From Saccharomycopsis phalli (lineage: Eukaryota > Ascomycota > Saccharomycetes > Ascoideales > Saccharomycopsidaceae), in NCBI GenBank assembly GCA_020342235.1, contig CP073213.1, positions 660,501 to 724,500 on the forward strand: DNA of 64,000 nucleotides, in the 5' to 3' direction. Shown piece after piece: positions 1 to 64,000 of the stretch; position 1 is the first letter of the stretch, and each line of letters starts with the position of its first letter. The translations under genes and the position numbers were made by a program. The notes under the pieces were generated by a model. The model was given only the letters and a program-made list of their open reading frames with translations, was not told the origin of the DNA and searched no databases.

Positions 1-2352
1 ATTGAGAATGTTGATGTACGCCGGAGCAAGAAGAAGATACTGCGCAAACGACGTGACCATGTGCCATGGGTCAAGGAAGATGATCAGCGCAATGGTGTAG
101 AGCGCATACGTCGCCAAGATGGAAATGGTCAAGTTCCGCACATACTCTTGGTTCAACAAGTCCACAAACGTCACCTTCTCGCCCTTTGCCTTTTCCGCGT
201 CCATGGTTCCCACCACAGTCTTCACAGAAAGAAGAATCGTGGCTAGGAACATGTATGCCATGGTCATGGCGTAGAAGATCGCCAAAATGAGATACGACTT
301 CCGTGCTCCCTTGGGCGAGTTACCAAACGAAAAGATAAACGTAGTCACCGTGGCAGTGGCATACATCCAAAGAAGCACAACCGCAATGACGTTTCCTGCC
401 TGGGGGAAGTACATGGTCTTATCACCCAAAGCTTTGGTCAAGATACGGAACACAAGGAAAAACGAGCCGAGAGAGAACCACGATACCAACAAGTTAATGG
501 CGTTGTAGGCAAACTCAATGAGCAACACCATGAGCCGGAACGGGTTGTGGCCCGAGCGGAACAACTTGTGGAAGTGGAAAATACCATACACTGCCGCGAA
601 AAACGACCCGTTCAACCATCTTCTTCGCTGGAGAATAAACTCAGGAAGCGTGTCTGGGACATCGGTCTCGGCACACGCACTCTTGACGTACCGCAACACC
701 CACTTGGAGTCCCGCTTGGTGACAATCTCAAAACACAAGATCCGGTCCTCGGCCAAGTACATGTTCGAGGTGAAGATCCCGGCTCCGGTATCGTGCAACG
801 TCTCACCCTTGAAGTACGCCTCCAAAGGTCCGTGGCCCGTGATATCGTTCTGCAACGCCTCATACCGATAGGCGGAAAACGCACCAGGCAACACGGTAAT
901 GAACCCAAACACCGACTCGGTCGGCTTGTCAAGAATGTTGGACAACTTGTACTCAAAGTTCTGTGCGGCAACAAGCGGGTTCACCAACAATTTCCCGCGA
1001 GGACCCAACATGGCCTTGATCTCACCACATGCACCTCCCACGTTCTTTCCACTGTCAAACGTCTTCCAGAGGTAGTACAACGACCGCTTGTACGGCTCGG
1101 TTCCTGCGTCAAGCAAGATCACGATGCGGGGCTGCAAGATCGGGCCAAACGCCTGGAAACACCAACGGTGCGAGTTGATTTTCTTCTGGTTCTTCTCCTT
1201 CAAGCAGAAGAGCAACTGGATTGGACAGGTATCTTCGTTGGTGAGCTTCACCACCCCGTCACGCACAGACGCAATGCCCAAGAGTGTGGTATACTCGTAC
1301 AAGTGCGCAGTCACCGGCTTGTCATTGACCATATTCTTGGCAAACCCATCCTGGTATACTCCCAAACAGGCCAAAAGTGCCCGGGCACGTGGATTGATCT
1401 TGGTCCGGCCATCACTGACAATGACCACCACGATCTTCTTCCAGCCCTCAACACCCCAGACCTTGGACTTTTGCTTGCTGCAGAGGTATTTGATGTTGTC
1501 AAACACACCCTTCAACGTCCGGGCAAGAAGCACGTCGTCCTCGTTGTACATTGTCACCACGACCATCATCTCGCACGGAGCACGAGGTGGCTTGAATAAC
1601 GGCTGACGGAGCGTGAATCGCTGGAGCGAAAAGTTGGTAGGGTCCGACGTCGCAGCAGTGTACCGCATGTAGCAGAACTCACGCTCCTCGTGCTTAACCT
1701 TGTACTGTTTCAACAAGTCATTGGACACGGGACAGTCAAACACCAAATTACCCAAGAAGTCGGCCAATCGCTTCTTGGTGCGGCCCAGCTGGTCCTGCTC
1801 ATCCTCCTTCTCTTCATCATGGATGTATCCGGTGTTGCCAGTGACCATTTGCGAGAGATGCGTGCTTCCAGTGACTTGACCCTCAAATGGGTTGTTCAAG
1901 TCGGTCTGGGACCGGGTCACCGACTGGCCGTCCTCAATAAAGGTGTTGGTCGGGTAGTAGTCACCGTTCACTGGGAGGTTGAGGAACTCTTCATCGGCAA
2001 GCGACTGGTTGGAGGTGAATAAGTTGGAGTAGAAGTTACCAGAGGCATTTGGGGGGTATAACGAGGCACGCAACTGGGCCGAGTCCTCGAAATTTGCGTT
2101 ATGCGGACCAAACCCGCTGTCGTAAGTGTACAGCGAGCCGCCGGTCAACGCTGCCTGTGCCTCAGCATGAGGATCGTAGGTGGTGTTGTCGGAGTAGAAT
2201 TGCAGGTTGTCGACCTTCTCCAAGGGGATGCTCCCTTGATCCGGGTCGTGGTCTGGAAGCGGAGGCAAATTCCCGTGGCCTGGCGCCAAGGGTTCGACCT
2301 CCTCTTCGTCACGATAGTAGTTTGGGTCCAAGGACGGTTTCTGGGAACTCAT
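1..2352 (-). CDS. Chitin synthase (class I/II type), 3' end cut by the window
   Basis: Plasma-membrane or chitosome glycosyltransferase that polymerises UDP-GlcNAc into chitin. The 784 visible codons start at the ATG at 2352 and run off the left edge. Residues 1 to about 170 are a polar, Pro- and Asp-rich tail. The catalytic region follows, with VVVTMYNEDD, a VVIVSDGR segment, the acceptor-site motif AEDR near residue 530 and the processivity motif QRRRW at residues 575-579, then several hydrophobic membrane spans. The short N-terminus and the absence of a myosin or cytochrome b5 region exclude classes IV-VII. I cannot separate CHS1-, CHS2- and CHS8-type proteins by eye. It lies downstream of PDC2 on the same strand, 537 bp away. 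CACGTG lies at 2406-2411. Confidence 0.93.
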   Translation of the reverse strand, partial: MSSQKPSLDPNYYRDEEEVEPLAPGHGNLPPLPDHDPDQGSIPLEKVDNLQFYSDNTTYDPHAEAQAALTGGSLYTYDSGFGPHNANFEDSAQLRASLYPPNASGNFYSNLFTSNQSLADEEFLNLPVNGDYYPTNTFIEDGQSVTRSQTDLNNPFEGQVTGSTHLSQMVTGNTGYIHDEEKEDEQDQLGRTKKRLADFLGNLVFDCPVSNDLLKQYKVKHEEREFCYMRYTAATSDPTNFSLQRFTLRQPLFKPPRAPCEMMVVVTMYNEDDVLLARTLKGVFDNIKYLCSKQKSKVWGVEGWKKIVVVIVSDGRTKINPRARALLACLGVYQDGFAKNMVNDKPVTAHLYEYTTLLGIASVRDGVVKLTNEDTCPIQLLFCLKEKNQKKINSHRWCFQAFGPILQPRIVILLDAGTEPYKRSLYYLWKTFDSGKNVGGACGEIKAMLGPRGKLLVNPLVAAQNFEYKLSNILDKPTESVFGFITVLPGAFSAYRYEALQNDITGHGPLEAYFKGETLHDTGAGIFTSNMYLAEDRILCFEIVTKRDSKWVLRYVKSACAETDVPDTLPEFILQRRRWLNGSFFAAVYGIFHFHKLFRSGHNPFRLMVLLIEFAYNAINLLVSWFSLGSFFLVFRILTKALGDKTMYFPQAGNVIAVVLLWMYATATVTTFIFSFGNSPKGARKSYLILAIFYAMTMAYMFLATILLSVKTVVGTMDAEKAKGEKVTFVDLLNQEYVRNLTISILATYALYTIALIIFLDPWHMVTSFAQYLLLAPAYINILN

Positions 2353-2889
2353 GTGTACTTTGAAAGCGAGAATTTTCTGCTTATAACAAGTGGCCTAGTG
2401 CGTGTCACGTGTGTTTCAAATGGAACGTTGCGGTACGTCAAGGCTGTACTTTCCAATGCCCTGCTACATGGCCACCTTGATTTTTTTTTTTTTTTGTACC
2501 GTGCCTGCTTTTCCAATATACCGGCCCCACGTCTCTTGCTCCCACCTCTAAATTGCCTTGGCACGTCTACCCTTGGCTTTTTCCCCGTGCTACATGATCC
2601 ACATTATGTACTGTACCGCACTTGTATATTGGCAATGGTTGCTACCCTGGACTTCTATTTTGGGACACCAGGCTGGGTCAGCTGGTCCCAACGCCTAAGT
2701 CGAAGAAAAAAAAAAAAAAAAAGCCAGCACTGCCTCCGCACTGCCCAATCACATCCTCATGGGCCCAACCTCAACCCCAGCCACAGTACCAGATTCGCGG
2801 CCCCTTTTCTGACCAATCAGCACTGGGCCACGGTATGCAGCCACGTTTCACATTGGCTAAAAGCCCGCATCATCTTGCATGCCAGAGGG
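2353..2889. promoter_or_regulatory. CHS upstream region / PDC2 3' flank
   Basis: No gene is visible. The stretch serves as promoter of the chitin synthase and 3' flank of PDC2. It holds CACGTG at 2406-2411, a T run near 2480-2495, an A run near 2705-2720, and three CCAAT-type boxes (near 2746, 2813 and, inverted, 2861) of the sort bound by the HAP complex. Confidence 0.5.
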
Positions 2890-4968
2890 TCACCGCCAGT
2901 CCTTGTGCAACTCTAGGTCGTTTGCCAACGTCTCCGCCAACGAACCCACCTCGTTACCATTATCCTGTAGCGCAGCAAGCTGCTGCCGCAACTCCTGTAA
3001 ACACCCGGGCGAAACGTGGATCTCCTGGCTCACCGCAGCACTAATCACCGCCGCAAGACTCCGCCTGGTGCTTTGGTTCTCGCCTGACCACGACGCCAGA
3101 GTGTTTTTGCTGAGTGGCTCTGACTCCGGGTCGCTCATCTTGCGCTTCTTGTAGAGCTCACCAAATGAGTGAGTGTTGTCTGGGATCGTAATGATCGACG
3201 AGAGTGTGCCCTTCTTCACTGGAGGCGAGAAGAGCGAGTTGGCAGTGTACCGGTTCACGTGCTGGTTATACTGATACTGTTCTGGAATGCCGTGCTCTAT
3301 TGTGTCTGGAAGCGGCGGATACTCGCTGACAAAGTTGAACAACAGCAGGTCGTCGTTGTAGAGGTAGTTCATTTCGGGCTGGAACTCGAGCTTGAAGTCT
3401 GTCTGTGGGAGGAGCCCCGAGTACTCGCTCTCAAACTGGTTGTACGTCGGCTCATACACAAGCTCCTCCTTGGGTTTGTGCTCGACAATCTGCGACGGAG
3501 TGTCTTGCGACGAAGCCGGCTCAAATTCCTCGACAATACACGCCTCTACCATCTCAGTCGACGTCGCGTACCCTGTGAACTTCTCCTCGAGGCTCAAGTT
3601 AACAAGCCGCTCCAATGTCCACGGACGACCCACTTTCAACTTGTCAATCATCTGGGTCAACTTGAACTCCGAGTTCTTAAAGTCCAACGCAGTATTGGGC
3701 GTGAGCGACGTCGTCACCTGGCTGCTGTCATTGTTTCCCCATTCGCTCGTCCGGCTGTCCAAATTCTCGTCAGGACTCTGGAACTGGTTCTCTGCGTAAT
3801 TGTCAATATCAATCAAGTCGCTGCGGATCCACGCGTTCTTAATCACCTCCACCGTGACGTTGTTCCACGCGTTTTTGATCATGAGAAGCGCGTCGGTGAG
3901 CAGAAGCGCATACTTGTCCACCAGAAGGTCCCCGGACTTCCTCTGGGCGTTGATCGAGAGAAGGTACTGTTGCAACCGGTACAACACCTTAAACTCCCGA
4001 AACACTCCGTTGGCAAGTGGAAGAACCCCGCCCGTCTGCACAAACACCAACGTGATGTAGTCGAGCTTCACGTTCACCACCCGATGGCTTGCACAATCGT
4101 CCAAAACAAGCACAATCCGCCGTTTTGAAAGCGAGAGCCGCTTGTCGAGCGTCACTAGCCACCCGGAGAACACAATTGCCGTCAACCACGCCTTCTTGTT
4201 GCTCTTGTAGCTGATCTCGTACTTGCTGCCAATCTTGCTCGCAGGCTTGCCGCCAAAACACCGCATATTCTCATAATGGCCCACAACTAACGGCTCCAAC
4301 TTCTCCGTGCCGGCAGCATTTGTCGTGAGCAAAACACTGATACCGTTTTGCATCCGCGTCTGCTCCGCACCCAAATACGCCTCATCCAACGGCAATTTGT
4401 AGTACAAAAACATCTCATCCACAGCAAAAATGTCCCGGAGACTAAACTTGCGCAAGTACGCCTTCAACTCCCCGCGCTCGCTTGCTAACAGCCACACTCT
4501 TCCGGGCCGCACTAGCTCGTTGGTAAGATTGCTCATGTTCACATCCATCTTGGTGAGCGCATGACTACACCACTTGTGGCTAAACTCCCCGCTACCCTCT
4601 CGGAGGTTCTGCGGCAATATCTTCCACAAGCTGGTCGCGGAATTCTGGATAATCGGAATCAGAATCGGAATGCCGTTCCATACCGACTGGCAGATCCACT
4701 CGCTCAAAATCTCCCGGAGAAGAACGTTTGACGGCTTCCGCCGCCGGATTAGCCGGAACTCGTGCTCCTTCAATGCAATAAGCTCGTCCTTCTTGGCAAG
4801 GATCCGCGAAATCGTCGTCTGTGACGGTGGCTTCGACGTATGGTACTTCTTCTTTGCCCAATTCGCAAGCTCAGACTGCGTGAGCTCAGGGTTTGACTCC
4901 GCCATAAGACAGATGTCGATCTTCTGCTTGATGGTATACCCCAGCTTCTGACCATGGACGTTTGGCAT
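2890..4968 (-). CDS. PDC2: PDC2-like transcription factor (CENP-B/pogo-transposase-derived)
   Basis: Nuclear regulator; in S. cerevisiae Pdc2 activates pyruvate decarboxylase and thiamine genes. The 692-residue protein opens with an HTH (GYTIKQKIDICLMAES), then a CENP-B-type DNA-binding region, then a DDE-like fold (IFAVDEMFLYYKLPLD near 190, VLVLDDCASHR near 290). Stretches such as WICQSVWNGIPI, FSHKW and KMDVN match S. cerevisiae Pdc2 closely from memory. The C-terminal half is acidic, Ser/Pro-rich and probably the activation region. Start is the only upstream ATG (4968). It is divergent from STN1, the same pair and orientation as YDR081C-YDR082W. The family is a domesticated pogo transposase, but this is a host gene. 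Confidence 0.93.
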   Translation of the reverse strand: MPNVHGQKLGYTIKQKIDICLMAESNPELTQSELANWAKKKYHTSKPPSQTTISRILAKKDELIALKEHEFRLIRRRKPSNVLLREILSEWICQSVWNGIPILIPIIQNSATSLWKILPQNLREGSGEFSHKWCSHALTKMDVNMSNLTNELVRPGRVWLLASERGELKAYLRKFSLRDIFAVDEMFLYYKLPLDEAYLGAEQTRMQNGISVLLTTNAAGTEKLEPLVVGHYENMRCFGGKPASKIGSKYEISYKSNKKAWLTAIVFSGWLVTLDKRLSLSKRRIVLVLDDCASHRVVNVKLDYITLVFVQTGGVLPLANGVFREFKVLYRLQQYLLSINAQRKSGDLLVDKYALLLTDALLMIKNAWNNVTVEVIKNAWIRSDLIDIDNYAENQFQSPDENLDSRTSEWGNNDSSQVTTSLTPNTALDFKNSEFKLTQMIDKLKVGRPWTLERLVNLSLEEKFTGYATSTEMVEACIVEEFEPASSQDTPSQIVEHKPKEELVYEPTYNQFESEYSGLLPQTDFKLEFQPEMNYLYNDDLLLFNFVSEYPPLPDTIEHGIPEQYQYNQHVNRYTANSLFSPPVKKGTLSSIITIPDNTHSFGELYKKRKMSDPESEPLSKNTLASWSGENQSTRRSLAAVISAAVSQEIHVSPGCLQELRQQLAALQDNGNEVGSLAETLANDLELHKDWR

Positions 4969-5174
4969 CGCTATTGGTTAGTATCTTGTCATGTGGCCAA
5001 GGACAACGTGCTAATAATTCCCGCTATTCCGCCTACGCAACTTCGCAAACTATCAGCACTCCATCCTCTTCCCGCTGGTCTTCCGTTCCAAATCCCGCTC
5101 GCTACTCACTTTATATCTCTTGCCGTTTGCGTTTTTGCTCGTTCAAATAATGGTATGATTTTACTCCTACGTGT

Positions 5175-5180
5175 CACGTG
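5175..5180. promoter_or_regulatory. CACGTG box upstream of PDC2
   Basis: E-box/CDEI core of the kind bound by Cbf1 or other bHLH factors, 207 bp upstream of the PDC2 start. The same core recurs in many promoters of this window. Confidence 0.45.
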
Positions 5181-5525
5181 TCACGCCTGACAGGGTCCAG
5201 GTGTGAGACATGTCGACGCTAATGACCTCTGGTCTACTTTATTCCGGACCCCATTTCCAGTGTAACCATTGGTTCTTGTGGTGGCTAACCATGGTGTATC
5301 CCGAGTTTTTGGTTTGCCAACATCGCACCTTTGTGCTCTAACTTTAGACTTTCGGACCTGAGACTGGTTGGCTATTTAAATACTTTATAGACACTCTGTG
5401 CATATCACATTACACTCCTTGCAGACTTTTATTAAGCTTTCGACACACATGAATTTACCGTCGCCAGTCTTGTTTGACTTGATCTATTTGTAGTCTCGTT
5501 GGCTTTTGTTGTTTTCTTGTTTTCC

Positions 5526-5620
5526 ACCTTTCCTCGGCTTTTTACCATTCCTCGGCTTTCCACCATTCCTCGGCTTTCCACCATTCCTCGGCTTTTTACC
5601 ATTCTTCGGCTTTCCACCTT
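5526..5620. repeat. 18-bp minisatellite
   Basis: About five tandem copies of ATTCCTCGGCTTTCCACC, with some units carrying TTTTTACC instead of TTTCCACC. It lies in the PDC2-STN1 spacer. Confidence 0.85.
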
Positions 5621-6837
5621 TCCACCTTTCCTTTGACTTACTTCAATCATTTCTTTGGATTTTTACATCTTTTTCATCTTTCCGCCATCTTTCCTTCAGC
5701 CGTTTGCTATATTTCCTTTTTAACTTGAGACACTCTTCGTTGTGGACTTCTTGTTGCAGAATCATCTTGTACTCATTACACATTTTTTAAGACACGTCTC
5801 ACTCTATAATGTACCTAGCCTCATTAATTTCTTGCCAACTAGCTTCTCATTACAAACTATTGATGAAACTTGTCCTTGCCATACTGCTCACCCAATTACC
5901 TGCCTGCTCTCTTGGGCTTTGTCAACTTTAAAAACTACAATTTCTCTCTATATTCTATATTTTTTACTTGATTTTCATCAAAGGTTTGGCAAATTGGCAC
6001 ATGTAGCTCGTCAATTTATGCATCCCAATTTTACATTGTGCATCCTATGATACAAGTATTTCTGGAAGTATTGTACAACCCTAAATGATAGCTAAAATGA
6101 GGAGCAATACAACAATAAATTGGGAGATGTTTCCTTTATAAAAAAATGCAAAAATTACACTTCAACAACCGTCACTATAGTTTCCGATTATTCACATTGA
6201 CAATACCTATTTGACTCCACAGCTCCTTCTGAGTCATCTCTCTTCAACAGTTTCAATCCCTTATATATGACGTAAATTTACTATTGCCATGCAGTGTGTT
6301 TACCATTGATCTTTTTGAAGTTACAATAAGGTCTAATTGGCAGTCTTGAATTACAATGGCAGAAGTGACTCTCGGAATGCTCCAGGTGAAACAATCCAAG
6401 GCTAGTTACGAGGGTAGCTTACTACACTACACTAACCTACACCACTCTACAGCATCGATGTAATTAATATCAACAAATTTCTCACTTATAATTGGATCAC
6501 CGTTTGCACACCAATCTCACAAAATTCTCAAGACTTGCCATTACACGTAGTCCCAGGAGTCTGCTTTATCATACAATAAATGGTGGACCAATGGACAATT
6601 GTGGAAATTTCTCGTGAACTGGTAATCATGACAATTACAGTAAAATCTGTGTGAGATCCATAGCCTGTCATCAGTCCTTGGTCGGAAAACAAGACCATTG
6701 ACCAATCCTGGTTCGATTTTACGCGTTTACACCAACAGTCAGTCGAATAACTCAGTGGTAAACACACTGCATATTTCTTTACAAGCTATTCATACAACAG
6801 AGTACAGCAATAATTGCTGCCAACTGGAAAATAATTG

Positions 6838-7004
6838 CCATTCCAATGTCCATTACATATTCATTAGCTTTAGTTGAAAATTTTCATCACTGTCGCAGTG
6901 CTTTCTTTCGACTACAAAGCAGCACCGTCCTTAGTCATAGACGGAAAAGTATAAATCTCTGAGAGCCTAGTATAGCTATAGCCTTAAATAAATACTATTA
7001 TTAA
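6838..7004 (+). repeat. Dispersed element R1, copy E (5' truncated)
   Basis: This copy ends in AATAAATACTATTATTA and shares about 165 bp with six other copies. Strand is given so that the (ATT)n tail is the 3' end. It contains both family hairpins, here CACTG-CGA-CAGTG and CCGTC...GACGG. It carries TATAAAT at 6950-6956 and ends 52 bp before the STN1 ATG. Confidence 0.75.
6950..6956 (+). promoter_or_regulatory. Candidate TATA box of STN1, inside R1 copy E
   Basis: TATAAAT lies 107 bp upstream of the STN1 ATG, the usual distance for yeast promoters. The motif is part of the R1 repeat consensus (TATAAATCTCTG). Confidence 0.4.
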
Positions 7005-7024
7005 AACTGGAAAACATACAACTC

Positions 7025-7057
7025 ATGGCACGTCCCCATTACCCTCCCGTAACGTGA
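7025..7057 (+). promoter_or_regulatory. uORF overlapping the STN1 start (TGATG)
   Basis: ATG at 7025 opens a ten-codon frame that stops at TGA 7055-7057. The last base of that stop is the first base of the STN1 ATG. If the leader begins upstream of 7025, translation of STN1 would depend on leaky scanning or on stop-start reinitiation. The transcription start is not known. Confidence 0.4.
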
Positions 7058-9105
7058 TGGCGCATCGCATCACAATAATCAACATGATTGATAATAATGA
7101 CCCGGGAAATAATTGGGTTCCAGTGAGGCGAGATGGCAAGTTATTTTACCATCCCCGGGTCTTTTTTTTGGGCGAGTTTTATAGCCAAGTGGTTCCTCTT
7201 CGAATCGCGGACATTATTAATTCTGGCGACCTAATGAGTATATATGGCCATGAAGGAATAAAATTAATGTCTGACCGTGTCTTGATGGTCAACAACCATC
7301 CAGTGAGATATGTGTCTGTGACTGCACGAATAGTTGGCCAATACCATAAAGTTTTTGCGCCTCGGGGCAATACTCAGCGAGAAGGAATCTTCTTCTTGTA
7401 TCTTTGTGATAGTAGTGGCCATCAATTAACGTGCGTTGTTCCTGAATACAAGTTCATTGGGTTTGGTCTAAATGTCGCAGAGAGTGGTAATTTGGGGATG
7501 CTTGTGAAAGTTATTGGCCAGGTACAGTATTTCATGAATATTCATTCACTAGACGAGAAACGAATCAAGGAGCTTGTGCCTCTTGATTTGGAAATTTTGG
7601 GTACCGCTTTGGACGTGGAGTTTAGAGAGTGGAAAAAGATTCTCGAGTTTCGTATGTTATTGCAGAATCCGTGGGTCATACAGGAGTCGACTGTTTCCGA
7701 GTGTGATACAGAATACTTTTCAGTTGTGGATGGACAAATTCGCCAAATGCATTTTCAGCAGGACGTGCCCGTAACGACACACTCTGTGGACAATTTTACG
7801 AGTGATGATTTATTTTTGTTGGCTCATGATGGTGATTTTGAGTCGCCTAGGAAGGACGAGCTGGATAGTGATATCCTGGTGATTGAAGTAGAGGAGGAGG
7901 TTTTGAATGAGTCATATGTGATGAAGAGGTTAGTTGAGAGGAGTGAAGCAAGGCATGGGATAGAGGACAGCGGTGAGAAGGGAATAGAGCATGATGAGGA
8001 AGGGGAGAAATGTTTTGAAAATGGGGATGTAGAAACGGGAGATGATAGAAGGAGTGGAACTAGAAGGAAATGCAGGGTGGAAATTGGAAATGTAAATATA
8101 GGTGCTGAACAAGAATGCGGAGGAGTCATTAGGGAGAGTGATGAAGAGCCATTACAAAAGCCATTACAAGAGACATTACGAAAACCATTACAAGAGACAT
8201 TGCGAAAACCATTACAAGAGACATTGCGAAAACCATTTGAAAATACCACGCCACAGGAACCGCTATCCTCCAACGAATTTGAGCAGCTATTATCGTGCGA
8301 GTCACCCATTTCATCCATTCAAGCACAGAGAATCCGAGAATATCCGGGCATAACAGAGGAAAGGCTCATGTGTGAATTTATTAGGGTGATTATAAAGGCA
8401 CGAGGGCCGTCATTTACCATTGACTTGAAGGAGGTGTATGGGAATCAAAGAATAAGCAACTTTATTGGAATGCTAGCACTCAAGGACAGGGGTCTTGTTA
8501 AGAAGAGTGTGTATCTTCGCACTGTGCGCCAAAGCTTGGCTCAAAAAGGACTAATATCGGGGCATGAAGTGAGGACTTTGGAGGGGAGGAGTGTTTACCT
8601 TGACTGCAGTGTAATGGTGCGAGTGAATGCGACTGTGTTTTCCATGGCGAAGAAAGTGGCCACTAAGATGCACTTTTACTATTTTGGCAAGTTTATGAAT
8701 GTGATTAACTTGTGTTTGTTGAAGAGAAAGCGGCCTACTATGCACCAGAGCATTCTTGCGTGGGCTAGAAAATGTGTTGATAAGAAGTCGAGCGAGCATT
8801 GTTTGGTGTTGGATGGTGTGAGTGAGATTGTGGAGCAGAAGGTGGGATTTGCAGTTGGCGAAGATGTTCTTGGGGAATTGATTGAGCATAGCATTGAGCA
8901 GTTGGGGAAGTACCAAGAGGAGTTGGTGGGGATGTATTTTGGTCGGAATATAGTGGCGAAGAATATCAAGTTTGTTAGTGGCCGGCGAGTTTCTGTGAAG
9001 CAGTTGGTTCAGATTACGAAGTATGTTCCATTGGTGTGGGGCAAGGAGGATGGAAGATATGTGATGAGGGTGGAAGATGTGATGAGGGAAGAATTGAGAG
9101 GGTGA
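7057..9105 (+). CDS. STN1: Stn1, CST telomere-capping subunit
   Basis: Partner of Cdc13 and Ten1 in the CST complex, which protects telomere ends and helps fill-in synthesis. The protein has 682 residues and starts at the first ATG (7057); an upstream GTG is not a start in yeast. The N-terminal OB fold spans roughly residues 15-190 (GKLFYHPRVFFLGEFYS, NNHPVRYVSV) and is followed by the segment EWKKILEFRMLLQNPWVI, which matches the equivalent helix of S. cerevisiae Stn1. Residues 230-420 are acidic and disordered and contain a tandem ETLRKPLQ repeat. The C-terminus (about 430-682) looks like the paired winged helices. It is divergent from PDC2 as in S. cerevisiae. The last codons lie in a duplicated repeat that runs through the stop. 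It is longer than S. cerevisiae Stn1 (494 aa), mainly in the linker. Confidence 0.88.
   Translation: MAHRITIINMIDNNDPGNNWVPVRRDGKLFYHPRVFFLGEFYSQVVPLRIADIINSGDLMSIYGHEGIKLMSDRVLMVNNHPVRYVSVTARIVGQYHKVFAPRGNTQREGIFFLYLCDSSGHQLTCVVPEYKFIGFGLNVAESGNLGMLVKVIGQVQYFMNIHSLDEKRIKELVPLDLEILGTALDVEFREWKKILEFRMLLQNPWVIQESTVSECDTEYFSVVDGQIRQMHFQQDVPVTTHSVDNFTSDDLFLLAHDGDFESPRKDELDSDILVIEVEEEVLNESYVMKRLVERSEARHGIEDSGEKGIEHDEEGEKCFENGDVETGDDRRSGTRRKCRVEIGNVNIGAEQECGGVIRESDEEPLQKPLQETLRKPLQETLRKPLQETLRKPFENTTPQEPLSSNEFEQLLSCESPISSIQAQRIREYPGITEERLMCEFIRVIIKARGPSFTIDLKEVYGNQRISNFIGMLALKDRGLVKKSVYLRTVRQSLAQKGLISGHEVRTLEGRSVYLDCSVMVRVNATVFSMAKKVATKMHFYYFGKFMNVINLCLLKRKRPTMHQSILAWARKCVDKKSSEHCLVLDGVSEIVEQKVGFAVGEDVLGELIEHSIEQLGKYQEELVGMYFGRNIVAKNIKFVSGRRVSVKQLVQITKYVPLVWGKEDGRYVMRVEDVMREELRG
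8150..8240 (+). repeat. 24-bp in-frame minisatellite in STN1
   Basis: More than three copies of an 8-codon unit encoding ETLRKPLQ in the linker between the OB fold and the winged helices. The frame is kept because the unit is a multiple of three. Confidence 0.85.
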
Positions 9106-9165
9106 GTGGGCAAGGAGGATGGAAGATGTGATGAGGGAATAATTGAGAGGGTGAGTGAGGCAAGT
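9042..9165 (+). repeat. Tandem duplication across the STN1 stop codon
   Basis: The segment beginning GCAAGGAGGATGGAAGAT occurs twice, once as the last STN1 codons and once directly after the stop. A shorter internal duplication (GTGATGAGGG) lies in the first copy. Confidence 0.8.
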
Positions 9166-9402
9166 GAAGGTAATGATATAAAGTGATTAAATAAAGTATG
9201 TGAGTGGGAATATTACTGATTTGAAGTGGGAGTATATGACTGATTATGTGAAGTATGTAAAGTAATTGTGTAAAATATCAAGTAATTGTAGTCAGTAATA
9301 TAAAGTCAACAAGTGAATAAACTATAATGAACCGATACTACATTCACTACACGAAACAAGATGCGTTGGAATATTATGATACAAATAACATGCAGACCAC
9401 CG

Positions 9403-9993
9403 TCAGGAGTCCAAGAATTTAGGGTCATTTGCAACCTTTGACTGGAACTTATCCCACCAGCGATCTAGTACCTTCATCGACACCCTATTATTATCATCGA
9501 CAAACCCACTCAAGTAATCATACGCGTTGGTGACAATCTTCTTGGCCAAGTTGACCGTGTCCTGCTTGGAGACCTGCCCGGAGACCTGCCCAGAGACCGG
9601 CTCGGTCGGGCGGCTTGCAAGGGCCTGCTGGGCGACATCGTTGGGCTCGATGGAAATGCCAATGGTCATGTTTTCCTCGACGGAAGAAGACTCCTCATCG
9701 ACCATGGCGTCGTCATCAATTTGGGTGAACTTGTTGGAATGGACAATGTTTTTTATCTTGAATATCGCCGAGGGACGCTCGACGGTGAGTTTCCCTAGAA
9801 GCAGATATTCCTGAGAGCCTGGTAGCTGGAAGTAGATGAGGGCACTGTAATTTGGGTCAAACGGAGTATCTGGGAGAATAAAGAGCGAGACGTGGGAGAC
9901 GTTTGCGGCATTTTCGACGTTAAAGACGAATTTCAAGTTCTCCACCTGCTGGGCAATGGCAACAGGCCGGCCTGAACAGACGAGACCAAACAT
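9403..9993 (-). CDS. OPI10: Hikeshi/Opi10 family protein
   Basis: Human Hikeshi carries Hsp70 into the nucleus under heat stress; yeast OPI10 is linked to inositol and phospholipid control. The 196-residue protein has the family start MFGLVCSGRPV and the core segments SLFILPDTPF, ALIYFQLPG and RPSAIFKI, followed by an acidic linker and a C-terminal helical segment ending DRWWDKFQSKVANDPKFLDS. Length fits the family (about 195-245). The start is the ATG at 9993 and matches the conserved first residues. It is convergent with STN1 (297 bp between stops) and lies just downstream of ATS1 on the same strand, with 175 bp between the ATS1 stop and this start. Confidence 0.93.
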   Translation of the reverse strand: MFGLVCSGRPVAIAQQVENLKFVFNVENAANVSHVSLFILPDTPFDPNYSALIYFQLPGSQEYLLLGKLTVERPSAIFKIKNIVHSNKFTQIDDDAMVDEESSSVEENMTIGISIEPNDVAQQALASRPTEPVSGQVSGQVSKQDTVNLAKKIVTNAYDYLSGFVDDNNRVSMKVLDRWWDKFQSKVANDPKFLDS

Positions 9994-10168
9994 GGGGTTG
10001 CTTAGGCACGAGCCGGGGCGATATAGTGTGTGCCGGGTAACGCGGGCGGGTATAAAAGGGAGTAGATTGGGAGGATGAAATTTTTCACGGACGGATAAAG
10101 AAGGTGGAAAAGCTGAGCGAGTAGTTTTGCATATCTATACGTTTGTCCTAGAGAAAAGCAGGAAGACT
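9994..10168 (-). promoter_or_regulatory. ATS1-OPI10 tandem spacer
   Basis: Only 175 bp separate the ATS1 stop from the OPI10 ATG, so this is both the 3' flank of ATS1 and the OPI10 promoter. No clear TATA box or motif was recognised. Confidence 0.35.
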
Positions 10169-11479
10169 TTACGTATTTTCCGCGTCTGCTCCAGATGGGC
10201 GTGGAAAAGGTTCTTCCCGACAGCACACAAATGTGGTGGAGTAACCTGCTGCGATGTAGTAAACGTGGTGCGGCACGCAAAGGGTGGAGATTGGCAGTGA
10301 TTGTGTACCGCAGTTGCCGTGTTCTCCCCATCCCCAGCAGTGGGGCACGTTTTTGTGTAGAAATATGCCGTGTTCGGGGCCGACGGCGATGTTTTCCATG
10401 GGAGGAGGGGAGTGTAAGAGTTGGTTGTGCAGGTTGTTGCCGAATGATGTTTCGTGGATGTAGTGGTTGTGTATTTTTTTGAAGATGTGGATGGAGCTCC
10501 ACATTGCGAGGATTGTGAGGGGAGGGTGTAGTTTGGGGGGGATTTGTAGGTTTGGGAATCTTTGTTTGCCGAGTATGGAGATGGAGACGAATTTGGGGGA
10601 TGAGTTTTCAGACTGTTTATAAGCAATTAATTTACAATTGTCTGAATCTTTACCATTGGACTTTTTATAACCAACCACAGATTTTTCAATGCCATCTTTA
10701 CCATCATCTTTACCATCATTTTTACCATCATTTTTACCATCATCTTTACCATAATCTTTTCCATCACCATCACCTTTTCCATAATCTTTTCCATCACCAC
10801 TTCCATCACCTCCACCTCTTCCATCATCTTTTCCCACTCCCCCACCTTTTTCACCCCCACCTTCACCCCACCACACCAGAAAATCCCGCCCCAAGGAAAA
10901 ATCCCCTCGAGACTCTATCTTCGTCGGCTCCCAGATAACCTTGCCCAACTGCCCGCACACCTGCCCCTGCTTATTGTACCCCCACCCGTAGCACTGCCCC
11001 GAATGGAGCTTGAGAATCACATAGTTGAGTCCAGCCTGCACGTCCCGCACATCCTCTGGCATCGAGCACACGTACGAAAGACCACTCTCACAAACCGCCA
11101 GGCCGCGCCCCAATTCGCCCTTGAGACCACGCCCCGAGGAAAATACCCGGTTGTGCGAGTCTACAAGCACCGAGAACTCCCAGCCGCATGCCACGTGGCT
11201 CCAGACGGCTTGTGGGCCGGTGGCCGAGCGCATGGGCGGGTCGATGGGCGCAAACCCGGCGCAGTTACCCGCCCGTGCCGCCTGGAGCGCGTCGTTGGCC
11301 CCGGCACTATACACGGTACCATTGGCAGCCAACACCAAAGTATGGTTGCCTCCACCCAGAATCTGGGCAATTTGAATATCAGGGAAGTCGACTCTGGCCA
11401 ATTGGCGTCTGTCGGAGTCGTCCAGGAACCCCAACTGGCGCTGTCCGTTGCTGCCACACGCATACAAGTGGTGGCCCAT
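10169..11479 (-). CDS. ATS1: Ats1, RCC1-repeat protein of the diphthamide/wobble-uridine modification pathway
   Basis: In S. cerevisiae Ats1 works with Kti11/Dph3 in electron transfer for diphthamide and Elongator-dependent tRNA modification. The frame from ATG 11479 gives 436 residues. The start MGHHLYACGSNGQRQLG matches the family. RCC1-type blades are visible (ACGSNGQRQLG, LGGGNHTLVLA, VACGWEFSVLVD, GWGYNKQGQVCGQL, AVGPEHGIFLHK, CWGWGEHGNCG). Between blades there is an insertion of about 80 residues made of Lys/Asp/Gly repeats (GKDDGKNDG type), absent from the 333-aa S. cerevisiae protein. It is divergent from FUN30 with 44 bp between start codons, the same neighbours as YAL020C-YAL019W. 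Confidence 0.92.
   Translation of the reverse strand: MGHHLYACGSNGQRQLGFLDDSDRRQLARVDFPDIQIAQILGGGNHTLVLAANGTVYSAGANDALQAARAGNCAGFAPIDPPMRSATGPQAVWSHVACGWEFSVLVDSHNRVFSSGRGLKGELGRGLAVCESGLSYVCSMPEDVRDVQAGLNYVILKLHSGQCYGWGYNKQGQVCGQLGKVIWEPTKIESRGDFSLGRDFLVWWGEGGGEKGGGVGKDDGRGGGDGSGDGKDYGKGDGDGKDYGKDDGKNDGKNDGKDDGKDGIEKSVVGYKKSNGKDSDNCKLIAYKQSENSSPKFVSISILGKQRFPNLQIPPKLHPPLTILAMWSSIHIFKKIHNHYIHETSFGNNLHNQLLHSPPPMENIAVGPEHGIFLHKNVPHCWGWGEHGNCGTQSLPISTLCVPHHVYYIAAGYSTTFVCCREEPFPRPSGADAENT
10680..10865 (-). repeat. In-frame Lys/Asp/Gly repeat in ATS1
   Basis: Degenerate 12- and 15-bp units (ACCATCATTTTT on the plus strand) encode KDDG/KNDG/GDGKDYGK repeats. They expand a loop between RCC1 blades. 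Confidence 0.85.
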
Positions 11480-11523
11480 GGGTGTATGCAGAAATGCAAG
11501 AAAAAAAAATTTCTCCACGGACC
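11480..11523. promoter_or_regulatory. 44-bp bidirectional spacer ATS1/FUN30
   Basis: Divergent start codons are 44 bp apart, with a 9-A run in between and no TATA box. Transcripts of the two genes must have very short leaders or begin inside the opposite coding region. Confidence 0.7.
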
Positions 11524-14500
11524 ATGACCAACGACAACTACCCTGTGCTCCAAGTGCCCGGTTCCTCGCCGCCAGGAAGCTCTGAGAACTCACCAAACCG
11601 AAATCTCGTGCCGCCGACGCGTCCGATGGACGGCCACGAATATAACATGCTCTCGCTCGGGCAGTTTATGCCGCACCAGCCTCCCGCGTACCCTGCGCCG
11701 CCACGGTTGGCCACGCTTGCGAATCCGATGGATAATGTGTCGCGGCGGCTAGCGGAAGACATGGCGATTCTCCGGAAGCGGTATCCGACGTTGAAGGAGA
11801 GTATAATGGTGCAAACGTGGAAGCGGAAGCGTGGGGACCTCCGGCAGGTGATTGAGTTTTTGAACGGGCTCCAGGTGTCGCACCCCCAGTTTTTCACCCA
11901 GATGGTGCCAATGGGGCAGCATATGCCGATGATGCAGCATATGCCGATGCCGCCGATGCCGATGCAGCACATGCCGATGCCGCCGATGCAGCACATGCAG
12001 CACATGCCGCCAGTGGGACAGCACATGCCGCCAATGGGGCAACACATGCCGCCCATGCAGCACATGCCCATGCCCATGCCGCCACGCACCTCCAAGGTCG
12101 TCCCGCGCAAGACCCTCTCGATCCAGCAAAAGTTCGGTATCGACCGCCGCGAAGAACCGGTCCAGAAGCGCCGCAAACTCGTCCGCGGATCCCGCAACCC
12201 CAAGCCAGACTATGAGGAAATCGAGGAGGACCGCAGAATCAACTTGAGCGACGACGACGACGACGAGCCGGACGAGCCGGACTCCGACGACGAATATAGC
12301 CACCAGCAGCCGGTCAACCATGCCGCGTTGTACGAGTTCAACTGCCGTGTGCTTCAGTTCCTTAATCTGGCGCCGGTGCGTGACGTCGTCGACATTGGCG
12401 GCTGTCCGCCGGCCATTGCCGAGCGGCTCGTGGCGTCCCGCCCGTACCAGTCGCTCGCGCAGCTCGAGGCGGACGACATGGGCGAACAGCCGGGCAAACG
12501 CACGGGCCGCGGCATGGCACGCAAGGCCCACGGCTTGAAGATCGTGGACCGTACCTCGGTGACGCTCCGCGGGTATGACGCGGTCGACTCGCTTGTGCGC
12601 CGCTGCCAGGAGTACGGCCGCGTCATCCTGGGCGAGATCCTGCGCTGGGGCGTCTCGGTTGCAGGCGACAGCGGCTTGGACGCAACCGACGTCGTCCGCC
12701 GCCAGGGCACCTACTTCAGTGACCCGCCCAAGCTCTTCTCCAGCAACTTTGAGTTGAAACCATACCAGCAGCTTGGCATCAACTGGCTCAACCTCCTTTA
12801 TGTAAACAACTTGTCCTGTATCCTCGCCGACGAAATGGGCCTCGGGAAAACTTGCCAGGTCATTGCCTTTCTCGCCCATCTCAAGGAGTCTCTGGCCCAG
12901 GGTCCCCACCTTATTGTCGTACCGGCTTCCACCTTGGAAAACTGGCTCAGAGAGTTTCAAAAGTTCTGCCCGGACCTCAAGGTCGCACCGTATTACGGGT
13001 CCCAGCAGGAACGCGCGGGACTCCGCCAGGACCTTGCAAACACCGACTTTGATGTGTTGGTCACGACGTACAACTTATGTACGGGAAATAAGGACGACAT
13101 GAAGTTCCTCCGGTCGCAGGGGTTCAACGTGGTGGTGTATGACGAGGGCCACATGCTCAAAAACAGCACCAGCGAACGGTACCACAAGTTGATGCGCCTC
13201 AAGGGCAACTTCCGGCTCTTACTTACAGGCACTCCGCTCCAAAACAACTTGAAGGAGCTCATCTCCTTGTTGGCGTTCATCTTGCCGGACTTGTTCCGCG
13301 AAAAGAAGGACGACCTCCAGGTGTTGTTCAACCAAAAGGTAAAGACCAACGATGACGATGACGCTTTCAACCCGCTCCTCTCGGTACGTGCCATTTCTAG
13401 AGCAAAGTCCATGATGACCCCGTTTGTGCTCCGTCGGAAAAAGGCCCAGGTGCTCACAAACTTGCCGGCAAAGACTTCCTCCATTGAGTACTGCCAAAAC
13501 ACCCCGGCTCAGGAAAAATTGTACCAGCAACACGTAGCCGAGGGCCGTGCCTTGAAGCAGTCGGGCGAAAAGCAGTCCAATGTCATTATGAAGCTCCGCA
13601 AAACCGCAATCCACCCGTTGTTGTACCGTACCCTCTTCACCGACTCCATCCTCAAGGACATGGCCCGAGACATTATGCGTGAGCCCCAGTATCACAATAG
13701 CAATCCGGACTTTATCTTCGAGGACATGCTGGTCATGAGCGACTTTGAGTTGATCCACTTGTGCGACTCCTTCCCGGCGACAATCGGCCACTACAAGCCG
13801 GATCTCGCCAAGGAGGTCTTCAATTCGGGCAAGTTCCTCAAGCTCCAGCAAATCTTGCCGGGCTACATCGAAGATAACGGCCGTGTCTTGATCTTCTCCT
13901 TGTTCACCCAGGTGTTGGACATCCTCGAGGTCTTGCTCAGTGAGTTGCACGTCAAGTTTGTTCGGCTTGACGGACAAACCTCTGTCGAACTCCGCCAGGA
14001 CATTATCGACAATTTTTACAACGACGAGTCCATCAAGGTATTTATTCTCTCTACAAAGGCTGGGGGGTTTGGTATCAATCTCGCGTGTGCAAACACTGTC
14101 ATTATCTTTGACCAGAGCTTCAATCCCCATGACGACAGGCAGGCGGAGGATCGTGCTCATCGTGTTGGTCAGAAGCGCGAAGTCAAGGTTGTGCGGTTGA
14201 TTACAAAGAATACCATTGAGGAGAATATATATGCCATGGCCCAGAGCAAGTTGGCGCTCGACCAGCAGGTGTCTGAGTCTACTGACTCGATGGCTACATC
14301 GTTGTTTGGGGAGTTGTTTGACAAGGAGGGGGAGAAGGAGGAGAAGGAGGAGAAGGAGGGGGAAAAGGAGAAGGAGGGAGATGTGAAGGAGGAGAAGGAG
14401 GGAGAGGGAGAGAAGGAAAAGGTGAAGGAAGAGGAAAAGGTAAAGGAAGAAAATGAGGTAAAGGACGGTGAAAATGGTGAAAAGGACGGAGAGAAGGAAG

Positions 14501-14538
14501 AAAAGAAAGCAAAGGAAGAAGAGCAGGGAAAAGAGTAG
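11524..14538 (+). CDS. FUN30: Fun30, Snf2-family chromatin remodeller
   Basis: ATP-dependent nucleosome remodeller used in DNA-end resection and silencing. It has 1004 residues from ATG 11524. A CUE-like segment lies near residues 75-120 (LAEDMAILRKRYPTLKES). A Met/Pro/His/Gln repeat (MQHMPMPP, about 130-185) and an acidic patch follow. The Snf2 ATPase starts near 410 with the Walker A DEMGLGKT, motif II DEGH, LLTGTPLQNN, and the helicase-C motifs STKAGGFGINL and HRVGQ. Sequence in the ATPase core is very close to S. cerevisiae Fun30. The last roughly 75 residues are Glu/Lys repeats not seen in S. cerevisiae, and the stop TAG sits inside that repeat. An alternative start at Met36 (11629) would drop only disordered sequence. 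Confidence 0.96.
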   Translation: MTNDNYPVLQVPGSSPPGSSENSPNRNLVPPTRPMDGHEYNMLSLGQFMPHQPPAYPAPPRLATLANPMDNVSRRLAEDMAILRKRYPTLKESIMVQTWKRKRGDLRQVIEFLNGLQVSHPQFFTQMVPMGQHMPMMQHMPMPPMPMQHMPMPPMQHMQHMPPVGQHMPPMGQHMPPMQHMPMPMPPRTSKVVPRKTLSIQQKFGIDRREEPVQKRRKLVRGSRNPKPDYEEIEEDRRINLSDDDDDEPDEPDSDDEYSHQQPVNHAALYEFNCRVLQFLNLAPVRDVVDIGGCPPAIAERLVASRPYQSLAQLEADDMGEQPGKRTGRGMARKAHGLKIVDRTSVTLRGYDAVDSLVRRCQEYGRVILGEILRWGVSVAGDSGLDATDVVRRQGTYFSDPPKLFSSNFELKPYQQLGINWLNLLYVNNLSCILADEMGLGKTCQVIAFLAHLKESLAQGPHLIVVPASTLENWLREFQKFCPDLKVAPYYGSQQERAGLRQDLANTDFDVLVTTYNLCTGNKDDMKFLRSQGFNVVVYDEGHMLKNSTSERYHKLMRLKGNFRLLLTGTPLQNNLKELISLLAFILPDLFREKKDDLQVLFNQKVKTNDDDDAFNPLLSVRAISRAKSMMTPFVLRRKKAQVLTNLPAKTSSIEYCQNTPAQEKLYQQHVAEGRALKQSGEKQSNVIMKLRKTAIHPLLYRTLFTDSILKDMARDIMREPQYHNSNPDFIFEDMLVMSDFELIHLCDSFPATIGHYKPDLAKEVFNSGKFLKLQQILPGYIEDNGRVLIFSLFTQVLDILEVLLSELHVKFVRLDGQTSVELRQDIIDNFYNDESIKVFILSTKAGGFGINLACANTVIIFDQSFNPHDDRQAEDRAHRVGQKREVKVVRLITKNTIEENIYAMAQSKLALDQQVSESTDSMATSLFGELFDKEGEKEEKEEKEGEKEKEGDVKEEKEGEGEKEKVKEEEKVKEENEVKDGENGEKDGEKEEKKAKEEEQGKE
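11917..12085 (+). repeat. Met/Pro/His/Gln in-frame repeat in FUN30
   Basis: Units such as CAGCACATGCCGCC and CCGATGCCGCCGATG repeat in frame and encode about 50 residues of MQHMPMPP-type sequence between the CUE-like region and the ATPase. Confidence 0.85.
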
Positions 14539-14630
14539 GGAAAAGAGTAGGGAGAAGAGTGGGGAGAAGAGTGGGGAGAAGAGTAGGGAGAAGAGCAGGG
14601 AAAAGAGTAGGGATAAAGGGAGAAGAACAG
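14325..14630 (+). repeat. Purine-rich minisatellite spanning the FUN30 stop
   Basis: GGAGAAGGAGGAGAAG-type units encode the Glu/Lys tail; after the stop the array goes on as AGAGTAGGGAGAAGAGTGGGG units to about 14630. Confidence 0.85.
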
Positions 14631-15120
14631 GGAGAGGAGCATTCCGCTCCTGGCTACCAATCAATAGATCAATACACATTCATTATATCTTTTGTACCGT
14701 GCATTATATAAGCATCAATAATGCTTACCAATTGCCGATTCAATCGTCACTCATCACTAGACATTACTATGGCCAAATAGTTGTACATACTCTACATACT
14801 CTACATACTCTCTACATACTCTCTACATTTCTCTACATTACTAACAGCTCACTTGACATTACTGGCTATAACCTTTTTAATCACCATCACTCACCCATTT
14901 CCATCTCAACCCATGATGCTCCATCTTCAGCTTCACCCTGTTCACCCTATTTTGCCCATCCACTACATTCCATCTCAACTGCCCTACTCCTTCCATCTCA
15001 ACTGCCTTACTCCTCATCTCCCACATCATTACAATCCACCCGCCCCTTCAGCCTCACCCTTCGCATACCCTTCGCATCACCCATCCTACATTCATAGTGT
15101 CATACATTATATACAGAACC
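14539..15120. other. Convergent spacer FUN30/PET100
   Basis: The shared 3' flank of two convergent genes. It begins with the purine minisatellite, then holds a TACATACTC array near 14787-14830 and a pyrimidine-rich part (14900-15090) of loosely repeated CATCTCAACTGCC and TTCACCCT units. No gene was seen. Confidence 0.6.
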
Positions 15121-15441
15121 CTACTCATCAACATCTATACCCAACTCCTTGGCCTTCTCCTCCAACTTCCGGCGCTTCTCAAGCCGTGCCTGACGCATCC
15201 GAGCCAACTCCGCCTGGATCTCGTGCCGCTCCTTTGGAATTTGATTCAACGTCGCCGGATCAGGCCAGAACCCAGGAACATTAAACTTCTTGTCCGTGTC
15301 CGTCCCCACATAGTACATCACCGCAATCGGCGTCATCAAATAAAAAGTAAACTAAATTAGCACACTCCCCTACATCCGCCTACTTACCCGAAACAAGTCC
15401 AAGTTCTGTCGCGATATCTTTGGCACCTTGAACCGAAACAT
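15121..15441 (-). CDS. PET100: Pet100-like cytochrome c oxidase assembly factor, one 36-nt intron
   Basis: Inner-mitochondrial-membrane chaperone for complex IV assembly. Joining 15441-15388 and 15351-15121 gives 94 residues. Exon 1 is MFRFKVPKISRQNLDLFR; exon 2 begins FTFYLMTPIAVMYYVG, one membrane span, followed by the family segment FNVPGFWPDP and a charged coiled C-terminus (ARMRQARLEKRRKLEEKAKE). The unspliced frame lacks an ATG before the membrane span, which supports the intron. Divergent from MYG1 (87 bp). In S. cerevisiae PET100 (YDR079W) is close to PDC2 and STN1, so its presence here fits an old neighbourhood. Assignment rests on remembered family motifs. Confidence 0.82.
15352..15387 (-). 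other. 36-nt spliceosomal intron of PET100
   Basis: 5' splice site GTAAGT, branch sequence GCTAAT and 3' end TTTAG, with only five bases after the branch A. The spliced frame is open and produces the expected membrane span. There is an in-frame stop if the intron is retained. Confidence 0.8.
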
Positions 15442-15528
15442 GTTGGAGCATACTTGCGCAAATCGATTTTTCAATCCCCGGTCACGTGCCGCACCCCGAA
15501 TGAATCTGGCAAATGAAAAGTCCACTCA
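15442..15528. promoter_or_regulatory. Bidirectional promoter PET100/MYG1
   Basis: 87 bp between divergent starts, containing TCACGTG (CACGTG core 15483-15488), the recurring Cbf1-type box. Confidence 0.5.
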
Positions 15529-16506
15529 ATGTCAGCCAAACGCCAGAAGATGACTCCATTAAAGATCTGCGTCCATTCAGGATCATTCCATGCCGACGAG
15601 GCCCTCGGCTACTTTTTGTTGAAGTTGTTGCCAAAGTTCAAAAACGCACAATTGGTCCGTTCCAGAGACCCGCTAAAGTGGGAAGAGAGCGACATTGTCA
15701 TTGATGTTAGTGGCAAGTACGACGGGAAAAAATTCTTTGACCACCACCAGCGTGGATTTGAGGAGACTTTTAGCCCGGATTTCCACACAAAATTGTCCTC
15801 CGCCGGATTGGTGTACAAGCACTTTGGCAAAGACATTATCAGCACCGTGTTGGAGTTGCACGATGCCGAGACCGTCGATCTTTTGTACTTGAAGGTTTAC
15901 CGGGAGTTTATCGAGGCATTGGATGCAAACGATAATGGAATTGATGCCTATGGGTCGGCCAAGGCCAGTTTCAACGTCAAAAACATCACGCTTCCTGCCA
16001 TTATTTCTCAATTCAACCCAGACTGGAACCAAAGCAGCACAGACGATGACTACTATCAGGGATTTGTCAAGGCCAGTGACTACATTGGAAACGTGTTTCT
16101 CAATTTGCTCAAGGGATATGGAAACTCGTGGTTACCAGCCAAAGCGGTGGTGCAAAAGGCATTTGACTCGCGGTTTGATGTTGACAAGTCGGGCAAGATC
16201 ATTGTCTTGTCGCAATTTTGCCCGTGGAAGGAACATTTGTTTGATGTCGAGAAGCAAGCTGGTGCCGAGGGAGAAATCTTGTATGTTCTCTTTAGCGACA
16301 GCAGTAATGCCTGGAGAATTTCCACGGTTCCAACGGTTGGATTTGCCAATCGAAAGGCTCTTCCAGAGGAATGGAGGGGACTCCGCGACGAAAAGTTGTC
16401 GGAAAAGTCTGGAGTCGAGGGATGCGTGTTTGTCCATGCGGCTGGCTTTATTGGTGGAGCAAAGACCAAGGAGGGTGTGTTGCAACTTGCAAGACTCAGT
16501 TTGTAG
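15529..16506 (+). CDS. MYG1: MYG1-family exonuclease
   Basis: MYG1 (yeast YER156C, UPF0160) is a DHH-like 3'-5' RNA exonuclease found in nucleus and mitochondria. The 325-residue protein shows the DHH-type metal motifs CVHSGSFHADEALG (residues 14-27), VIDVSGKYD and FFDHHQRGF, then the conserved C-terminal part with FVHAAGFIGGAKT. Length agrees with the family (about 330-375). The ATG at 15529 is used; a second ATG at 15550 directly precedes the conserved core and would give the form without the short leader, so dual targeting by start choice is possible. It is convergent with YAT2. Confidence 0.93.
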   Translation: MSAKRQKMTPLKICVHSGSFHADEALGYFLLKLLPKFKNAQLVRSRDPLKWEESDIVIDVSGKYDGKKFFDHHQRGFEETFSPDFHTKLSSAGLVYKHFGKDIISTVLELHDAETVDLLYLKVYREFIEALDANDNGIDAYGSAKASFNVKNITLPAIISQFNPDWNQSSTDDDYYQGFVKASDYIGNVFLNLLKGYGNSWLPAKAVVQKAFDSRFDVDKSGKIIVLSQFCPWKEHLFDVEKQAGAEGEILYVLFSDSSNAWRISTVPTVGFANRKALPEEWRGLRDEKLSEKSGVEGCVFVHAAGFIGGAKTKEGVLQLARLSL

Positions 16507-16705
16507 TGTGATGCGGACTTGTTATAGTGTGGTGACTGACTTTACATGTAGTGTGATGCGGACTTATTATACTGTGGTAACTGACTTTACATGTAGTGTG
16601 ATGGCTGACATTGTAGTGTGATGGCCTACATGTAGTGTGGTAACCGACTGTACATGTAGTGTGGTAACCGACTGTACATGTAGTGTATTGGTCGACTACA
16701 CATTG
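16504..16705 (+). repeat. Minisatellite behind MYG1
   Basis: Variant tandem units built on TGTAGTGTGATGCGGACT and TAGTGTGGTAACCGACTGTA, about 40 bp and shorter. The array begins at the stop codon of MYG1. Confidence 0.85.
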
Positions 16706-16774
16706 TAGTCATTGGCTACTGTTTGAGCTTACTACCTCTTTTTGGTATGTGAATATATATGCAATTGGATGCCA

Positions 16775-16870
16775 ACTGTAATATACAAACTAGGATACGA
16801 GTTGGTAAATAGCTAAAATATCTTTCTTGACAATTCAAAAGGTCCGACTGTTTATACTTGAGAAAAGGCA
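16775..16870 (+). repeat. Dispersed element R2, copy 1
   Basis: Shares ACTAGGATACGAGTTGGTAA and TAGCTAAAATAT with copies near 17.4 and 36.6 kb. A following block ending AAGGAAATGGACTTG recurs near those copies too. Confidence 0.65.
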
Positions 16871-16927
16871 GAAAATAACAAAAGAAAGGAAAAAGACAAT
16901 GCCGTTGTGCAAAGGAAATGGACTTGA

Positions 16928-17192
16928 TAATATAATAATATTTATTCAAGGCTATAGCTAATCTAGGCTCCCAGAGGAGATTTATACTTTGCCGTCTACG
17001 ACTAAGGACAGCCATGTAGTCGTTGAAAAACTCTGAGACAGAGATAAACTTTCGACTAGAGCTAGTGAATATGTAAATTAATGGGAATCGGAGGGGCAAT
17101 GGGCTTTTGCCATATTTAAGAGACGGGCTTGATCAGCAGTGGTAATTCCTTTGTGCATCTGTTTTTGGGCTCAATAGGCCAATAGTTCTGGG
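16928..17192 (-). repeat. Dispersed element R1, copy B (internally deleted)
   Basis: Tail TAATAATATTTATTCAAGGC at the left edge, hairpins GCCGTC...GACAGC and CTCTG-AGA-CAGAG, then the distal part GTGCATCTGTTTTTGGGCTC. The middle about 100 bp of the longest copies are missing. It lies between two R2 copies. Confidence 0.75.
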
Positions 17193-17362
17193 CAGGTAAA
17201 GTTGTGGAAAGTAGATGGGCTAGCTGCGGCGTTGAATATAGTCTTTGTTTTATGTAAAAGAAAAGCCCAGAGGCAGTTTTCCGCTGCTTGGGACTGAAAA
17301 CTTCAATTGCAGTTGTATTGATACATGGTGTGTGTAGTGGTTATGTAAGTCTGGCTGTCTTG

Positions 17363-17440
17363 TAATATAAACTAGGATGCGAGTAAAATGGCTAAATATA
17401 TTTGCTTGGATATTTGAATTGGTTATACTTATAAGCAAAG
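17363..17440 (+). repeat. Dispersed element R2, copy 2
   Basis: Begins TTGTAATATAAACTAGGATG and aligns with the other R2 copies over about 75 bp. Confidence 0.6.
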
Positions 17441-17623
17441 CCGTTTTCTGTAAAAGAAAAGGACTTGGCTAGACCTTTTATGGCAGAAGGTTGGATTAGA
17501 AGTTGTGCAAGACAGTGACTCGTAAAAGAAAGGCCAGCCAAACTGGATCCCTTTTACAATTCCACCCCTTTAACAATTCTACTTTTTTTACAATTCCATA
17601 ACTCACACTATAATATACCCTAA

Positions 17624-19753
17624 CTAATACTCTGCCAAACGCAACTTTCGGCCGATATCCTTGGTACTAAAGCGCGCCTCCTGAGGCTCTGGACTGATCC
17701 CCCGATCCTTCATTTCGTCCTCACCAACATCAAAGTAGCCATAACCACCAAGCAAGTAGTTCAATGCACTCGACTCGAGCTTCTCAAAACGATTACTACG
17801 ACTACCATTCACCGAGAGCTTCTCGAGGGACTCCGTCACTTGTGAACGCTCCGTTTCGTTGTAGAGGTTTTCAATCTCAATGTAGCACGACTCCAACGCG
17901 TTCAAGTACCGCTGGGTCTGGCGGTGCTTTGTGCACGCACACACGGTGATGGAGTCGGCCTTGATGATGTAGGCAAAGCCAAAGCCATCACTGACGACAG
18001 GACCAAAGCCAAACAAGCGCAAAGCCGGGTTTCCGCAGTTGGACGTCGAAAGAATGGACGTATTGAGAATGTCCCAGCCGGAGTTGGCAAAGATCAGCGG
18101 GAGTTCTTTGGACATTCCTGTACCAAGAGTCGCGTCACTTCCATCACTGCTATAAGCCTCGTCCTCGACATATTTCTTCCAGATGCTAAACAACGCGTAC
18201 AAATGACGGTCGACGCCAAGACCTCCTGCGGCTTCACGGGTACGCTGGCCGTGTTTTTTGCACGCGTCCTTGAGATAAGAGAGCTTCTCCAGCGCCGGGA
18301 TGTTCTCAAAGAACTTGCGCACAAACAAGTTCGACTCGTTGGACACGGTGCGGATGGCCTCGGTGCGTCCATGGAGAAAACCCTTGGTCATTGCTGGCTC
18401 ATAAGTGCATTCGACCTTACCGTAGAGGGCATAGTAAGCTGCCTGGAAGCACATTTGCACAAACGCGTCGGGCGAGCAGCCGACCTTTTTGATAAAGTCG
18501 GAGCCGTAGCCCTTGAACTCCAAGATGGCAAACTCGGTTTGCAGGATCAAGTCCGACAAACGGGTCTCGGCGAAGCGGAGCGACAACGACAACTCTGGGG
18601 TCAAATCCCACTCGAGTTTCTTTGGCGTGGTCACCAAACCACGGATATCTGCTGCCTTTGTGTGTGGGTCTGGCGACTGGGAGATCCAGATTGATGGGGC
18701 GTTGCTGTTGACCAGCCGGGCAAACCGCAAGATCGAGTCGGTGTAAATGTCCGAAACAAACCGCAAAACCGTGTGTCCGTCGACTCCCGTATGCTCGAAG
18801 TTGACTCCGATCTTGCTGTTTTTCGTGACAATGATCTGCAACTTGTCGTACCAACGGTTGGTACACGTCCCGACTTGGACACCCTTGTCGAGTCGCAGAA
18901 TGCCGCACAACATGTTCGTGGCAATCTCCTCCAAAGACTCAACCTCAACGTCGTCCAAACACACCACAAACAACGCAGTGTCGATGATCTTGACAATCTC
19001 CGCATTCACGCATTCCGTGGCACAGAGCCCGCTCCGGATATCCGCCCAGAGCCGCCGGTTCTCCGTGGTGAGAAGCCCAAAGCTGCTCTTGGCAATATCG
19101 CTGAGCGGCGCCTCGCTGCTGTCGGCAATAATCTCCTGGAAATTCGCCTGGAGGTCGTCCTCGCTGAGAATAATGTCGCTCTTCAGATCCATCACATTGA
19201 ACCAGTAAAATTGCGACCGGCTCGCAACCACAATGTGCCCGCTATTCTCATCCGTCCGCATCACACAGCCCTTGTCCGTTGGAATCCGCGCAGTCGCAAA
19301 CAAGTGCCGGTACTGGTACATATCCAACGGCCGGCCCCGGATCTTGTCCGGAGGCAACTCCTGCCGACGAAGCGCACGCACAAACCGCAACGACGAGATT
19401 GTAATCGCAGCAGCACGCTTCACCTGTGATGGTTGCACCGGGTTTGGGTCATCCTCAATGAGAAAAAACGGATTGAGGTTGAGCACCACTGGACTGTCGT
19501 AGTTGAGATACGCGTCGTACCAAAACTCCTCAATGTACAGAGGCTTGTCCTTGGCATACTCCCGGAGCATCCCATCCAACTTGTGTGCCGTCTTACTCTC
19601 GAGAAATTCGTCCACCGCCAACTTTGTTTGCCGGTGCTCCTTCTCGCTCTGGAGAGGCTCCACAACCTCCAAATATCGCCGGCACGTGTCCTCAATCTCG
19701 GGGATTGGAAGCTTCTGAATCTGATCCTGGTATTGGTACGTGGTTTCGACCAT
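17624..19753 (-). CDS. YAT2: Yat2-type carnitine acetyltransferase
   Basis: Transfers acetyl groups between CoA and carnitine, needed when acetyl units move to mitochondria during growth on C2 compounds or fatty acids. The protein has 709 residues from ATG 19753 (upstream TTG rejected). Family features are LNLNPFFLIEDDPNP near 90, the catalytic-histidine region FEHTGVDGHTVLRF near 330, a SLRFAETRLSDL block, and FLHGRTEAIRTVSNES, the carnitine-binding stretch. There is no clear mitochondrial presequence and no C-terminal SKL-type signal (ends LRLAEY), so it is probably cytosolic, as S. cerevisiae Yat2 is thought to be; in Candida the CTN3 group is closest. It is shorter than S. cerevisiae Yat2 (923 aa). 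Confidence 0.88.
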   Translation of the reverse strand: MVETTYQYQDQIQKLPIPEIEDTCRRYLEVVEPLQSEKEHRQTKLAVDEFLESKTAHKLDGMLREYAKDKPLYIEEFWYDAYLNYDSPVVLNLNPFFLIEDDPNPVQPSQVKRAAAITISSLRFVRALRRQELPPDKIRGRPLDMYQYRHLFATARIPTDKGCVMRTDENSGHIVVASRSQFYWFNVMDLKSDIILSEDDLQANFQEIIADSSEAPLSDIAKSSFGLLTTENRRLWADIRSGLCATECVNAEIVKIIDTALFVVCLDDVEVESLEEIATNMLCGILRLDKGVQVGTCTNRWYDKLQIIVTKNSKIGVNFEHTGVDGHTVLRFVSDIYTDSILRFARLVNSNAPSIWISQSPDPHTKAADIRGLVTTPKKLEWDLTPELSLSLRFAETRLSDLILQTEFAILEFKGYGSDFIKKVGCSPDAFVQMCFQAAYYALYGKVECTYEPAMTKGFLHGRTEAIRTVSNESNLFVRKFFENIPALEKLSYLKDACKKHGQRTREAAGGLGVDRHLYALFSIWKKYVEDEAYSSDGSDATLGTGMSKELPLIFANSGWDILNTSILSTSNCGNPALRLFGFGPVVSDGFGFAYIIKADSITVCACTKHRQTQRYLNALESCYIEIENLYNETERSQVTESLEKLSVNGSRSNRFEKLESSALNYLLGGYGYFDVGEDEMKDRGISPEPQEARFSTKDIGRKLRLAEY

Positions 19754-20117
19754 GGTTGCTCTTTTTGAAATGCACACCTCCAACTATATATATACTCAAA
19801 AATCGCAATGCATCATCCAATGACGTGCATGAGATGCCCCACAGTCCTCGCGCTCCAAACCACGGCTCCCAAAAATAATATACATGGTAAAATATCCTCA
19901 TTAGAAAATGGCTATTTGTTTATATTTCTCATCAACACAATCTTCTCAAGGCCACTGGATTTCCGTGTTTTCTTAGCCGGCTCCCGTCCGGAGCAGCGGA
20001 CTAGTGTCACTATTCCGCTTCACCGTGCCGCCGGACGCACGTGATGATCACCGCAATTTTCCGAGTTTTTTTTTTGTCGCAGTCTTTTATACTGCACTTA
20101 CGAAAAAATTCCGTGTT
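19754..20117. promoter_or_regulatory. Divergent spacer YAT2 / tRNA-Ala
   Basis: 364 bp without a gene. It contains the YAT2 promoter, CACGTG at 20038-20043, a T run (20068-20077) and TTTTATACT at 20083-20091, about 30 bp before the tRNA. Confidence 0.45.
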
Positions 20118-20190
20118 GGGCGTGTGGCGTAGTTGGTAGCGCGCTCCCCTTGCAAGGGAGAGGTCTTGGGTTCGATTCCCAACTCGTCCA
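20118..20190 (+). tRNA. tRNA-Ala (anticodon TGC)
   Basis: A 73-nt cloverleaf with acceptor GGGCGTG/CTCGTCC including the alanine identity pair G3-U70, D-arm GCGTAGTTGGTAGCGC, anticodon stem CTCCC/GGGAG with loop CTTGCAA, and T-arm TTGGG-TTCGATT-CCCAA, discriminator A. One U-U mismatch in the acceptor stem is also present in the remembered S. cerevisiae tRNA-Ala. There is no intron. The next gene's ATG is only 25 bp beyond its 3' end. Confidence 0.97.
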
Positions 20191-20194
20191 TATC

Positions 20195-20200
20195 TTTTTT
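20195..20200 (+). terminator. Pol III terminator of tRNA-Ala
   Basis: T6 run five bases after the tRNA; a second T5 run lies at 20206-20210. Both lie within the 25-bp gap before the NPY1 start. Confidence 0.7.
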
Positions 20201-20215
20201 GTTCCTTTTTATACC

Positions 20216-21460
20216 ATGAACAGAGCAGTGTCAGAGTCGATATTCTTTGGCATGAGGGCCTTGGACCGGTTCTCGTTTCTTCGCGGGGACCGAGCATTTC
20301 TTCATGAAGTCGCCACGTTTCCTTATACAAAGTTGGTGTTTTTCAACCGCACCCAGCCGGTGTTGGTGGAGCGTCCCAACTTGGAGCTCAGGCTCTTTCG
20401 AAGCAACGTGGCGGCGATTTCGGACAAATTTAAGGACTATCTAGGGGCATGGGCTCGGGAAGAGAAGAAATACAGCAATCCTGTTACGTTTCTTGGCATG
20501 GATCGGAAGCGAAACGGGCAAGAGTTGTGTAGTGAAGTGAGTCGCAATGAGCATGTGGACCAAGAAACACTCGTATATAAACTGTACCGAGGCACTCCCT
20601 ATGTCGCGGTGGATATTACAGACAGCGACTTTTTGCACCAAGAAGTGAAACGGCTACTTTTAGCCGACAAGGTTGATCTTGAGCGAGTGTACAATATGGA
20701 CCCTGAAAAAACGCGAGGAGTGTACTTGGACCACCTTACGTGGCTCAACAAGAAGGACGCGTCGGTATTTTGCCAGGGTAAAATTTACCTTGACTGGCTC
20801 TCCAAGAACAAGTTTTGCTCGGGATGTGGGCTGAGAAACCTTATTACCAAGGCTGGAACCCAAGTGACATGTTCGTCGCTTGGCAAGTCCAACTGCATTG
20901 TCGCCAACACCAAACGGTCCAATGTGTCGTATCCTCGGACAGATATTGCGGTTATTTCGACAGTGAAGGCCGACGGAAAGATACTTCTTGCCAACAGCAA
21001 GAGATTCCCGCATCCTAACGTGTACTCTTGTGTGGCTGGATTCATGGAGCCAGGCGAGACCATTGAGAGCTGTGTGACACGTGAGATCTGGGAGGAGACC
21101 AATGTGACATCCCACGGTGTAGAAATGGTGCTTACTCAGCCGTGGCCGTATCCTGGAACCGTGATGATTGGTTGTTGTGCGGTGAGTGAGTTTAATGGCC
21201 ATGACGAGGTGATTGCCTTGAAGCACGACCCTGAGTTGCGGGACTGCCAGTGGTTTGATATGGAGTATATTCGCGGGGTATTTATTGAGACCGAGCGGCG
21301 GAACGGGGAGTTGAAACGGGCTTTGCAAGTGGGAGATTTGGAGTTGGTTAAGAGGTTGGAGAAGGAGCAGCGCGAGGCAAGGGTGATTTTGCCGGTGGAG
21401 AATACTGTTTCGTATGAGTTGATTAAGCGGGTGTGTACTGAGAGGGAAGCGGAAAAGTAG
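20216..21460 (+). CDS. NPY1: NADH pyrophosphatase paralogue 1 (Npy1-like, no PTS1, altered Nudix box)
   Basis: Nudix hydrolase that cleaves NADH to NMNH and AMP. It has 414 residues from ATG 20216. The N-terminus (IFFGMRALDRFSFLRGD) aligns with Npy1 starts, so this ATG is right. A zinc ribbon starts at CSGCG. The Nudix box is at residues 275-297 (GFMEPGE...REIWEETNV); the usual final Gly is Asn296. The NADH-specific QPWPYP array follows. It ends TEREAEK and lacks the SKL signal seen in the other paralogue at 34.3 kb. The tRNA-Ala gene ends 25 bp upstream, so the mRNA leader must be extremely short or pass through the tRNA. A cytosolic or specialised role is an inference. Confidence 0.9.
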   Translation: MNRAVSESIFFGMRALDRFSFLRGDRAFLHEVATFPYTKLVFFNRTQPVLVERPNLELRLFRSNVAAISDKFKDYLGAWAREEKKYSNPVTFLGMDRKRNGQELCSEVSRNEHVDQETLVYKLYRGTPYVAVDITDSDFLHQEVKRLLLADKVDLERVYNMDPEKTRGVYLDHLTWLNKKDASVFCQGKIYLDWLSKNKFCSGCGLRNLITKAGTQVTCSSLGKSNCIVANTKRSNVSYPRTDIAVISTVKADGKILLANSKRFPHPNVYSCVAGFMEPGETIESCVTREIWEETNVTSHGVEMVLTQPWPYPGTVMIGCCAVSEFNGHDEVIALKHDPELRDCQWFDMEYIRGVFIETERRNGELKRALQVGDLELVKRLEKEQREARVILPVENTVSYELIKRVCTEREAEK

Positions 21461-21644
21461 ATATGGACATTTGTGAAGTATGGAGAATTGTGCATCAATA
21501 AAAGAGTGTTAAAGAGGTTTTGGCGTGATTATGGGAGTTGTATTAGAAGCAGCTTGGTTGGGATAATTAAGGTGGGTTTGAGGTGGTATTACGATGTTGG
21601 AGGCATATTGAGAAGTGGTGGGACAATACTGATGGTTTTGGCCA

Positions 21645-21730
21645 GTTATTTGGTGTTGGTCAGTGATTCAGTGTTTATAGTATTATCCAGTGATTCAGTG
21701 TTTATAGTATTAACCAGTGATTTAGTTTTT
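21645..21730 (+). repeat. 30-bp minisatellite
   Basis: Three units of CCAGTGATTCAGTGTTTATA plus GTATTA. Confidence 0.8.
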
Positions 21731-21740
21731 AAGTATTATG

Positions 21741-21895
21741 TAATAATAATGTTTATTTACTTCTATAGCTATACTAGGCTCCCCAGAAGGGTGAGATTGA
21801 TATTTCGCCGTCTAAAAAACTAAGGACGGCGCCGCTAATTTTGGAGTCGAGAGAAAACCCTTTGAATGGGGATAAAAACTTTCGACTTGATCTTT
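21741..21895 (-). repeat. Dispersed element R1, copy D (truncated)
   Basis: Tail TAATAATAATGTTTATTTAC, then TATAGCTATACTAGGCTCC and a perfect GCCGTC...GACGGC stem. The second hairpin is replaced by a CCCT...GGGG form. Copy ends near ACTTTCGACTTGATC. Confidence 0.7.
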
Positions 21896-21919
21896 AAGGA
21901 ACTGTTTAAGAGAAGGTAT

Positions 21920-22135
21920 TATGTATTTATGTCCATGTCTATGTATATATGCTTATGTCTATGTTTATATCTGGTTTATATCCATGTCTATGTTATATCC
22001 ATGTCTATGTTATATCTATGTCTATGTTATATCTATGTTATGCCTATGTTTATGTCTATGTTTATATCTAGTTTATGTCTATGTTTATATCTAGTTTGTC
22101 TATGTTATATCTATGTCTATGTTATGTCTATGTAA
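21920..22135 (+). repeat. TATGTC/TATATC hexamer-based array
   Basis: About 200 bp of TATGTCTATGTT and TATATCTATGTC units upstream of OLA1. Confidence 0.85.
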
Positions 22136-22232
22136 TAAACATCACCACTTCATGTAGGCGACATGTATACCAGGTTGCGGGCCATGGCCCATAACCAATA
22201 TATAGCAAATTTTTTCACTAATCAACCACAAG

Positions 22233-23417
22233 ATGCCACCAAAGAAGCAAGTTGAAGAAAAAAAGTTATTGTTGGGAAGACCAGGCAACAACTTAAAGTC
22301 TGGAATTGTCGGTTTGGCCAACGTCGGAAAGTCGACGTTTTTCCAAGCCATTACCAGATGCCCATTGGGAAATCCAGCCAATTATCCATTTGCAACCATT
22401 GACCCAGAGGAGGCTCGGGTGATTGTTCCATCTGCACGGCTCGACAAGTTGGACGAGATCTACAAGCCAAAGTCCAAGGTTCCAGCCCACATTACTGTGT
22501 ATGATATTGCTGGATTGACCAAGGGTGCTTCTGCCGGTGAGGGATTGGGAAACGCCTTCTTGTCGCATATCCGGGCGGTGGATGCGATTTACCAGGTTGT
22601 GCGGTGCTTTGACGACGCGGAGATCATCCACATTGAGGGTGACGTGAACCCTGTGCGTGACTTGGAGATCATCAACCAGGAATTGCGCATCAAGGACATT
22701 GAGTTTGCCAACAAGTACTTGGAGGGTGTGGAGAAGATCACCCGTCGGGGAGGGCAGTCGTTGGAGGTGAAGCAGAAGAAGGACGAGGCTGTGTTGGTCA
22801 AGAAGATCATTGAGTTGTTGGAATCTGGCCAGCGAGTTGCGAACCAAAGTTGGAGCGTGAAGGAGGTACAAGTGATTAACCAGATGCAATTGCTCACTGC
22901 CAAGTCGTCGATCTACTTGATCAACTTGAGCGAGAGAGACTACATCCGCAAGAAGAACAAGCACTTGAAGAGCATCAAGGAATGGGTGGACAAGTATTCT
23001 CCAGGAGACGTGATCATTCCATTTTCCGTGAGCTTGGAGGAGCGTCTTTCCCATATGGAGACCGACGAGGAGCGTGAGGCTGCGCTCAAGGAGATTGGTG
23101 CTGTCAGTGCCTTGCCTAAGATCATTGTCACCATGAGAGAAAAGCTCGACTTGATTTCGTTTTTCACTGGTGGGCCGGACGAGGTGAGAGAGTGGACCAT
23201 CCGGGACGGAACCAAGGCGCCGCAGGCTGCTGGTGTCATCCACAACGACTTGATGAACACGTTTATCTTGGCCAACGTCACAAAGTACGAGGATTTGGTG
23301 GAGTTGGGGGACGAAGCTGCTGTGCGGGCTGCAGGTAAGGTTTCTCAAAAGGGGAAGGACTATGTCGTTGAGGACGGCGATATTATTTACTTCCGTGCTG
23401 GTGCAGGTAAGAACTGA
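22233..23417 (+). CDS. OLA1: Ola1, YchF-type P-loop ATPase
   Basis: Cytosolic Obg-like ATPase associated with ribosomes, stress response and translation control. The 394-residue protein is near-identical in length to family members. It shows the P-loop GLANVGKST, the switch region DIAGLTKGA, and NLSE in place of the GTP-specific NKxD, which is what makes the family prefer ATP. The C-terminus is the TGS domain ending IIYFRAGAGKN. Start is ATG 22233 with the conserved MPPKK. Leu codons are almost all TTG and no CTG codon was noticed, as expected for a highly expressed CUG-Ser-clade gene. Confidence 0.97.
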   Translation: MPPKKQVEEKKLLLGRPGNNLKSGIVGLANVGKSTFFQAITRCPLGNPANYPFATIDPEEARVIVPSARLDKLDEIYKPKSKVPAHITVYDIAGLTKGASAGEGLGNAFLSHIRAVDAIYQVVRCFDDAEIIHIEGDVNPVRDLEIINQELRIKDIEFANKYLEGVEKITRRGGQSLEVKQKKDEAVLVKKIIELLESGQRVANQSWSVKEVQVINQMQLLTAKSSIYLINLSERDYIRKKNKHLKSIKEWVDKYSPGDVIIPFSVSLEERLSHMETDEEREAALKEIGAVSALPKIIVTMREKLDLISFFTGGPDEVREWTIRDGTKAPQAAGVIHNDLMNTFILANVTKYEDLVELGDEAAVRAAGKVSQKGKDYVVEDGDIIYFRAGAGKN

Positions 23418-23976
23418 TGTAGTAATACAATGCTGTGACTGATTGGTGGTTGTAGATGAGTGGATGGAGGGTGGGAGATGATGGAGAGGGTAGCGAGATG
23501 ATGGATTAGATGTAGACGAGATGATACATTGTACTAATATAGAGCAGATTGGATATAGGTGAGAGCAATAGGTCACTCGATATAGGTGAGAACAATAGGC
23601 CACTCAATATAGGTGAGAAAAATAAACCACTCAATATAGATGAGAAAAATAAACCACTCAATATAGGTGAGAAAAATAAACCACTCAATATAGGTGAGAA
23701 AAATAAACCACTGAATAAATCAAGTGTGCCATCTGGATAGCCAGACAATAATTTACACCAATCATTGCCAACTCTTCTACAGTTCATCTAATTAAATACA
23801 CGAGATTCAGCAGTCAACTTGACAACAACCAGTCATGTTACAACACTATACACCATTCATTACAACTGCTCAAACCAATATTTAGCCCCAAGTAGCCGAA
23901 AACTGTCCCAGGATTCCTAAAATATACTCGTCAAATCACCATGACCTCAAAAATAAATACCATGACCTAATACACC
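23418..23976. other. Spacer OLA1 / CUS2
   Basis: No gene. It contains GATGGAGGGTGGGAGATGATG-like repeats, a 27-bp minisatellite and the CUS2 leader, which has a nine-codon in-frame uORF at 23941-23970. Confidence 0.6.
23545..23715 (+). repeat. 27-bp minisatellite behind OLA1
   Basis: About six copies of a unit built from TCAATATAGGTGAGAAAAAT and AAACCAC; the first copies are more divergent. Confidence 0.88.
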
Positions 23977-25020
23977 ATGGATCCCAAATGTAGATGCATG
24001 TCACTCGGAAATCAAGTGCACCGGATTTTTTCAGCCATGCTCCCCACCAACATTGACGAGTTCCAAAACAACAAAAACATCACCTACGACAAAACTGCAG
24101 CAGTATGGCGATACGTTGATCAGGAAAAGACTCTTGAGTTTGATCCAGCAACGAAGCAATGGGCGGTACAAAAGAAGCGTCTTCTGGAGGAGGAGGAAAA
24201 CGCGAAGCAGTTGCGCAAGAGAAAGAAGCAGAAATTGCAGCAGTGGAAGGAGGTGCAGAAGCAGCATCGCATCAATGTCCGCAAAGACACCGCAGTATAT
24301 GTGACGGGACTCCCCAAGGATATTACCCAAGAAGAACTCGAGACGGTGTTTAGCAAGTACGGGACGTTGGCCGAGGACGAAGACGGGCAGAAGAAAATCA
24401 AAATATACCGCAACGGAGATGTTCCCAAGGGCGACGCGTTGGTTGTATTTTACCGGGCAGAAAGCGTGGGGATTGCAATTGACATGCTTGACGGAGTACC
24501 GATCCGCGCGACTCAAGGGCCGATCAAGGTGCAAAAAGCCCAGTTTGAAGGCAAGGAAAAAGGCGGGGACAAGGGCGAGCGGAAAAAGAGCAAGAATCTA
24601 GACAGCAGGATTGGTGACTGGGAGGAGGACGATGTTTTGAAGCAGGAGCAGAGGAAAAAGGCCTTTGTGCGGCACGAAAAGACCGTGGTGTTGAAGCACT
24701 GTTTCCTGTTGGACGAAATCGCCGACGACCCTAATGTGGTGCTTGACATTGAGGAGGACATGCAGGAAGAGTGTAGCAAGTTTGGGCAGGTTACCAAGGT
24801 GGTTGTGTTTGATTTGGAGAAGGACGGGGTGGTTACGGTGCGGTTTTCCACAAAGGAGGAGGCTTTGGGATGTGTGGCCAGTTTGGATGGCCGGTATTTT
24901 GGAGGAGAGAAGTTGGAGGCAAGGGTTCACGACGGGACAATGTACCAGCGGAGCAAGAAGCAGGAGAAGAGTGAGGAGGAGAGGTTACAAAAGTTTGAGG
25001 AGTTTTTGGAGGGGCACTAG
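23977..25020 (+). CDS. CUS2: Cus2/Tat-SF1-like U2 snRNP assembly factor
   Basis: Helps U2 snRNA fold and Prp5 act in prespliceosome formation. The frame from ATG 23977 gives 347 residues. A first RRM spans about 97-180 (VYVTGLPKDITQEELETVFSKYG) and a C-terminal UHM-type RRM about 230-325 (EECSKFGQVTKVVVFD, GRYFGGEKLEARVHDGT), linked by a Lys-rich stretch with the family segment RIGDWEEDDV. Met21 (24037, MLPTNIDEFQ) directly precedes the tri-aromatic-like segment AVWRYVDQ and may be the true start. Codon 244 is CTG at a place where relatives have Ser/Thr (CF-x-LDEI). It is followed by SEC21 and CAF40, which are also neighbours in S. cerevisiae. Confidence 0.88.
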   Translation: MDPKCRCMSLGNQVHRIFSAMLPTNIDEFQNNKNITYDKTAAVWRYVDQEKTLEFDPATKQWAVQKKRLLEEEENAKQLRKRKKQKLQQWKEVQKQHRINVRKDTAVYVTGLPKDITQEELETVFSKYGTLAEDEDGQKKIKIYRNGDVPKGDALVVFYRAESVGIAIDMLDGVPIRATQGPIKVQKAQFEGKEKGGDKGERKKSKNLDSRIGDWEEDDVLKQEQRKKAFVRHEKTVVLKHCFLLDEIADDPNVVLDIEEDMQEECSKFGQVTKVVVFDLEKDGVVTVRFSTKEEALGCVASLDGRYFGGEKLEARVHDGTMYQRSKKQEKSEEERLQKFEEFLEGH

Positions 25021-25167
25021 GTTGTGTGAATGTGTGGAAGTGTTTTATGTTGTGAGGCAAGTTTTAGACGTTGTGAGTGGAAAGTATTAGCTGTTGTGAG
25101 GGGCAGGTATTAGATGTTGTAGTATCGTGATGGATGGTAGTGTTGCGGATGCCAATTTGTGCTAATG

Positions 25168-25260
25168 TGCTGGATGGTTATTCGTTTATTATTCGTTGAT
25201 TATTCGTTTATTATTCGTTTATTATTCGTTTATTATTCGTTGATTATTCGTTAATGCTTA
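25168..25260 (+). repeat. 11-bp array GTTTATTATTC
   Basis: About seven copies of CGTTTATTATT or CGTTGATTATT behind CUS2. Confidence 0.85.
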
Positions 25261-25375
25261 TTGCAGTACACTTTGTATTTTAGTTACTATATTACTCTTG
25301 TCATTGATACTTATTCATTGGCATCACTATCATTTATGCTTAATCATTGACATTACTATGATTGGATACCAATTC

Positions 25376-25470
25376 ATGATTCCAACTCACTATTCCAATT
25401 CCAACTCACTATTCCAATTCCAACTCACTATTCCAATTCCAACTCACTATTCCAATTCCAACTCACTATG
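25376..25470 (+). repeat. 19-bp minisatellite
   Basis: Five copies of CCAACTCACTATTCCAATT. Confidence 0.88.
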
Positions 25471-26395
25471 CAAAGTGCTAGTCCTAGCCCTATCAGACCA
25501 GATGGAGAATCAATCATTGACTCTGCTCGGACGTAAAAATGGGTCATTAAACACCAAATATACAAACCAACAAGGAATGTTAAACGTAGTGGTTACTAGA
25601 TTACTTTCTCGGCCCATTACAGACTCGTCGTTTACTACTGTCAAAGATAAACTTGTATTAGCTGTGTCGTAATCTGGCGTTTCTCTCAATGGCTTCTATA
25701 TCTTACTGTTGTAGATATTCTTACTCTTGCTACTATACTAGCTATTTCTTATCCTATTTATATTCTTTTCTGAGATGCCTTCAGTTACCTTTAGCTTCTG
25801 AGATCATTATCTGTACATAATACTATTAGATCAGTTAACTCCTTCAACAAGCTAAAGCTTAGTTGGCCCAATGAAAATTCCAAGCCAGATTAATCAACTT
25901 GGTGGAAAAGGATGATATCAACAATTTAATTCGGGTTGCAACCCAACTACCCCGTTACGAGGATCCATCTCCGGCAATAATCATGATCATTCCCACGTTT
26001 ATAGGCATTCCAAAATTGGCAACAACATACAAAGGTTTATAGCTATAGAAGTGAATGATTATATTAATTCATGTCAGCCCATGACAACTCGTCATTGGTG
26101 TAAATATTGAACATGGGACATTTTGCTGTGGAGCTACATTAATCCAGCAATGTTTGTCTTTATTCTAAATATCAGAATATATTGATATGGAATTGAAATT
26201 CAGTTATAGAATACAATTGTGATTAAATTATAACCAATATGGATAATGGTGAAGAAGTTATAATCAATCATAGAGTACAATTGTGATCAACTTTCAACCA
26301 ATTATAGATAATAATGGTCGATTATCACAAATCATAGATAATAATGGTCAATTATAACACATCATAGATAATATTGAGGCTACTGTGTAGTACCC

Positions 26396-26580
26396 GGAGA
26401 GTAGCTCAAGTCACCTCTAAAGATCTAAGCAAACTTCATTGCCCATTAATGTACATATTTATAAGCACCAGTTGAACGTTTTTCATCAGTCACTGAGTTT
26501 TCTCTCGACTACATAGCCATCCTTAATCATATACGGCAGTATAAATCTCTGAAACTATCACTTTAAATAAATATTATTAA
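26396..26580 (+). repeat. Dispersed element R1, copy F (5' truncated)
   Basis: Ends TTTAAATAAATATTATTA; hairpin 2 reads TCAG-TGA-CTGA and hairpin 1 GCCGTA...GATGGC. TATAAAT lies at 26540-26546, 136 bp before the SEC21 ATG. Confidence 0.72.
26540..26546 (+). promoter_or_regulatory. Candidate TATA box of SEC21, inside R1 copy F
   Basis: TATAAAT within the repeat consensus, at a plausible distance from the SEC21 start (26682). Confidence 0.35.
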
Positions 26581-26681
26581 AAATAATACAATTGCAATCC
26601 AATCACCACATCTGCCATGGCACCGATCTGTGTCCGGGTAATTTACGTATGAAAAGCTGAAGTTGAAACTTGTCAACAACC

Positions 26682-29420
26682 ATGAGCACCTTGTCGTACA
26701 AAAAATTCGAGGATGGCGAGGGCGCCTCCTTAGATAAAATGACAATCTACCAGGACTGTACCTCGGCGTTCAATGCGTCGCCGGTGAATGCCAAAAAGTG
26801 CCGACAGTTGTTGGCGAAACTCGTGCGGCTTCTTTCGGTCGGCGAGACGTTCCCCTCGAACGAAGCCACGAGCTTGTTTTTCTCCATCTCGAAGTTGTTC
26901 CAGCACAAGTCGGTGGAGTTGCGCCAGATGGTGTATTTGGCCATCAAGAAGCTTTGTGCCATCAGCAACGACGTCTTGATGGTGACCTCCTCGATCATGA
27001 AGGACATCCAAAACGGCGACATTGTGTACAAACCAAACGCGATCCGCACCCTTGCGCGTGTCTTGGACTCGTCGACAGTTCATGCCAGCGAGCGATTGTT
27101 CAAAAACTGCATTGTGGACCGCAACCCAAACGTTTCGTCCGCGGCACTTGTGTCATCGTACCACCTTTCGCCGATCGCCAAGGACGTGGTGAAGCGATGG
27201 ACCAACGAGACGCAGGAGGCGGTGTTGACGTCAAAGTACTTCCCCGACAACCAGTTTGAGAACATCCACCAGGAGTTTTATACGCGATTTCCGTCGCTGA
27301 CCCAGTTCACGCAGTACCATGCTCTTGGGTTGCTCTATGTGTTGCGAAACCATGACAAGATGGCATTGGTTAAGATGGTGCACCAATTGAGCGGAAACAG
27401 CAGTCCCTTGACCAACCCATTGGCGATCATCCAGGTGATTCGCTACATCAGCAAGTTGATCGACTCCGACGACCACTTATCCGAGCAATTGTACCCGGTA
27501 TTGGCCGGCTACACTGGGCACAAGTCGGAGATGGTCAACTTGGAAGCGGCAAAGACCATCTTGAACCACCGTCGGTTCTCGGCCGAACAGCATGCCGACG
27601 CGATCAGCTGCTTGCGGGAGTTGTTGAATGCTCCTCGAGTGGTCACTGCGTTTGCTGCGGTTCGGATGTTGAACCGTATTGCCATGAAAAATCCAGAAAA
27701 AGTGGTGGTGTGCAACTATGAGTTGGAGGTGTTGATCAACCACGCAAACCGGTCTGTGGCGACGTATGCGATCACAACGTTGCTCAAGACCGGCAGTGCC
27801 GACACGATTGACCGGCTCATCAAGACGATTCTGACGTTTATGAACGACATTAGCGACGAGTTCAAGATCGTGGTCATTGACGCGATCCGAAGCCTCACGT
27901 TGAAGTTCACCGAGAAATACAAGCCGATGCTTGTATTCTTGTCCGATGTTCTTCGCGACGACGGCGGATTCAAGTTCAAAAACGCCGTGGTCGAATCGTT
28001 GTTTGACATGATCCACTTCATTCCGGAGTCACGTGACCAGGCGTTGGAGAATTTGTGTGAGTTTATTGAGGATTGTGAGTTTCCAGAGCTCACGGTACGC
28101 ATCTTGCATTTGTTGGGTGACCAGGGACCAAAGACAAAGAACCCAACGTTGTTTATCCGCCACATTTACAATCGGATCGCCTTGGAAAACTCAATTGTCC
28201 GTGCTAGTGCTGTGATGGCTTTGGCCAAGTTTGGCTTGACGGGCGATGACACGTTAAAGAAGTCCATCGAGGTCTTGTTGCAGCGATCGTTGGCCGATGT
28301 TGACGACGAGGTCCGAGATCGTGCTGCCGTGTCGTTGAAGATCCTCAGCAAGACGTCCAACGTACTTGTGGTGGATTTCATCAAACCAGCAAAGAAGTAC
28401 TCGCTCGGTGTCTTGGAACAGAAGTTGACGCAGTACGTTGCCACGTCGCACGAAACCCGTGACTATTCTGTGCCGTTTGAGGCGTCGTCGGTGCCTCAAT
28501 TCTCTGAGGACGAATGGCGTGCGCAGCAGTACAAATCCAAAACCACCGCCAAGGCAATCGAGGAGGTCGAGACCAAGGCTCCAGAGGCCGACAAGGAGGT
28601 TTCGCGCACCGAAGAGTTGTTGCTGGAGCAGTATATCCAGGAAATTTCACAGATTGAGCAGTTGGCCGAATACGGCAATATCTTGCACTCGTCCAAGGTC
28701 ATTGAGTTGACCGAGCGCGAGACCGAGTTTGTGGTGAGTGTGGTGAAACATGTGTTCCAGGAGCACTTGGTGTTGCAGTTCAATGTCGCCAACACTCTTA
28801 CCGACAGCGAGTTGAACCTGGTGACGGTGTTATCACAGCCGATGAACGAGTTGTACGAGGAGGAGTTTATCTTGCAGATTGAGAAGTTGGGTCCAACCGA
28901 GCAGGGCACCATCTACGTGTCATACAAGCGGCCAGAAGACGAGTTTGTGACCGAGTCCTTTGGAAACACCTTGTCCTTCACCTCCAGGGAAGTCGACCCA
29001 GCTACCAAGCTCCCATTGGACGACGACGATGAGGGATTTGAGGACGAGTACCAGATTGAGGACTTGGACGTTACGGTGGGCGACTTTATCACACCATCGT
29101 TTGTCGGCAACTTTGAGGCCACATGGGACCTGTTGCCGGAGGAAGATGTCGGGGTGTTTAATCTTCTGGAGAGCAAGGACTTGGCTGAGGCTGTGGACAA
29201 TGTCATTGGGTTGTTGTCGATGACGGCGTTGGGCAACACCGAGTCGGTTCCATCTGGCAGCACCAGCCACAAGTTGAAGCTCTACGGTAAAACCATCAAT
29301 GGCGACAAGGTGGCGGCGTCTGTAAGCTTGGTGAACAGCAAGAACGGCATTGTCGCCAAGGCTGCCGTGAGATCGGACTCGAAGGCGCTTTCGGAGATTA
29401 TCGTAAATGGTATAGCATAA
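26682..29420 (+). CDS. SEC21: Sec21, gamma-COP subunit of coatomer
   Basis: Coatomer subunit for COPI vesicles in Golgi-to-ER transport; it binds Arf1 and cargo. It has 912 residues from ATG 26682 (an upstream TTG is not a start). An adaptin-type HEAT solenoid fills about residues 20-550 (VELRQMVYLAIKKLC, NPNVSSAALVSSYHL), followed by an acidic linker and the gamma-appendage domain (about 630-912; EEFILQIEKLGPTEQGTIYV, LKLYGKTINGDKV). Length matches S. cerevisiae Sec21 (935). It lies between CUS2 and CAF40 on one strand. In S. cerevisiae the same three genes are adjacent, also on one strand, but in the reverse transcription order. Confidence 0.96.
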   Translation: MSTLSYKKFEDGEGASLDKMTIYQDCTSAFNASPVNAKKCRQLLAKLVRLLSVGETFPSNEATSLFFSISKLFQHKSVELRQMVYLAIKKLCAISNDVLMVTSSIMKDIQNGDIVYKPNAIRTLARVLDSSTVHASERLFKNCIVDRNPNVSSAALVSSYHLSPIAKDVVKRWTNETQEAVLTSKYFPDNQFENIHQEFYTRFPSLTQFTQYHALGLLYVLRNHDKMALVKMVHQLSGNSSPLTNPLAIIQVIRYISKLIDSDDHLSEQLYPVLAGYTGHKSEMVNLEAAKTILNHRRFSAEQHADAISCLRELLNAPRVVTAFAAVRMLNRIAMKNPEKVVVCNYELEVLINHANRSVATYAITTLLKTGSADTIDRLIKTILTFMNDISDEFKIVVIDAIRSLTLKFTEKYKPMLVFLSDVLRDDGGFKFKNAVVESLFDMIHFIPESRDQALENLCEFIEDCEFPELTVRILHLLGDQGPKTKNPTLFIRHIYNRIALENSIVRASAVMALAKFGLTGDDTLKKSIEVLLQRSLADVDDEVRDRAAVSLKILSKTSNVLVVDFIKPAKKYSLGVLEQKLTQYVATSHETRDYSVPFEASSVPQFSEDEWRAQQYKSKTTAKAIEEVETKAPEADKEVSRTEELLLEQYIQEISQIEQLAEYGNILHSSKVIELTERETEFVVSVVKHVFQEHLVLQFNVANTLTDSELNLVTVLSQPMNELYEEEFILQIEKLGPTEQGTIYVSYKRPEDEFVTESFGNTLSFTSREVDPATKLPLDDDDEGFEDEYQIEDLDVTVGDFITPSFVGNFEATWDLLPEEDVGVFNLLESKDLAEAVDNVIGLLSMTALGNTESVPSGSTSHKLKLYGKTINGDKVAASVSLVNSKNGIVAKAAVRSDSKALSEIIVNGIA

Positions 29421-29587
29421 TATACGTGAGTGAGGATGTAGTGAGGAAGATGAAATGAAGTGTATGATTGTGAAAGTGCTACATCTGTGCCACGGAGTTG
29501 AATTATGTAGTGAGGAAGATGAATTTTGGTATATACGGTATGATTTATATTGCGGGAATATAGGCAGGGTCGATTGAGTTGGATTGA

Positions 29588-29655
29588 TTAGTTACTTTAC
29601 AATGATTATTGGCTACTTTACAATGATTATTGGCTACTTCACAATGATTATTGAC
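29588..29655 (+). repeat. 22-bp minisatellite behind SEC21
   Basis: Three copies of TACTTTACAATGATTATTGG. Confidence 0.82.
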
Positions 29656-29822
29656 ATGTGCTGTGGAAATGTACAATATAAGAGGAATTTACTCTACACC
29701 ATTCTGAACCAATTTACTTTTACAAAGGTAATTGTCTGGTCAGGTTCATTTATAGAGAATACGACTCTGCTTTTCAAGCAGTCAGAGTGAGTAACCAAGC
29801 AAATGTATTAGCTATTTAAAAC

Positions 29823-30170
29823 GCCTTTCGAGCCCAAGAACAGATGCACAAAGGAATTACCACTGCTAATCAAGTCCGCCTCTTTTCAGATAAGGCGAAG
29901 CTTAAACTTGTATGATTCTACTCGTCTGTGCTGGACTGGTGGTTTCCTGTTTGCTAAAGCACGTTAGGAGGGTTGCTCAAGTCGCTTACGACCTAGGAAA
30001 AGCTCACTGTCTCTTTAATGTCCATTACTCTGTTATTCACTAGCACTGGTTGATTTTTTCATTTGTCGCAGAGTTTTCTTTTGACAACTGTATAGTCGTC
30101 CTTGGTCTCGACGGCAAGGTATAAATCTCTGGAGCCATATAGCTATAGCTTTAAATAACAATAATAATTA
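29823..30170 (+). repeat. Dispersed element R1, copy G (near full length)
   Basis: About 348 bp from GCCTTTCGAGCCCAAGAAC to the ATAATAATTA tail. It aligns along its whole length with copy A at 36.2 kb in inverse orientation. No open frame longer than a few dozen codons and no clear Pol III A/B boxes were seen. Confidence 0.78.
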
Positions 30171-30190
30171 TTTAAGACTTTTATTTAGCC

Positions 30191-30548
30191 ATTTAAAACT
30201 TGCCTATTAGGTAATATTCAATCTTGTATCCTGATTTCGTGTAGCCAAGTAGGTTTCGATTTGTATTATAGACGTTACGTACTACATTATTTAACCAGCC
30301 ATGAGTTTCACCCATTAAATGGTTTTCATGTAATTATATCCAAATGATCGTTTTACCATGTAAATTGTTATTTAAAACTTGCATTCTAGGTAATATTCAA
30401 TCTTGTATCCTGATTTCGTGTAGCCAAGTAGGTTTCGATTTGTATTATAGACTTTACGTACTACATTAACCATCCAGCCATGAGTTTCGCCCATCAATGG
30501 GTTTTCATGTAATTATATCCAAATAATCATTTTACTATGCAATTTGTT
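30191..30548 (+). repeat. 179-bp tandem duplication
   Basis: Two copies (30191-30369 and 30370-30548), both opening ATTTAAAACTTGC and sharing TAATATTCAATCTTGTATCC, with only scattered differences. Confidence 0.88.
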
Positions 30549-30922
30549 TTCATGCAATTTGTTTTACCTTGTAAACTGTTTCATCCACCTTTGGGTTTCA
30601 TCCGTAGAATAGTTTGTCAATATTATACCCATAATCCCACGGCTCTAAAATTCTCATTACACTGAATATACCAAGAATTATTGGATACTAATTTGGCAAA
30701 TACCGGTACATTGATACTACATTTTACCGTTACAACCAGCTTGCAGCCAATGGATCGCCACGCCTACAGTCTATATTTGTACGATCATTTCCATATATTA
30801 CATCATCCATCATCCATCCATCCATTCTATCCCCTCGTTTACATCATGTCATGAACGCTTATACACTGGTGTCCAGGTGGGTGTGCAGGTGCATTTGAAA
30901 TCGCAAATTCACCCACCACTAC

Positions 30923-31897
30923 ATGTACTCCCAGCAATTCCCCAACATCCCACCAGGGGCAATTCAAGGCCAGGATGAAAAAGAACCAGGCTATATAGGC
31001 CAAGTGAGCGCACAACAGTTACAGGCCACGATGAATGCGGCACAGCTAGCCGGGAAACGGCCCGGAAACCACGGCAAGCGGGCGTTGGACGACACCAAGG
31101 TGTACAACTGGGTCATTGAGTTGACGTACGGTCCCAACAAGGAGCAGGCGCTCTTGGAGTTGGGAAAGAAGCGGGAGCAGTACGAGGACTTGGCGTTGGT
31201 CTTGTGGCATTCGTACGGGGTGATGACGTCGCTCTTGCAAGAAATCATCAGCGTGTACCCTCTCCTCCTGCCGCAGAATCTCTCAGCGCCGGCGTCCAAC
31301 CGCGTGTGCAATGCGTTGGCACTCCTCCAGTGCGTTGCATCGCATCCCGAGACCCGCACCCTCTTTCTCAAGGCACACTTGCCGCTCTTTCTCTATCCGT
31401 TTCTCAACACCGAGAGTCGGTCGCGGTCGTTTGAATATCTCCGGCTCACGAGCCTTGGGGTCATTGGTGCGCTCGTGAAAAACGACACCCCTGAGGTCAT
31501 TGCCTTTCTCTTGGAAACCGAGATCATCCCCCTCTGTTTGAAAATCATGGAGTCCAGCACCGAGTTATCCAAGACCGTGGCGATCTTCATCATCCAGAAG
31601 ATCTTGTTGGATGACCACGGACTCAACTACATCTGCCAGACGTTCGACCGCTTCTCCGCTGTGAGTCACGTTCTTGAAGAAATGGTCAATCAATTGGTCA
31701 AGCACCAGACAGTGCGTCTCCTCAAGCATGTTGTGCGATGCTACCTCCGGCTCAGCGACAACCCAGAGGCTCGTAACGCGTTGGCTCGCACGCTACCAGA
31801 GCCGCTCAAGGACCAGACTTTCCACATGGCTTTGAAGGACGATATTGCCACCCAGCGGTGCTTGAACCAGTTGCTTGTGAATATCGGCTTGGCCTAA
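30923..31897 (+). CDS. CAF40: Caf40/Rcd1/CNOT9, CCR4-NOT subunit
   Basis: Armadillo-repeat subunit of the CCR4-NOT deadenylase and a docking site for mRNA-binding partners. It has 324 residues from ATG 30923. After a short polar N-terminus the conserved core begins at VYNWVIEL (about 60) and includes [37 protein letters not shown] and [19 protein letters not shown], nearly identical to human CNOT9. The protein ends shortly after the core, so it lacks a long tail. Codon 116 is CTG in YPLL-x-PQNL, where other proteins have Asn or Ser. Confidence 0.97.
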
Positions 31898-32047
31898 TTT
31901 TTATGTACCCACAGAAATGGAAACTGTATACTGACGCATCGCCCTGTAGCCCTGGAGTATTCCTTGTCCCATTTGCAAAAAAAAAAAAATCTATTTAAAC
32001 GCAGTGGTATCTCGCCACATTTTTTTTTATCCAAATTTTTTCTCTCA

Positions 32048-32239
32048 ATGTCTGAACCAGCTAAACAAGAACCAGTCGTCGCTCCAGCTGCCGAGACCCC
32101 AGCTGCTCCAGCTACTGAGACTGTCGCTGAGCAAACCGAGGAGTCCCCAGCTGCTGTCACCGAGACCCCAGCCAAGGAGTCTCCTCTCAAGAAGTTGATT
32201 AACAAGTTCAAGGCTCTCGTTTCCAAGGTTTCTAATTAG
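32048..32239 (+). CDS. Small Ala/Pro/Glu-rich protein with a basic amphipathic C-terminus
   Basis: 63 residues from ATG 32048. Residues 1-45 are almost only Ala, Pro, Glu, Thr and Val with a repeat-like AAETPAAPATETVAE, and the end SPLKKLINKFKALVSKVSN could form an amphipathic helix. A TTTAAA-type TATA-like sequence and T-rich leader precede it, the A-run/T-run promoter looks strong, and codons are the preferred set (GCT, CCA, GTC, AAG). I do not recognise the family with certainty. Similar short acidic proteins are annotated in Candida-type genomes, from memory. It could be stress-related or membrane-associated, but nothing shows this. Confidence 0.62.
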   Translation: MSEPAKQEPVVAPAAETPAAPATETVAEQTEESPAAVTETPAKESPLKKLINKFKALVSKVSN

Positions 32240-32878
32240 GGCACACGTTGCTATCTTAATATATTGTTTAATGTCGATTGTAGTATGAGTTTCTCCATGA
32301 CGGAATGTGTAGATTAATCTCCATGACGGAATGTGTAGATTAATCTCCATGACGAAATGTGTAGATTAGGTATGGGAATACAATAAAGACCAAATACAAA
32401 CTACACCAACACCTACCATGTCCAAACACGTATCATAAACACATATCACCGTCTTCCAGGAAAATGGCTATCCTAGTCTCAATATGGACTAGCCCAACAC
32501 CCAGCGTGACCATACATCACCAGTGTTTCGTAAATATATTCATGGCAATACGCCGTTGTGTCATTCCTGCAGTAGCCTAGCTCGCCCGATGCGGACTAAC
32601 CAGATGCATCGGACACCCTAAACAGACACCCCAAACAGGGATCCCAAACCCACCAGATCCAATACGCCATCACAATACTCACCAATATACACCAACCCCT
32701 GCCCATGTACTTGCTGTGCCACCTCTTCACAGCCGTGCTCTTGTGCATAACATTCCACGCGGGAGTGCAGGGCAAATCTATATATCCATGTAGATGTCAT
32801 ACATGGCCGATTTGCCCCCTCATGTGGGCGGCACGTGGCAAATCCCTATTTTCCTCCCAGATTCCTTTGCAACCCCCC
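32240..32878. other. Spacer small gene / PGC1
   Basis: No gene. A 26-bp repeat follows the small gene; the rest (32400-32878) is mixed sequence with the PGC1 promoter (TATATATCC near 32779). Confidence 0.55.
32286..32368 (+). repeat. 26-bp minisatellite
   Basis: Three copies of TCCATGACGGAATGTGTAGA plus TTAATC. Confidence 0.85.
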
Positions 32879-33929
32879 ATGAACAAGCCGTTGATTGTGG
32901 CCCATAGAGGGTAAGTACAACCACCCAAAAGTGCATGCTAACCGCAGATTCAAGCGTCTCTACCCGGAGAATTCCCTCCTTGCGTTTTCCCAGGCGGTTT
33001 CCGCCGGGGCTAGGGTCGTGGAATTGGATCTACAATTGACCGCCGATGACGTGGTGGTAATCAGTCACGATAGCAACACCAAGCGCGTGTTTGATAGAGC
33101 ACTAAATATCTACGACTCGACGTACGACGACGTCAAGGACTTGAAGACCGTGCTGCAGCCTCACGAGACCATTGCGACGTTCAAGCAGTTGCTTACTTGG
33201 CTCCTGAAGACCAATGTCTCGGTGATGTTGGATGTGAAGCGGACAAACCGGTTGAAAGTGCTCGATGTCGTTCAGCAGAACTTGATCGACTCTGGGGTCG
33301 GTTCCAGCGACGCCGAGAAGCTCGAGTACTGGCGAGGCAAGGTGATTGTGGGCTTGTGGAACCGTCCGCAGTACGAACACGTCATCCAGCAGCAGTTGTT
33401 TGCCGGCTTTGACAAGATTGTCATTTCCTTTGTCTTTGGCGATATTCTCGACTTGCTTCAATTGAGCGACCAGCAGCGTGACGCAGACCGGTTAACGGGG
33501 GTGTCGTTGCTCCATATTGTGTCGTGGGACCTTGCCAACAAGCAGTTCCTGCAGCTTGTCGACACATATGTGAAGACCAAGCGTCTCCAGCTTTATTTCT
33601 GGACCGTCAATGATCCAAACGACATGCAATGGGCCGTCAACTTTCCATACGTCCACGGGATCATCACCGACAACCCAGATAGGTTGGCCGAGTTGTTGGC
33701 CGGGTACCAAGATATCGAGCAGAATGACGGGTACTGGACCAACAAGTTGAGCCAGTTGCAGAAGTTGCAAAACGTCTCGTTGAAGGCCAGTGTGCGTCGT
33801 GCGGTGTTGTCCAAGGTGTTTGGGTTGGTGTTGTTGTTGCACAGATATAGGGTGATGGAGATACGGATGTTTGGGGTTGGGATCCAGGGGTTTATCACCA
33901 GGCTTGTTAAGGCTGTGGGTTTGATTTAG
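32879..33929 (+). CDS. PGC1: Pgc1-like phosphatidylglycerol phospholipase C (GDPD family), one 37-nt intron
   Basis: Degrades phosphatidylglycerol to diacylglycerol on lipid droplets and mitochondrial membranes, limiting PG levels. Exons 32879-32910 and 32948-33929 encode 337 residues. Splicing restores the GDPD catalytic start VAHRGFKRLYPENSLLAF; without it the HRG motif is out of frame. ELDLQ (metal-binding Glu-x-Asp) and VMLDVK follow, then YFWTVNDP and GIITDNP as in S. cerevisiae Pgc1. The C-terminus has a hydrophobic segment like the membrane anchor of Pgc1. CTG codons (for example WL-x-KTN) may be Ser. Confidence 0.9.
32911..32947 (+). other. 37-nt spliceosomal intron of PGC1
   Basis: GTAAGT at the 5' end, branch GCTAAC and 3' end CGCAG, with the branch A six bases from the intron end. 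Splicing joins the catalytic HRG to FKRLYPEN, which is decisive. Confidence 0.93.
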
Positions 33930-34341
33930 GTGATGTGGGATTAATGTGGATACAGGAAACGTTGTGGAATACATTATGAATACATTATGGAGTATATGAA
34001 TACATTATGGACAATATAAATACATTATGGACAATATAAATACATTATGGACAATATAAATACATTATGGACAATATAAATACATTATGGACAATATATA
34101 AATACATTGGAAAATTTAGAATCATCGAAAAACAGGCACCCTGACTAGACAATTGCCCATGATCCAGTAATCGCCCACATACACCCTCTGACTACAGCTC
34201 TATGACACCTATATAATACCACAAGTCCATGATATCCCCATTTTTCTCAAACAGAATTCACTCAATAATACTCCGTGGTACATGTATCAGCCAACGTGAC
34301 GGGTAGTACGTCTTATTCGGGACACGCAAAGTTTTCACTTG
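33930..34341. other. Spacer PGC1 / second NPY1
   Basis: No gene. A 20-bp minisatellite fills 33966-34105; the rest is the NPY1 promoter. Confidence 0.6.
33966..34105 (+). repeat. 20-bp minisatellite behind PGC1
   Basis: Six to seven copies of TACATTATGGACAATATAAA. Confidence 0.9.
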
Positions 34342-35400
34342 ATGGATCCCGTATATTTTGGGCAAGAGTCCATCAACAGAGTATCCTTCCTAAGAGAGGA
34401 CTCGCAGTTTATTAACGAGGCAGCACGGTTTGCCCACACTAAAATTATTTTAATTGAAGATGGCTCTCCCGCAGCCACGACTAATGGCCCGCAACCCGCA
34501 CTCTTGAGAATTCCACTCAACCAGAGTACCGTATTGCGAGATTTGTTGGCCAAATGGGCCACTGCAAACCACGAAAAGGCAGCAGAGTTGCGCACGTTCC
34601 CGTCCATCGTGTTTCTTGGGTTGTTGCCCGAGGACATTGACTTCTCGTACAAGGCCTATTCGGGAACCCCATATTTCATTGTCGATACCAAGACCCTCGA
34701 CTTGGACGTAAAGTACGAGCTTTTGGAGTCCCGGGGAAAGTTCTTCAAGTTGTCCAACACCGACGCGTCGCTCTTTGGATATGGTAAGATGTTTATTGAC
34801 TGGTTAAACAAGTACAACTTCTGTCCTACCTGCGGCACCGGCACCATCAAGATCAATGCTGGGACAAAGCTCTACTGCCGCAACGAGGAAAAAAACAGCG
34901 ACGGCCTGTTCAAATGCCTGAGCAAAAACATGCTGGTGTCCAATATCCAGTTTCCGCGCACGGATCCCGTGTGTATTATCGCAGTGGTGAACCGCAAGCA
35001 CAACAAGATTCTCTTGGCGAACCACAAGCGGTCGCCAATCAAAAACATGTACACATGTGTTGCCGGGTTCATGGAGCCGGGTGAGACCATCGAGGACTGT
35101 TGTAAGCGTGAAGTCTGGGAGGAAACCGGGGTCAAGTGCTCGTCGATCACGATCCACTCGTCACAGCCATGGCCTTATCCAGTGAACTTGATGATTGGGT
35201 GTATTGGGTTTGTTGATTTCAACGGTGAGAATGAGACCATTGACCTTGGCCACGATCCGGAATTGAATGATGCAAAGTGGTTTGATATTGACCAGTTGCG
35301 TGCTACAATAGAGACGCCATCGGATGTGGTGATTCCACCGGCCAGTGCGATTGCAAATAAGTTGATTATGTCGGTGGTTAACAATGAGTCGAAGTTGTAG
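34342..35400 (+). CDS. NPY1: NADH pyrophosphatase paralogue 2 (canonical Npy1, peroxisomal)
   Basis: Nudix hydrolase of NADH, likely in peroxisomes. It has 352 residues from ATG 34342 (TTG just upstream ignored). N-terminus VYFGQESINRVSFLRED, zinc ribbon CPTCG...C...C, Nudix box at 242-264 (GFMEPGE...REVWEETGV) with the final Gly intact, and QPWPYP. It ends in SKL, a type 1 peroxisomal signal, matching S. cerevisiae Npy1 (SHL). It lies 8-10 kb from ALG2 and SGF73; in S. cerevisiae NPY1, SGF73 and ALG2 are adjacent (YGL067W-YGL065C), so this copy sits in the ancestral neighbourhood. Confidence 0.95.
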   Translation: MDPVYFGQESINRVSFLREDSQFINEAARFAHTKIILIEDGSPAATTNGPQPALLRIPLNQSTVLRDLLAKWATANHEKAAELRTFPSIVFLGLLPEDIDFSYKAYSGTPYFIVDTKTLDLDVKYELLESRGKFFKLSNTDASLFGYGKMFIDWLNKYNFCPTCGTGTIKINAGTKLYCRNEEKNSDGLFKCLSKNMLVSNIQFPRTDPVCIIAVVNRKHNKILLANHKRSPIKNMYTCVAGFMEPGETIEDCCKREVWEETGVKCSSITIHSSQPWPYPVNLMIGCIGFVDFNGENETIDLGHDPELNDAKWFDIDQLRATIETPSDVVIPPASAIANKLIMSVVNNESKL

Positions 35401-35431
35401 GCAGGAGGTGATTTGGAAGGGAGGGGCTTAG

Positions 35432-35520
35432 GATAGGAGGAGGTTGTTGGTGATATGTGGAAGTTGTTGGTGATATGTGGAAGTTGTTGGTGATATGAGT
35501 TGAAATTGTTAGTGATGGCA
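35432..35520 (+). repeat. 19-20-bp minisatellite
   Basis: Three to four copies of GGAAGTTGTTGGTGATATGT, decaying into AGTCAAAGTTGTAG units downstream. Confidence 0.82.
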
Positions 35521-36175
35521 ATGAGTCAAAGTTATAGGTAATAACAATGAGTCAAAGTTGTAGTTGATACATCAGTTGAAGTTGTCAGTACCAACAGTCA
35601 ATGTTGTGGGTAAGCCAAGTTATAGTTTAATATTACATGAAAATAAATTGGGCACCTCGAATACCACAGACGGCTGATTTCAACCACTCAAATGTGTAAA
35701 TCAATGTTTAGCATACCAAGAGTTGCAGACTGGCATCGTAATGCTTAGTCCATGACTACCCCATAGTATTGAAACGGTATAATTGAGCACTGACCATGAC
35801 ATGCATGAATTAGCACTTGACTAATGTAGACTACCAATTGGGATGGTCCAAAAGGGACACAGCAGACGGCCGAGAATCATTGAATCCTAAAATAGCAACA
35901 GCTGAAAATTATTATATGCATCATGGTAATGTGGTGCAAAAGAGGCAACCTACACTACCTAATCCGGTTACCGTGACAATATTTGCAACCACATTACCAA
36001 AACTGGCAATTGACGGTATATACCCCGGAGAAGCCATGTCAAAGCCTACATTTGAAAATTTTCATTTAGGCAGGATGCATGTATCTGGGACCTGTAGTTG
36101 TCGATTTTCATTGACTGTCAATCTCTGGAGTGGTCAATTGCAGTATAGTTTACAATGATCAATTAGCATGGCTTT

Positions 36176-36545
36176 TAATAATAATATTTATTCAAGGCTG
36201 TAGCTATACTAGGCTTGCAGAGGATATGTATACTTTGCTGTCAAAGACTAAGGTCGGCTATGTAGTCGTTGAAAGAAAACTCTGCGACAGAGATGGACTC
36301 GATTAGAGCTAGTGAATATGTAGATTAACGGGAATTGGAGGGGCAGTTAGATTTTCCTAGGTCGTAGGTGACTGGAGCAACTCTCCTAACGTGTTGTAGC
36401 AAAAAGGAAACCACCAGTTCAGCACAGACGAGTAGAATCCTACAAGTTTAAGCTTTGCTTTATCTGAGAAGAGGCTGGCTTGGTTGGTAGTGGTAATTCC
36501 ATTGTGCATCTGTTTTTGGGCTCAAAAGGCCAATAGTGCTGGGCA
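36176..36545 (-). repeat. Dispersed element R1, copy A (longest)
   Basis: About 370 bp with tail TAATAATAATATTTATTCAAGG at the left (shown shortened: TAATAATAATATTTATTC), hairpin 2 CTCTG-CGA-CAGAG, and distal end GTGCATCTGTTTTTGGGCTC. The flanks at 36143-36178 and 36552-36600 share GTATAGTTTACAA, CAATT, GCATGG and TTTT, an imperfect direct repeat. Confidence 0.78.
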
Positions 36546-36597
36546 GGTAGCATGGCTCATTAGAGTATAGTTTACAACTACCAATTGGCATGGGTTT

Positions 36598-36700
36598 TGT
36601 AATAACTAGGATACGAGTTGGTAAAATAGCTAAAATATATTTGTTTGTATTAAAAGAATAGTCTGGCTATTTATATCTGGAGAAGTAAGACACATTCTTG
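36598..36700 (+). repeat. Dispersed element R2, copy 3
   Basis: ACTAGGATACGAGTTGGTAA followed by AATAGCTAAAATATATTTG, aligning with R2 copy 1 over about 100 bp. Confidence 0.65.
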
Positions 36701-36954
36701 GGTCAACGGGGACTTGGCTAGGCCACAGCCTTTGACTAGGAGATTGGGTCAAAGAGTAGGTATAAAAGACAATGCAGGATAATGAACAAAGAAACAAAGG
36801 CTCAAAGAGAGCAATGAAGATGTTGGCAATGATCAGAGGTCATGAGAAGACGCGGTGTTATTGTGGAGAGGAAATGGACTTGACTAGGTCATTTCTGGAA
36901 GTGGAACAGACTGTGAATAGAATTTTAGATATCCTTTTTTCTTTATTACAGTAA

Positions 36955-37165
36955 ATTTATAATTAATAGTATGGCATATAGTAAATTTATAATCAATAGC
37001 ATGGCTTATAGTAAATTTACATCCGATAGCATGGCACATTACAATATATTTACATCCAAACCACGACTCACTACAATAAACTTACATCCAAACCACGACT
37101 CACTACAATAAATCAACATCCAAACCATGACTCACTACAATAAATCAACATCCAATAGCATGGCT
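36955..37165 (+). repeat. Roughly 32-bp minisatellite behind SRP72
   Basis: About six variant units with GCATGGCTTATAGTAAATTT or CACGACTCACTACAATAAA and ACATCCAAACC. Confidence 0.85.
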
Positions 37166-37181
37166 CATTACCAAACGTCTT

Positions 37182-39071
37182 CTACCTATTTGCTCTCTTC
37201 CCCTTCTTCTTCTTCCCTATAGGCCCACTGACCATACTCTCTTCGGTACTGTGGTCAGCCGTGCCGCCCTGGGTCAGAGCAGCGGCTAGCTTCATCTTCT
37301 TTTTATCCTTCTTGCTAATTTTGTAGTACGTTCTGTCGCGCAACGGTAACCACCGTTCAGGGTCCAACGGCCGCTTACCAACGTGCTGCGGCTTGCGGCG
37401 AAGACGTTTTCTGGTTGTCCGAGCCCCTGCGCGGACCACGCCACCAAACTCCTGCAAGATCCGCTCGAGACCCGGTCCGGTGACCTCGGCATAGTCGATA
37501 CCCTCGGTGAGTGAACTCACGGGCACGAGCCGGGCCTCAGTCACGTGACTGTGCTGGAGCTTGGCCAACATTGTCATTACCAAGTCGTCTTGGTGGAACT
37601 GGAGCAAAGACTGGAAGAGCAGCACGATGCGGTCGTCGGAGGACGTGCTCAAGTACTCAAAGCCAAGGTATTTGAAGAACGCAAACTGGTGCTGGCTGGT
37701 GATTTCCAGTGGGTACAACTTGTCAAACAACTGTGCCAAGCGGACGTGGTACTTTGTGCTGGAGAGGCCTGTTTGGTACAAATTGACCAATAACACAAGC
37801 AAGGCGTAGAACTGGTGCTGGACAATTGCGTCGAGAAACTGTTCGAGGAGCCCAATTGCCGTGACGATGTTGGAGTTCAATGTAGCGTCGTCGGAGCTGT
37901 TGAGCAAAAGCTGGACTGCCAATAGTGCTCCGCCAACGTGCTTTGGTCCCGGGCTAGTGACACGGCGCAAGTGGTTGACGAACAACCGTGGGAGCCGTTT
38001 TGCTGCGATTTCCGGCGCGGTGTTGAGGTCCTCGAGCAAAAGAATGCGGCTATCCTGTAAGCAACGGATGCCCAAGCTGGTCAAGTCGGAGCCCGAGGCG
38101 TTTGCGCCGACAGAGTGTCGTAGGACGGAGTGGTTGCGGGTCAAAGCCGCGTACTGGAACGTGAGGAGCTTGTTTTCGTTTCTCAATGTCTCGAGGAGCA
38201 GGGCGTACTTGACATGCTCCAACACCTTTGCTGGTGCGGCGTCAGTAAGCGAGTAGTGGTTGTTCAAGTACACCAATTTAAGCAACTGGGTGTTTTTGTC
38301 TGCTGGCCGCCTGAGGATGCTGGCGAAGCGGGCGGAGAAGTCGTCAAGCGCCGCCCGGGCCTGCGCCGGGTCGCCTAGCGCCTGGTGGATGTAGGCGCGC
38401 TGCAAGTACACTGGGGCGACTTCCTGGAAAAGTGCTGGCTCAGGCAAGTTTTCGGCCTCGATTTTCTGTTGAGCCTGGTCAAGGTATGCCAATGCGTCAC
38501 GGGACCCGCGGTTGAAGGCAATGAGCGCATAGTTGAACAACAAATCGTAGCTGGCGTCGGAAGCCGCTTCCAATGCTTGGGTGGACCCGCCGATTTGGGA
38601 CACTGCTGCCGCCTGGTTGACAAATATGTCCAGCGAGTCGTATGCGCGCAAGTCGCCTACAGCCAATTCCCGGTAGAGACTGAGCGCACGCAGATAGTGG
38701 CCTAGCTTGTACTCCTGTTGGCACACCAAGTGCCGAAGACCTCTAGCCTTGACCGGAGAGAGACTGGACCAGTTGACGGCACTGGAACGCAGGGCAAACT
38801 CTGTGTCCTTGTTGAGCTTGTAGCAGACGTACAAGGACTCGAGCAAGAGGAACTCAGTGCTCTTTTTCGCCTTGGTCAACTGGTCAATCAACGCGTATGC
38901 CATGTGGTACTTGTCGGCCTCGATAAGGGTCATGACACACTGCTGGTACATTTCGGGCAGAAACTCGGTGCGGCTGCGGGCAAGCAGCCCCCGGGCAATA
39001 TCATATACCTGCTTGAATTCGCGGTTATTCTGCGCAATATTGAGCTGGTCAAACAACTCTGCCACTGACAT
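37182..39071 (-). CDS. SRP72: Srp72, signal recognition particle subunit
   Basis: Binds SRP68 and SRP RNA in the cytosolic particle that targets ribosomes to the ER. It has 629 residues from ATG 39071 (MSVAELFDQL), the first ATG consistent with the family; the frame stays open further upstream but would run into ATG15. TPR-like helices fill about residues 1-480. The C-terminal RNA-binding signature is RKPQHVGKRPLDPERWLPLR near 565-585, followed by a Lys-rich tail (KKDKKKMK, GKKKKGKRANR). It is divergent from ATG15 with 96 bp between starts, which contain a GTCACGTGAC palindrome. Confidence 0.95.
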   Translation of the reverse strand: MSVAELFDQLNIAQNNREFKQVYDIARGLLARSRTEFLPEMYQQCVMTLIEADKYHMAYALIDQLTKAKKSTEFLLLESLYVCYKLNKDTEFALRSSAVNWSSLSPVKARGLRHLVCQQEYKLGHYLRALSLYRELAVGDLRAYDSLDIFVNQAAAVSQIGGSTQALEAASDASYDLLFNYALIAFNRGSRDALAYLDQAQQKIEAENLPEPALFQEVAPVYLQRAYIHQALGDPAQARAALDDFSARFASILRRPADKNTQLLKLVYLNNHYSLTDAAPAKVLEHVKYALLLETLRNENKLLTFQYAALTRNHSVLRHSVGANASGSDLTSLGIRCLQDSRILLLEDLNTAPEIAAKRLPRLFVNHLRRVTSPGPKHVGGALLAVQLLLNSSDDATLNSNIVTAIGLLEQFLDAIVQHQFYALLVLLVNLYQTGLSSTKYHVRLAQLFDKLYPLEITSQHQFAFFKYLGFEYLSTSSDDRIVLLFQSLLQFHQDDLVMTMLAKLQHSHVTEARLVPVSSLTEGIDYAEVTGPGLERILQEFGGVVRAGARTTRKRLRRKPQHVGKRPLDPERWLPLRDRTYYKISKKDKKKMKLAAALTQGGTADHSTEESMVSGPIGKKKKGKRANR

Positions 39072-39167
39072 GGCCAAAGTATGAAAATTTGCCAGCTTTT
39101 CGAGGCTGTTGTCACGTGACCAGGGAGAACCCCCCCGAAAGGCCGAGCTGTGGGCAGTGGGACCTCC
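39072..39167. promoter_or_regulatory. Bidirectional promoter SRP72/ATG15 with GTCACGTGAC
   Basis: 96 bp between divergent starts. A perfect 10-bp palindrome lies at 39111-39120 (CACGTG core 39113-39118), the best candidate for a shared regulator site (Cbf1/Tye7 type). Confidence 0.55.
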
Positions 39168-40703
39168 ATGAATCTCGTCTTGGTGCTCATTCCTGTGGCG
39201 TGCCTTTTTGGGGTTTTCCATGTGTTTCTGGGGCAGCTCCATGTGTTTTTGGATTCTCTCCACTTGTTTCTGAACCCACTACACTTGTTTCTGGGGCTGC
39301 ATTTGTTTCTGGGGCTGCATTTGTTTCTGAACCTGCTCCACTTATCCACCCACCTCCTGGATCCCCAGTTCCTGCTCCAGTTCCGCCAGGTGTATCATCA
39401 CCACTCCGAAACAGTACATCGCAAGCTTCACGTGGCGCCGGGCATGTCGGCCGAGCTTCGCGGCGAGCCGATGACGATCCGCCGGCTTGCGGACCGCAGT
39501 GCTGCCGGCTTAGAGCGGTATTTCTCCAGCGGTGCCGGCCGGTGGGTCGACGTGCCGGAGACGGTGCCGAACGTCACCGATAAGCAGACGGTGTTGAACC
39601 TTGCGCTCATGGCGTCGGACGCATACGTGGAGACGCCCGGCACCGGCGACTGGACGGACGTCGGGCGCCCCTGGCAGAACCGGTCTGACTACGGCTGGCA
39701 GGACGACGGGCTCCGCGGGCACGTGTTTGCGACCGCCGACGAGCGGTTGGTGGTGATTGCCATCAAGGGCACCAGCGCAGCATACATCTCGCGCGTCGGC
39801 GGCGCCACCGTCACCGAACTCGGCCTGGGCCGCTCGCACTACGGGGTGTTGGACACTGTGGCCCAAGACAAGATCAACGACAACTTGTTGTTCTCCTGCT
39901 GCTGTGCGCGCGTGAGCTACTTGTGGACTACGGTCTGCGACTGCTACCGCTCGTCGTACACCTGCGGGCAGACATGCTTGGAGCGCGAGTTGCTCCGCCG
40001 CGACAGGTACTACCAGGCAGCCTTGGACGTCTACCGCAACGTCACCGCCGAGTTTCCCCGCGCCGCAGTCTGGGTCACGGGCCACTCCCTCGGCGGCGCG
40101 TTGGCTGCGCTCTTGGGACGCACCTTCGGCCTCCCTGCAGTCACGTTCCAAGCGCCGGGCGACCAGTTGGCAACGCACCGGCTCCACCTACCCGTGCCGC
40201 CAGGGCTCCCGTCCAACATGGAGCACGTGTGGCACTTTGGCAATACCGGCGACCCGATCTTCATGGGCGTTTGCAACGGCGCATCCTCCACGTGCTCCCT
40301 CGGGGGTTACGCCATGGAGTCTCAGTGCCATACGGGCAAAGTCTGTGTCTATGACACCGTTGCTGATCTTGGCTGGAGCGTCAGCATTGCCAATCATCGT
40401 ATTCATACCGTGGTTGACGACATTATTCGTAAATACAACCGTACGGCCCAGTGTAGGCTTCCGTCCCCGTGCCAGGATTGCTTCAACTGGAAGTTTGACG
40501 ACGACAGAACGTCGACTCATGCTCCGCGACCTACTACCACAACTGCTTCTCACAAGCCAAGGTGCATTCGGTACTCCTGGTGGGGTCGCTGTGAAGAGTG
40601 GGAGGATGAGAGTAGTACTGTATTTCCACTGGCGACTGAGACTAGGCATGTTGATACTAGGCATGTTAATGAGCAACGGCATGTTGATGAGACTACTGGT
40701 TGA
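39168..40703 (+). CDS. ATG15: Atg15, vacuolar phospholipase for autophagic bodies
   Basis: Lipase that dissolves autophagic and MVB vesicles inside the vacuole. It has 511 residues from ATG 39168. The signal anchor is at the N-terminus, unusually extended by a Leu/Phe/His repeat (LHLFLGLHLFLG, about residues 25-60). The lipase domain carries FSCCCARVSYLWTTVCDCY, the nucleophile elbow GHSLGG near 310 and HRIH with the catalytic His near 415. The Cys-rich core is almost identical to S. cerevisiae Atg15. The tail is Thr-rich and ends in repeats (TRHVDTRHVN) produced by the minisatellite that continues after the stop. Confidence 0.95.
   Translation: MNLVLVLIPVACLFGVFHVFLGQLHVFLDSLHLFLNPLHLFLGLHLFLGLHLFLNLLHLSTHLLDPQFLLQFRQVYHHHSETVHRKLHVAPGMSAELRGEPMTIRRLADRSAAGLERYFSSGAGRWVDVPETVPNVTDKQTVLNLALMASDAYVETPGTGDWTDVGRPWQNRSDYGWQDDGLRGHVFATADERLVVIAIKGTSAAYISRVGGATVTELGLGRSHYGVLDTVAQDKINDNLLFSCCCARVSYLWTTVCDCYRSSYTCGQTCLERELLRRDRYYQAALDVYRNVTAEFPRAAVWVTGHSLGGALAALLGRTFGLPAVTFQAPGDQLATHRLHLPVPPGLPSNMEHVWHFGNTGDPIFMGVCNGASSTCSLGGYAMESQCHTGKVCVYDTVADLGWSVSIANHRIHTVVDDIIRKYNRTAQCRLPSPCQDCFNWKFDDDRTSTHAPRPTTTTASHKPRCIRYSWWGRCEEWEDESSTVFPLATETRHVDTRHVNEQRHVDETTG
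39225..39345 (+). repeat. In-frame Leu/Phe/His repeat in the ATG15 signal anchor
   Basis: Units such as CTGCATTTGTTTCTGGGG encode LHLFLG. They enlarge the N-terminal hydrophobic segment and place His residues in it. Confidence 0.8.
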
Positions 40704-40885
40704 GACTAGGAATGTCGATTGGGAAAACTAATTGAGACTAGGCATGTCGATTGGGAAAACTAATTGAGACTAGGCATGTCGATCGAGACAACTGGTTGAG
40801 ACTAGGCATGTCGATCGAGACAACTGGTTGAGACTAGGCATGTCGATCGAGACAACTGGTTGAGACTAGGCATGTCGATTTAGCA
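40620..40885 (+). repeat. Minisatellite spanning the ATG15 stop
   Basis: Units of about 32 bp (GAGACTAGGCATGTCGATCG plus AGACAACTGGTT). The array begins in the last 25 codons and runs about 180 bp past the stop at 40701-40703. Confidence 0.88.
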
Positions 40886-40977
40886 CTCGATCTGGCACCT
40901 CGTGCGTGGCAGGGTGGTCTTGATTGTTCCAAGACGTTATTCAAGGTTACTAGCCACTGGTTTGAGTATAAGTGTTT

Positions 40978-41078
40978 CCGAGTAGTGTCTTCTCCGAGTG
41001 TATCTTCTCCGAGTGTATCTTCTCCGAGTGTATCTTCTCCGAGTGTATCTTCTCCGAGTGTATCTTCTCCGAGTGGTA
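40978..41078 (+). repeat. 15-bp minisatellite TCTCCGAGTGTATCT
   Basis: Six to seven perfect or near-perfect tandem copies. Confidence 0.92.
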
Positions 41079-41095
41079 TCTCATCCAGTATTATC

Positions 41096-41215
41096 TTCTG
41101 TCATTGTCTTATCACGGTCCATCATTGTCTTATCACGGTCCATCATTGTCTTATCACGGTCCATCATTGTCTCATCACGGTCCATCATTGTCTCATCACG
41201 GTCCATCATTGTCTC
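41096..41215 (+). repeat. 21-bp minisatellite
   Basis: Five to six copies of ATTGTCTTATCACGGTCCAT with TCTCA variants in the later units. Confidence 0.92.
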
Positions 41216-41272
41216 GCAATCACCATTCTCACCATCACTCTACATACAACCTAATATACATTACTATACACT

Positions 41273-42049
41273 TTATTCGTCCAAGTCGGCCCACGACACA
41301 CTCGAATTCTCCACCAGCTCAAAAAACTCGTCCATTTCCTTTTCCTCTTTTTTAGAGAGAATCCCGTGGCCTTGCCCATTGCCCCGCGGCTCTCCATGGC
41401 CTCTTGTCAATGCTCTCTCCTTTGGCGATTTTCGTTTTTTTCCATTGTCCATGATATCTTTCTTGACTTCCTGACCACCTTTTCTCACTTCCTGGCCACC
41501 TTTTCTGCCTTCTCGACTAGCCTTGACTTCCCGACTAGCTTTGACTTCCCGACTAGCCTTGACTTCCCGACCTTCCCAACCTTTCTTTCCTTCCCTCTTC
41601 TCCCCATGCTTCTCCCTCCTCTCCCCATGCTTCTCCCTCCTCTCCCCATGCTTCTCCCTCCTCTCCCCATGCTTCTCCCTCTTCTCCCCATGCTTCTCCC
41701 TCTTCTCCCCATGCTTCTCCCTCTTCTCCCCTTCCCTCTTCTCACCCTCTCCCAACCTCATGGCAAGATCCTGTGCATCTCGCGACATCTCACTAATCCT
41801 CGACGGAACAAACTCAGGCCCCAACGGCCCGTCCTCCTTTTCTCGCACCTTCCCCTGCGCGCCCTTCCAGTTCTTGCTGCGGGGTCGCAGTTTCTCCGGT
41901 GACCATTTCGACTCCAAGACCCTGTCACTCCTTGGCAATGCCTCTAGGTCCGCACCATTTACTCGCTTGCTATCCAGCTTGCTTTCTACTTTCGTTTCTA
42001 AATTGCTTCCCGACTGGCCGTCACTGGCCCACTTCGATTCGAGAACCAT
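41273..42049 (-). CDS. Unknown low-complexity protein with Lys/Glu repeats
   Basis: 258 residues from ATG 42049. Non-repetitive parts are the start MVLESKWASDG, a second LESKWSPEKL, a middle PEFVPSRISEMSRDAQDLAM, and the end MDEFFELVENSSVSWADLDE. Between them lie about eight GEKREKH units (21 bp), three REVKAS units and two RKGGQEV units. The two SKW motifs and the acidic SWADLDE end look like short linear interaction motifs. It is divergent from ALG2 with 86 bp between starts. I do not recognise the family. The defined termini and ATG position argue for a real gene; a repeat-only artefact is the alternative. Confidence 0.6.
   Translation of the reverse strand: MVLESKWASDGQSGSNLETKVESKLDSKRVNGADLEALPRSDRVLESKWSPEKLRPRSKNWKGAQGKVREKEDGPLGPEFVPSRISEMSRDAQDLAMRLGEGEKREGEKREKHGEKREKHGEKREKHGERREKHGERREKHGERREKHGEKREGKKGWEGREVKASREVKASREVKASREGRKGGQEVRKGGQEVKKDIMDNGKKRKSPKERALTRGHGEPRGNGQGHGILSKKEEKEMDEFFELVENSSVSWADLDE
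41520..41745 (-). repeat. 21- and 18-bp in-frame repeats in the unknown gene
   Basis: TTCTCCCTCCTCTCCCCATGC (plus strand; shown in 20+1 bases as TTCTCCCTCCTCTCCCCATG C) repeats about eight times; next to it TTGACTTCCCGACTAGCT repeats three times. Confidence 0.9.
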
Positions 42050-42135
42050 GGCTGGTTATGTTTTTCCCTCGAAACTTGATGCTGCCCGCTGTGCGCCTCT
42101 GCACAGAAAAATTTGGCCCAACTTTCTTCTCCAAA

Positions 42136-43509
42136 ATGGATGCCACTTTCGACGCAGACATTGACAAGCCAAAACAAATTGCAATCATCCATCCCGACTT
42201 GGGGATTGGCGGAGCCGAACGGCTCATAGTCGACGTCGCCATCGGCCTCCAGGAACTTGGCCACCACGTCACCGTGTACACCAGCCATTATGACCAGCAC
42301 CACTGCTTTGAAGAAACGTCTCAACTTCGCATCCAAGTCTATGGCGACTTTCTTCCACGGCAGATATTCGGCCGCTTCACCATCGTCTGCGCAACGCTCA
42401 GACAGATTTTCCTCATTTTGAAGTTGTTGTGGCTCACAAAAAGCTCATTTGACTTTTACATCATCGACTCGCTCGCTGCATGCTTGCCCTTGATATGGCT
42501 CTACAACGTCTTCTTCAAGTCCTACACCAGCTTCTCAAAGATAATCTTCTACTGCCACTTCCCGGACTTGATGCTTGTCCGCAACCTGTCGACAGCATCA
42601 AAACTATACAGGGTCCCCTTTGACTACTACGAGCAGTTTTGCTACTGGTTCCCCAACGTGCTCTACGTAAACTCCAACTTCACAAAGTCAATCTTCCACA
42701 AAAACTTCCCCTCCCTCGCCCCGCCCTCGGTGGTTTATCCCTGTATCGACGAGACAACTTCCACCATCCCGTCGCTCGATTTGGCTGTCGAGTCCAACTT
42801 CGCCAGTGGGAAGTACTTTCTCAGCGTGAACCGGTTCGAGCGGAAAAAAAACATCGCCTTGGCCATTGAGGCGTACTACCAGGCACGTTCCCTGGCAAAA
42901 TTGGTCATTGCCGGTGGCTATGATACCTTGGTGGCAGAAAATGTCCAATACCTCGAGGAGCTCGTGGCTTTGGCCAAGAAACACGGCTTGACCACCAAAG
43001 TGTGCCACAATTACGCCGACTCGTTGGGCCTGGTCGATGCTCAGGTTGTTTTCTTGCCAAATGTGTCCAGCGACTTGCGCAACTCGCTCTTGAAGTACGC
43101 GACGCTCCTTCTTTACACCCCGTCATTTGAGCACTTTGGCATCGTTCCCTTGGAGGCCATGCAGTACAACACCCTTGTGCTTGCTGTCGACAACGGAGGA
43201 CCAAAGGAGACGGTTGTCCCGCTTGAAAACAACAAGGGCACGGGATTCCTCAAGCCAGCCGACGCAAGCGTCTGGGCTAAAGTCATGGTGGAGGCCCTGG
43301 CGATTCAGCAAAAGACCACAGACGGCACTCTGTTGATCCAGAAGTCGTTTACCCGTAAAGTCTTGGCCGAGAGAATCAACCGGGACGTGGTGGATCTTTC
43401 GCGGTACAAGACTAATTTACGATTCAAGGAACTCCAGCGGACGGTGCAGTTTATTGTTGTGGTCACAATTGTACCGGTTATTGCTGTGGTTTGGAAGTGC
43501 ATTGTCTAG
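42136..43509 (+). CDS. ALG2: Alg2, alpha-1,3/1,6-mannosyltransferase of lipid-linked oligosaccharide synthesis
   Basis: Adds the second and third mannose to the dolichol-linked core on the cytosolic ER face. It has 457 residues from ATG 42136; an in-frame ATG at 42057 would begin 7 bp from the opposite gene's start and adds no conserved sequence. GT4 features are HPDLGIGGAERLIVDVA at about 20-36, YCHFPD near 140, SVNRFERKKNI near 235, and the donor-site motif EHFGIVPLEAMQ near 335. The C-terminal hydrophobic FIVVVTIVPVIAVVW is a membrane segment, as in S. cerevisiae Alg2. It is followed by SGF73, its neighbour in S. cerevisiae. Confidence 0.95.
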   Translation: MDATFDADIDKPKQIAIIHPDLGIGGAERLIVDVAIGLQELGHHVTVYTSHYDQHHCFEETSQLRIQVYGDFLPRQIFGRFTIVCATLRQIFLILKLLWLTKSSFDFYIIDSLAACLPLIWLYNVFFKSYTSFSKIIFYCHFPDLMLVRNLSTASKLYRVPFDYYEQFCYWFPNVLYVNSNFTKSIFHKNFPSLAPPSVVYPCIDETTSTIPSLDLAVESNFASGKYFLSVNRFERKKNIALAIEAYYQARSLAKLVIAGGYDTLVAENVQYLEELVALAKKHGLTTKVCHNYADSLGLVDAQVVFLPNVSSDLRNSLLKYATLLLYTPSFEHFGIVPLEAMQYNTLVLAVDNGGPKETVVPLENNKGTGFLKPADASVWAKVMVEALAIQQKTTDGTLLIQKSFTRKVLAERINRDVVDLSRYKTNLRFKELQRTVQFIVVVTIVPVIAVVWKCIV

Positions 43510-44150
43510 CTATCTATATATTTTAATATCTAATGTTGTCAATATTTTTAATTGGCGTATGGACGTGGTACACATGTTAATCGGGCACATGGAATGAATC
43601 ATTATGAAATGAGACTGGGCCCCAAGGCCCTTGGGATATTTTCCGTGTGACCAGGCATTTTCACTAATCTTGTGCTTTGACATTACACATCGAATGTGCC
43701 ATGTGAGTTTGCTCACTCAATATCATTTACATTGCAAGTAATAACTCTCGTAACAGCAATGCTGTCTCAGGATGTTTCTGAGTGAAAATATACTTGTCAA
43801 ATAACCGCAATGCTGGAGAAAATATATAGCTAAATACAAAAATAAATATTATTATTACTATCATCGATTTTCTCCTATCATCACATTGCAAGTAATATCT
43901 CTCGTAACAGCAATGCTGTCTCAGGATGTTTCTGAGTGAAAATACATCTGTCGAATAACCGAATGCCGGAGATAATATATAGCTAAATACAAAAATAAAT
44001 ATTATTATTACTATCATCAATTTTCTCCTATCATCACATTACAAGTAAATCTCTCCTATCATCACATTGCAAATCTCCATCTCTCCCTCCAACCTGTGGG
44101 TAGTAGCCCTGCCCGCATATCAGAAGGATCGCAGTCTTGGACGACACATC
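43510..44150. other. Spacer ALG2 / SGF73
   Basis: No gene. A 154-bp tandem repeat fills about half of it; the rest is the ALG2 3' flank and the SGF73 leader. Confidence 0.6.
43731..44080 (+). repeat. 154-bp tandem repeat, about 2.3 copies
   Basis: Copies begin ATTGCAAGTAAT at 43731 and 43885, with a partial third from about 44036. Each contains AACAGCAATGCTGTCTCAGG and ends ATAAATATTATTATTACTAT. The ATATAGCTAAATA...AAATATTATTATT end resembles the R1 tail. Confidence 0.88.
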
Positions 44151-45659
44151 ATGGTAGGGAAACGGTTGCCTACATACAACAACAGCCAGGTGAATTTGGA
44201 TAGTGAGCCGGACGCGTCGCAGAAGCGCATTAGCAGTATCCGGCTCAAGAAGAAGAAGCCTGCGGCGCCACCCAATAAAGAGAAGAATTGGCGCGAGGTC
44301 GGGAACTACGTCGAGAGTTTGACCAAAGACGATGTTGCCGACGACACAGAAACAAGCACCAAGTCGCCGCTCCGGAACCCGCTCAAGTACCGGATATGCA
44401 ACCATTGTCAGCGGCCGATCATTGAGCGGTATCTTCCCCAGCACGTGAAGGAGTGTTTGGAGCACAAGGCCAAGCCGCCAAAAGCCGTGGCGACAAATGG
44501 CAGCGTGGCAGCGACTACGGCGAAGCTCGAGGAGCCGAGCGGATCGCCTTCGACGACTTCGTCGGCGTTGAACAGCCCAGTAGCAGCAAACGGCACTGTG
44601 AAAAACGTCAAGAATCCCCGGAAGCGGAAGCTCGACAAGGAGGAGGCCAAGCGGGAGAAGGAGTTGAAGAAGCAGCAGAAGATCGAGGAGCGGAAGCAGA
44701 AGAAGTTGGAGAAGAAGGAGCGCGAGAAGGAGTTGAAGGAGAAGGAGAAGGAGCACCGCAAGCTCCAGAAGCAGCTCGAGAAAAAAAGCAAGGCCAGCGC
44801 CGGCGGCACCAAGCTCAAAAAGTCGGGGCCCATTGACGTCGAGCGGCAGTGCGGAGTTCCGCTCCAGAACGGAGGCCATTGTGCCCGTTCATTGACCTGT
44901 AAAACCCATTCCATGGGGGCCAAGCGAGCAGTTCCAGGTCGCTCTGCTTCATATGACGCGCTTCTTGCCGCGTACCAGCGCAAAAACCAGGTCAAATTGC
45001 TTGCTGGTGCGGCATTGGCGCAACAGGAGAAGGACGAACTCGACCATGGAGGGTCGCAATTCTTGGATAGCGACGAGGAAACGTACCAGGTGATGTCGGG
45101 CGTGAAACACAGCTACGCCATGCCGCTCGTCAGCAATCACTACATCCCGGTGAAGTCGCGTAACAAGTACGTGCGGATGCGCGAATTCTACAGTAATGGC
45201 ATTGGCAACGGCAGACTCAGTAACAGTGCAATCAGCGGCAGAGTCGCCTTTTTTAATATCGACAATCCGGAGGAGTACGGCATCAAGCCGCGTGTGTTTA
45301 ACACATTCCAGCAACAGACATATACCAAGCAGCAGCTTCTCCAGAGGCAGGAACAGGCCCGCCGCTTGAAACTCATGCAGTTGAAACAGGCAGGAACTGG
45401 CCAACCCCTTGCGCAGCTCCAAGAGACGCAGCTTCAGCACCAATTATTATTGAAGCAGCAGTTCCAGCAGCAGCAGCAGCAAGCACAGCAGCAGCAAGCA
45501 CAGCAACAGCAGCCACAGCAACCACAACAGCCACAACAACCACAACAACAGCCACAACAGCCACAGCTCCTGCAGCAGCAAATTCAGCAACTTCAGCAGC
45601 AACAGCAAATCCAACAGCGCCAGATTCAGCAACGCCAGATTCAGCAGCTAAGACAACTT

Positions 45660-45706
<47 letters not shown>

Positions 45707-45707
45707 G
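44151..45707 (+). CDS. SGF73: Sgf73/ataxin-7 orthologue (SAGA DUB module) with C-terminal polyglutamine
   Basis: Anchors the Ubp8 deubiquitinase module to SAGA. It has 518 residues from ATG 44151. A C2HC zinc finger sits at residues 84-104 (CNHCQRPI...HVKEC), a Lys/Glu coiled region follows, and the SCA7 zinc domain lies near 248-290 (CGVPLQNGGHC, CKTHSMGAKRAVPGR). The last roughly 90 residues are Gln-rich with pure Q runs of up to 15. The stop TAG is one base away from the CAG repeat unit and is followed by another CAG. Human ataxin-7 has its polyQ at the N-terminus, so this tract is independent. It lies next to ALG2 as in S. cerevisiae. Confidence 0.93.
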
Positions 45708-45710
45708 CAG
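45455..45710 (+). repeat. CAG/CAA polyglutamine tract of SGF73
   Basis: CAGCAGCAA-type triplet repeat with Ala, Pro and Ile interruptions, ending in a nearly pure CAG/CAA run that contains the stop codon. Confidence 0.92.
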
Positions 45711-46331
45711 CGTAAATAACCACCATGTCCCATAATGCCAGATGTTAATAACCTTGAATTCCACTTGTAGCTAATTAGAATAGTCCCTCTTCTCATACCG
45801 TTTACATCTCGCAAACACAACTCTAGCTAATGCCATTCCAGGAAATTTCATCGTCACAATAAAAATCACCCAGCTGTAATACCACGACACGGCCTTGGTT
45901 TAATACTCGATTATACATTTCCCAGACCATTACTTACATTCACCTACAATAACCTCCTCTTCACCAAAGAATATCTGGCAGGAAGCTAGAGAATTAAACA
46001 ACCCAGACTTGTTGTCATAATTTACTGGTACCTAATACAAGTACTACATACCAAAAGCAAAGCCCACTATTCGACTTTAATTCTGTCAATCCTCAAAATG
46101 TCTCCATCAGATTGGCAAATCACTTTTATACACACAAGAATCGACATTATAAATTCTATCATTACCATATGTCTAAAATTGTTTCCGCTTGTTATTTTTT
46201 GAATTAGTCTCGTCTTTTCCCAAGGCAATTCTTTTACAGGTGTAGGACATCCAGTGTATTTGCAAAATGCATCCAAAAATTTTCTAGTATTGAAATGGTG
46301 GTAAAAAGCCGGACTGTAGTCAATGGCAATT

Positions 46332-46510
46332 TAAATAATAATAATTCAAGGCTATAGCTATACTAGGCTCCCAGAGGAGATTTATATATTGCCGTCTAGG
46401 ACCAAGGACGACTATGTAGTTGTCGAAAGAAAACTCTGCGACGGAGATAAAAAAAAACCAACTAGTGCTGGTGAAAAACAGAGTGATGGACATTGGAAGG
46501 GCGATAATTT
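46332..46510 (-). repeat. Dispersed element R1, copy C (truncated)
   Basis: TAAATAATAATAATTCAAGG tail, TATAGCTATACTAGGCTCCC, hairpins GCCGTC...GACGAC and CTCTG-CGA-CGGAG (one G-U pair). Similarity fades near 46510. Confidence 0.72.
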
Positions 46511-47439
46511 TGAAATAAAGTATAAATTACATCTACAAGAGCCCAAGACCACACCACGTATTCCAGTCAATCATCACAGCCGGATAGTAGCTGGGCGATC
46601 CGGGTGATATTTATCACCAACGGGAGCATGATTAACCAAGGTTTCACAGCATTGACCTCTACAGCAATTTTAAATGGAAAGAGCATTAACCATCATCAGA
46701 TTATCCATATTGTAGCGAGTATCTCAGCTAATTTTATGCTGGTGAGTTGATGCATCGACAATGATTACGATTTCCTATCAAGGCAGAATTTCACTCCCAA
46801 GTAGAAATGGACTGTTTACGCACGTTTCGATAATTCCATTGTAGATAAGCAACGCATCTCACCTGTATAATAACAGGCATTGCTAATAACTAGAATCAAA
46901 CAAATCACAATTATGCTGCCCAACATACCTATCATAGTTCTGGATAATGATCTACAGTTGTAATCAAGTACATGTTCGCCGATTGAACCTTTCGGAGTTT
47001 CTGTATATCTGCATATATTCGCATGGAATAATCCTTGAGACAGACGCGAATGTCATGCCTAGAGGCAAGACCAAGCGATTTCTACTCAAGCAAACCAACG
47101 CGAGTCATTGCAATCCCTGTTCTGGATTCTCAAAGGGCTTACTTTAGGGGAGCATTCCAGTGAAGTTGGAAGATGTCACCTCATGATTCCCAAAACTTGT
47201 ATTGAGCAAATTGGCCATGGGCTAGACTCTTGCGAGACGAGAGGTAATAACAATGCAACTAGTTTACTTTACTTCAGAGTCATATTTGGGTCGTTTTATT
47301 AAGGCAAATTAGTGTTGTAATTGTGAATTGTACAACTGCAAATAAGTAGTTATGGTAAATGTATCTTGCGGTGCCCTATATGTTTTATACCAGCATAATT
47401 TATGCTGACTGGCTATTCAAGCAATAATGCCGACGGTAC

Positions 47440-47635
47440 TAATCAATCAATATACTACTTCAACAATGTTCAACCAATATCTACTCCAGCAATAACGCCA
47501 ACGGTACAATCAATCAATATACTACTCCAACAATGTTCAACCAACATCTACTCCTACAATGTTCAACCAACATCTACTCCTACAATGCTCAACCAACATC
47601 TACTCCTACAATGTTCAACCAATATATTATACTAA
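47440..47635 (+). repeat. 27-bp minisatellite near the CEG1 3' end
   Basis: Variant units of CAATGTTCAACCAACATCTA plus CTCCTA, with longer ATCAATATACTACT units at the left. Confidence 0.87.
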
Positions 47636-47752
47636 AAAGATATTATACTGTCTAGCATACTGCCGTCTTTCATACCTCACCATCTTCTATACACTATCCA
47701 TCTATCCTTCGCTCATTCTACCTTAGGCCACCCACATAAGCCTTTCCAATTA

Positions 47753-49009
47753 TTATACATTCGTCAGAACCCTAGACTTCTTCACCACAGGCTCGTCATC
47801 ATCATCCTCGTAGCTAGGGACATCAACCTTGTGCCGTTTGTTGTGTCGTGTCGCTGCCAATTTCCGTTCCTCGCCACGCTGGATCCAGTTTTTCTCAATC
47901 TGCGACGAAACCGCACGCAATTCGGCTTCACTAACCCCATCGTTGATCGAGTGCAACACCTTGCGGACCACTGAGATGTGATTTCCATTGACCTTATCGT
48001 CACGGAATCGGAGCATCTCCCACTCTCCGCTCAGAGTACGCCGCACTTCGGCAATGCGCATGTTCAACGGCTGTTTCAATGCCTTCAACTGCTCCCAGTC
48101 ATCGTTGGAAAGAGTCAACTGGCCAAAGTAGTCATATTTTTTCTGGCCGCCCCATGTATGCAACTCGATCACGGGTTTTGAATCATAGTCCGTGTACTCT
48201 TCGTCGCCGTCCTTGTACATTTTGAACTTGAGTCGGATCTGGAAGTCAATCGTGTTTTCCTCCGCAGGCTTCCACTTGAGCAACGTGTGGTCCGTTCCAA
48301 ACTCGTATGGCGTCTCGCAACACGTGAAAATGAGCCCGTCGCTGACATGTGGAAGATCTGGAAGCAGCTCAAGCACGCGTGGGATCCGGAAACACGTCGA
48401 CATTTTTTTAAAGCTCACTTTAAACGGAAAGTGTCGCGTCTCCTCTGGAAACTTGTGCCGGTAGTAAAGGTACGGCTCGATTAATCCCTGAATATGTGCA
48501 AGTCGCTTGTCGGCAGGACGTGTCACATACGATACGTTGTTCACGGCCAACAAATCAAACACCAAGTACCGGAGTTCTCTTCCACTACCATCAGGCTTCT
48601 TATCAAGAACCAACTCGCCGTCTACCAACGTCCCATTGTGTGGCTGGTTGAGGGCTTCTTTGCTGACAGGAAAATGGATGTTGGGAATCCGATAAAACTC
48701 GTTTGACCGCGTCATTAAAAACACGCCCTCCTCATACGACCCGTCGGGGAACCGGTCTGCCAACACAAGCATCAAACACCGGAGTCCATCAGACTTTTCG
48801 CACACATAATAGTCATGCTGAAGTAACCGTTCTTGGATATGCCGGCGCTCAAAACTCGTAGGCTGGCTTCCGGGGAAATCTATTTTCTTTTTTATACCCA
48901 AAATTTGCACAATATTCCGCCTCAAATCCTGCGCAATTGCCTCTGGCTGAAGCTCACCCGGTATCTGGGGGAATTCTCTTTCGTCAAGTATCATGAATTG
49001 CTTGTGCAT
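47753..49009 (-). CDS. CEG1: mRNA guanylyltransferase (capping enzyme alpha subunit)
   Basis: Transfers GMP to the 5' diphosphate end of nascent mRNA in the nucleus. From the first ATG (49009) it has 418 residues. The ATG at 48994 (MILDEREFPQIPG) aligns with the start of Candida Cgt1 and is the likelier start. The active-site motif is CEKSDGLR (Lys nucleophile) near residue 70, with DGELVLDKK, SDGLIFTCCETPY, LLKWKP and the C-terminal OB-fold segment EMLRFRDDKVNGNH. It ends in an acidic patch and Lys/Arg. The tRNA-Thr gene is on the same strand, ending 66 bp upstream of 49009, with CACGTG at 49040-49045 in the gap. Confidence 0.95.
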   Translation of the reverse strand: MHKQFMILDEREFPQIPGELQPEAIAQDLRRNIVQILGIKKKIDFPGSQPTSFERRHIQERLLQHDYYVCEKSDGLRCLMLVLADRFPDGSYEEGVFLMTRSNEFYRIPNIHFPVSKEALNQPHNGTLVDGELVLDKKPDGSGRELRYLVFDLLAVNNVSYVTRPADKRLAHIQGLIEPYLYYRHKFPEETRHFPFKVSFKKMSTCFRIPRVLELLPDLPHVSDGLIFTCCETPYEFGTDHTLLKWKPAEENTIDFQIRLKFKMYKDGDEEYTDYDSKPVIELHTWGGQKKYDYFGQLTLSNDDWEQLKALKQPLNMRIAEVRRTLSGEWEMLRFRDDKVNGNHISVVRKVLHSINDGVSEAELRAVSSQIEKNWIQRGEERKLAATRHNKRHKVDVPSYEDDDDEPVVKKSRVLTNV

Positions 49010-49039
49010 TAGCCGTGGCTGAAAAAAGTAGTGTTCAAT

Positions 49040-49045
49040 CACGTG
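49040..49045. promoter_or_regulatory. CACGTG box between tRNA-Thr and CEG1
   Basis: TCACGTG-type box 31 bp upstream of the first CEG1 ATG, inside the 66-bp gap to the tRNA gene. Confidence 0.4.
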
Positions 49046-49066
49046 CCAATTGAACGCGATTAAAAC

Positions 49067-49072
49067 AAAAAA
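49067..49072 (-). terminator. Pol III terminator of tRNA-Thr
   Basis: T6 run (minus strand) four bases after the tRNA 3' end. Confidence 0.7.
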
Positions 49073-49075
49073 TAC

Positions 49076-49147
49076 TGCCCGTTACCAGAATTGAACTAGT
49101 GACCTTTGCATTACAAGTGCAACGCTCTACCACTAAGCTAAACGGGC
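49076..49147 (-). tRNA. tRNA-Thr (anticodon TGT)
   Basis: 72-nt cloverleaf: acceptor GCCCGTT/AACGGGC fully paired, D-arm GCTTAGTGGTAGAGC, anticodon stem TTGCA/TGCAA with loop CTTGTAA, T-arm ACTAG-TTCAATT-CTGGT (one G-U), discriminator A. No intron. The B box is TTCAATT rather than TTCGATT. Confidence 0.96.
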
Positions 49148-49905
49148 TGATACACTTGAAATTTTTTACAGAGGTATCTGCCGAACGTCTCGAAAAAACA
49201 GAATGTACCATAATGGCGGATCAGCGCAAATTGCCTATCACTCAATCTCATGTGATGTACGTGGATACATTTTGATATACACTACGCACGCACGTCGTAC
49301 TTTTTTTTTGACCTGTGGTGTATTTTTCAGCATGGATATGGCCCGTGGTTTTCACTTGAGGATTGGGTGATTAGCATTTAGACAAGGAATTCTGTTTGCA
49401 CAGGGGAAGGAAGGTATATTGCGGAATAATAAACCGAAGCTCCGACGCAGAGTGTTAAATGAGGCATTTTATTGTAGTGTAAATCGTACATTGAGGGTGA
49501 AGAAACAGGCAAAAAGTTTGGTGCCGGGCATGGGTTGGAATTGCCAAGGAAGGAAAAATTGGCGGCACCAAGAATTGAGTTTATGCCAGATTGTGGCCCA
49601 GTTAAAATTGGGAGAAACGTTGCAGGAATCATGCAGCGGACTGTGTAAGCAAATATTGGTTCAGTCAAGATGGAATACAAAGTTGGAATTTGGTGGACCA
49701 CGACAGAAGCATGTATGCATTAAGTAACCACGAGGTGGAAGAATGGATAAGTAATTAAGCTTTGGAATTTGCAATTCTGCAAAGGAATTGGGCAGTATCC
49801 GTGGGGTTGCACGACTATCGGGGGAGATTAGCAGTACCGATGATAGCCGGGCAGAAGCATGTTTCAGCAATGTAGACCATCGAAGTTAGTATACAATGGT
49901 GATGT
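49148..49905. other. Spacer tRNA-Thr / PRP38 with a GC-richer, hairpin-forming patch
   Basis: No convincing gene. The stretch 49380-49870 is less AT-rich than other spacers and open on both strands for about 100 codons, but neither frame begins with ATG near a promoter or resembles a known protein. Nested inverted repeats are at 49518-49571. Confidence 0.5.
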
Positions 49906-50514
49906 TCAAGACCAGTCGCTATCGCTTTCATCTTCACTTGGCAAGGTACAATCTCTCGGGGGAAGTTCTCCGGCATCTTCGAGGATCACACGGCTCAGTA
50001 TGCGCGGGAGAATTAAGTCGCAGACCCTGTCCTTGCATAGGAGGTCATGGACGAATTGATCGATATGGTACAATTCCACTGGGCTATTAGCGGAGGGTCT
50101 GAATCTGATCTTGCGATAGTCGCGGTAATAAGGTTCTAGCAACTGGTAGACACGTTTGGAGCTGTAGCAGAGCCGGATGTAGAATATCGCAATGCACGTA
50201 GTGTACTTGAAATAGTTTTGGCGCAACAACTCTTCAATTATTTCCTCACTGGGCTGGATCTGCAAGAGCTTTAAGAGCAAGCATTGGAAGTGGGATGGCT
50301 GATTGGCCTGATTGCCGCTCGCAACCACTTTCAACTGGGCTGCCTTGTCAACAAACCGGAGAGCATCGATGCCAAAGCAGTGCAATTTCCAGTAGACAGA
50401 GTCCTGGATACGTTCCCGCACGATCTTCTCCACTAGAAGCACCGGATTTCCGCCATGGACCTCGCTGACGTTTTTCGCCAACCCCCGGTCATGGTATATC
50501 TGTAGGTTGTCCAT
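49906..50514 (-). CDS. PRP38: Prp38, tri-snRNP splicing factor
   Basis: Needed for spliceosome activation after tri-snRNP joining. The 202-residue protein from ATG 50514 covers the Prp38 domain: IVRERIQDSVYWKLHCFGID at about 32-51, FQCLLLKLLQIQPSEEII near 80, YFKYTTCIAIFYIRL near 102 and VYQLLEPYYRDYRKIR near 122. It ends in an acidic Ser/Asp tail (SEDESDSDWS). Length is slightly below S. cerevisiae Prp38 (242). It is divergent from the acid phosphatase with 90 bp between the start codons. Confidence 0.94.
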   Translation of the reverse strand: MDNLQIYHDRGLAKNVSEVHGGNPVLLVEKIVRERIQDSVYWKLHCFGIDALRFVDKAAQLKVVASGNQANQPSHFQCLLLKLLQIQPSEEIIEELLRQNYFKYTTCIAIFYIRLCYSSKRVYQLLEPYYRDYRKIRFRPSANSPVELYHIDQFVHDLLCKDRVCDLILPRILSRVILEDAGELPPRDCTLPSEDESDSDWS

Positions 50515-50581
50515 GCAAATGTTTGTCGCACACGTTTTTCCTGATTATGCATTTCGCGCCGAGTGTTACTAACCAGATTAT

Positions 50582-50588
50582 TATAAAA
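50582..50588 (+). promoter_or_regulatory. TATA box candidate of the acid phosphatase
   Basis: TATAAAA lies only 23 bp before the first in-frame ATG (50605). Yeast transcripts usually start 40-120 bp after TATA, which would favour the ATG pair at 50650/50653 as the start. Confidence 0.5.
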
Positions 50589-50593
50589 AGACA

Positions 50594-50653
50594 ATGGCCG
50601 TACCATGTCTGATAGAATACTATACCCTTTTGTGTTCATTTCTATCGCTATGA
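50594..50653 (+). promoter_or_regulatory. Out-of-frame uORF ending on the phosphatase ATGATG
   Basis: ATG at 50594 opens 19 codons in another frame and stops at TGA 50651-50653. That stop overlaps the in-frame ATGs at 50650 and 50653 of the phosphatase. Confidence 0.35.
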
Positions 50654-52245
50654 TGTTCTCCTACAGCGTGTTTTATTTCCTCGCGGTCTACATCTCTTCC
50701 CTTGCAGCTTTGCCTATCCAGGAGAGCTCCAACAACGAGTTCCCTACCAACATCGGCTTCCTTGGACCTACGGCTACTGCTGGTGCTCCGTTCCTAGCAG
50801 AAGCAGACAAGGTTCCTGCAAAGACCGGTACGCCAACCAAGCCGTTCACCTATGGACAGCCAATTGAAACCGGCACCCAGTCCAAGAACCACAAGGCTGG
50901 AGACCGCAATATCTTTGAGTTGTTTGGCACCATCTCGCCATACTACGTCAGCGAAGGTTGGGGAGTTTACGACTACGGCTTGCCTGAGCAGTGTAGCATC
51001 AAGCAGGTGCATGTGCTTTCGAGACACGGCACCAGATACAACACCGAGGAGTTCAAGCTCCCAAAGATGTTGAACGGCACCAAGTTCCATGCCTCAGGCG
51101 AATTGGACTTCCTCAACAGCTGGAAGTACGACCAGGGCAACAACATCTTGACCAACTTGGGTAATCTGCAGTTGTTCGACAAGGGCTCTCGTACCTTCTT
51201 CCGGTACGGCAAGTTGTTTGACTTTGATAATCCAGAGCACAAGCTCTTGGCCCGGACCACTACCCAGGAGCGTATGACCATGAGCGCAGAGTACTTCTTG
51301 CTTGGATTCTTTGGCACCAACTGGCAAAAGTACGCCAACTTGGAGTTGATCATCGAGGCCGAAGGGTTCAACAACACCCTTGCCGGCTACGAAAACTGTC
51401 CTAGTGGCGACAAGGTCTTTGACTTGGGGGTTTCTGCTACCGTCTCCAAGAACTACTTGACCAACTACTTGGCCGATGCCACCAAACGGTTCAACGGCAA
51501 CATCACCGGCTTCACTTTCAACACCAGCACAGTGTACCAGATGCAGCAATTGTGTTCATTTGAGGCCGTCACCTTGGGATACTCGGACTTTTGCAGCTTG
51601 TTCACCCAGGAAGAGTGGGAGGCTTACGAATATTACAACTCCTGGACTTGGTACGTCGACAACATGTATGGCTCACCAAATGGACGGGCATTGGGAATCG
51701 GCTACGTCGAAGAGTTGAAGAGCAGATTGACAAATACCCCATACAACCCAGCGACCCAGGCTGCGCAAAACGTCACCCTTGACACCGACCCAGTGCACTT
51801 CCCGCTCAACCAATCGTTGTACTTTGACTTTACCCACGACTCGGTGATCACCAACATCTACACTGCGCTTGGCTTCCAGCAATTCAAGTCGAACTTCTCT
51901 GACGAGGGAACCAAGCAGCCATTTGACTTGTCCACTGTGGTTCCTTTTGCCTCCCAGACATATATCGAGGTCATTGAGTGCGACTCTGAGGTTCCAGCCG
52001 ACCGTTCTGCGCAATCGTCTGGCGGAAGCTCCAAGAAGTACATTCACTTTATCTTGAACGACCACACCTTGTCGTTGCACAAGAACATTCCAGACTACTG
52101 TGAGGACCGTGCTGATGGCTGGTGCGACTATGACAAGTTTGTCGAGTACTTGGGCACTTTGTATGAGAAGGCCGAGTTTGAAAAGGCCTGTTTCTCCAAG
52201 TATGACTATGGTGTCATTGCTGAAGACGGTGTTCCTTTGGTATAG
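50605..52245 (+). CDS. Secreted histidine acid phosphatase (PHO5/phytase type)
   Basis: Secreted or cell-wall phosphomonoesterase. From ATG 50605 it has 546 residues; a shorter form from 50650/50653 (MMFSYSVFYFLAVYISSLAA) would have a compact signal peptide. Catalytic motif SRHGTRYN near 140 and the HD motif FDFTHDSV near 415 are intact. Ten or so N-glycosylation sequons and several Cys residues agree with secretion. Segments resemble Candida and Debaryomyces acid phosphatases/phytases. Phosphate regulation by Pho4 is usual for the family, but I saw no clear CACGTG/T cluster in the short 90-bp spacer upstream. Confidence 0.93.
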   Translation: MSDRILYPFVFISIAMMFSYSVFYFLAVYISSLAALPIQESSNNEFPTNIGFLGPTATAGAPFLAEADKVPAKTGTPTKPFTYGQPIETGTQSKNHKAGDRNIFELFGTISPYYVSEGWGVYDYGLPEQCSIKQVHVLSRHGTRYNTEEFKLPKMLNGTKFHASGELDFLNSWKYDQGNNILTNLGNLQLFDKGSRTFFRYGKLFDFDNPEHKLLARTTTQERMTMSAEYFLLGFFGTNWQKYANLELIIEAEGFNNTLAGYENCPSGDKVFDLGVSATVSKNYLTNYLADATKRFNGNITGFTFNTSTVYQMQQLCSFEAVTLGYSDFCSLFTQEEWEAYEYYNSWTWYVDNMYGSPNGRALGIGYVEELKSRLTNTPYNPATQAAQNVTLDTDPVHFPLNQSLYFDFTHDSVITNIYTALGFQQFKSNFSDEGTKQPFDLSTVVPFASQTYIEVIECDSEVPADRSAQSSGGSSKKYIHFILNDHTLSLHKNIPDYCEDRADGWCDYDKFVEYLGTLYEKAEFEKACFSKYDYGVIAEDGVPLV

Positions 52246-53031
52246 TTGTGGGCCATGTTTCGGGCCTAGTTCATATGCTATTTTATGTTGTTGTGTATTA
52301 TTGTAGGAAGGAGTGGGAGAGTAGGAGTAGGAGAGTAGGAAGCAGTTAGAAAGCATTGAGGTAGAAACATCGTGGGCAAGATTACCATCAAGACTGGTTA
52401 TGCTTGCGGTAGAAGAGCTATTTGAGCTATTTGAGACGGAAATTTCGTATTTCCTGGGTGTAATTTAGCTGGTCCATTTGCTCCCTAGGATGGACTCGCC
52501 AGGTACGGATTCTATACATGATCATCAGGCAATTTCCACCATGATCATCAGGCAATTTCACCATGATCATCAGGAATTTCACCATGATCATCAGGAATTT
52601 CACCATGATCATCAGGAATTTCACCAGCTACAATCATCTAGCCATCTGCCATGATCATCAGGAATTTCTCCAGTTACTATCTAGCTATCTACCATGGTAC
52701 CTCGTGAGAATTGTCTCATTGTCTGCGGGAATGTACGGACATTATAGTTTATGTACCCAGAAGATCTTAGACAATCCTCAAGAGACAATCTACACCTGGT
52801 ATGGAACGGCGGGTTATGCACGGCACTCTTGTCCCCAAAGTTTTACGAGGCACTTGGACAATTGCCAGAGCAAAAGACGCAAAAACCACGAAATCAAGAC
52901 CGAAACCCACGAAACCAAGACAGACTGGATATATATAACCAGCTACCGAATCGTGCCGAGGTCGGGTGCCATGTGACAACATATCACGTGACTCGCTAAT
53001 ATTTGAGCCGTGGAGCAGGGTGACAGCAAAC
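52246..53031. other. Spacer phosphatase / LAM gene
   Basis: No gene. It holds a 21-bp repeat, then unique sequence with a TATATATAA box at 52930-52938 and CACGTG at 52985-52990, 42 bp before the next ATG. Confidence 0.6.
52515..52680 (+). repeat. 21-bp minisatellite
   Basis: Five to six copies of CCATGATCATCAGGAATTTC (A), the last ones separated by unique bases. Confidence 0.88.
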
Positions 53032-55671
53032 ATGAAGTCGCCGTTGGCGAGTATCAAGAACCGGAGGAAGAGCATTGTATCGGAAACCGGACATGCGGGG
53101 ATTCCGAGCCTGTCTCCGTTGGCCAATGCGCCGCAGATTGTGCCTACACGGTCCAGGAGTAAGAAGCTGACGGCGGAGAAGCAGGAATCATCGGAAGACC
53201 TGGATCTGGTTGAGCAGCCAAACGAGATGAATTATAATTCAAACGAGAGAGCGCCGCTGATGTTGGAAATCCCAAGCATTCACAAGAGGCAAAGTGAGAG
53301 CCTCGACAGTTTAGACCAGGACCACCATACAACCTTGGAGGCACCCGAGATGAAGAGCCAAGACCATCAACAAGACCAGCTGAAAAACCAAGATATCCCG
53401 GTGCCAGAGCACTTGGCACATGTAGACAAGAACGAGGAGCGGGGCGGGATCATCACCGGCTTTTTGACTGCAGTCGGGAACCAGATCTCGTCGATTGCAT
53501 CACCGACAAACGAGAAGCGGACCGTGAGCCAGGTCCTGGAGAATGTGCTGCTGGAGCTGCACAAGGAGAAACATCATCGGGGGCAGATTTCCATCAGCGA
53601 TATCCAGTTCAAGGCGGTCAAAAGCGACGACCCGGTGCATCTGATTGGTCACGGAAGTTTGCTGTTGAGCGACTTTGACGGACGCAAGCCAAGAACCGCG
53701 GACATGGTGTCGACGCCGCTGGAAGAGAACTTGCGGCTTTTGCCCGAGGTCAAGGTCACTGGAAGCAGCATTCGGCACGAGAACTTGTCGCCTCTGCTGA
53801 GCCTCCAAGAAGACAAGCGGATCGGGTCGCCGAAGCGGCTGAGCTTCATCCGTCTTGGCAGCATCACCAGCGGCAGTGTGCCGGTTTCTCGGTCGAATTC
53901 CCAAGCGAAAGAGCGGCGGAAACGGCCGGTGGAGGTGCTGTTTGCCTCGGAGAAGAAGCAGCGGGAGTTCCACAGCACGTTCAAGAGTCTTGGCGAGGAC
54001 GAGAAATTGCTTGAGGACTACGTGTGCGCATTGTCCAAGGACATTCTTCTACAGGGCAAGTTGTACGTGTCGCTGGACCATGTGTCGTTCAACTCAAACA
54101 TTCTCGGGTGGGTCACAAACTTCTCGATCCGCCTCGAGGAGATTGTGCAGATCGAGAAGCGATCCACTGCCGGGTTCATTCCCAACGCCATCAGCATCCA
54201 GACTTTGCATCAGCGATACCTCTTCACCAGCTTGATCTCGCGCGATATTGCGTTTGACTTCATCACCACGCTCTGGAACCAAAATGTCCGCGGCCATCCA
54301 GACCCAAGAGACTTTGACGAGTCCTCGGACCAGGACAGAACGTCCTCGGGGTACAACTCGGATAGCGGGTTATCGGATTCGGAGTTGGAGAACGTCAGTG
54401 GCATCGACGACATGACCAGTGGCTCCGACCAGGATGTGCCGGAAGTGCTTGAAAAGAAGGAGCCGGAAAACGTGCCAAAAGACTCGTCGGCTGTCGCCAC
54501 GCTTGGCCCGGCAAAACATCCAGCCACCAAGTCGCCATGGCAAAAGAAGCCCAACGAGACCGAGATCCAGACCACAGTGTTTGATGCGCCGCTTGGCACG
54601 ATATTCTTGTTGTTGTTTGGCGACAACACCGAGTTCTTCAAGAGTCTTCTTGCCAAGCAGAAGAACATTGAAATCTCCGACGTGCCCCAGTTTGATCATG
54701 ACGAGCGCAAGTACCACTACATCAAGCCATTGAACGCGCCACTCGGTCCCAAACAGACCCGCTGCAACGTCACAGAGACAATAGAGAAGCGGGACATTGA
54801 GAACGAGGGAATCGTCCAGGTACTACAATGCACACACTCCCCCGATGTGCCTTCGGGGAACGCATTTTTGGTGTATACCCGCTTCTACTTCACCTGGGCC
54901 GAAAACAACCAGACCCAGATGCAGACCGTCGCCTATATCGAGTGGTCGGGCAAGAGCTGGATCAAGAGTGCCATCGAGGGTGGCACCATCAGCGGACAAA
55001 AGGAGTCGATTGGGATCATGGTGTCAACAATCAACAGCCAGTTGTCGTCCAAATCGCGTCGGGTTTCGGGCGGAAAGCGTTCGAAAAAGTCAAAGACCAA
55101 GAAACCGCAAAAGCCCGAGTCCAAGCCCGACGCCTCTGAAGCCCAGACTGCGTCCCAGGGAAGCTCGTTGCCGTTTTCCTTGGGCGCAGTGCCGTCGTAC
55201 TTGAAGGTGCCGCTTCTCGTGCTTCTCTTGCTCGTTGCCAGCTTCATGCTCGGCTCACGACTCTCGAGCAACCGCAACCCATACACAGGGTTGGACTACA
55301 CTTTGCGGTCGCAGGACCAGATCTACACCATAATACCTCCCTTCCATCAACTTCAAAACAACGCCAACCTTCGTAACCAGCTTCAGGCGGGAATCTGGGA
55401 CTGGGTCGAAGATACCGCAGGGAAAAACCAAGAGTCTGACTCTGGCGAACTCATTGAAAGTGCAGTCGGTAAAATATGGCGCGACAGGTACTACGCGGAC
55501 CAGTTGAGTGACGACCAGAAGGAGTACTTGCGGAACATGATCCGTGACAAAAAGTTGCACCAGCTTAGCAAGAGATGTACCAAGACCGAGTTGGAGGAGT
55601 TGGTGCGTTTAAGCCAACAACGCTTGGACCGCTTGAAGGAGAAGATCCTGGAAATTGACGTAAATGAATAA
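53032..55671 (+). CDS. LAM/Ltc-family sterol transfer protein (GRAM + VASt + membrane anchor)
   Basis: ER-anchored lipid transfer protein at membrane contact sites. It has 879 residues from ATG 53032 (a GTG 66 bp upstream is not used). The first 300 residues are disordered. A GRAM/PH-like domain lies at about 310-420 (REFHSTFKSLGEDEKLLEDY, GKLYVSLDHVSFNSNILGW), a Ser/Asp/Glu linker at 425-520, a single VASt sterol-binding domain at about 525-680 (YHYIKPLNAPLGPKQTRC, FLVYTRFYFTWAENN), a basic stretch, and one membrane span near 735-755 (VPLLVLLLLVASFMLG). One VASt domain makes it closest to LAM5/LAM6 (Ltc1) rather than two-domain Ysp2. The C-terminal 100 residues are helical. Confidence 0.88.
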   Translation: MKSPLASIKNRRKSIVSETGHAGIPSLSPLANAPQIVPTRSRSKKLTAEKQESSEDLDLVEQPNEMNYNSNERAPLMLEIPSIHKRQSESLDSLDQDHHTTLEAPEMKSQDHQQDQLKNQDIPVPEHLAHVDKNEERGGIITGFLTAVGNQISSIASPTNEKRTVSQVLENVLLELHKEKHHRGQISISDIQFKAVKSDDPVHLIGHGSLLLSDFDGRKPRTADMVSTPLEENLRLLPEVKVTGSSIRHENLSPLLSLQEDKRIGSPKRLSFIRLGSITSGSVPVSRSNSQAKERRKRPVEVLFASEKKQREFHSTFKSLGEDEKLLEDYVCALSKDILLQGKLYVSLDHVSFNSNILGWVTNFSIRLEEIVQIEKRSTAGFIPNAISIQTLHQRYLFTSLISRDIAFDFITTLWNQNVRGHPDPRDFDESSDQDRTSSGYNSDSGLSDSELENVSGIDDMTSGSDQDVPEVLEKKEPENVPKDSSAVATLGPAKHPATKSPWQKKPNETEIQTTVFDAPLGTIFLLLFGDNTEFFKSLLAKQKNIEISDVPQFDHDERKYHYIKPLNAPLGPKQTRCNVTETIEKRDIENEGIVQVLQCTHSPDVPSGNAFLVYTRFYFTWAENNQTQMQTVAYIEWSGKSWIKSAIEGGTISGQKESIGIMVSTINSQLSSKSRRVSGGKRSKKSKTKKPQKPESKPDASEAQTASQGSSLPFSLGAVPSYLKVPLLVLLLLVASFMLGSRLSSNRNPYTGLDYTLRSQDQIYTIIPPFHQLQNNANLRNQLQAGIWDWVEDTAGKNQESDSGELIESAVGKIWRDRYYADQLSDDQKEYLRNMIRDKKLHQLSKRCTKTELEELVRLSQQRLDRLKEKILEIDVNE

Positions 55672-55867
55672 TTAGACATGTATGCATATCTACCTTTGTA
55701 GAGTGTGGTGCTATCCTTAATACAATTGAGGTATTGTTTCCGTCACAAGTAATGGAGTAGTCCAGCAATGATGAGTAAAATCAATGTGTAGAGGTACTGC
55801 TGTAATGAGGCGGAACTACCGACTATTAGACTCTATTCATATATAGACACTATCACGATTCATTCAC

Positions 55868-55950
55868 ATTTAATTATCCACCTCTATTATCCACCTCTAT
55901 TATCCACCTCTATTATCCACCTCTATTATCCACCTCTATTATCCCCATCT
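55868..55950 (+). repeat. 13-bp minisatellite TATTATCCACCTC
   Basis: Six near-perfect tandem copies. Confidence 0.92.
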
Positions 55951-57449
55951 AATTCATCTTTCTGTTACACTCTGGCAATCTATAAATTGCCAATTTCTCT
56001 ACACATTTCAGCCTTCACCTCCAACTACTGAAATCTACACCTCTCAGTAGAAGCACAGCCTTGAATCAAAGCAAAGTCTATAGATTATCACAAACCCATA
56101 GTCCCAAGTCCAGCCTACAAGTGCGAAATTATTACCATTTACACATCGTAAATCATACCAAGAAGCTCTGGTGCCATGTAAAACATACAAACGCATTGAT
56201 ACATTAATTCACACTAGACTCACGGCTATTTCTACACTTCCTAAGCCCGAAGCCAATCATGTCCCACTTGCCGCTAAAAAGAAACTTGCAAATTAACCAG
56301 ATTTTAAATGTAATGCCGGATAACCAAATTTTTCTTCTTCACATCATGCGAAGAGGCTTACTGAATTAACCTAAACCATGTGCGAGTTTAATCTACAGAG
56401 TACACAGGCCTAGTCAAAAAAGGTTTGCTGCCACAACAGCCTGCCTTGTGATTATGCTAGGAACAGGTCTTTTACCTTGTCATGTGTCTTTACCGATATT
56501 GGTATACCGGGTACAAGTACTAGGTGAATAGCACTATTTTTTAATGGGAGCAGTGTACAAACCTTGAGCATTTTATTAGCGTATCCAATCGTATTATCAC
56601 CAAATATATCTACATGTACTACAGCCAAATATGTTGTAGCTCGCAACTATGTAATTGGCCGACAAATAATAATCATTGGAGGCGCACCGTTGCCTATTCT
56701 GAAATGTGTTTATAGTACTCTGGGTATTCAAAGTAGGATGCTGGCTCTGTTGTAACACACACTACCTTCAAACCACCTCAAAGCTACATAAAGAGAACCC
56801 TAAAACTGTTTCCGTGAATATCACAGACAAGTCTTAGGTGTACATGATTTTTAAGTTATTAATTAGTGTTATTGTCTGCCCAGAACTTAAATGGACAGTG
56901 AATACACAGCTAAAATTGAATTGCACTCAAGACATGAAAAAAGTACATACAAATGTGGCAGGCTATTTGTGTTGATTAGTATTCGTCCCAGAATGGCCAG
57001 AAACGAAAAAACTTACGTGTGACGAAATGATTTACTTTGCTTTGCAAATTAGCGGAAGCCATTGAGATGCATTGAGCAACTAACAACGACGGTAGAAAGG
57101 TTGAACCAAGGCCAGATGTTGACAAGCAGGGTAACGAAATGTTCTGATGGGTAAATATTGCCAATGTTGCTAGGCAGGTATTATTATTCGCTTGCGCCAA
57201 TCGGCATATCACGTGACATACGCTGATAAGGTTGAGGGATGATTGAATGATTATATTTCGTATCTTTAGATTATAATACTTGCCTATGGTGGCGTGTTTA
57301 CCATGAGACTATTTGAATACTCCAAGATTTTTAACGTAGTTGAAAAGATGGTGTGAGATGAATCGGGTGAAACTCAAACAGGGGACTTGGAAAGAGTTGA
57401 ATGTAGTTTGACGGATCGTCATTAATAGACTGTGACCTAGCCAAACCGC

Positions 57450-57522
57450 ACCTGAATATGAATGCAAACTATACATAATGGTGGAGCGAATATAAATGCA
57501 AACTATACATAATGGTGTACCG
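57450..57522 (+). repeat. 34-bp direct repeat behind STT3
   Basis: Two copies containing ATGCAAACTATACATAATGG. Confidence 0.8.
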
Positions 57523-57631
57523 TTGCATTTCGCCCGTAACAGCATGTCTTTAAACATACATAACCCAAAACAATCGTGCCCCAGACAGTCTTGCCCCAGA
57601 CACTATGCTACGTCAGTCAAGCAATATATTA

Positions 57632-59776
57632 CTATACTCTCAAATCAAGCGCCGGCCGTTTCACCACACGCTTCTTCTTGGCCTTGGTGGACTCAAAGGC
57701 CGTGGCGTCATTCAAGTCTCTGCCAAAGTTGTCCAAGTCCTTAACCTTGTAAATCCGCACGATCCAGTTCTCACTGGTGAAAGCCTCCTCAATGACGTTC
57801 AATTTAGGCGACAGCTTGGCAGTGAGCCGCTGGTTACGGACTCTGTCTGTGGCGTCGCTGTTGAACAACTCGACAAAGTTGTAGTAGCTCATCTTGTACA
57901 TCAATGAGTTCTTCATGGTGTCAGTCGCCAAGTCGTCGATACGGTACTCGCCACGCGACGTGAAGTAGTCCTTTTCCTTGACCTGGTCTGGCCAGATTCC
58001 CTCGGCAATACGCACCATCCACAAGTACTTGTTGATGTCGTCACCCGAGTAGCCGAGCAAGCCTCCGAAGATGATCAACACGTAATCAACGTCATGCTTC
58101 TTCAAGATCTCGTACGAGACGTCCTCAGGCGAGCACATGGCCTTGCCGACGGTGGCAATATGAGTGTTATTCCATGTGTTGTTGTCGACCAAGGTGGTTC
58201 TGTCGGCCATTCCTCCGATTTGGTACCCATAGTCCCACCATGCCATGACCTTGGCGTCCTCAGGGGTGTTCATACGAAGCCAGTAGTATGCCTCTCTGTA
58301 GTCATCAATCAAGTGCTGGCTGCCGTCTGGGTTTTTGGACGCAAGCACCACCGAAGGTGACGAGTATGCGTTGCTGGTGACCCAGGTGCAGTGGAAGACA
58401 AAGAAGTACAAGTAAAAGGCAAAGCTGCCGACAACCGACAACTTGGAAAACACCCGAAGGGCTCCTGGCTTGTCGCTGGTGACATCTCTAATGTCCATGT
58501 ACACGTCAAACAACTTGGAGAGGGCAATGGCCGAGGAAACGCAAATGATTGGCGTGAGGGTCAACATCAATCGGACCATGACTCCAGCAAAATACGAGCA
58601 GAGCACGGCGTAAACAATGACAAACACATGCTCGTCGCGCAAGTCCTGGAAGAGAAGATACACACCCACTGGGAAGAGCCAAATGAGGAACTGATTGTCA
58701 AAGAAAAACGCCGGCCAAGCAGTCGGCTGGTGCTCAGAGACAGAGGCAATGATTGGAATGTGGATCTTGGCATAGTTTGTGTCCCACAACGAGTAGAACC
58801 GGCCGGTCCATGGAGCAATGTACCCTGCATAGGTAAGCCCCACCAAGGCAACAAGCCCACCACCAAAGATGAGCACGGCTGCAAACACCAAAAACGTCTT
58901 GAATTGCTTGGTAGGCACCTGGGCACGCACATAATTGCCGGCCGACACGATCTGGAGAAGCCCAAACACCCCCAAGGCCGCCATGTGGTCGTTGGAGCGG
59001 ATCGGCAAGAACCCGACAAACGGAATCTGCATCGACGCAACGGTTCCAAACGCGTACCAGGTGGTGTACGCCGTATACAACTTGTGGCTGTAGCGGCCCA
59101 TCAAGAGAAGCACAAACACATGCAACGGAATCAAGTTGGTGATGAACACGTACCCTCCCCATGCAGACACCATGTAGAAATACGACACTGCCGACACACT
59201 GGCATAGAACACTGAGCCGGTCTTTTGCGCCTTGATCCAGAAGTAGAACGTCGCCATCAACAACGTAATGGCAATGGCCTCGTTATCATAACTTCCAGCC
59301 ACAGACCGACTAATGTACCCGGGTACAATTCCTATAAACGCACCCGCAAGCAACCCAGCAGCAGAGTCCTTCATCTCCCGGGTCAAGAGATAGGTGAAGT
59401 ACGCAGTCAAGCCACTAAATGCCGGCGCCAACAACACACAAATGTTCCGGATGTCCACCGGCAACAAGAGCGCTCTCAATCCGTGCCATATCACTCCTGA
59501 CGTCACCATTAATCCAGGATACAACGTACCACCAGTAACCCGTCCAAGAGGGTACCAGGTGCGGTCGTCAAACCAATTGAGAAATTCATAGAACGAGTTA
59601 TTCACAAGAAACTTTGTTGCTCTGAAGTTGAACCACGGGTCAAACTCGTGAATAATCGACTCAAACCGAATCACAGAAAACAACCGCGACGAGATCCCCG
59701 CCGCGGATATGCTGATAAAGATCACAATCTTTAACAAGAACCGGATATTCTCCAACGACGATTTGCTCACTGCCAT
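57632..59776 (-). CDS. STT3: Stt3, catalytic subunit of oligosaccharyltransferase
   Basis: Transfers the lipid-linked glycan to Asn in the ER lumen. It has 714 residues from ATG 59776 (upstream TTG ignored), the usual family length (718 in S. cerevisiae). The first luminal loop has the metal-binding FDPWFNFR near 50. About 12 membrane spans follow. The acceptor-sequon motif WWDYGYQ is near 515 and the conserved NNTWNNTHI near 535, itself a glycosylation sequon cluster. It shares a divergent or close promoter region with SRP40 only through the tail-to-head arrangement: SRP40's stop is 101 bp upstream of this ATG on the same strand. GTCACGTGAC lies in that gap. Confidence 0.97.
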   Translation of the reverse strand: MAVSKSSLENIRFLLKIVIFISISAAGISSRLFSVIRFESIIHEFDPWFNFRATKFLVNNSFYEFLNWFDDRTWYPLGRVTGGTLYPGLMVTSGVIWHGLRALLLPVDIRNICVLLAPAFSGLTAYFTYLLTREMKDSAAGLLAGAFIGIVPGYISRSVAGSYDNEAIAITLLMATFYFWIKAQKTGSVFYASVSAVSYFYMVSAWGGYVFITNLIPLHVFVLLLMGRYSHKLYTAYTTWYAFGTVASMQIPFVGFLPIRSNDHMAALGVFGLLQIVSAGNYVRAQVPTKQFKTFLVFAAVLIFGGGLVALVGLTYAGYIAPWTGRFYSLWDTNYAKIHIPIIASVSEHQPTAWPAFFFDNQFLIWLFPVGVYLLFQDLRDEHVFVIVYAVLCSYFAGVMVRLMLTLTPIICVSSAIALSKLFDVYMDIRDVTSDKPGALRVFSKLSVVGSFAFYLYFFVFHCTWVTSNAYSSPSVVLASKNPDGSQHLIDDYREAYYWLRMNTPEDAKVMAWWDYGYQIGGMADRTTLVDNNTWNNTHIATVGKAMCSPEDVSYEILKKHDVDYVLIIFGGLLGYSGDDINKYLWMVRIAEGIWPDQVKEKDYFTSRGEYRIDDLATDTMKNSLMYKMSYYNFVELFNSDATDRVRNQRLTAKLSPKLNVIEEAFTSENWIVRIYKVKDLDNFGRDLNDATAFESTKAKKKRVVKRPALDLRV

Positions 59777-59832
59777 TGAGTGTATTTTTTCTCTTCCATC
59801 CAAGAAGACAAGTGTGTGAAAACTACGTTCGC

Positions 59833-59842
59833 GTCACGTGAC
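59833..59842. promoter_or_regulatory. GTCACGTGAC palindrome upstream of STT3
   Basis: Perfect 10-bp palindrome 57 bp before the STT3 ATG, identical to the one between SRP72 and ATG15. Confidence 0.5.
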
Positions 59843-59877
59843 GTGCCTACAGGATGCGCGCGTGGAAATTTCGTCTA

Positions 59878-61032
59878 TTAATCTGCAAACTTGTAACTCC
59901 CACTGCTGAGGTTGATCGACCCTCCTCTATAGCTACCTCGTTTCATCTTATTCTTATTCTTGGTAAAGTCCTTGCCCCGGACCCTCCCCAACTTCTCATT
60001 CGCCATCTCGCCCCACGTACCAGCTGCTCCTTTGTAGGTGTTGTCGCGTAACGCTCCATGCTCAAACGAAACTTTGGATCGATCTATTCTTGAAAAGTGC
60101 TTTCGCTGCCCTGGAAGCAATTCAGGTGACCCTGAGTCGGATGGCAACGATGGGGTGGTTGACTCGTCGCTCTCCACGGTCTTTTGCTTCTTGTTCGGCG
60201 TCTCTTTGTTTAATGACCGTTTTTTGGACTTTGAGTTGGAGTTGGAGTCGGAGTCGGAGTCGGAACTGGAGTCGGAATCTGAGCTGGATGAATCTGAGCT
60301 GGATGAATCTGAGCTGGATGAATCTGAGCTGGAATCTGAGCTGGAACTAGAGTTGGAATCTGAGCTTGAGTCTGAATCTGAGTCTGAATCTGAGCTAGAG
60401 GAACCATCACTTGAATCGCTACTGGATGCGCTCAGAGAACTCTTTTCGTTTTTTTCCTCTTTAGTTCTTTTTTCAGATTCCTTTGGCTTTTTTGATTTTT
60501 CAGATTCATTTTCAGATTCACTATCAGAATCGCTATCAGAATCAGAGCTAGAGTCGGAATCAGAGCTAGAGTCGGAATCAGAGCTAGAGTCGGAATCAGA
60601 GCTAGAGTCGGAATCAGAGCTAGAGTCGGAATCAGAACTAGAGTCGGAATCAGAACTAGAATCAGAATCAGAACTAGAGTCGGAATCAGAACTAGAGTCG
60701 GAATCAGAACTAGAATCAGAATCAGAACTAGAATCAGAATCAGAATCAGAATCAGAGCTGGAATCAGAACTAGAGTCCGAGTCTGACTCTTCTTTACCCT
60801 TTTTACCCTTTTTAGAACTCTCTTTAGCCGCCTTGGCACTACTAGAAGCCTTACTCTTGTCTTTCTTTTCACGTGAATCCTTTGCCTTTTTAGACTTGTC
60901 CTTCGGCTTATTTTCTTCCTGCTTTTTCAACTCGGCCAATTCATTCTCGGCCTGCTTCACCTGTTGCTTTAATTTTTTGAGCTCCCGCTCCTTGTCAGAT
61001 ATCGTAACGCCCACCATGGTAGAGATGCCCAT
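59878..61032 (-). CDS. SRP40: Srp40/Nopp140-like nucleolar phosphoprotein
   Basis: Nucleolar chaperone for snoRNPs, heavily phosphorylated by CK2 in the family. It has 384 residues from ATG 61032 (Met6 at 61017 is an alternative). An N-terminal coiled stretch (ERELKKLKQQVKQAENELAE) and a Lys-rich part precede two Ser/Asp tracts (SDSDSSSDSD type, about 85-175 and 205-270) divided by a Lys/Glu spacer. The diagnostic SRP40 C-terminal domain is intact: HFSRIDRSKVSFEHGALRDN, GAAGTWGEMANEKLG and GKDFTKNKNKMKRGSYRGG. S. cerevisiae Srp40 has 406 residues. Confidence 0.94.
   Translation of the reverse strand: MGISTMVGVTISDKERELKKLKQQVKQAENELAELKKQEENKPKDKSKKAKDSREKKDKSKASSSAKAAKESSKKGKKGKEESDSDSSSDSSSDSDSDSDSSSDSDSSSDSDSSSDSDSSSDSDSSSDSDSSSDSDSSSDSDSSSDSDSSSDSDSSSDSDSSSDSDSDSDSESENESEKSKKPKESEKRTKEEKNEKSSLSASSSDSSDGSSSSDSDSDSDSSSDSNSSSSSDSSSDSSSSDSSSSDSSSSDSDSSSDSDSDSNSNSKSKKRSLNKETPNKKQKTVESDESTTPSLPSDSGSPELLPGQRKHFSRIDRSKVSFEHGALRDNTYKGAAGTWGEMANEKLGRVRGKDFTKNKNKMKRGSYRGGSINLSSGSYKFAD
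60240..60790 (-). repeat. In-frame Ser/Asp hexamer-based repeats in SRP40
   Basis: Units such as GAATCAGAGCTAGAGTCG (plus strand) encode SDSSSD-type repeats on the minus strand. Confidence 0.9.
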
Positions 61033-61893
61033 GAAAAAAATTTACAACCCATCATCTACAAGCCACACGACAAAGTCATGCGCCACACGCAAGCCACACA
61101 GGGCCGCACAAGCCACACCGTCCGCACAGGGTGTGGGCGCTTACGTCATGTGGCTGTGAAATACGATGTTTACCTTTCTAGACGAGAATAAAAAACGGCC
61201 AAGACAAGCGTAGCAAAGGTTATGCGTTAGTTGATGGTCAATGTACACGTACTAGAGTAGGTTAAAACCAGAATATACATTGTCTTTTATGAACCGCACA
61301 GAGCTCAAACTTAAATTAACTGTAGCCTGAGACATTTCGGTGCACGATCCAGACAATGGCCGGGTAGGAATGCAAGTATGGAGGCGAGCTTTAGGTTGAT
61401 CAATCATGTGTGGGGACAGGAAACGGATAGAAATTATTATTTGGAAGACGGATGCAGTGGCATGTGTATTGTAAGATGTTAAGGATCCCTATGCGGAAAG
61501 TTTAAGTAGGTCATACAGAGCAATTCACGGTGTGATGACAGACAGCAGCAGGATGAAACTGAAGGAGGTGAAGGAGGAAAAAGCATGAGATATTCAGGTG
61601 AGTAAGCAGGAATGATGAGAAGATGAGAAAAAAAAAAATAGGAGGACTGGAAATAAATAAACCAAGGGAGGAAATAAATAAAGCAAGGGAGGAAATAAAT
61701 AAAGCAAGGGAGAGGAATAAAGAGACGGGAAAGAGGAACAAACAACATCAAGAGATAAAAATAAACTGCCGAAAAGAGGCGAAAGTAAAGAGTCGAAAAC
61801 GGAAAGATATTATGGGAATATCTGACGTACGAAAATCTTACATAATACAGGCTAGTGTTAACCTTACATGAGTATCGTAACATCGTTAATAAT
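61033..61893. other. Spacer SRP40 / cyclin gene
   Basis: No gene. It includes an ACACAAGCCACA-type purine/pyrimidine stretch near the SRP40 start (61055-61130), AT-rich sequence, and a 21-bp array 170 bp from the cyclin stop. Confidence 0.6.
61635..61725 (+). repeat. 21-bp minisatellite behind the cyclin gene
   Basis: Three to four copies of GGAAATAAATAAAGCAAGGG (A). Confidence 0.9.
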
Positions 61894-62643
61894 TCAATAA
61901 TATAAAGCCATATTGTTAGAAGTATAGTGGAATTCCGGAGTCGGATATGCAGTATTAATATTTTGGTAATTAGGATTGGCAGGAACTGAAGATTGGGACT
62001 CGTAGCAGCAGTCTAGTGGGGGAGTATGAAGAGGCATCACCACTGGATTTACCGGCTGGTAGATGTAGTCCTGGTGCTGGAGCTTGTATTGTATGACGGA
62101 ATGAAGCTGCGGCACGGATAATCGTTTTGAATTGTAGCGCGTGCTTCTTCTAGTGGACTTGACTGGGGTGGTCACTGGTGTATGCGCCTTGCGCAGTAGG
62201 TCCATTTGCTTTGCCAAGTACCAGTTCCACTGGTCGTATTCGCGTAAGTTGAAGCTCAATTTGAAGATATCAAACTTGAGTTCCTGGAGGATCTGTACCT
62301 CCAATGTGTTGAGTTTCTTTAAAGGGAACTTGGAGACGTTTGCCCACGTTTTAGAAGTGAAACTGCTGTCTTCATATGTCTTGTTTGCTAGCATGAGACA
62401 GACAATCACTTCTATTAGAAGGTTGTCGCGGTTGTGTTTGTAGTATCTTCTGATCTTGTCGTGACTCCTCTGGACACAGCTAAAGTAGTACAATCCGTTT
62501 GCAAGTACCACATATGACAAGTTTGTTTGGTAGAGGATGCCCTTTATTCGGGTGGCGAGTTTCTTGAGCTCAGCTGCGGCGACAGGCTGATAGTATTGCA
62601 GCATGGCAAACTGAGCAATGAACAGGCTATCTATGTATGTCAT
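61894..62643 (-). CDS. Pho85-type cyclin (PCL/CLG1-like)
   Basis: Likely activating cyclin of the Pho85 kinase. It has 249 residues from the first ATG at 62643 (MTYIDSLFIAQFAM). The cyclin box covers about residues 20-150, with VVLANGLYYFSCVQRSH, EVIVCLMLANKTYEDSSFTS, KTWANVSKFPLKKLNTLE and LQELKFDIFKLSFNLREY, the signature of the Pho80/Pcl family; the DSSFTSKTWANV stretch is closest to Clg1. The C-terminus is Pro/Tyr/Gln-rich. A candidate intron (GTAAGG...TCTAAC...AAG, about 46 nt) lies just upstream in what would be the leader. MRM2 ends 211 bp upstream on the same strand. Confidence 0.78.
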   Translation of the reverse strand: MTYIDSLFIAQFAMLQYYQPVAAAELKKLATRIKGILYQTNLSYVVLANGLYYFSCVQRSHDKIRRYYKHNRDNLLIEVIVCLMLANKTYEDSSFTSKTWANVSKFPLKKLNTLEVQILQELKFDIFKLSFNLREYDQWNWYLAKQMDLLRKAHTPVTTPVKSTRRSTRYNSKRLSVPQLHSVIQYKLQHQDYIYQPVNPVVMPLHTPPLDCCYESQSSVPANPNYQNINTAYPTPEFHYTSNNMALYY

Positions 62644-62854
62644 GTCGTGGGTGATTTCCTGGGTTGCCAATCCATTATATATCTCTAGTATAAGAAATAT
62701 GTTGCACAATGCTTATATCCAAAGGTTAGACCTTCGCCGATCATTGCAGCGCCTTACCTGCGTCTACATACCGCCTTTGAAAATTTCACTTAAAACATTA
62801 CTTTTTGTCAATTACTACAAGAGGCACATTATACCACCCTCGTATTGAACAAGC

Positions 62855-63741
62855 CTATTGTTTCAAACCAAATACCTCCGCCTTTGTAAGGACACGGTTC
62901 TTCTTGCCTAGCGCCACAAAGTAAAACTCCTTGCTCTCCAGCCGCAGCAGCTCAGGTTTGAAGCGCACCACGGTCTCAAACATTGTTTGTAAGCGGTGTT
63001 CCACCACATAGTCCTCCTTGCCGCTAAAAATTTTACACACATACGTGCCTCCAGGTCTAAGTAGATCTATACAAAGAATTAATCCTGCATCACATAAATC
63101 CTAGCCCGTTAGTACACATTCACTTTGCTTTTTCCACTTACCACGCTGTTTGTATGGTCCTTGATCCGTAGCCCACTAGTATTGGCCATCCTATAATACG
63201 CGTTATTAGTAGTGTTATTCCAAAACCCAGTCACCTGGGGGAACGGTTCATACATATCACTCAAAACCACATCCACCGGGTGGCCCTTACTTCCCTCACC
63301 ATACCCTTGTAGTGCCGCTTCGTCGCTAGGGGTTCGGCCGGGTTGCCCAGCGCGCCTCCTGATTTGTTTCATAAACTCCTCGCCTTGGCTGCCAAAAAAG
63401 TCCCTGATAAGCCCGTGGGTCTTCTTGCTCATGATGTTCGCCTGAATGCTATTCACCCCGCGCGGCGGCTTGCAAGGAAGCACATCCACCCCCAATATCC
63501 TGCTATCGCGGTGGCTCAGCTCTACGCAAACCTGACTCCAGGCACCAGGAGCAAACCCCAAGTCCACGATATTCTGAACTTGGTTCGGCTTGAAAATGTG
63601 GAACTTTTTATTTATTTCCCGAAGCTTAAACCCAGCCCGCGACCGCAACCCGGCCTCCTTCGACTGGCGAGTGAAGAAATCATTCTTGCTCCGCTGTACC
63701 CATCGCGACGATGACGACAATAACCCAAGTGTGACGCGCAT
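62855..63741 (-). CDS. MRM2: Mrm2-like mitochondrial rRNA 2'-O-methyltransferase, one 41-nt intron
   Basis: FtsJ/RrmJ-family enzyme methylating a 2'-OH of the large mitochondrial rRNA. Exons 63741-63142 and 63100-62855 encode 281 residues. The N-terminus MRVTLGLLSSSSRWVQRS is a plausible mitochondrial presequence. The K-D-K-E tetrad is visible: RAGFKLREI (Lys), VVLSDMYEP (Asp), TYVCKIFSG (Lys) and LESKEFYFVA (Glu). The SAM site is VDLGFAPGAWSQV. Splicing is required to join HTNSVV to DLCDAGLILCIDLLRPGG. Compared with bacterial FtsJ there is an insertion of about 45 residues after the SAM region (RRRAGQPGRTPSDEAALQ). CACGTG lies at 63787-63792, 46 bp upstream. Confidence 0.93.
63101..63141 (-). 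other. 41-nt spliceosomal intron of MRM2
   Basis: GTAAGT 5' site, a canonical TACTAAC branch sequence and 3' end GGGCTAG, with the branch A eight bases from the end. The joined protein matches FtsJ family sequence on both sides. Confidence 0.95.
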
Positions 63742-64000
63742 GCTGCCACTGACCTTGGCCTGGTTTTTGCTCCTCAACTATGCGCTCACGTGACCCGATC
63801 TACATTTTAGAGTTTGTAAAATCCAGGATCACTGGCAACTATAATTTTTTTTAGTAGGCGCACCGGACATCATCATTGGCATTATTTTTTTTTTTTATTT
63901 TTTTATTATTATATTTTTTTTTTAGATAGGCTGTTCTGGTGATCGACGTACGATTTGCCTGGTGTATTCTTCCCCCCCACCCCCTCCCCAATCTCTCTAG
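63742..64000. promoter_or_regulatory. MRM2 upstream region, window end
   Basis: CACGTG at 63787-63792, a T-rich low-complexity tract (63845-63925), and a CCCCCCCACCCCCTCCCC run near the right edge. No gene was seen. Confidence 0.5.

Follow-up and report, generated by a model that had tools for sequence, protein, structure and literature searches.

Tight spacing between an RNA polymerase III (Pol III) gene and an mRNA gene has been described in the yeast Saccharomyces cerevisiae, where a Pol III complex restricts the mRNA start of ATG31, TRM12, and FAR3 (PMC4228148). The Pol III sites involved include the tRNA genes tV(UAC)D upstream of ATG31 and tS(AGA)M upstream of TRM12, as well as the tRNA relict ETC9 upstream of TIM21 (PMC4228148). 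B-box mutation of the tRNA genes at FAR3 and TRM12, or of the relict at TIM21, leads to 5'-extended mRNAs, and the B-box mutants at TRM12 have less protein (PMC4228148). In tfc6 mutants, the extended TRM12 RNA is slight and Trm12 protein is unchanged. For ATG31, an earlier study described in the same paper saw read-through RNA together with a low protein level (PMC4228148). In the portions of that report available to us, mainly local shifts of transcript start and end points are described, and direct regulation of neighboring genes by Pol III complexes is judged unlikely by its authors (PMC4228148). A different outcome is known from plants, in which dicistronic tRNA-mRNA transcripts with a median spacing of 133 bp have been detected by RNA-seq and RT-PCR, according to the available part of the study (PMC8166872).

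We analyzed a stretch of 64,000 nucleotides from Saccharomycopsis phalli (the window) together with the genome to which it belongs (G000; 14.15 Mb in 8 contigs). A tRNA-Ala(TGC) gene at 20118-20190 is followed by an NPY1-like open reading frame (ORF) at 20216-21460, both on the + strand, with a gap of only 25 bp between them (20191-20215). This arrangement had been noted in a preliminary description of the locus, and ARAGORN, Rfam, and the intact ORF agree on it. The TATA-like sequence that the same description had placed at 20083 is indeed present, but its actual position is 20085-20093. The features of the locus are as follows.

17624..19753, - strand: carnitine acyltransferase family gene, 709 aa, the divergent neighbor (ORF; PF00755, E = 4e-187)
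20085..20093, + strand: TTTTATACT, TATA-like element (position; genome-wide pile-up of TRTA)
20118..20190, + strand: tRNA-Ala(TGC) gene (ARAGORN; Rfam RF00005)
20125..20136, + strand: A box, TGGCGTAGTTGG (read from the sequence)
20169..20179, + strand: B box, GGTTCGATTCC (pattern match at G000:C2:680669-680679)
20195..20200, + strand: T6, Pol III terminator (position and length typical for the genome)
20206..20210, + strand: T5, possible back-up Pol III terminator (sequence)
20216..21460, + strand: NPY1-like NUDIX gene (copy A, or NPY1-A), 414 aa (ORF; PF00293; NUDT12 match)
20252..20254, + strand: second in-frame ATG (Met13), which might be reached by leaky scanning from a very short leader

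The A box was assigned by its consensus. Between the ATG of the carnitine acyltransferase gene and the start of the tRNA gene lie 364 bp of divergent intergenic DNA. This region carries an inverted GCGGA-N13-TCCGC at 19996-20018, which occurs once in the window, and the tRNA gene would separate this possible activator site from NPY1.

The tRNA-Ala gene is intact, with boxes and terminator present directly upstream of NPY1-A. ARAGORN reports it at 20117-20191 and Rfam RF00005 at 20118-20190 (66.6 bits), in both cases on the + strand. Because it is identical to two copies elsewhere in the genome (C1:389950 and C1:1997085), it looks like a working gene.

To place these signals in context, we used a sample of 131 tRNA genes from the genome, which is not the whole set. 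Candidate scoring took in 63 of 806 candidates and covered all 64 matches. The B-box pattern places considered were 100 of 149, extending up to contig C5, and C1:2302666, C1:2304028, and C2:23674/23675 were left out. For 43 genes, the start was shifted by one base to that of the mature tRNA by the U8 rule. Two genes with little upstream DNA, 40 with LTR-like sequence upstream (recognized by words chosen by eye), and 5 second members of tRNA-Met/tRNA-Arg pairs were then removed from the 131 to leave 84 genes for the examination of TRTA. Among the 129 tRNA genes with enough upstream DNA (L003-L154), the 40 LTR-like ends fall into several TTACA-terminated families and are mostly separated from the tRNA by 12-16 bp; the focal gene does not have one. 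This pattern suggests Ty3-like elements that target Pol III starts.

A TATA-like element about 30 bp upstream of a Pol III gene can be read as a TFIIIB site, and the TATA of TTTTATACT is located at -30 to -27 relative to the tRNA start. Among the 84 genes kept, none of which has an LTR-like end upstream, 33 carry a TRTA entirely inside -36 to -27, or 32 of 83 once the focal gene is taken out. The 39 other 10-bp windows of the same genes average 8.1 and never exceed 16. The element is thus common and not universal, as 51 of the 84 genes have no TRTA in this interval. Uncorrected tRNA starts again gave 33 of 84, versus a mean of 7.3 elsewhere, and it is the corrected start that brings the focal TATA inside the interval, since the uncorrected ARAGORN start at 20117 leaves it 1 base outside. 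Therefore, the focal TATA is most likely the TFIIIB element of the tRNA gene itself. A Pol II TATA was rejected as the simplest reading because the element sits where the tRNA genes of this genome carry TRTA. It could additionally serve Pol II; nothing requires that. The preliminary description had used the TATA as evidence that Pol II initiates inside the tRNA gene, an argument that loses its force because a position near -30 is common to tRNA genes here and a Pol II reading is unneeded.

The termination signals are likewise ordinary for this genome. The T6 run begins 5 bp downstream of the tRNA, and the T5 run ends 5 bp before the ATG. A first run of at least five T residues occurs within 60 bp of the tRNA for 73 of 76 genes. 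Counted from the ARAGORN end, its median offset is 3, which is also the offset of the focal T6, and 30 genes have a T5 and 29 a T6 as this first run. Two further T5 runs are found inside the NPY1-A ORF. Pol III transcripts should stop before NPY1.

The geometry of the locus depends on where translation begins. The ORF at 20216-21460 is open over 414 codons, and its product carries a NUDIX domain (PF00293, E = 1.1e-14) and matches the solved structure of NUDT12 (E = 1.4e-32). The zinc ribbon PF09297 yielded no Pfam match in copy A at an E value of 0.001, yet four Cys residues are present in the region, and several relatives likewise have no precomputed PF09297 match. The focal N-terminus, MNRAVSESIFFG, is close to MSTAVTFFG of S. 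cerevisiae Npy1 (P0121), and ESIFFG is kept by P0002, the nearest member of its clade. These similarities make translation from Met1 likely. FFG-like residues precede the motif in most of the relatives aligned, and P0002 has Val in place of Met13 of copy A; P0003 starts late and is uninformative on the N-terminus. The preliminary description held that the start was fixed by homology. This is correct for residues 7-12, whereas the case for residue 1 is fair and not proven, such that a start at 20216 is likely and well supported, short of proof. If translation does begin at 20216, then, as was originally argued, three places are left for the mRNA start: the gap, the tRNA gene itself, or the DNA upstream of the tRNA gene.

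P0002 has 37 residues before ESIFFG versus 6 in copy A. In their make-up, the 31 additional residues resemble a mitochondrial leader, and a rearrangement beside the tRNA may have cut off this leader from copy A. Their presence also suggests that the species carrying P0002 does not have the 25-bp layout, unless an intron intervenes. The tRNA gene occupies the place where the extra codons of P0002 would be. An in-frame upstream extension of copy A was considered and rejected: the frame is open from 20048, there is no ATG before 20216, and the residues encoded are, by eye, unlike those of P0002.

Two NPY1 paralogues reside on the + strand of the window, 13 kb apart, at 20216-21460 (copy A) and 34342-35400 (copy B). 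A tree of 38 proteins unites copy A with P0002 and P0003 (100/100) and sets copy B apart; the best named relative of copy B is from Saccharomycopsis crataegensis (45% identity). The C-terminus of copy B is SKL, which is PTS1-like, and that of copy A is AEK. Copy A, P0002, and P0003 have EETN in the Nudix box, at a place where G is found in 136 of 143 proteins (4 were unmatched by the pattern).

The layout is not restricted to NPY1-A. A same-strand ATG ORF of at least 80 codons starts no more than 100 bp from the tRNA 3' end for 10 of the 128 tRNA genes that have a 3' flank of at least 300 bp. Six of these ten ORFs are backed by homology.

NPY1-A: 25 bp from the tRNA (homology)
RIB7: 36 bp (alignment to the solved enzyme 4ha7 begins at residue 1)
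EAF3: 51 bp, or 75 bp if the ninth residue is the start (homology)
DPB4: 66 bp to the homologous start MPPKGWRK, with the ORF itself opening at 21 bp (homology)
CEG1, mRNA capping enzyme, after tRNA-Thr(TGT): 66 bp; 47753-49147 of the window, - strand (homology)
NPP-type phosphodiesterase: 67 bp (homology)

CEG1 forms the second tight tRNA-gene pair in the same window. At the RIB7 locus (G000:C4:1187629; L142), the upstream gene encodes tRNA-Pro(TGG), and a run of 11 T residues ends 4 bp before the ATG. Also within 100 bp, no supporting family was found for an 86-aa ORF after tRNA-Ile, and a coiled-coil ORF after tRNA-Gln had family matches below the cut-off only. We take the ORF at C3:1181409 to be SUB2, the true start of which is presumably about 138 bp further downstream, and we likewise take the genes 96 bp and 121 bp after their tRNAs to be PER1 and ERG10, respectively. 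A gene located 108 bp after its tRNA encodes a Longin domain and is YKT6-like; we presume that it is YKT6.

The 25-bp distance alone shows no excess over chance. For 71 tRNA genes with flanks of at least 1.2 kb, the next ORF of at least 120 codons on the 3' side is on the same strand in 22 cases, and 10 of those 22 (including the focal pair) start within 300 bp. Under a uniform density derived from these 10 neighbors, 0.83 cases are expected with a gap of no more than 25 bp, and 1 is observed, which makes NPY1-A the extreme tail of a smooth distribution. On the 3' side of the same 71 genes, 4 same-strand and no opposite-strand neighbors lie within 100 bp, rising to 6 and still none within 150 bp. 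On the 5' side, there is 1 same-strand neighbor at either limit, and the divergent ones number 0 within 100 bp and 3 within 150 bp. These counts are too low for any claim of strand bias.

The explanation we consider probable is that tRNA-Ala and NPY1-A are two independent, tightly packed genes, with the Pol III complex acting as the 5' boundary of the NPY1 mRNA. What the sequence shows is the layout and its recurrence, undamaged Pol III signals, and where the TATA sits across the genome; where the NPY1 mRNA begins, and that the tRNA gene acts as its boundary, we infer. Pol III would use the A and B boxes of the tRNA-Ala gene, together with the TATA at -30, to transcribe it, and would stop at T6. 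Pol II would make a separate, capped NPY1 mRNA whose 5' end falls in the 25-bp gap or in the tRNA body. The TFIIIB/TFIIIC complex would set the 5' limit by keeping the DNA open and by blocking Pol II arriving from upstream. By analogy with ATG31, FAR3, and TRM12 of S. cerevisiae, the complex on tRNA-Ala should fix the 5' edge of NPY1. The resulting leader would be very short, which leaves room for some initiation at Met13.

Several other explanations were weighed against that of two packed genes. It is unlikely, though conceivable, that the tRNA gene doubles as the NPY1 core promoter, with Pol II starting in the tRNA body opened by TFIIIB and the two polymerases alternating. RIB7, with its 36-bp gap, would then be another example from this genome. 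We are more doubtful of a regulatory switch, also raised in the preliminary description, in which overlap of the Pol II and Pol III initiation complexes makes them mutually exclusive. NPY1 would then go up under conditions that repress Pol III, such as starvation, and down while Pol III is active. A Pol II promoter of the usual kind would not fit into 25 bp, which implies that its factors must overlap the tRNA gene, and RIB7 is subject to the same squeeze. However, nothing found at the locus or in the genome counts points to a switch: the TATA-like element is already accounted for by the tRNA, and the sharing of the layout by unrelated genes argues against a special NPY1 circuit. The S. cerevisiae work, in the portions available, also describes mainly local start and end changes and doubts direct regulation (PMC4228148).

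It is improbable that the NPY1 mRNA begins upstream of the tRNA, which would then be kept in the 5' leader or removed with a spliced leader intron. The 364 bp of divergent intergenic DNA could hold activator sites for such a start, but the tRNA part of the leader folds at -27.5 kcal/mol and should hinder scanning. The extended mRNAs of S. cerevisiae are poorly translated, as far as the available text of that report describes (PMC4228148). An intron carrying the tRNA was rejected, as none of GTATG, GTAAG, GTGAG, TACTAAC, CTAAC, CTGAC, and CTAAT occurs in 19754-20260, although these motifs may not be the consensus of this species; TACTAAC has five sites in the whole window. Equally improbable is a protein made mainly from Met13 (20252), which would require an mRNA start downstream of 20216 or a leader so short that ribosomes skip the first ATG. 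An in-frame ATG does exist at codon 13, and very short leaders favor leaky scanning in human cells, according to the part of the study available (PMC13219423). Against this, ESIFFG just upstream is common to P0002, which has Val in place of Met13, and FFG-like residues occur in most of the relatives aligned. We regard as least credible, and very improbable, the earlier proposal of a joint tRNA-mRNA transcript that is cut by RNase Z at 20190/20191 to release the NPY1 mRNA as its 3' piece. The two genes are adjacent on one strand, as this would require. However, T6 and T5 stand between the tRNA and the ATG, two T5 runs follow within the ORF, the 3' piece made by RNase Z would carry no cap, and a brief literature search found no yeast case. 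Plant joint transcripts keep T stretches downstream of the tRNA, as far as the source describes them, and thus T6 and T5 lower the odds of a joint RNA without excluding it (PMC8166872).

The locus is therefore a case of tight tRNA-protein gene packing with a known precedent, and NPY1-A is the tightest among several in this genome. If Pol II has to start inside an active tRNA gene or no more than 25 bp away from it, then such loci test how far both machineries can share DNA, and NPY1-A and RIB7 offer a clean pair for this comparison within one genome.

Copy A has a NUDIX domain in common with the NADH pyrophosphatases Npy1 of yeast and NUDT12 of animals. It differs from them in its separate clade, its lack of a PTS1-like end, and its EETN in place of EETG. 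The plant dicistronic loci resemble NPY1-A in that a tRNA gene is close to a protein gene and Pol III signals are intact; their joint products were detected as RNA in the work as available to us, whereas nothing at our locus shows a joint RNA (PMC8166872). Likewise, the boundary effect in S. cerevisiae was seen in transcripts (PMC4228148), and that at NPY1-A is predicted from the DNA sequence. The ATG31, TRM12, FAR3, and TIM21 loci, as presented in the available portions of that report, have in common with NPY1-A that a Pol III site precedes a gene transcribed by Pol II. However, FAR3 has about 200 bp and TIM21 about 330 bp of room, and thus the 25-bp gap at NPY1-A may behave differently (PMC4228148).
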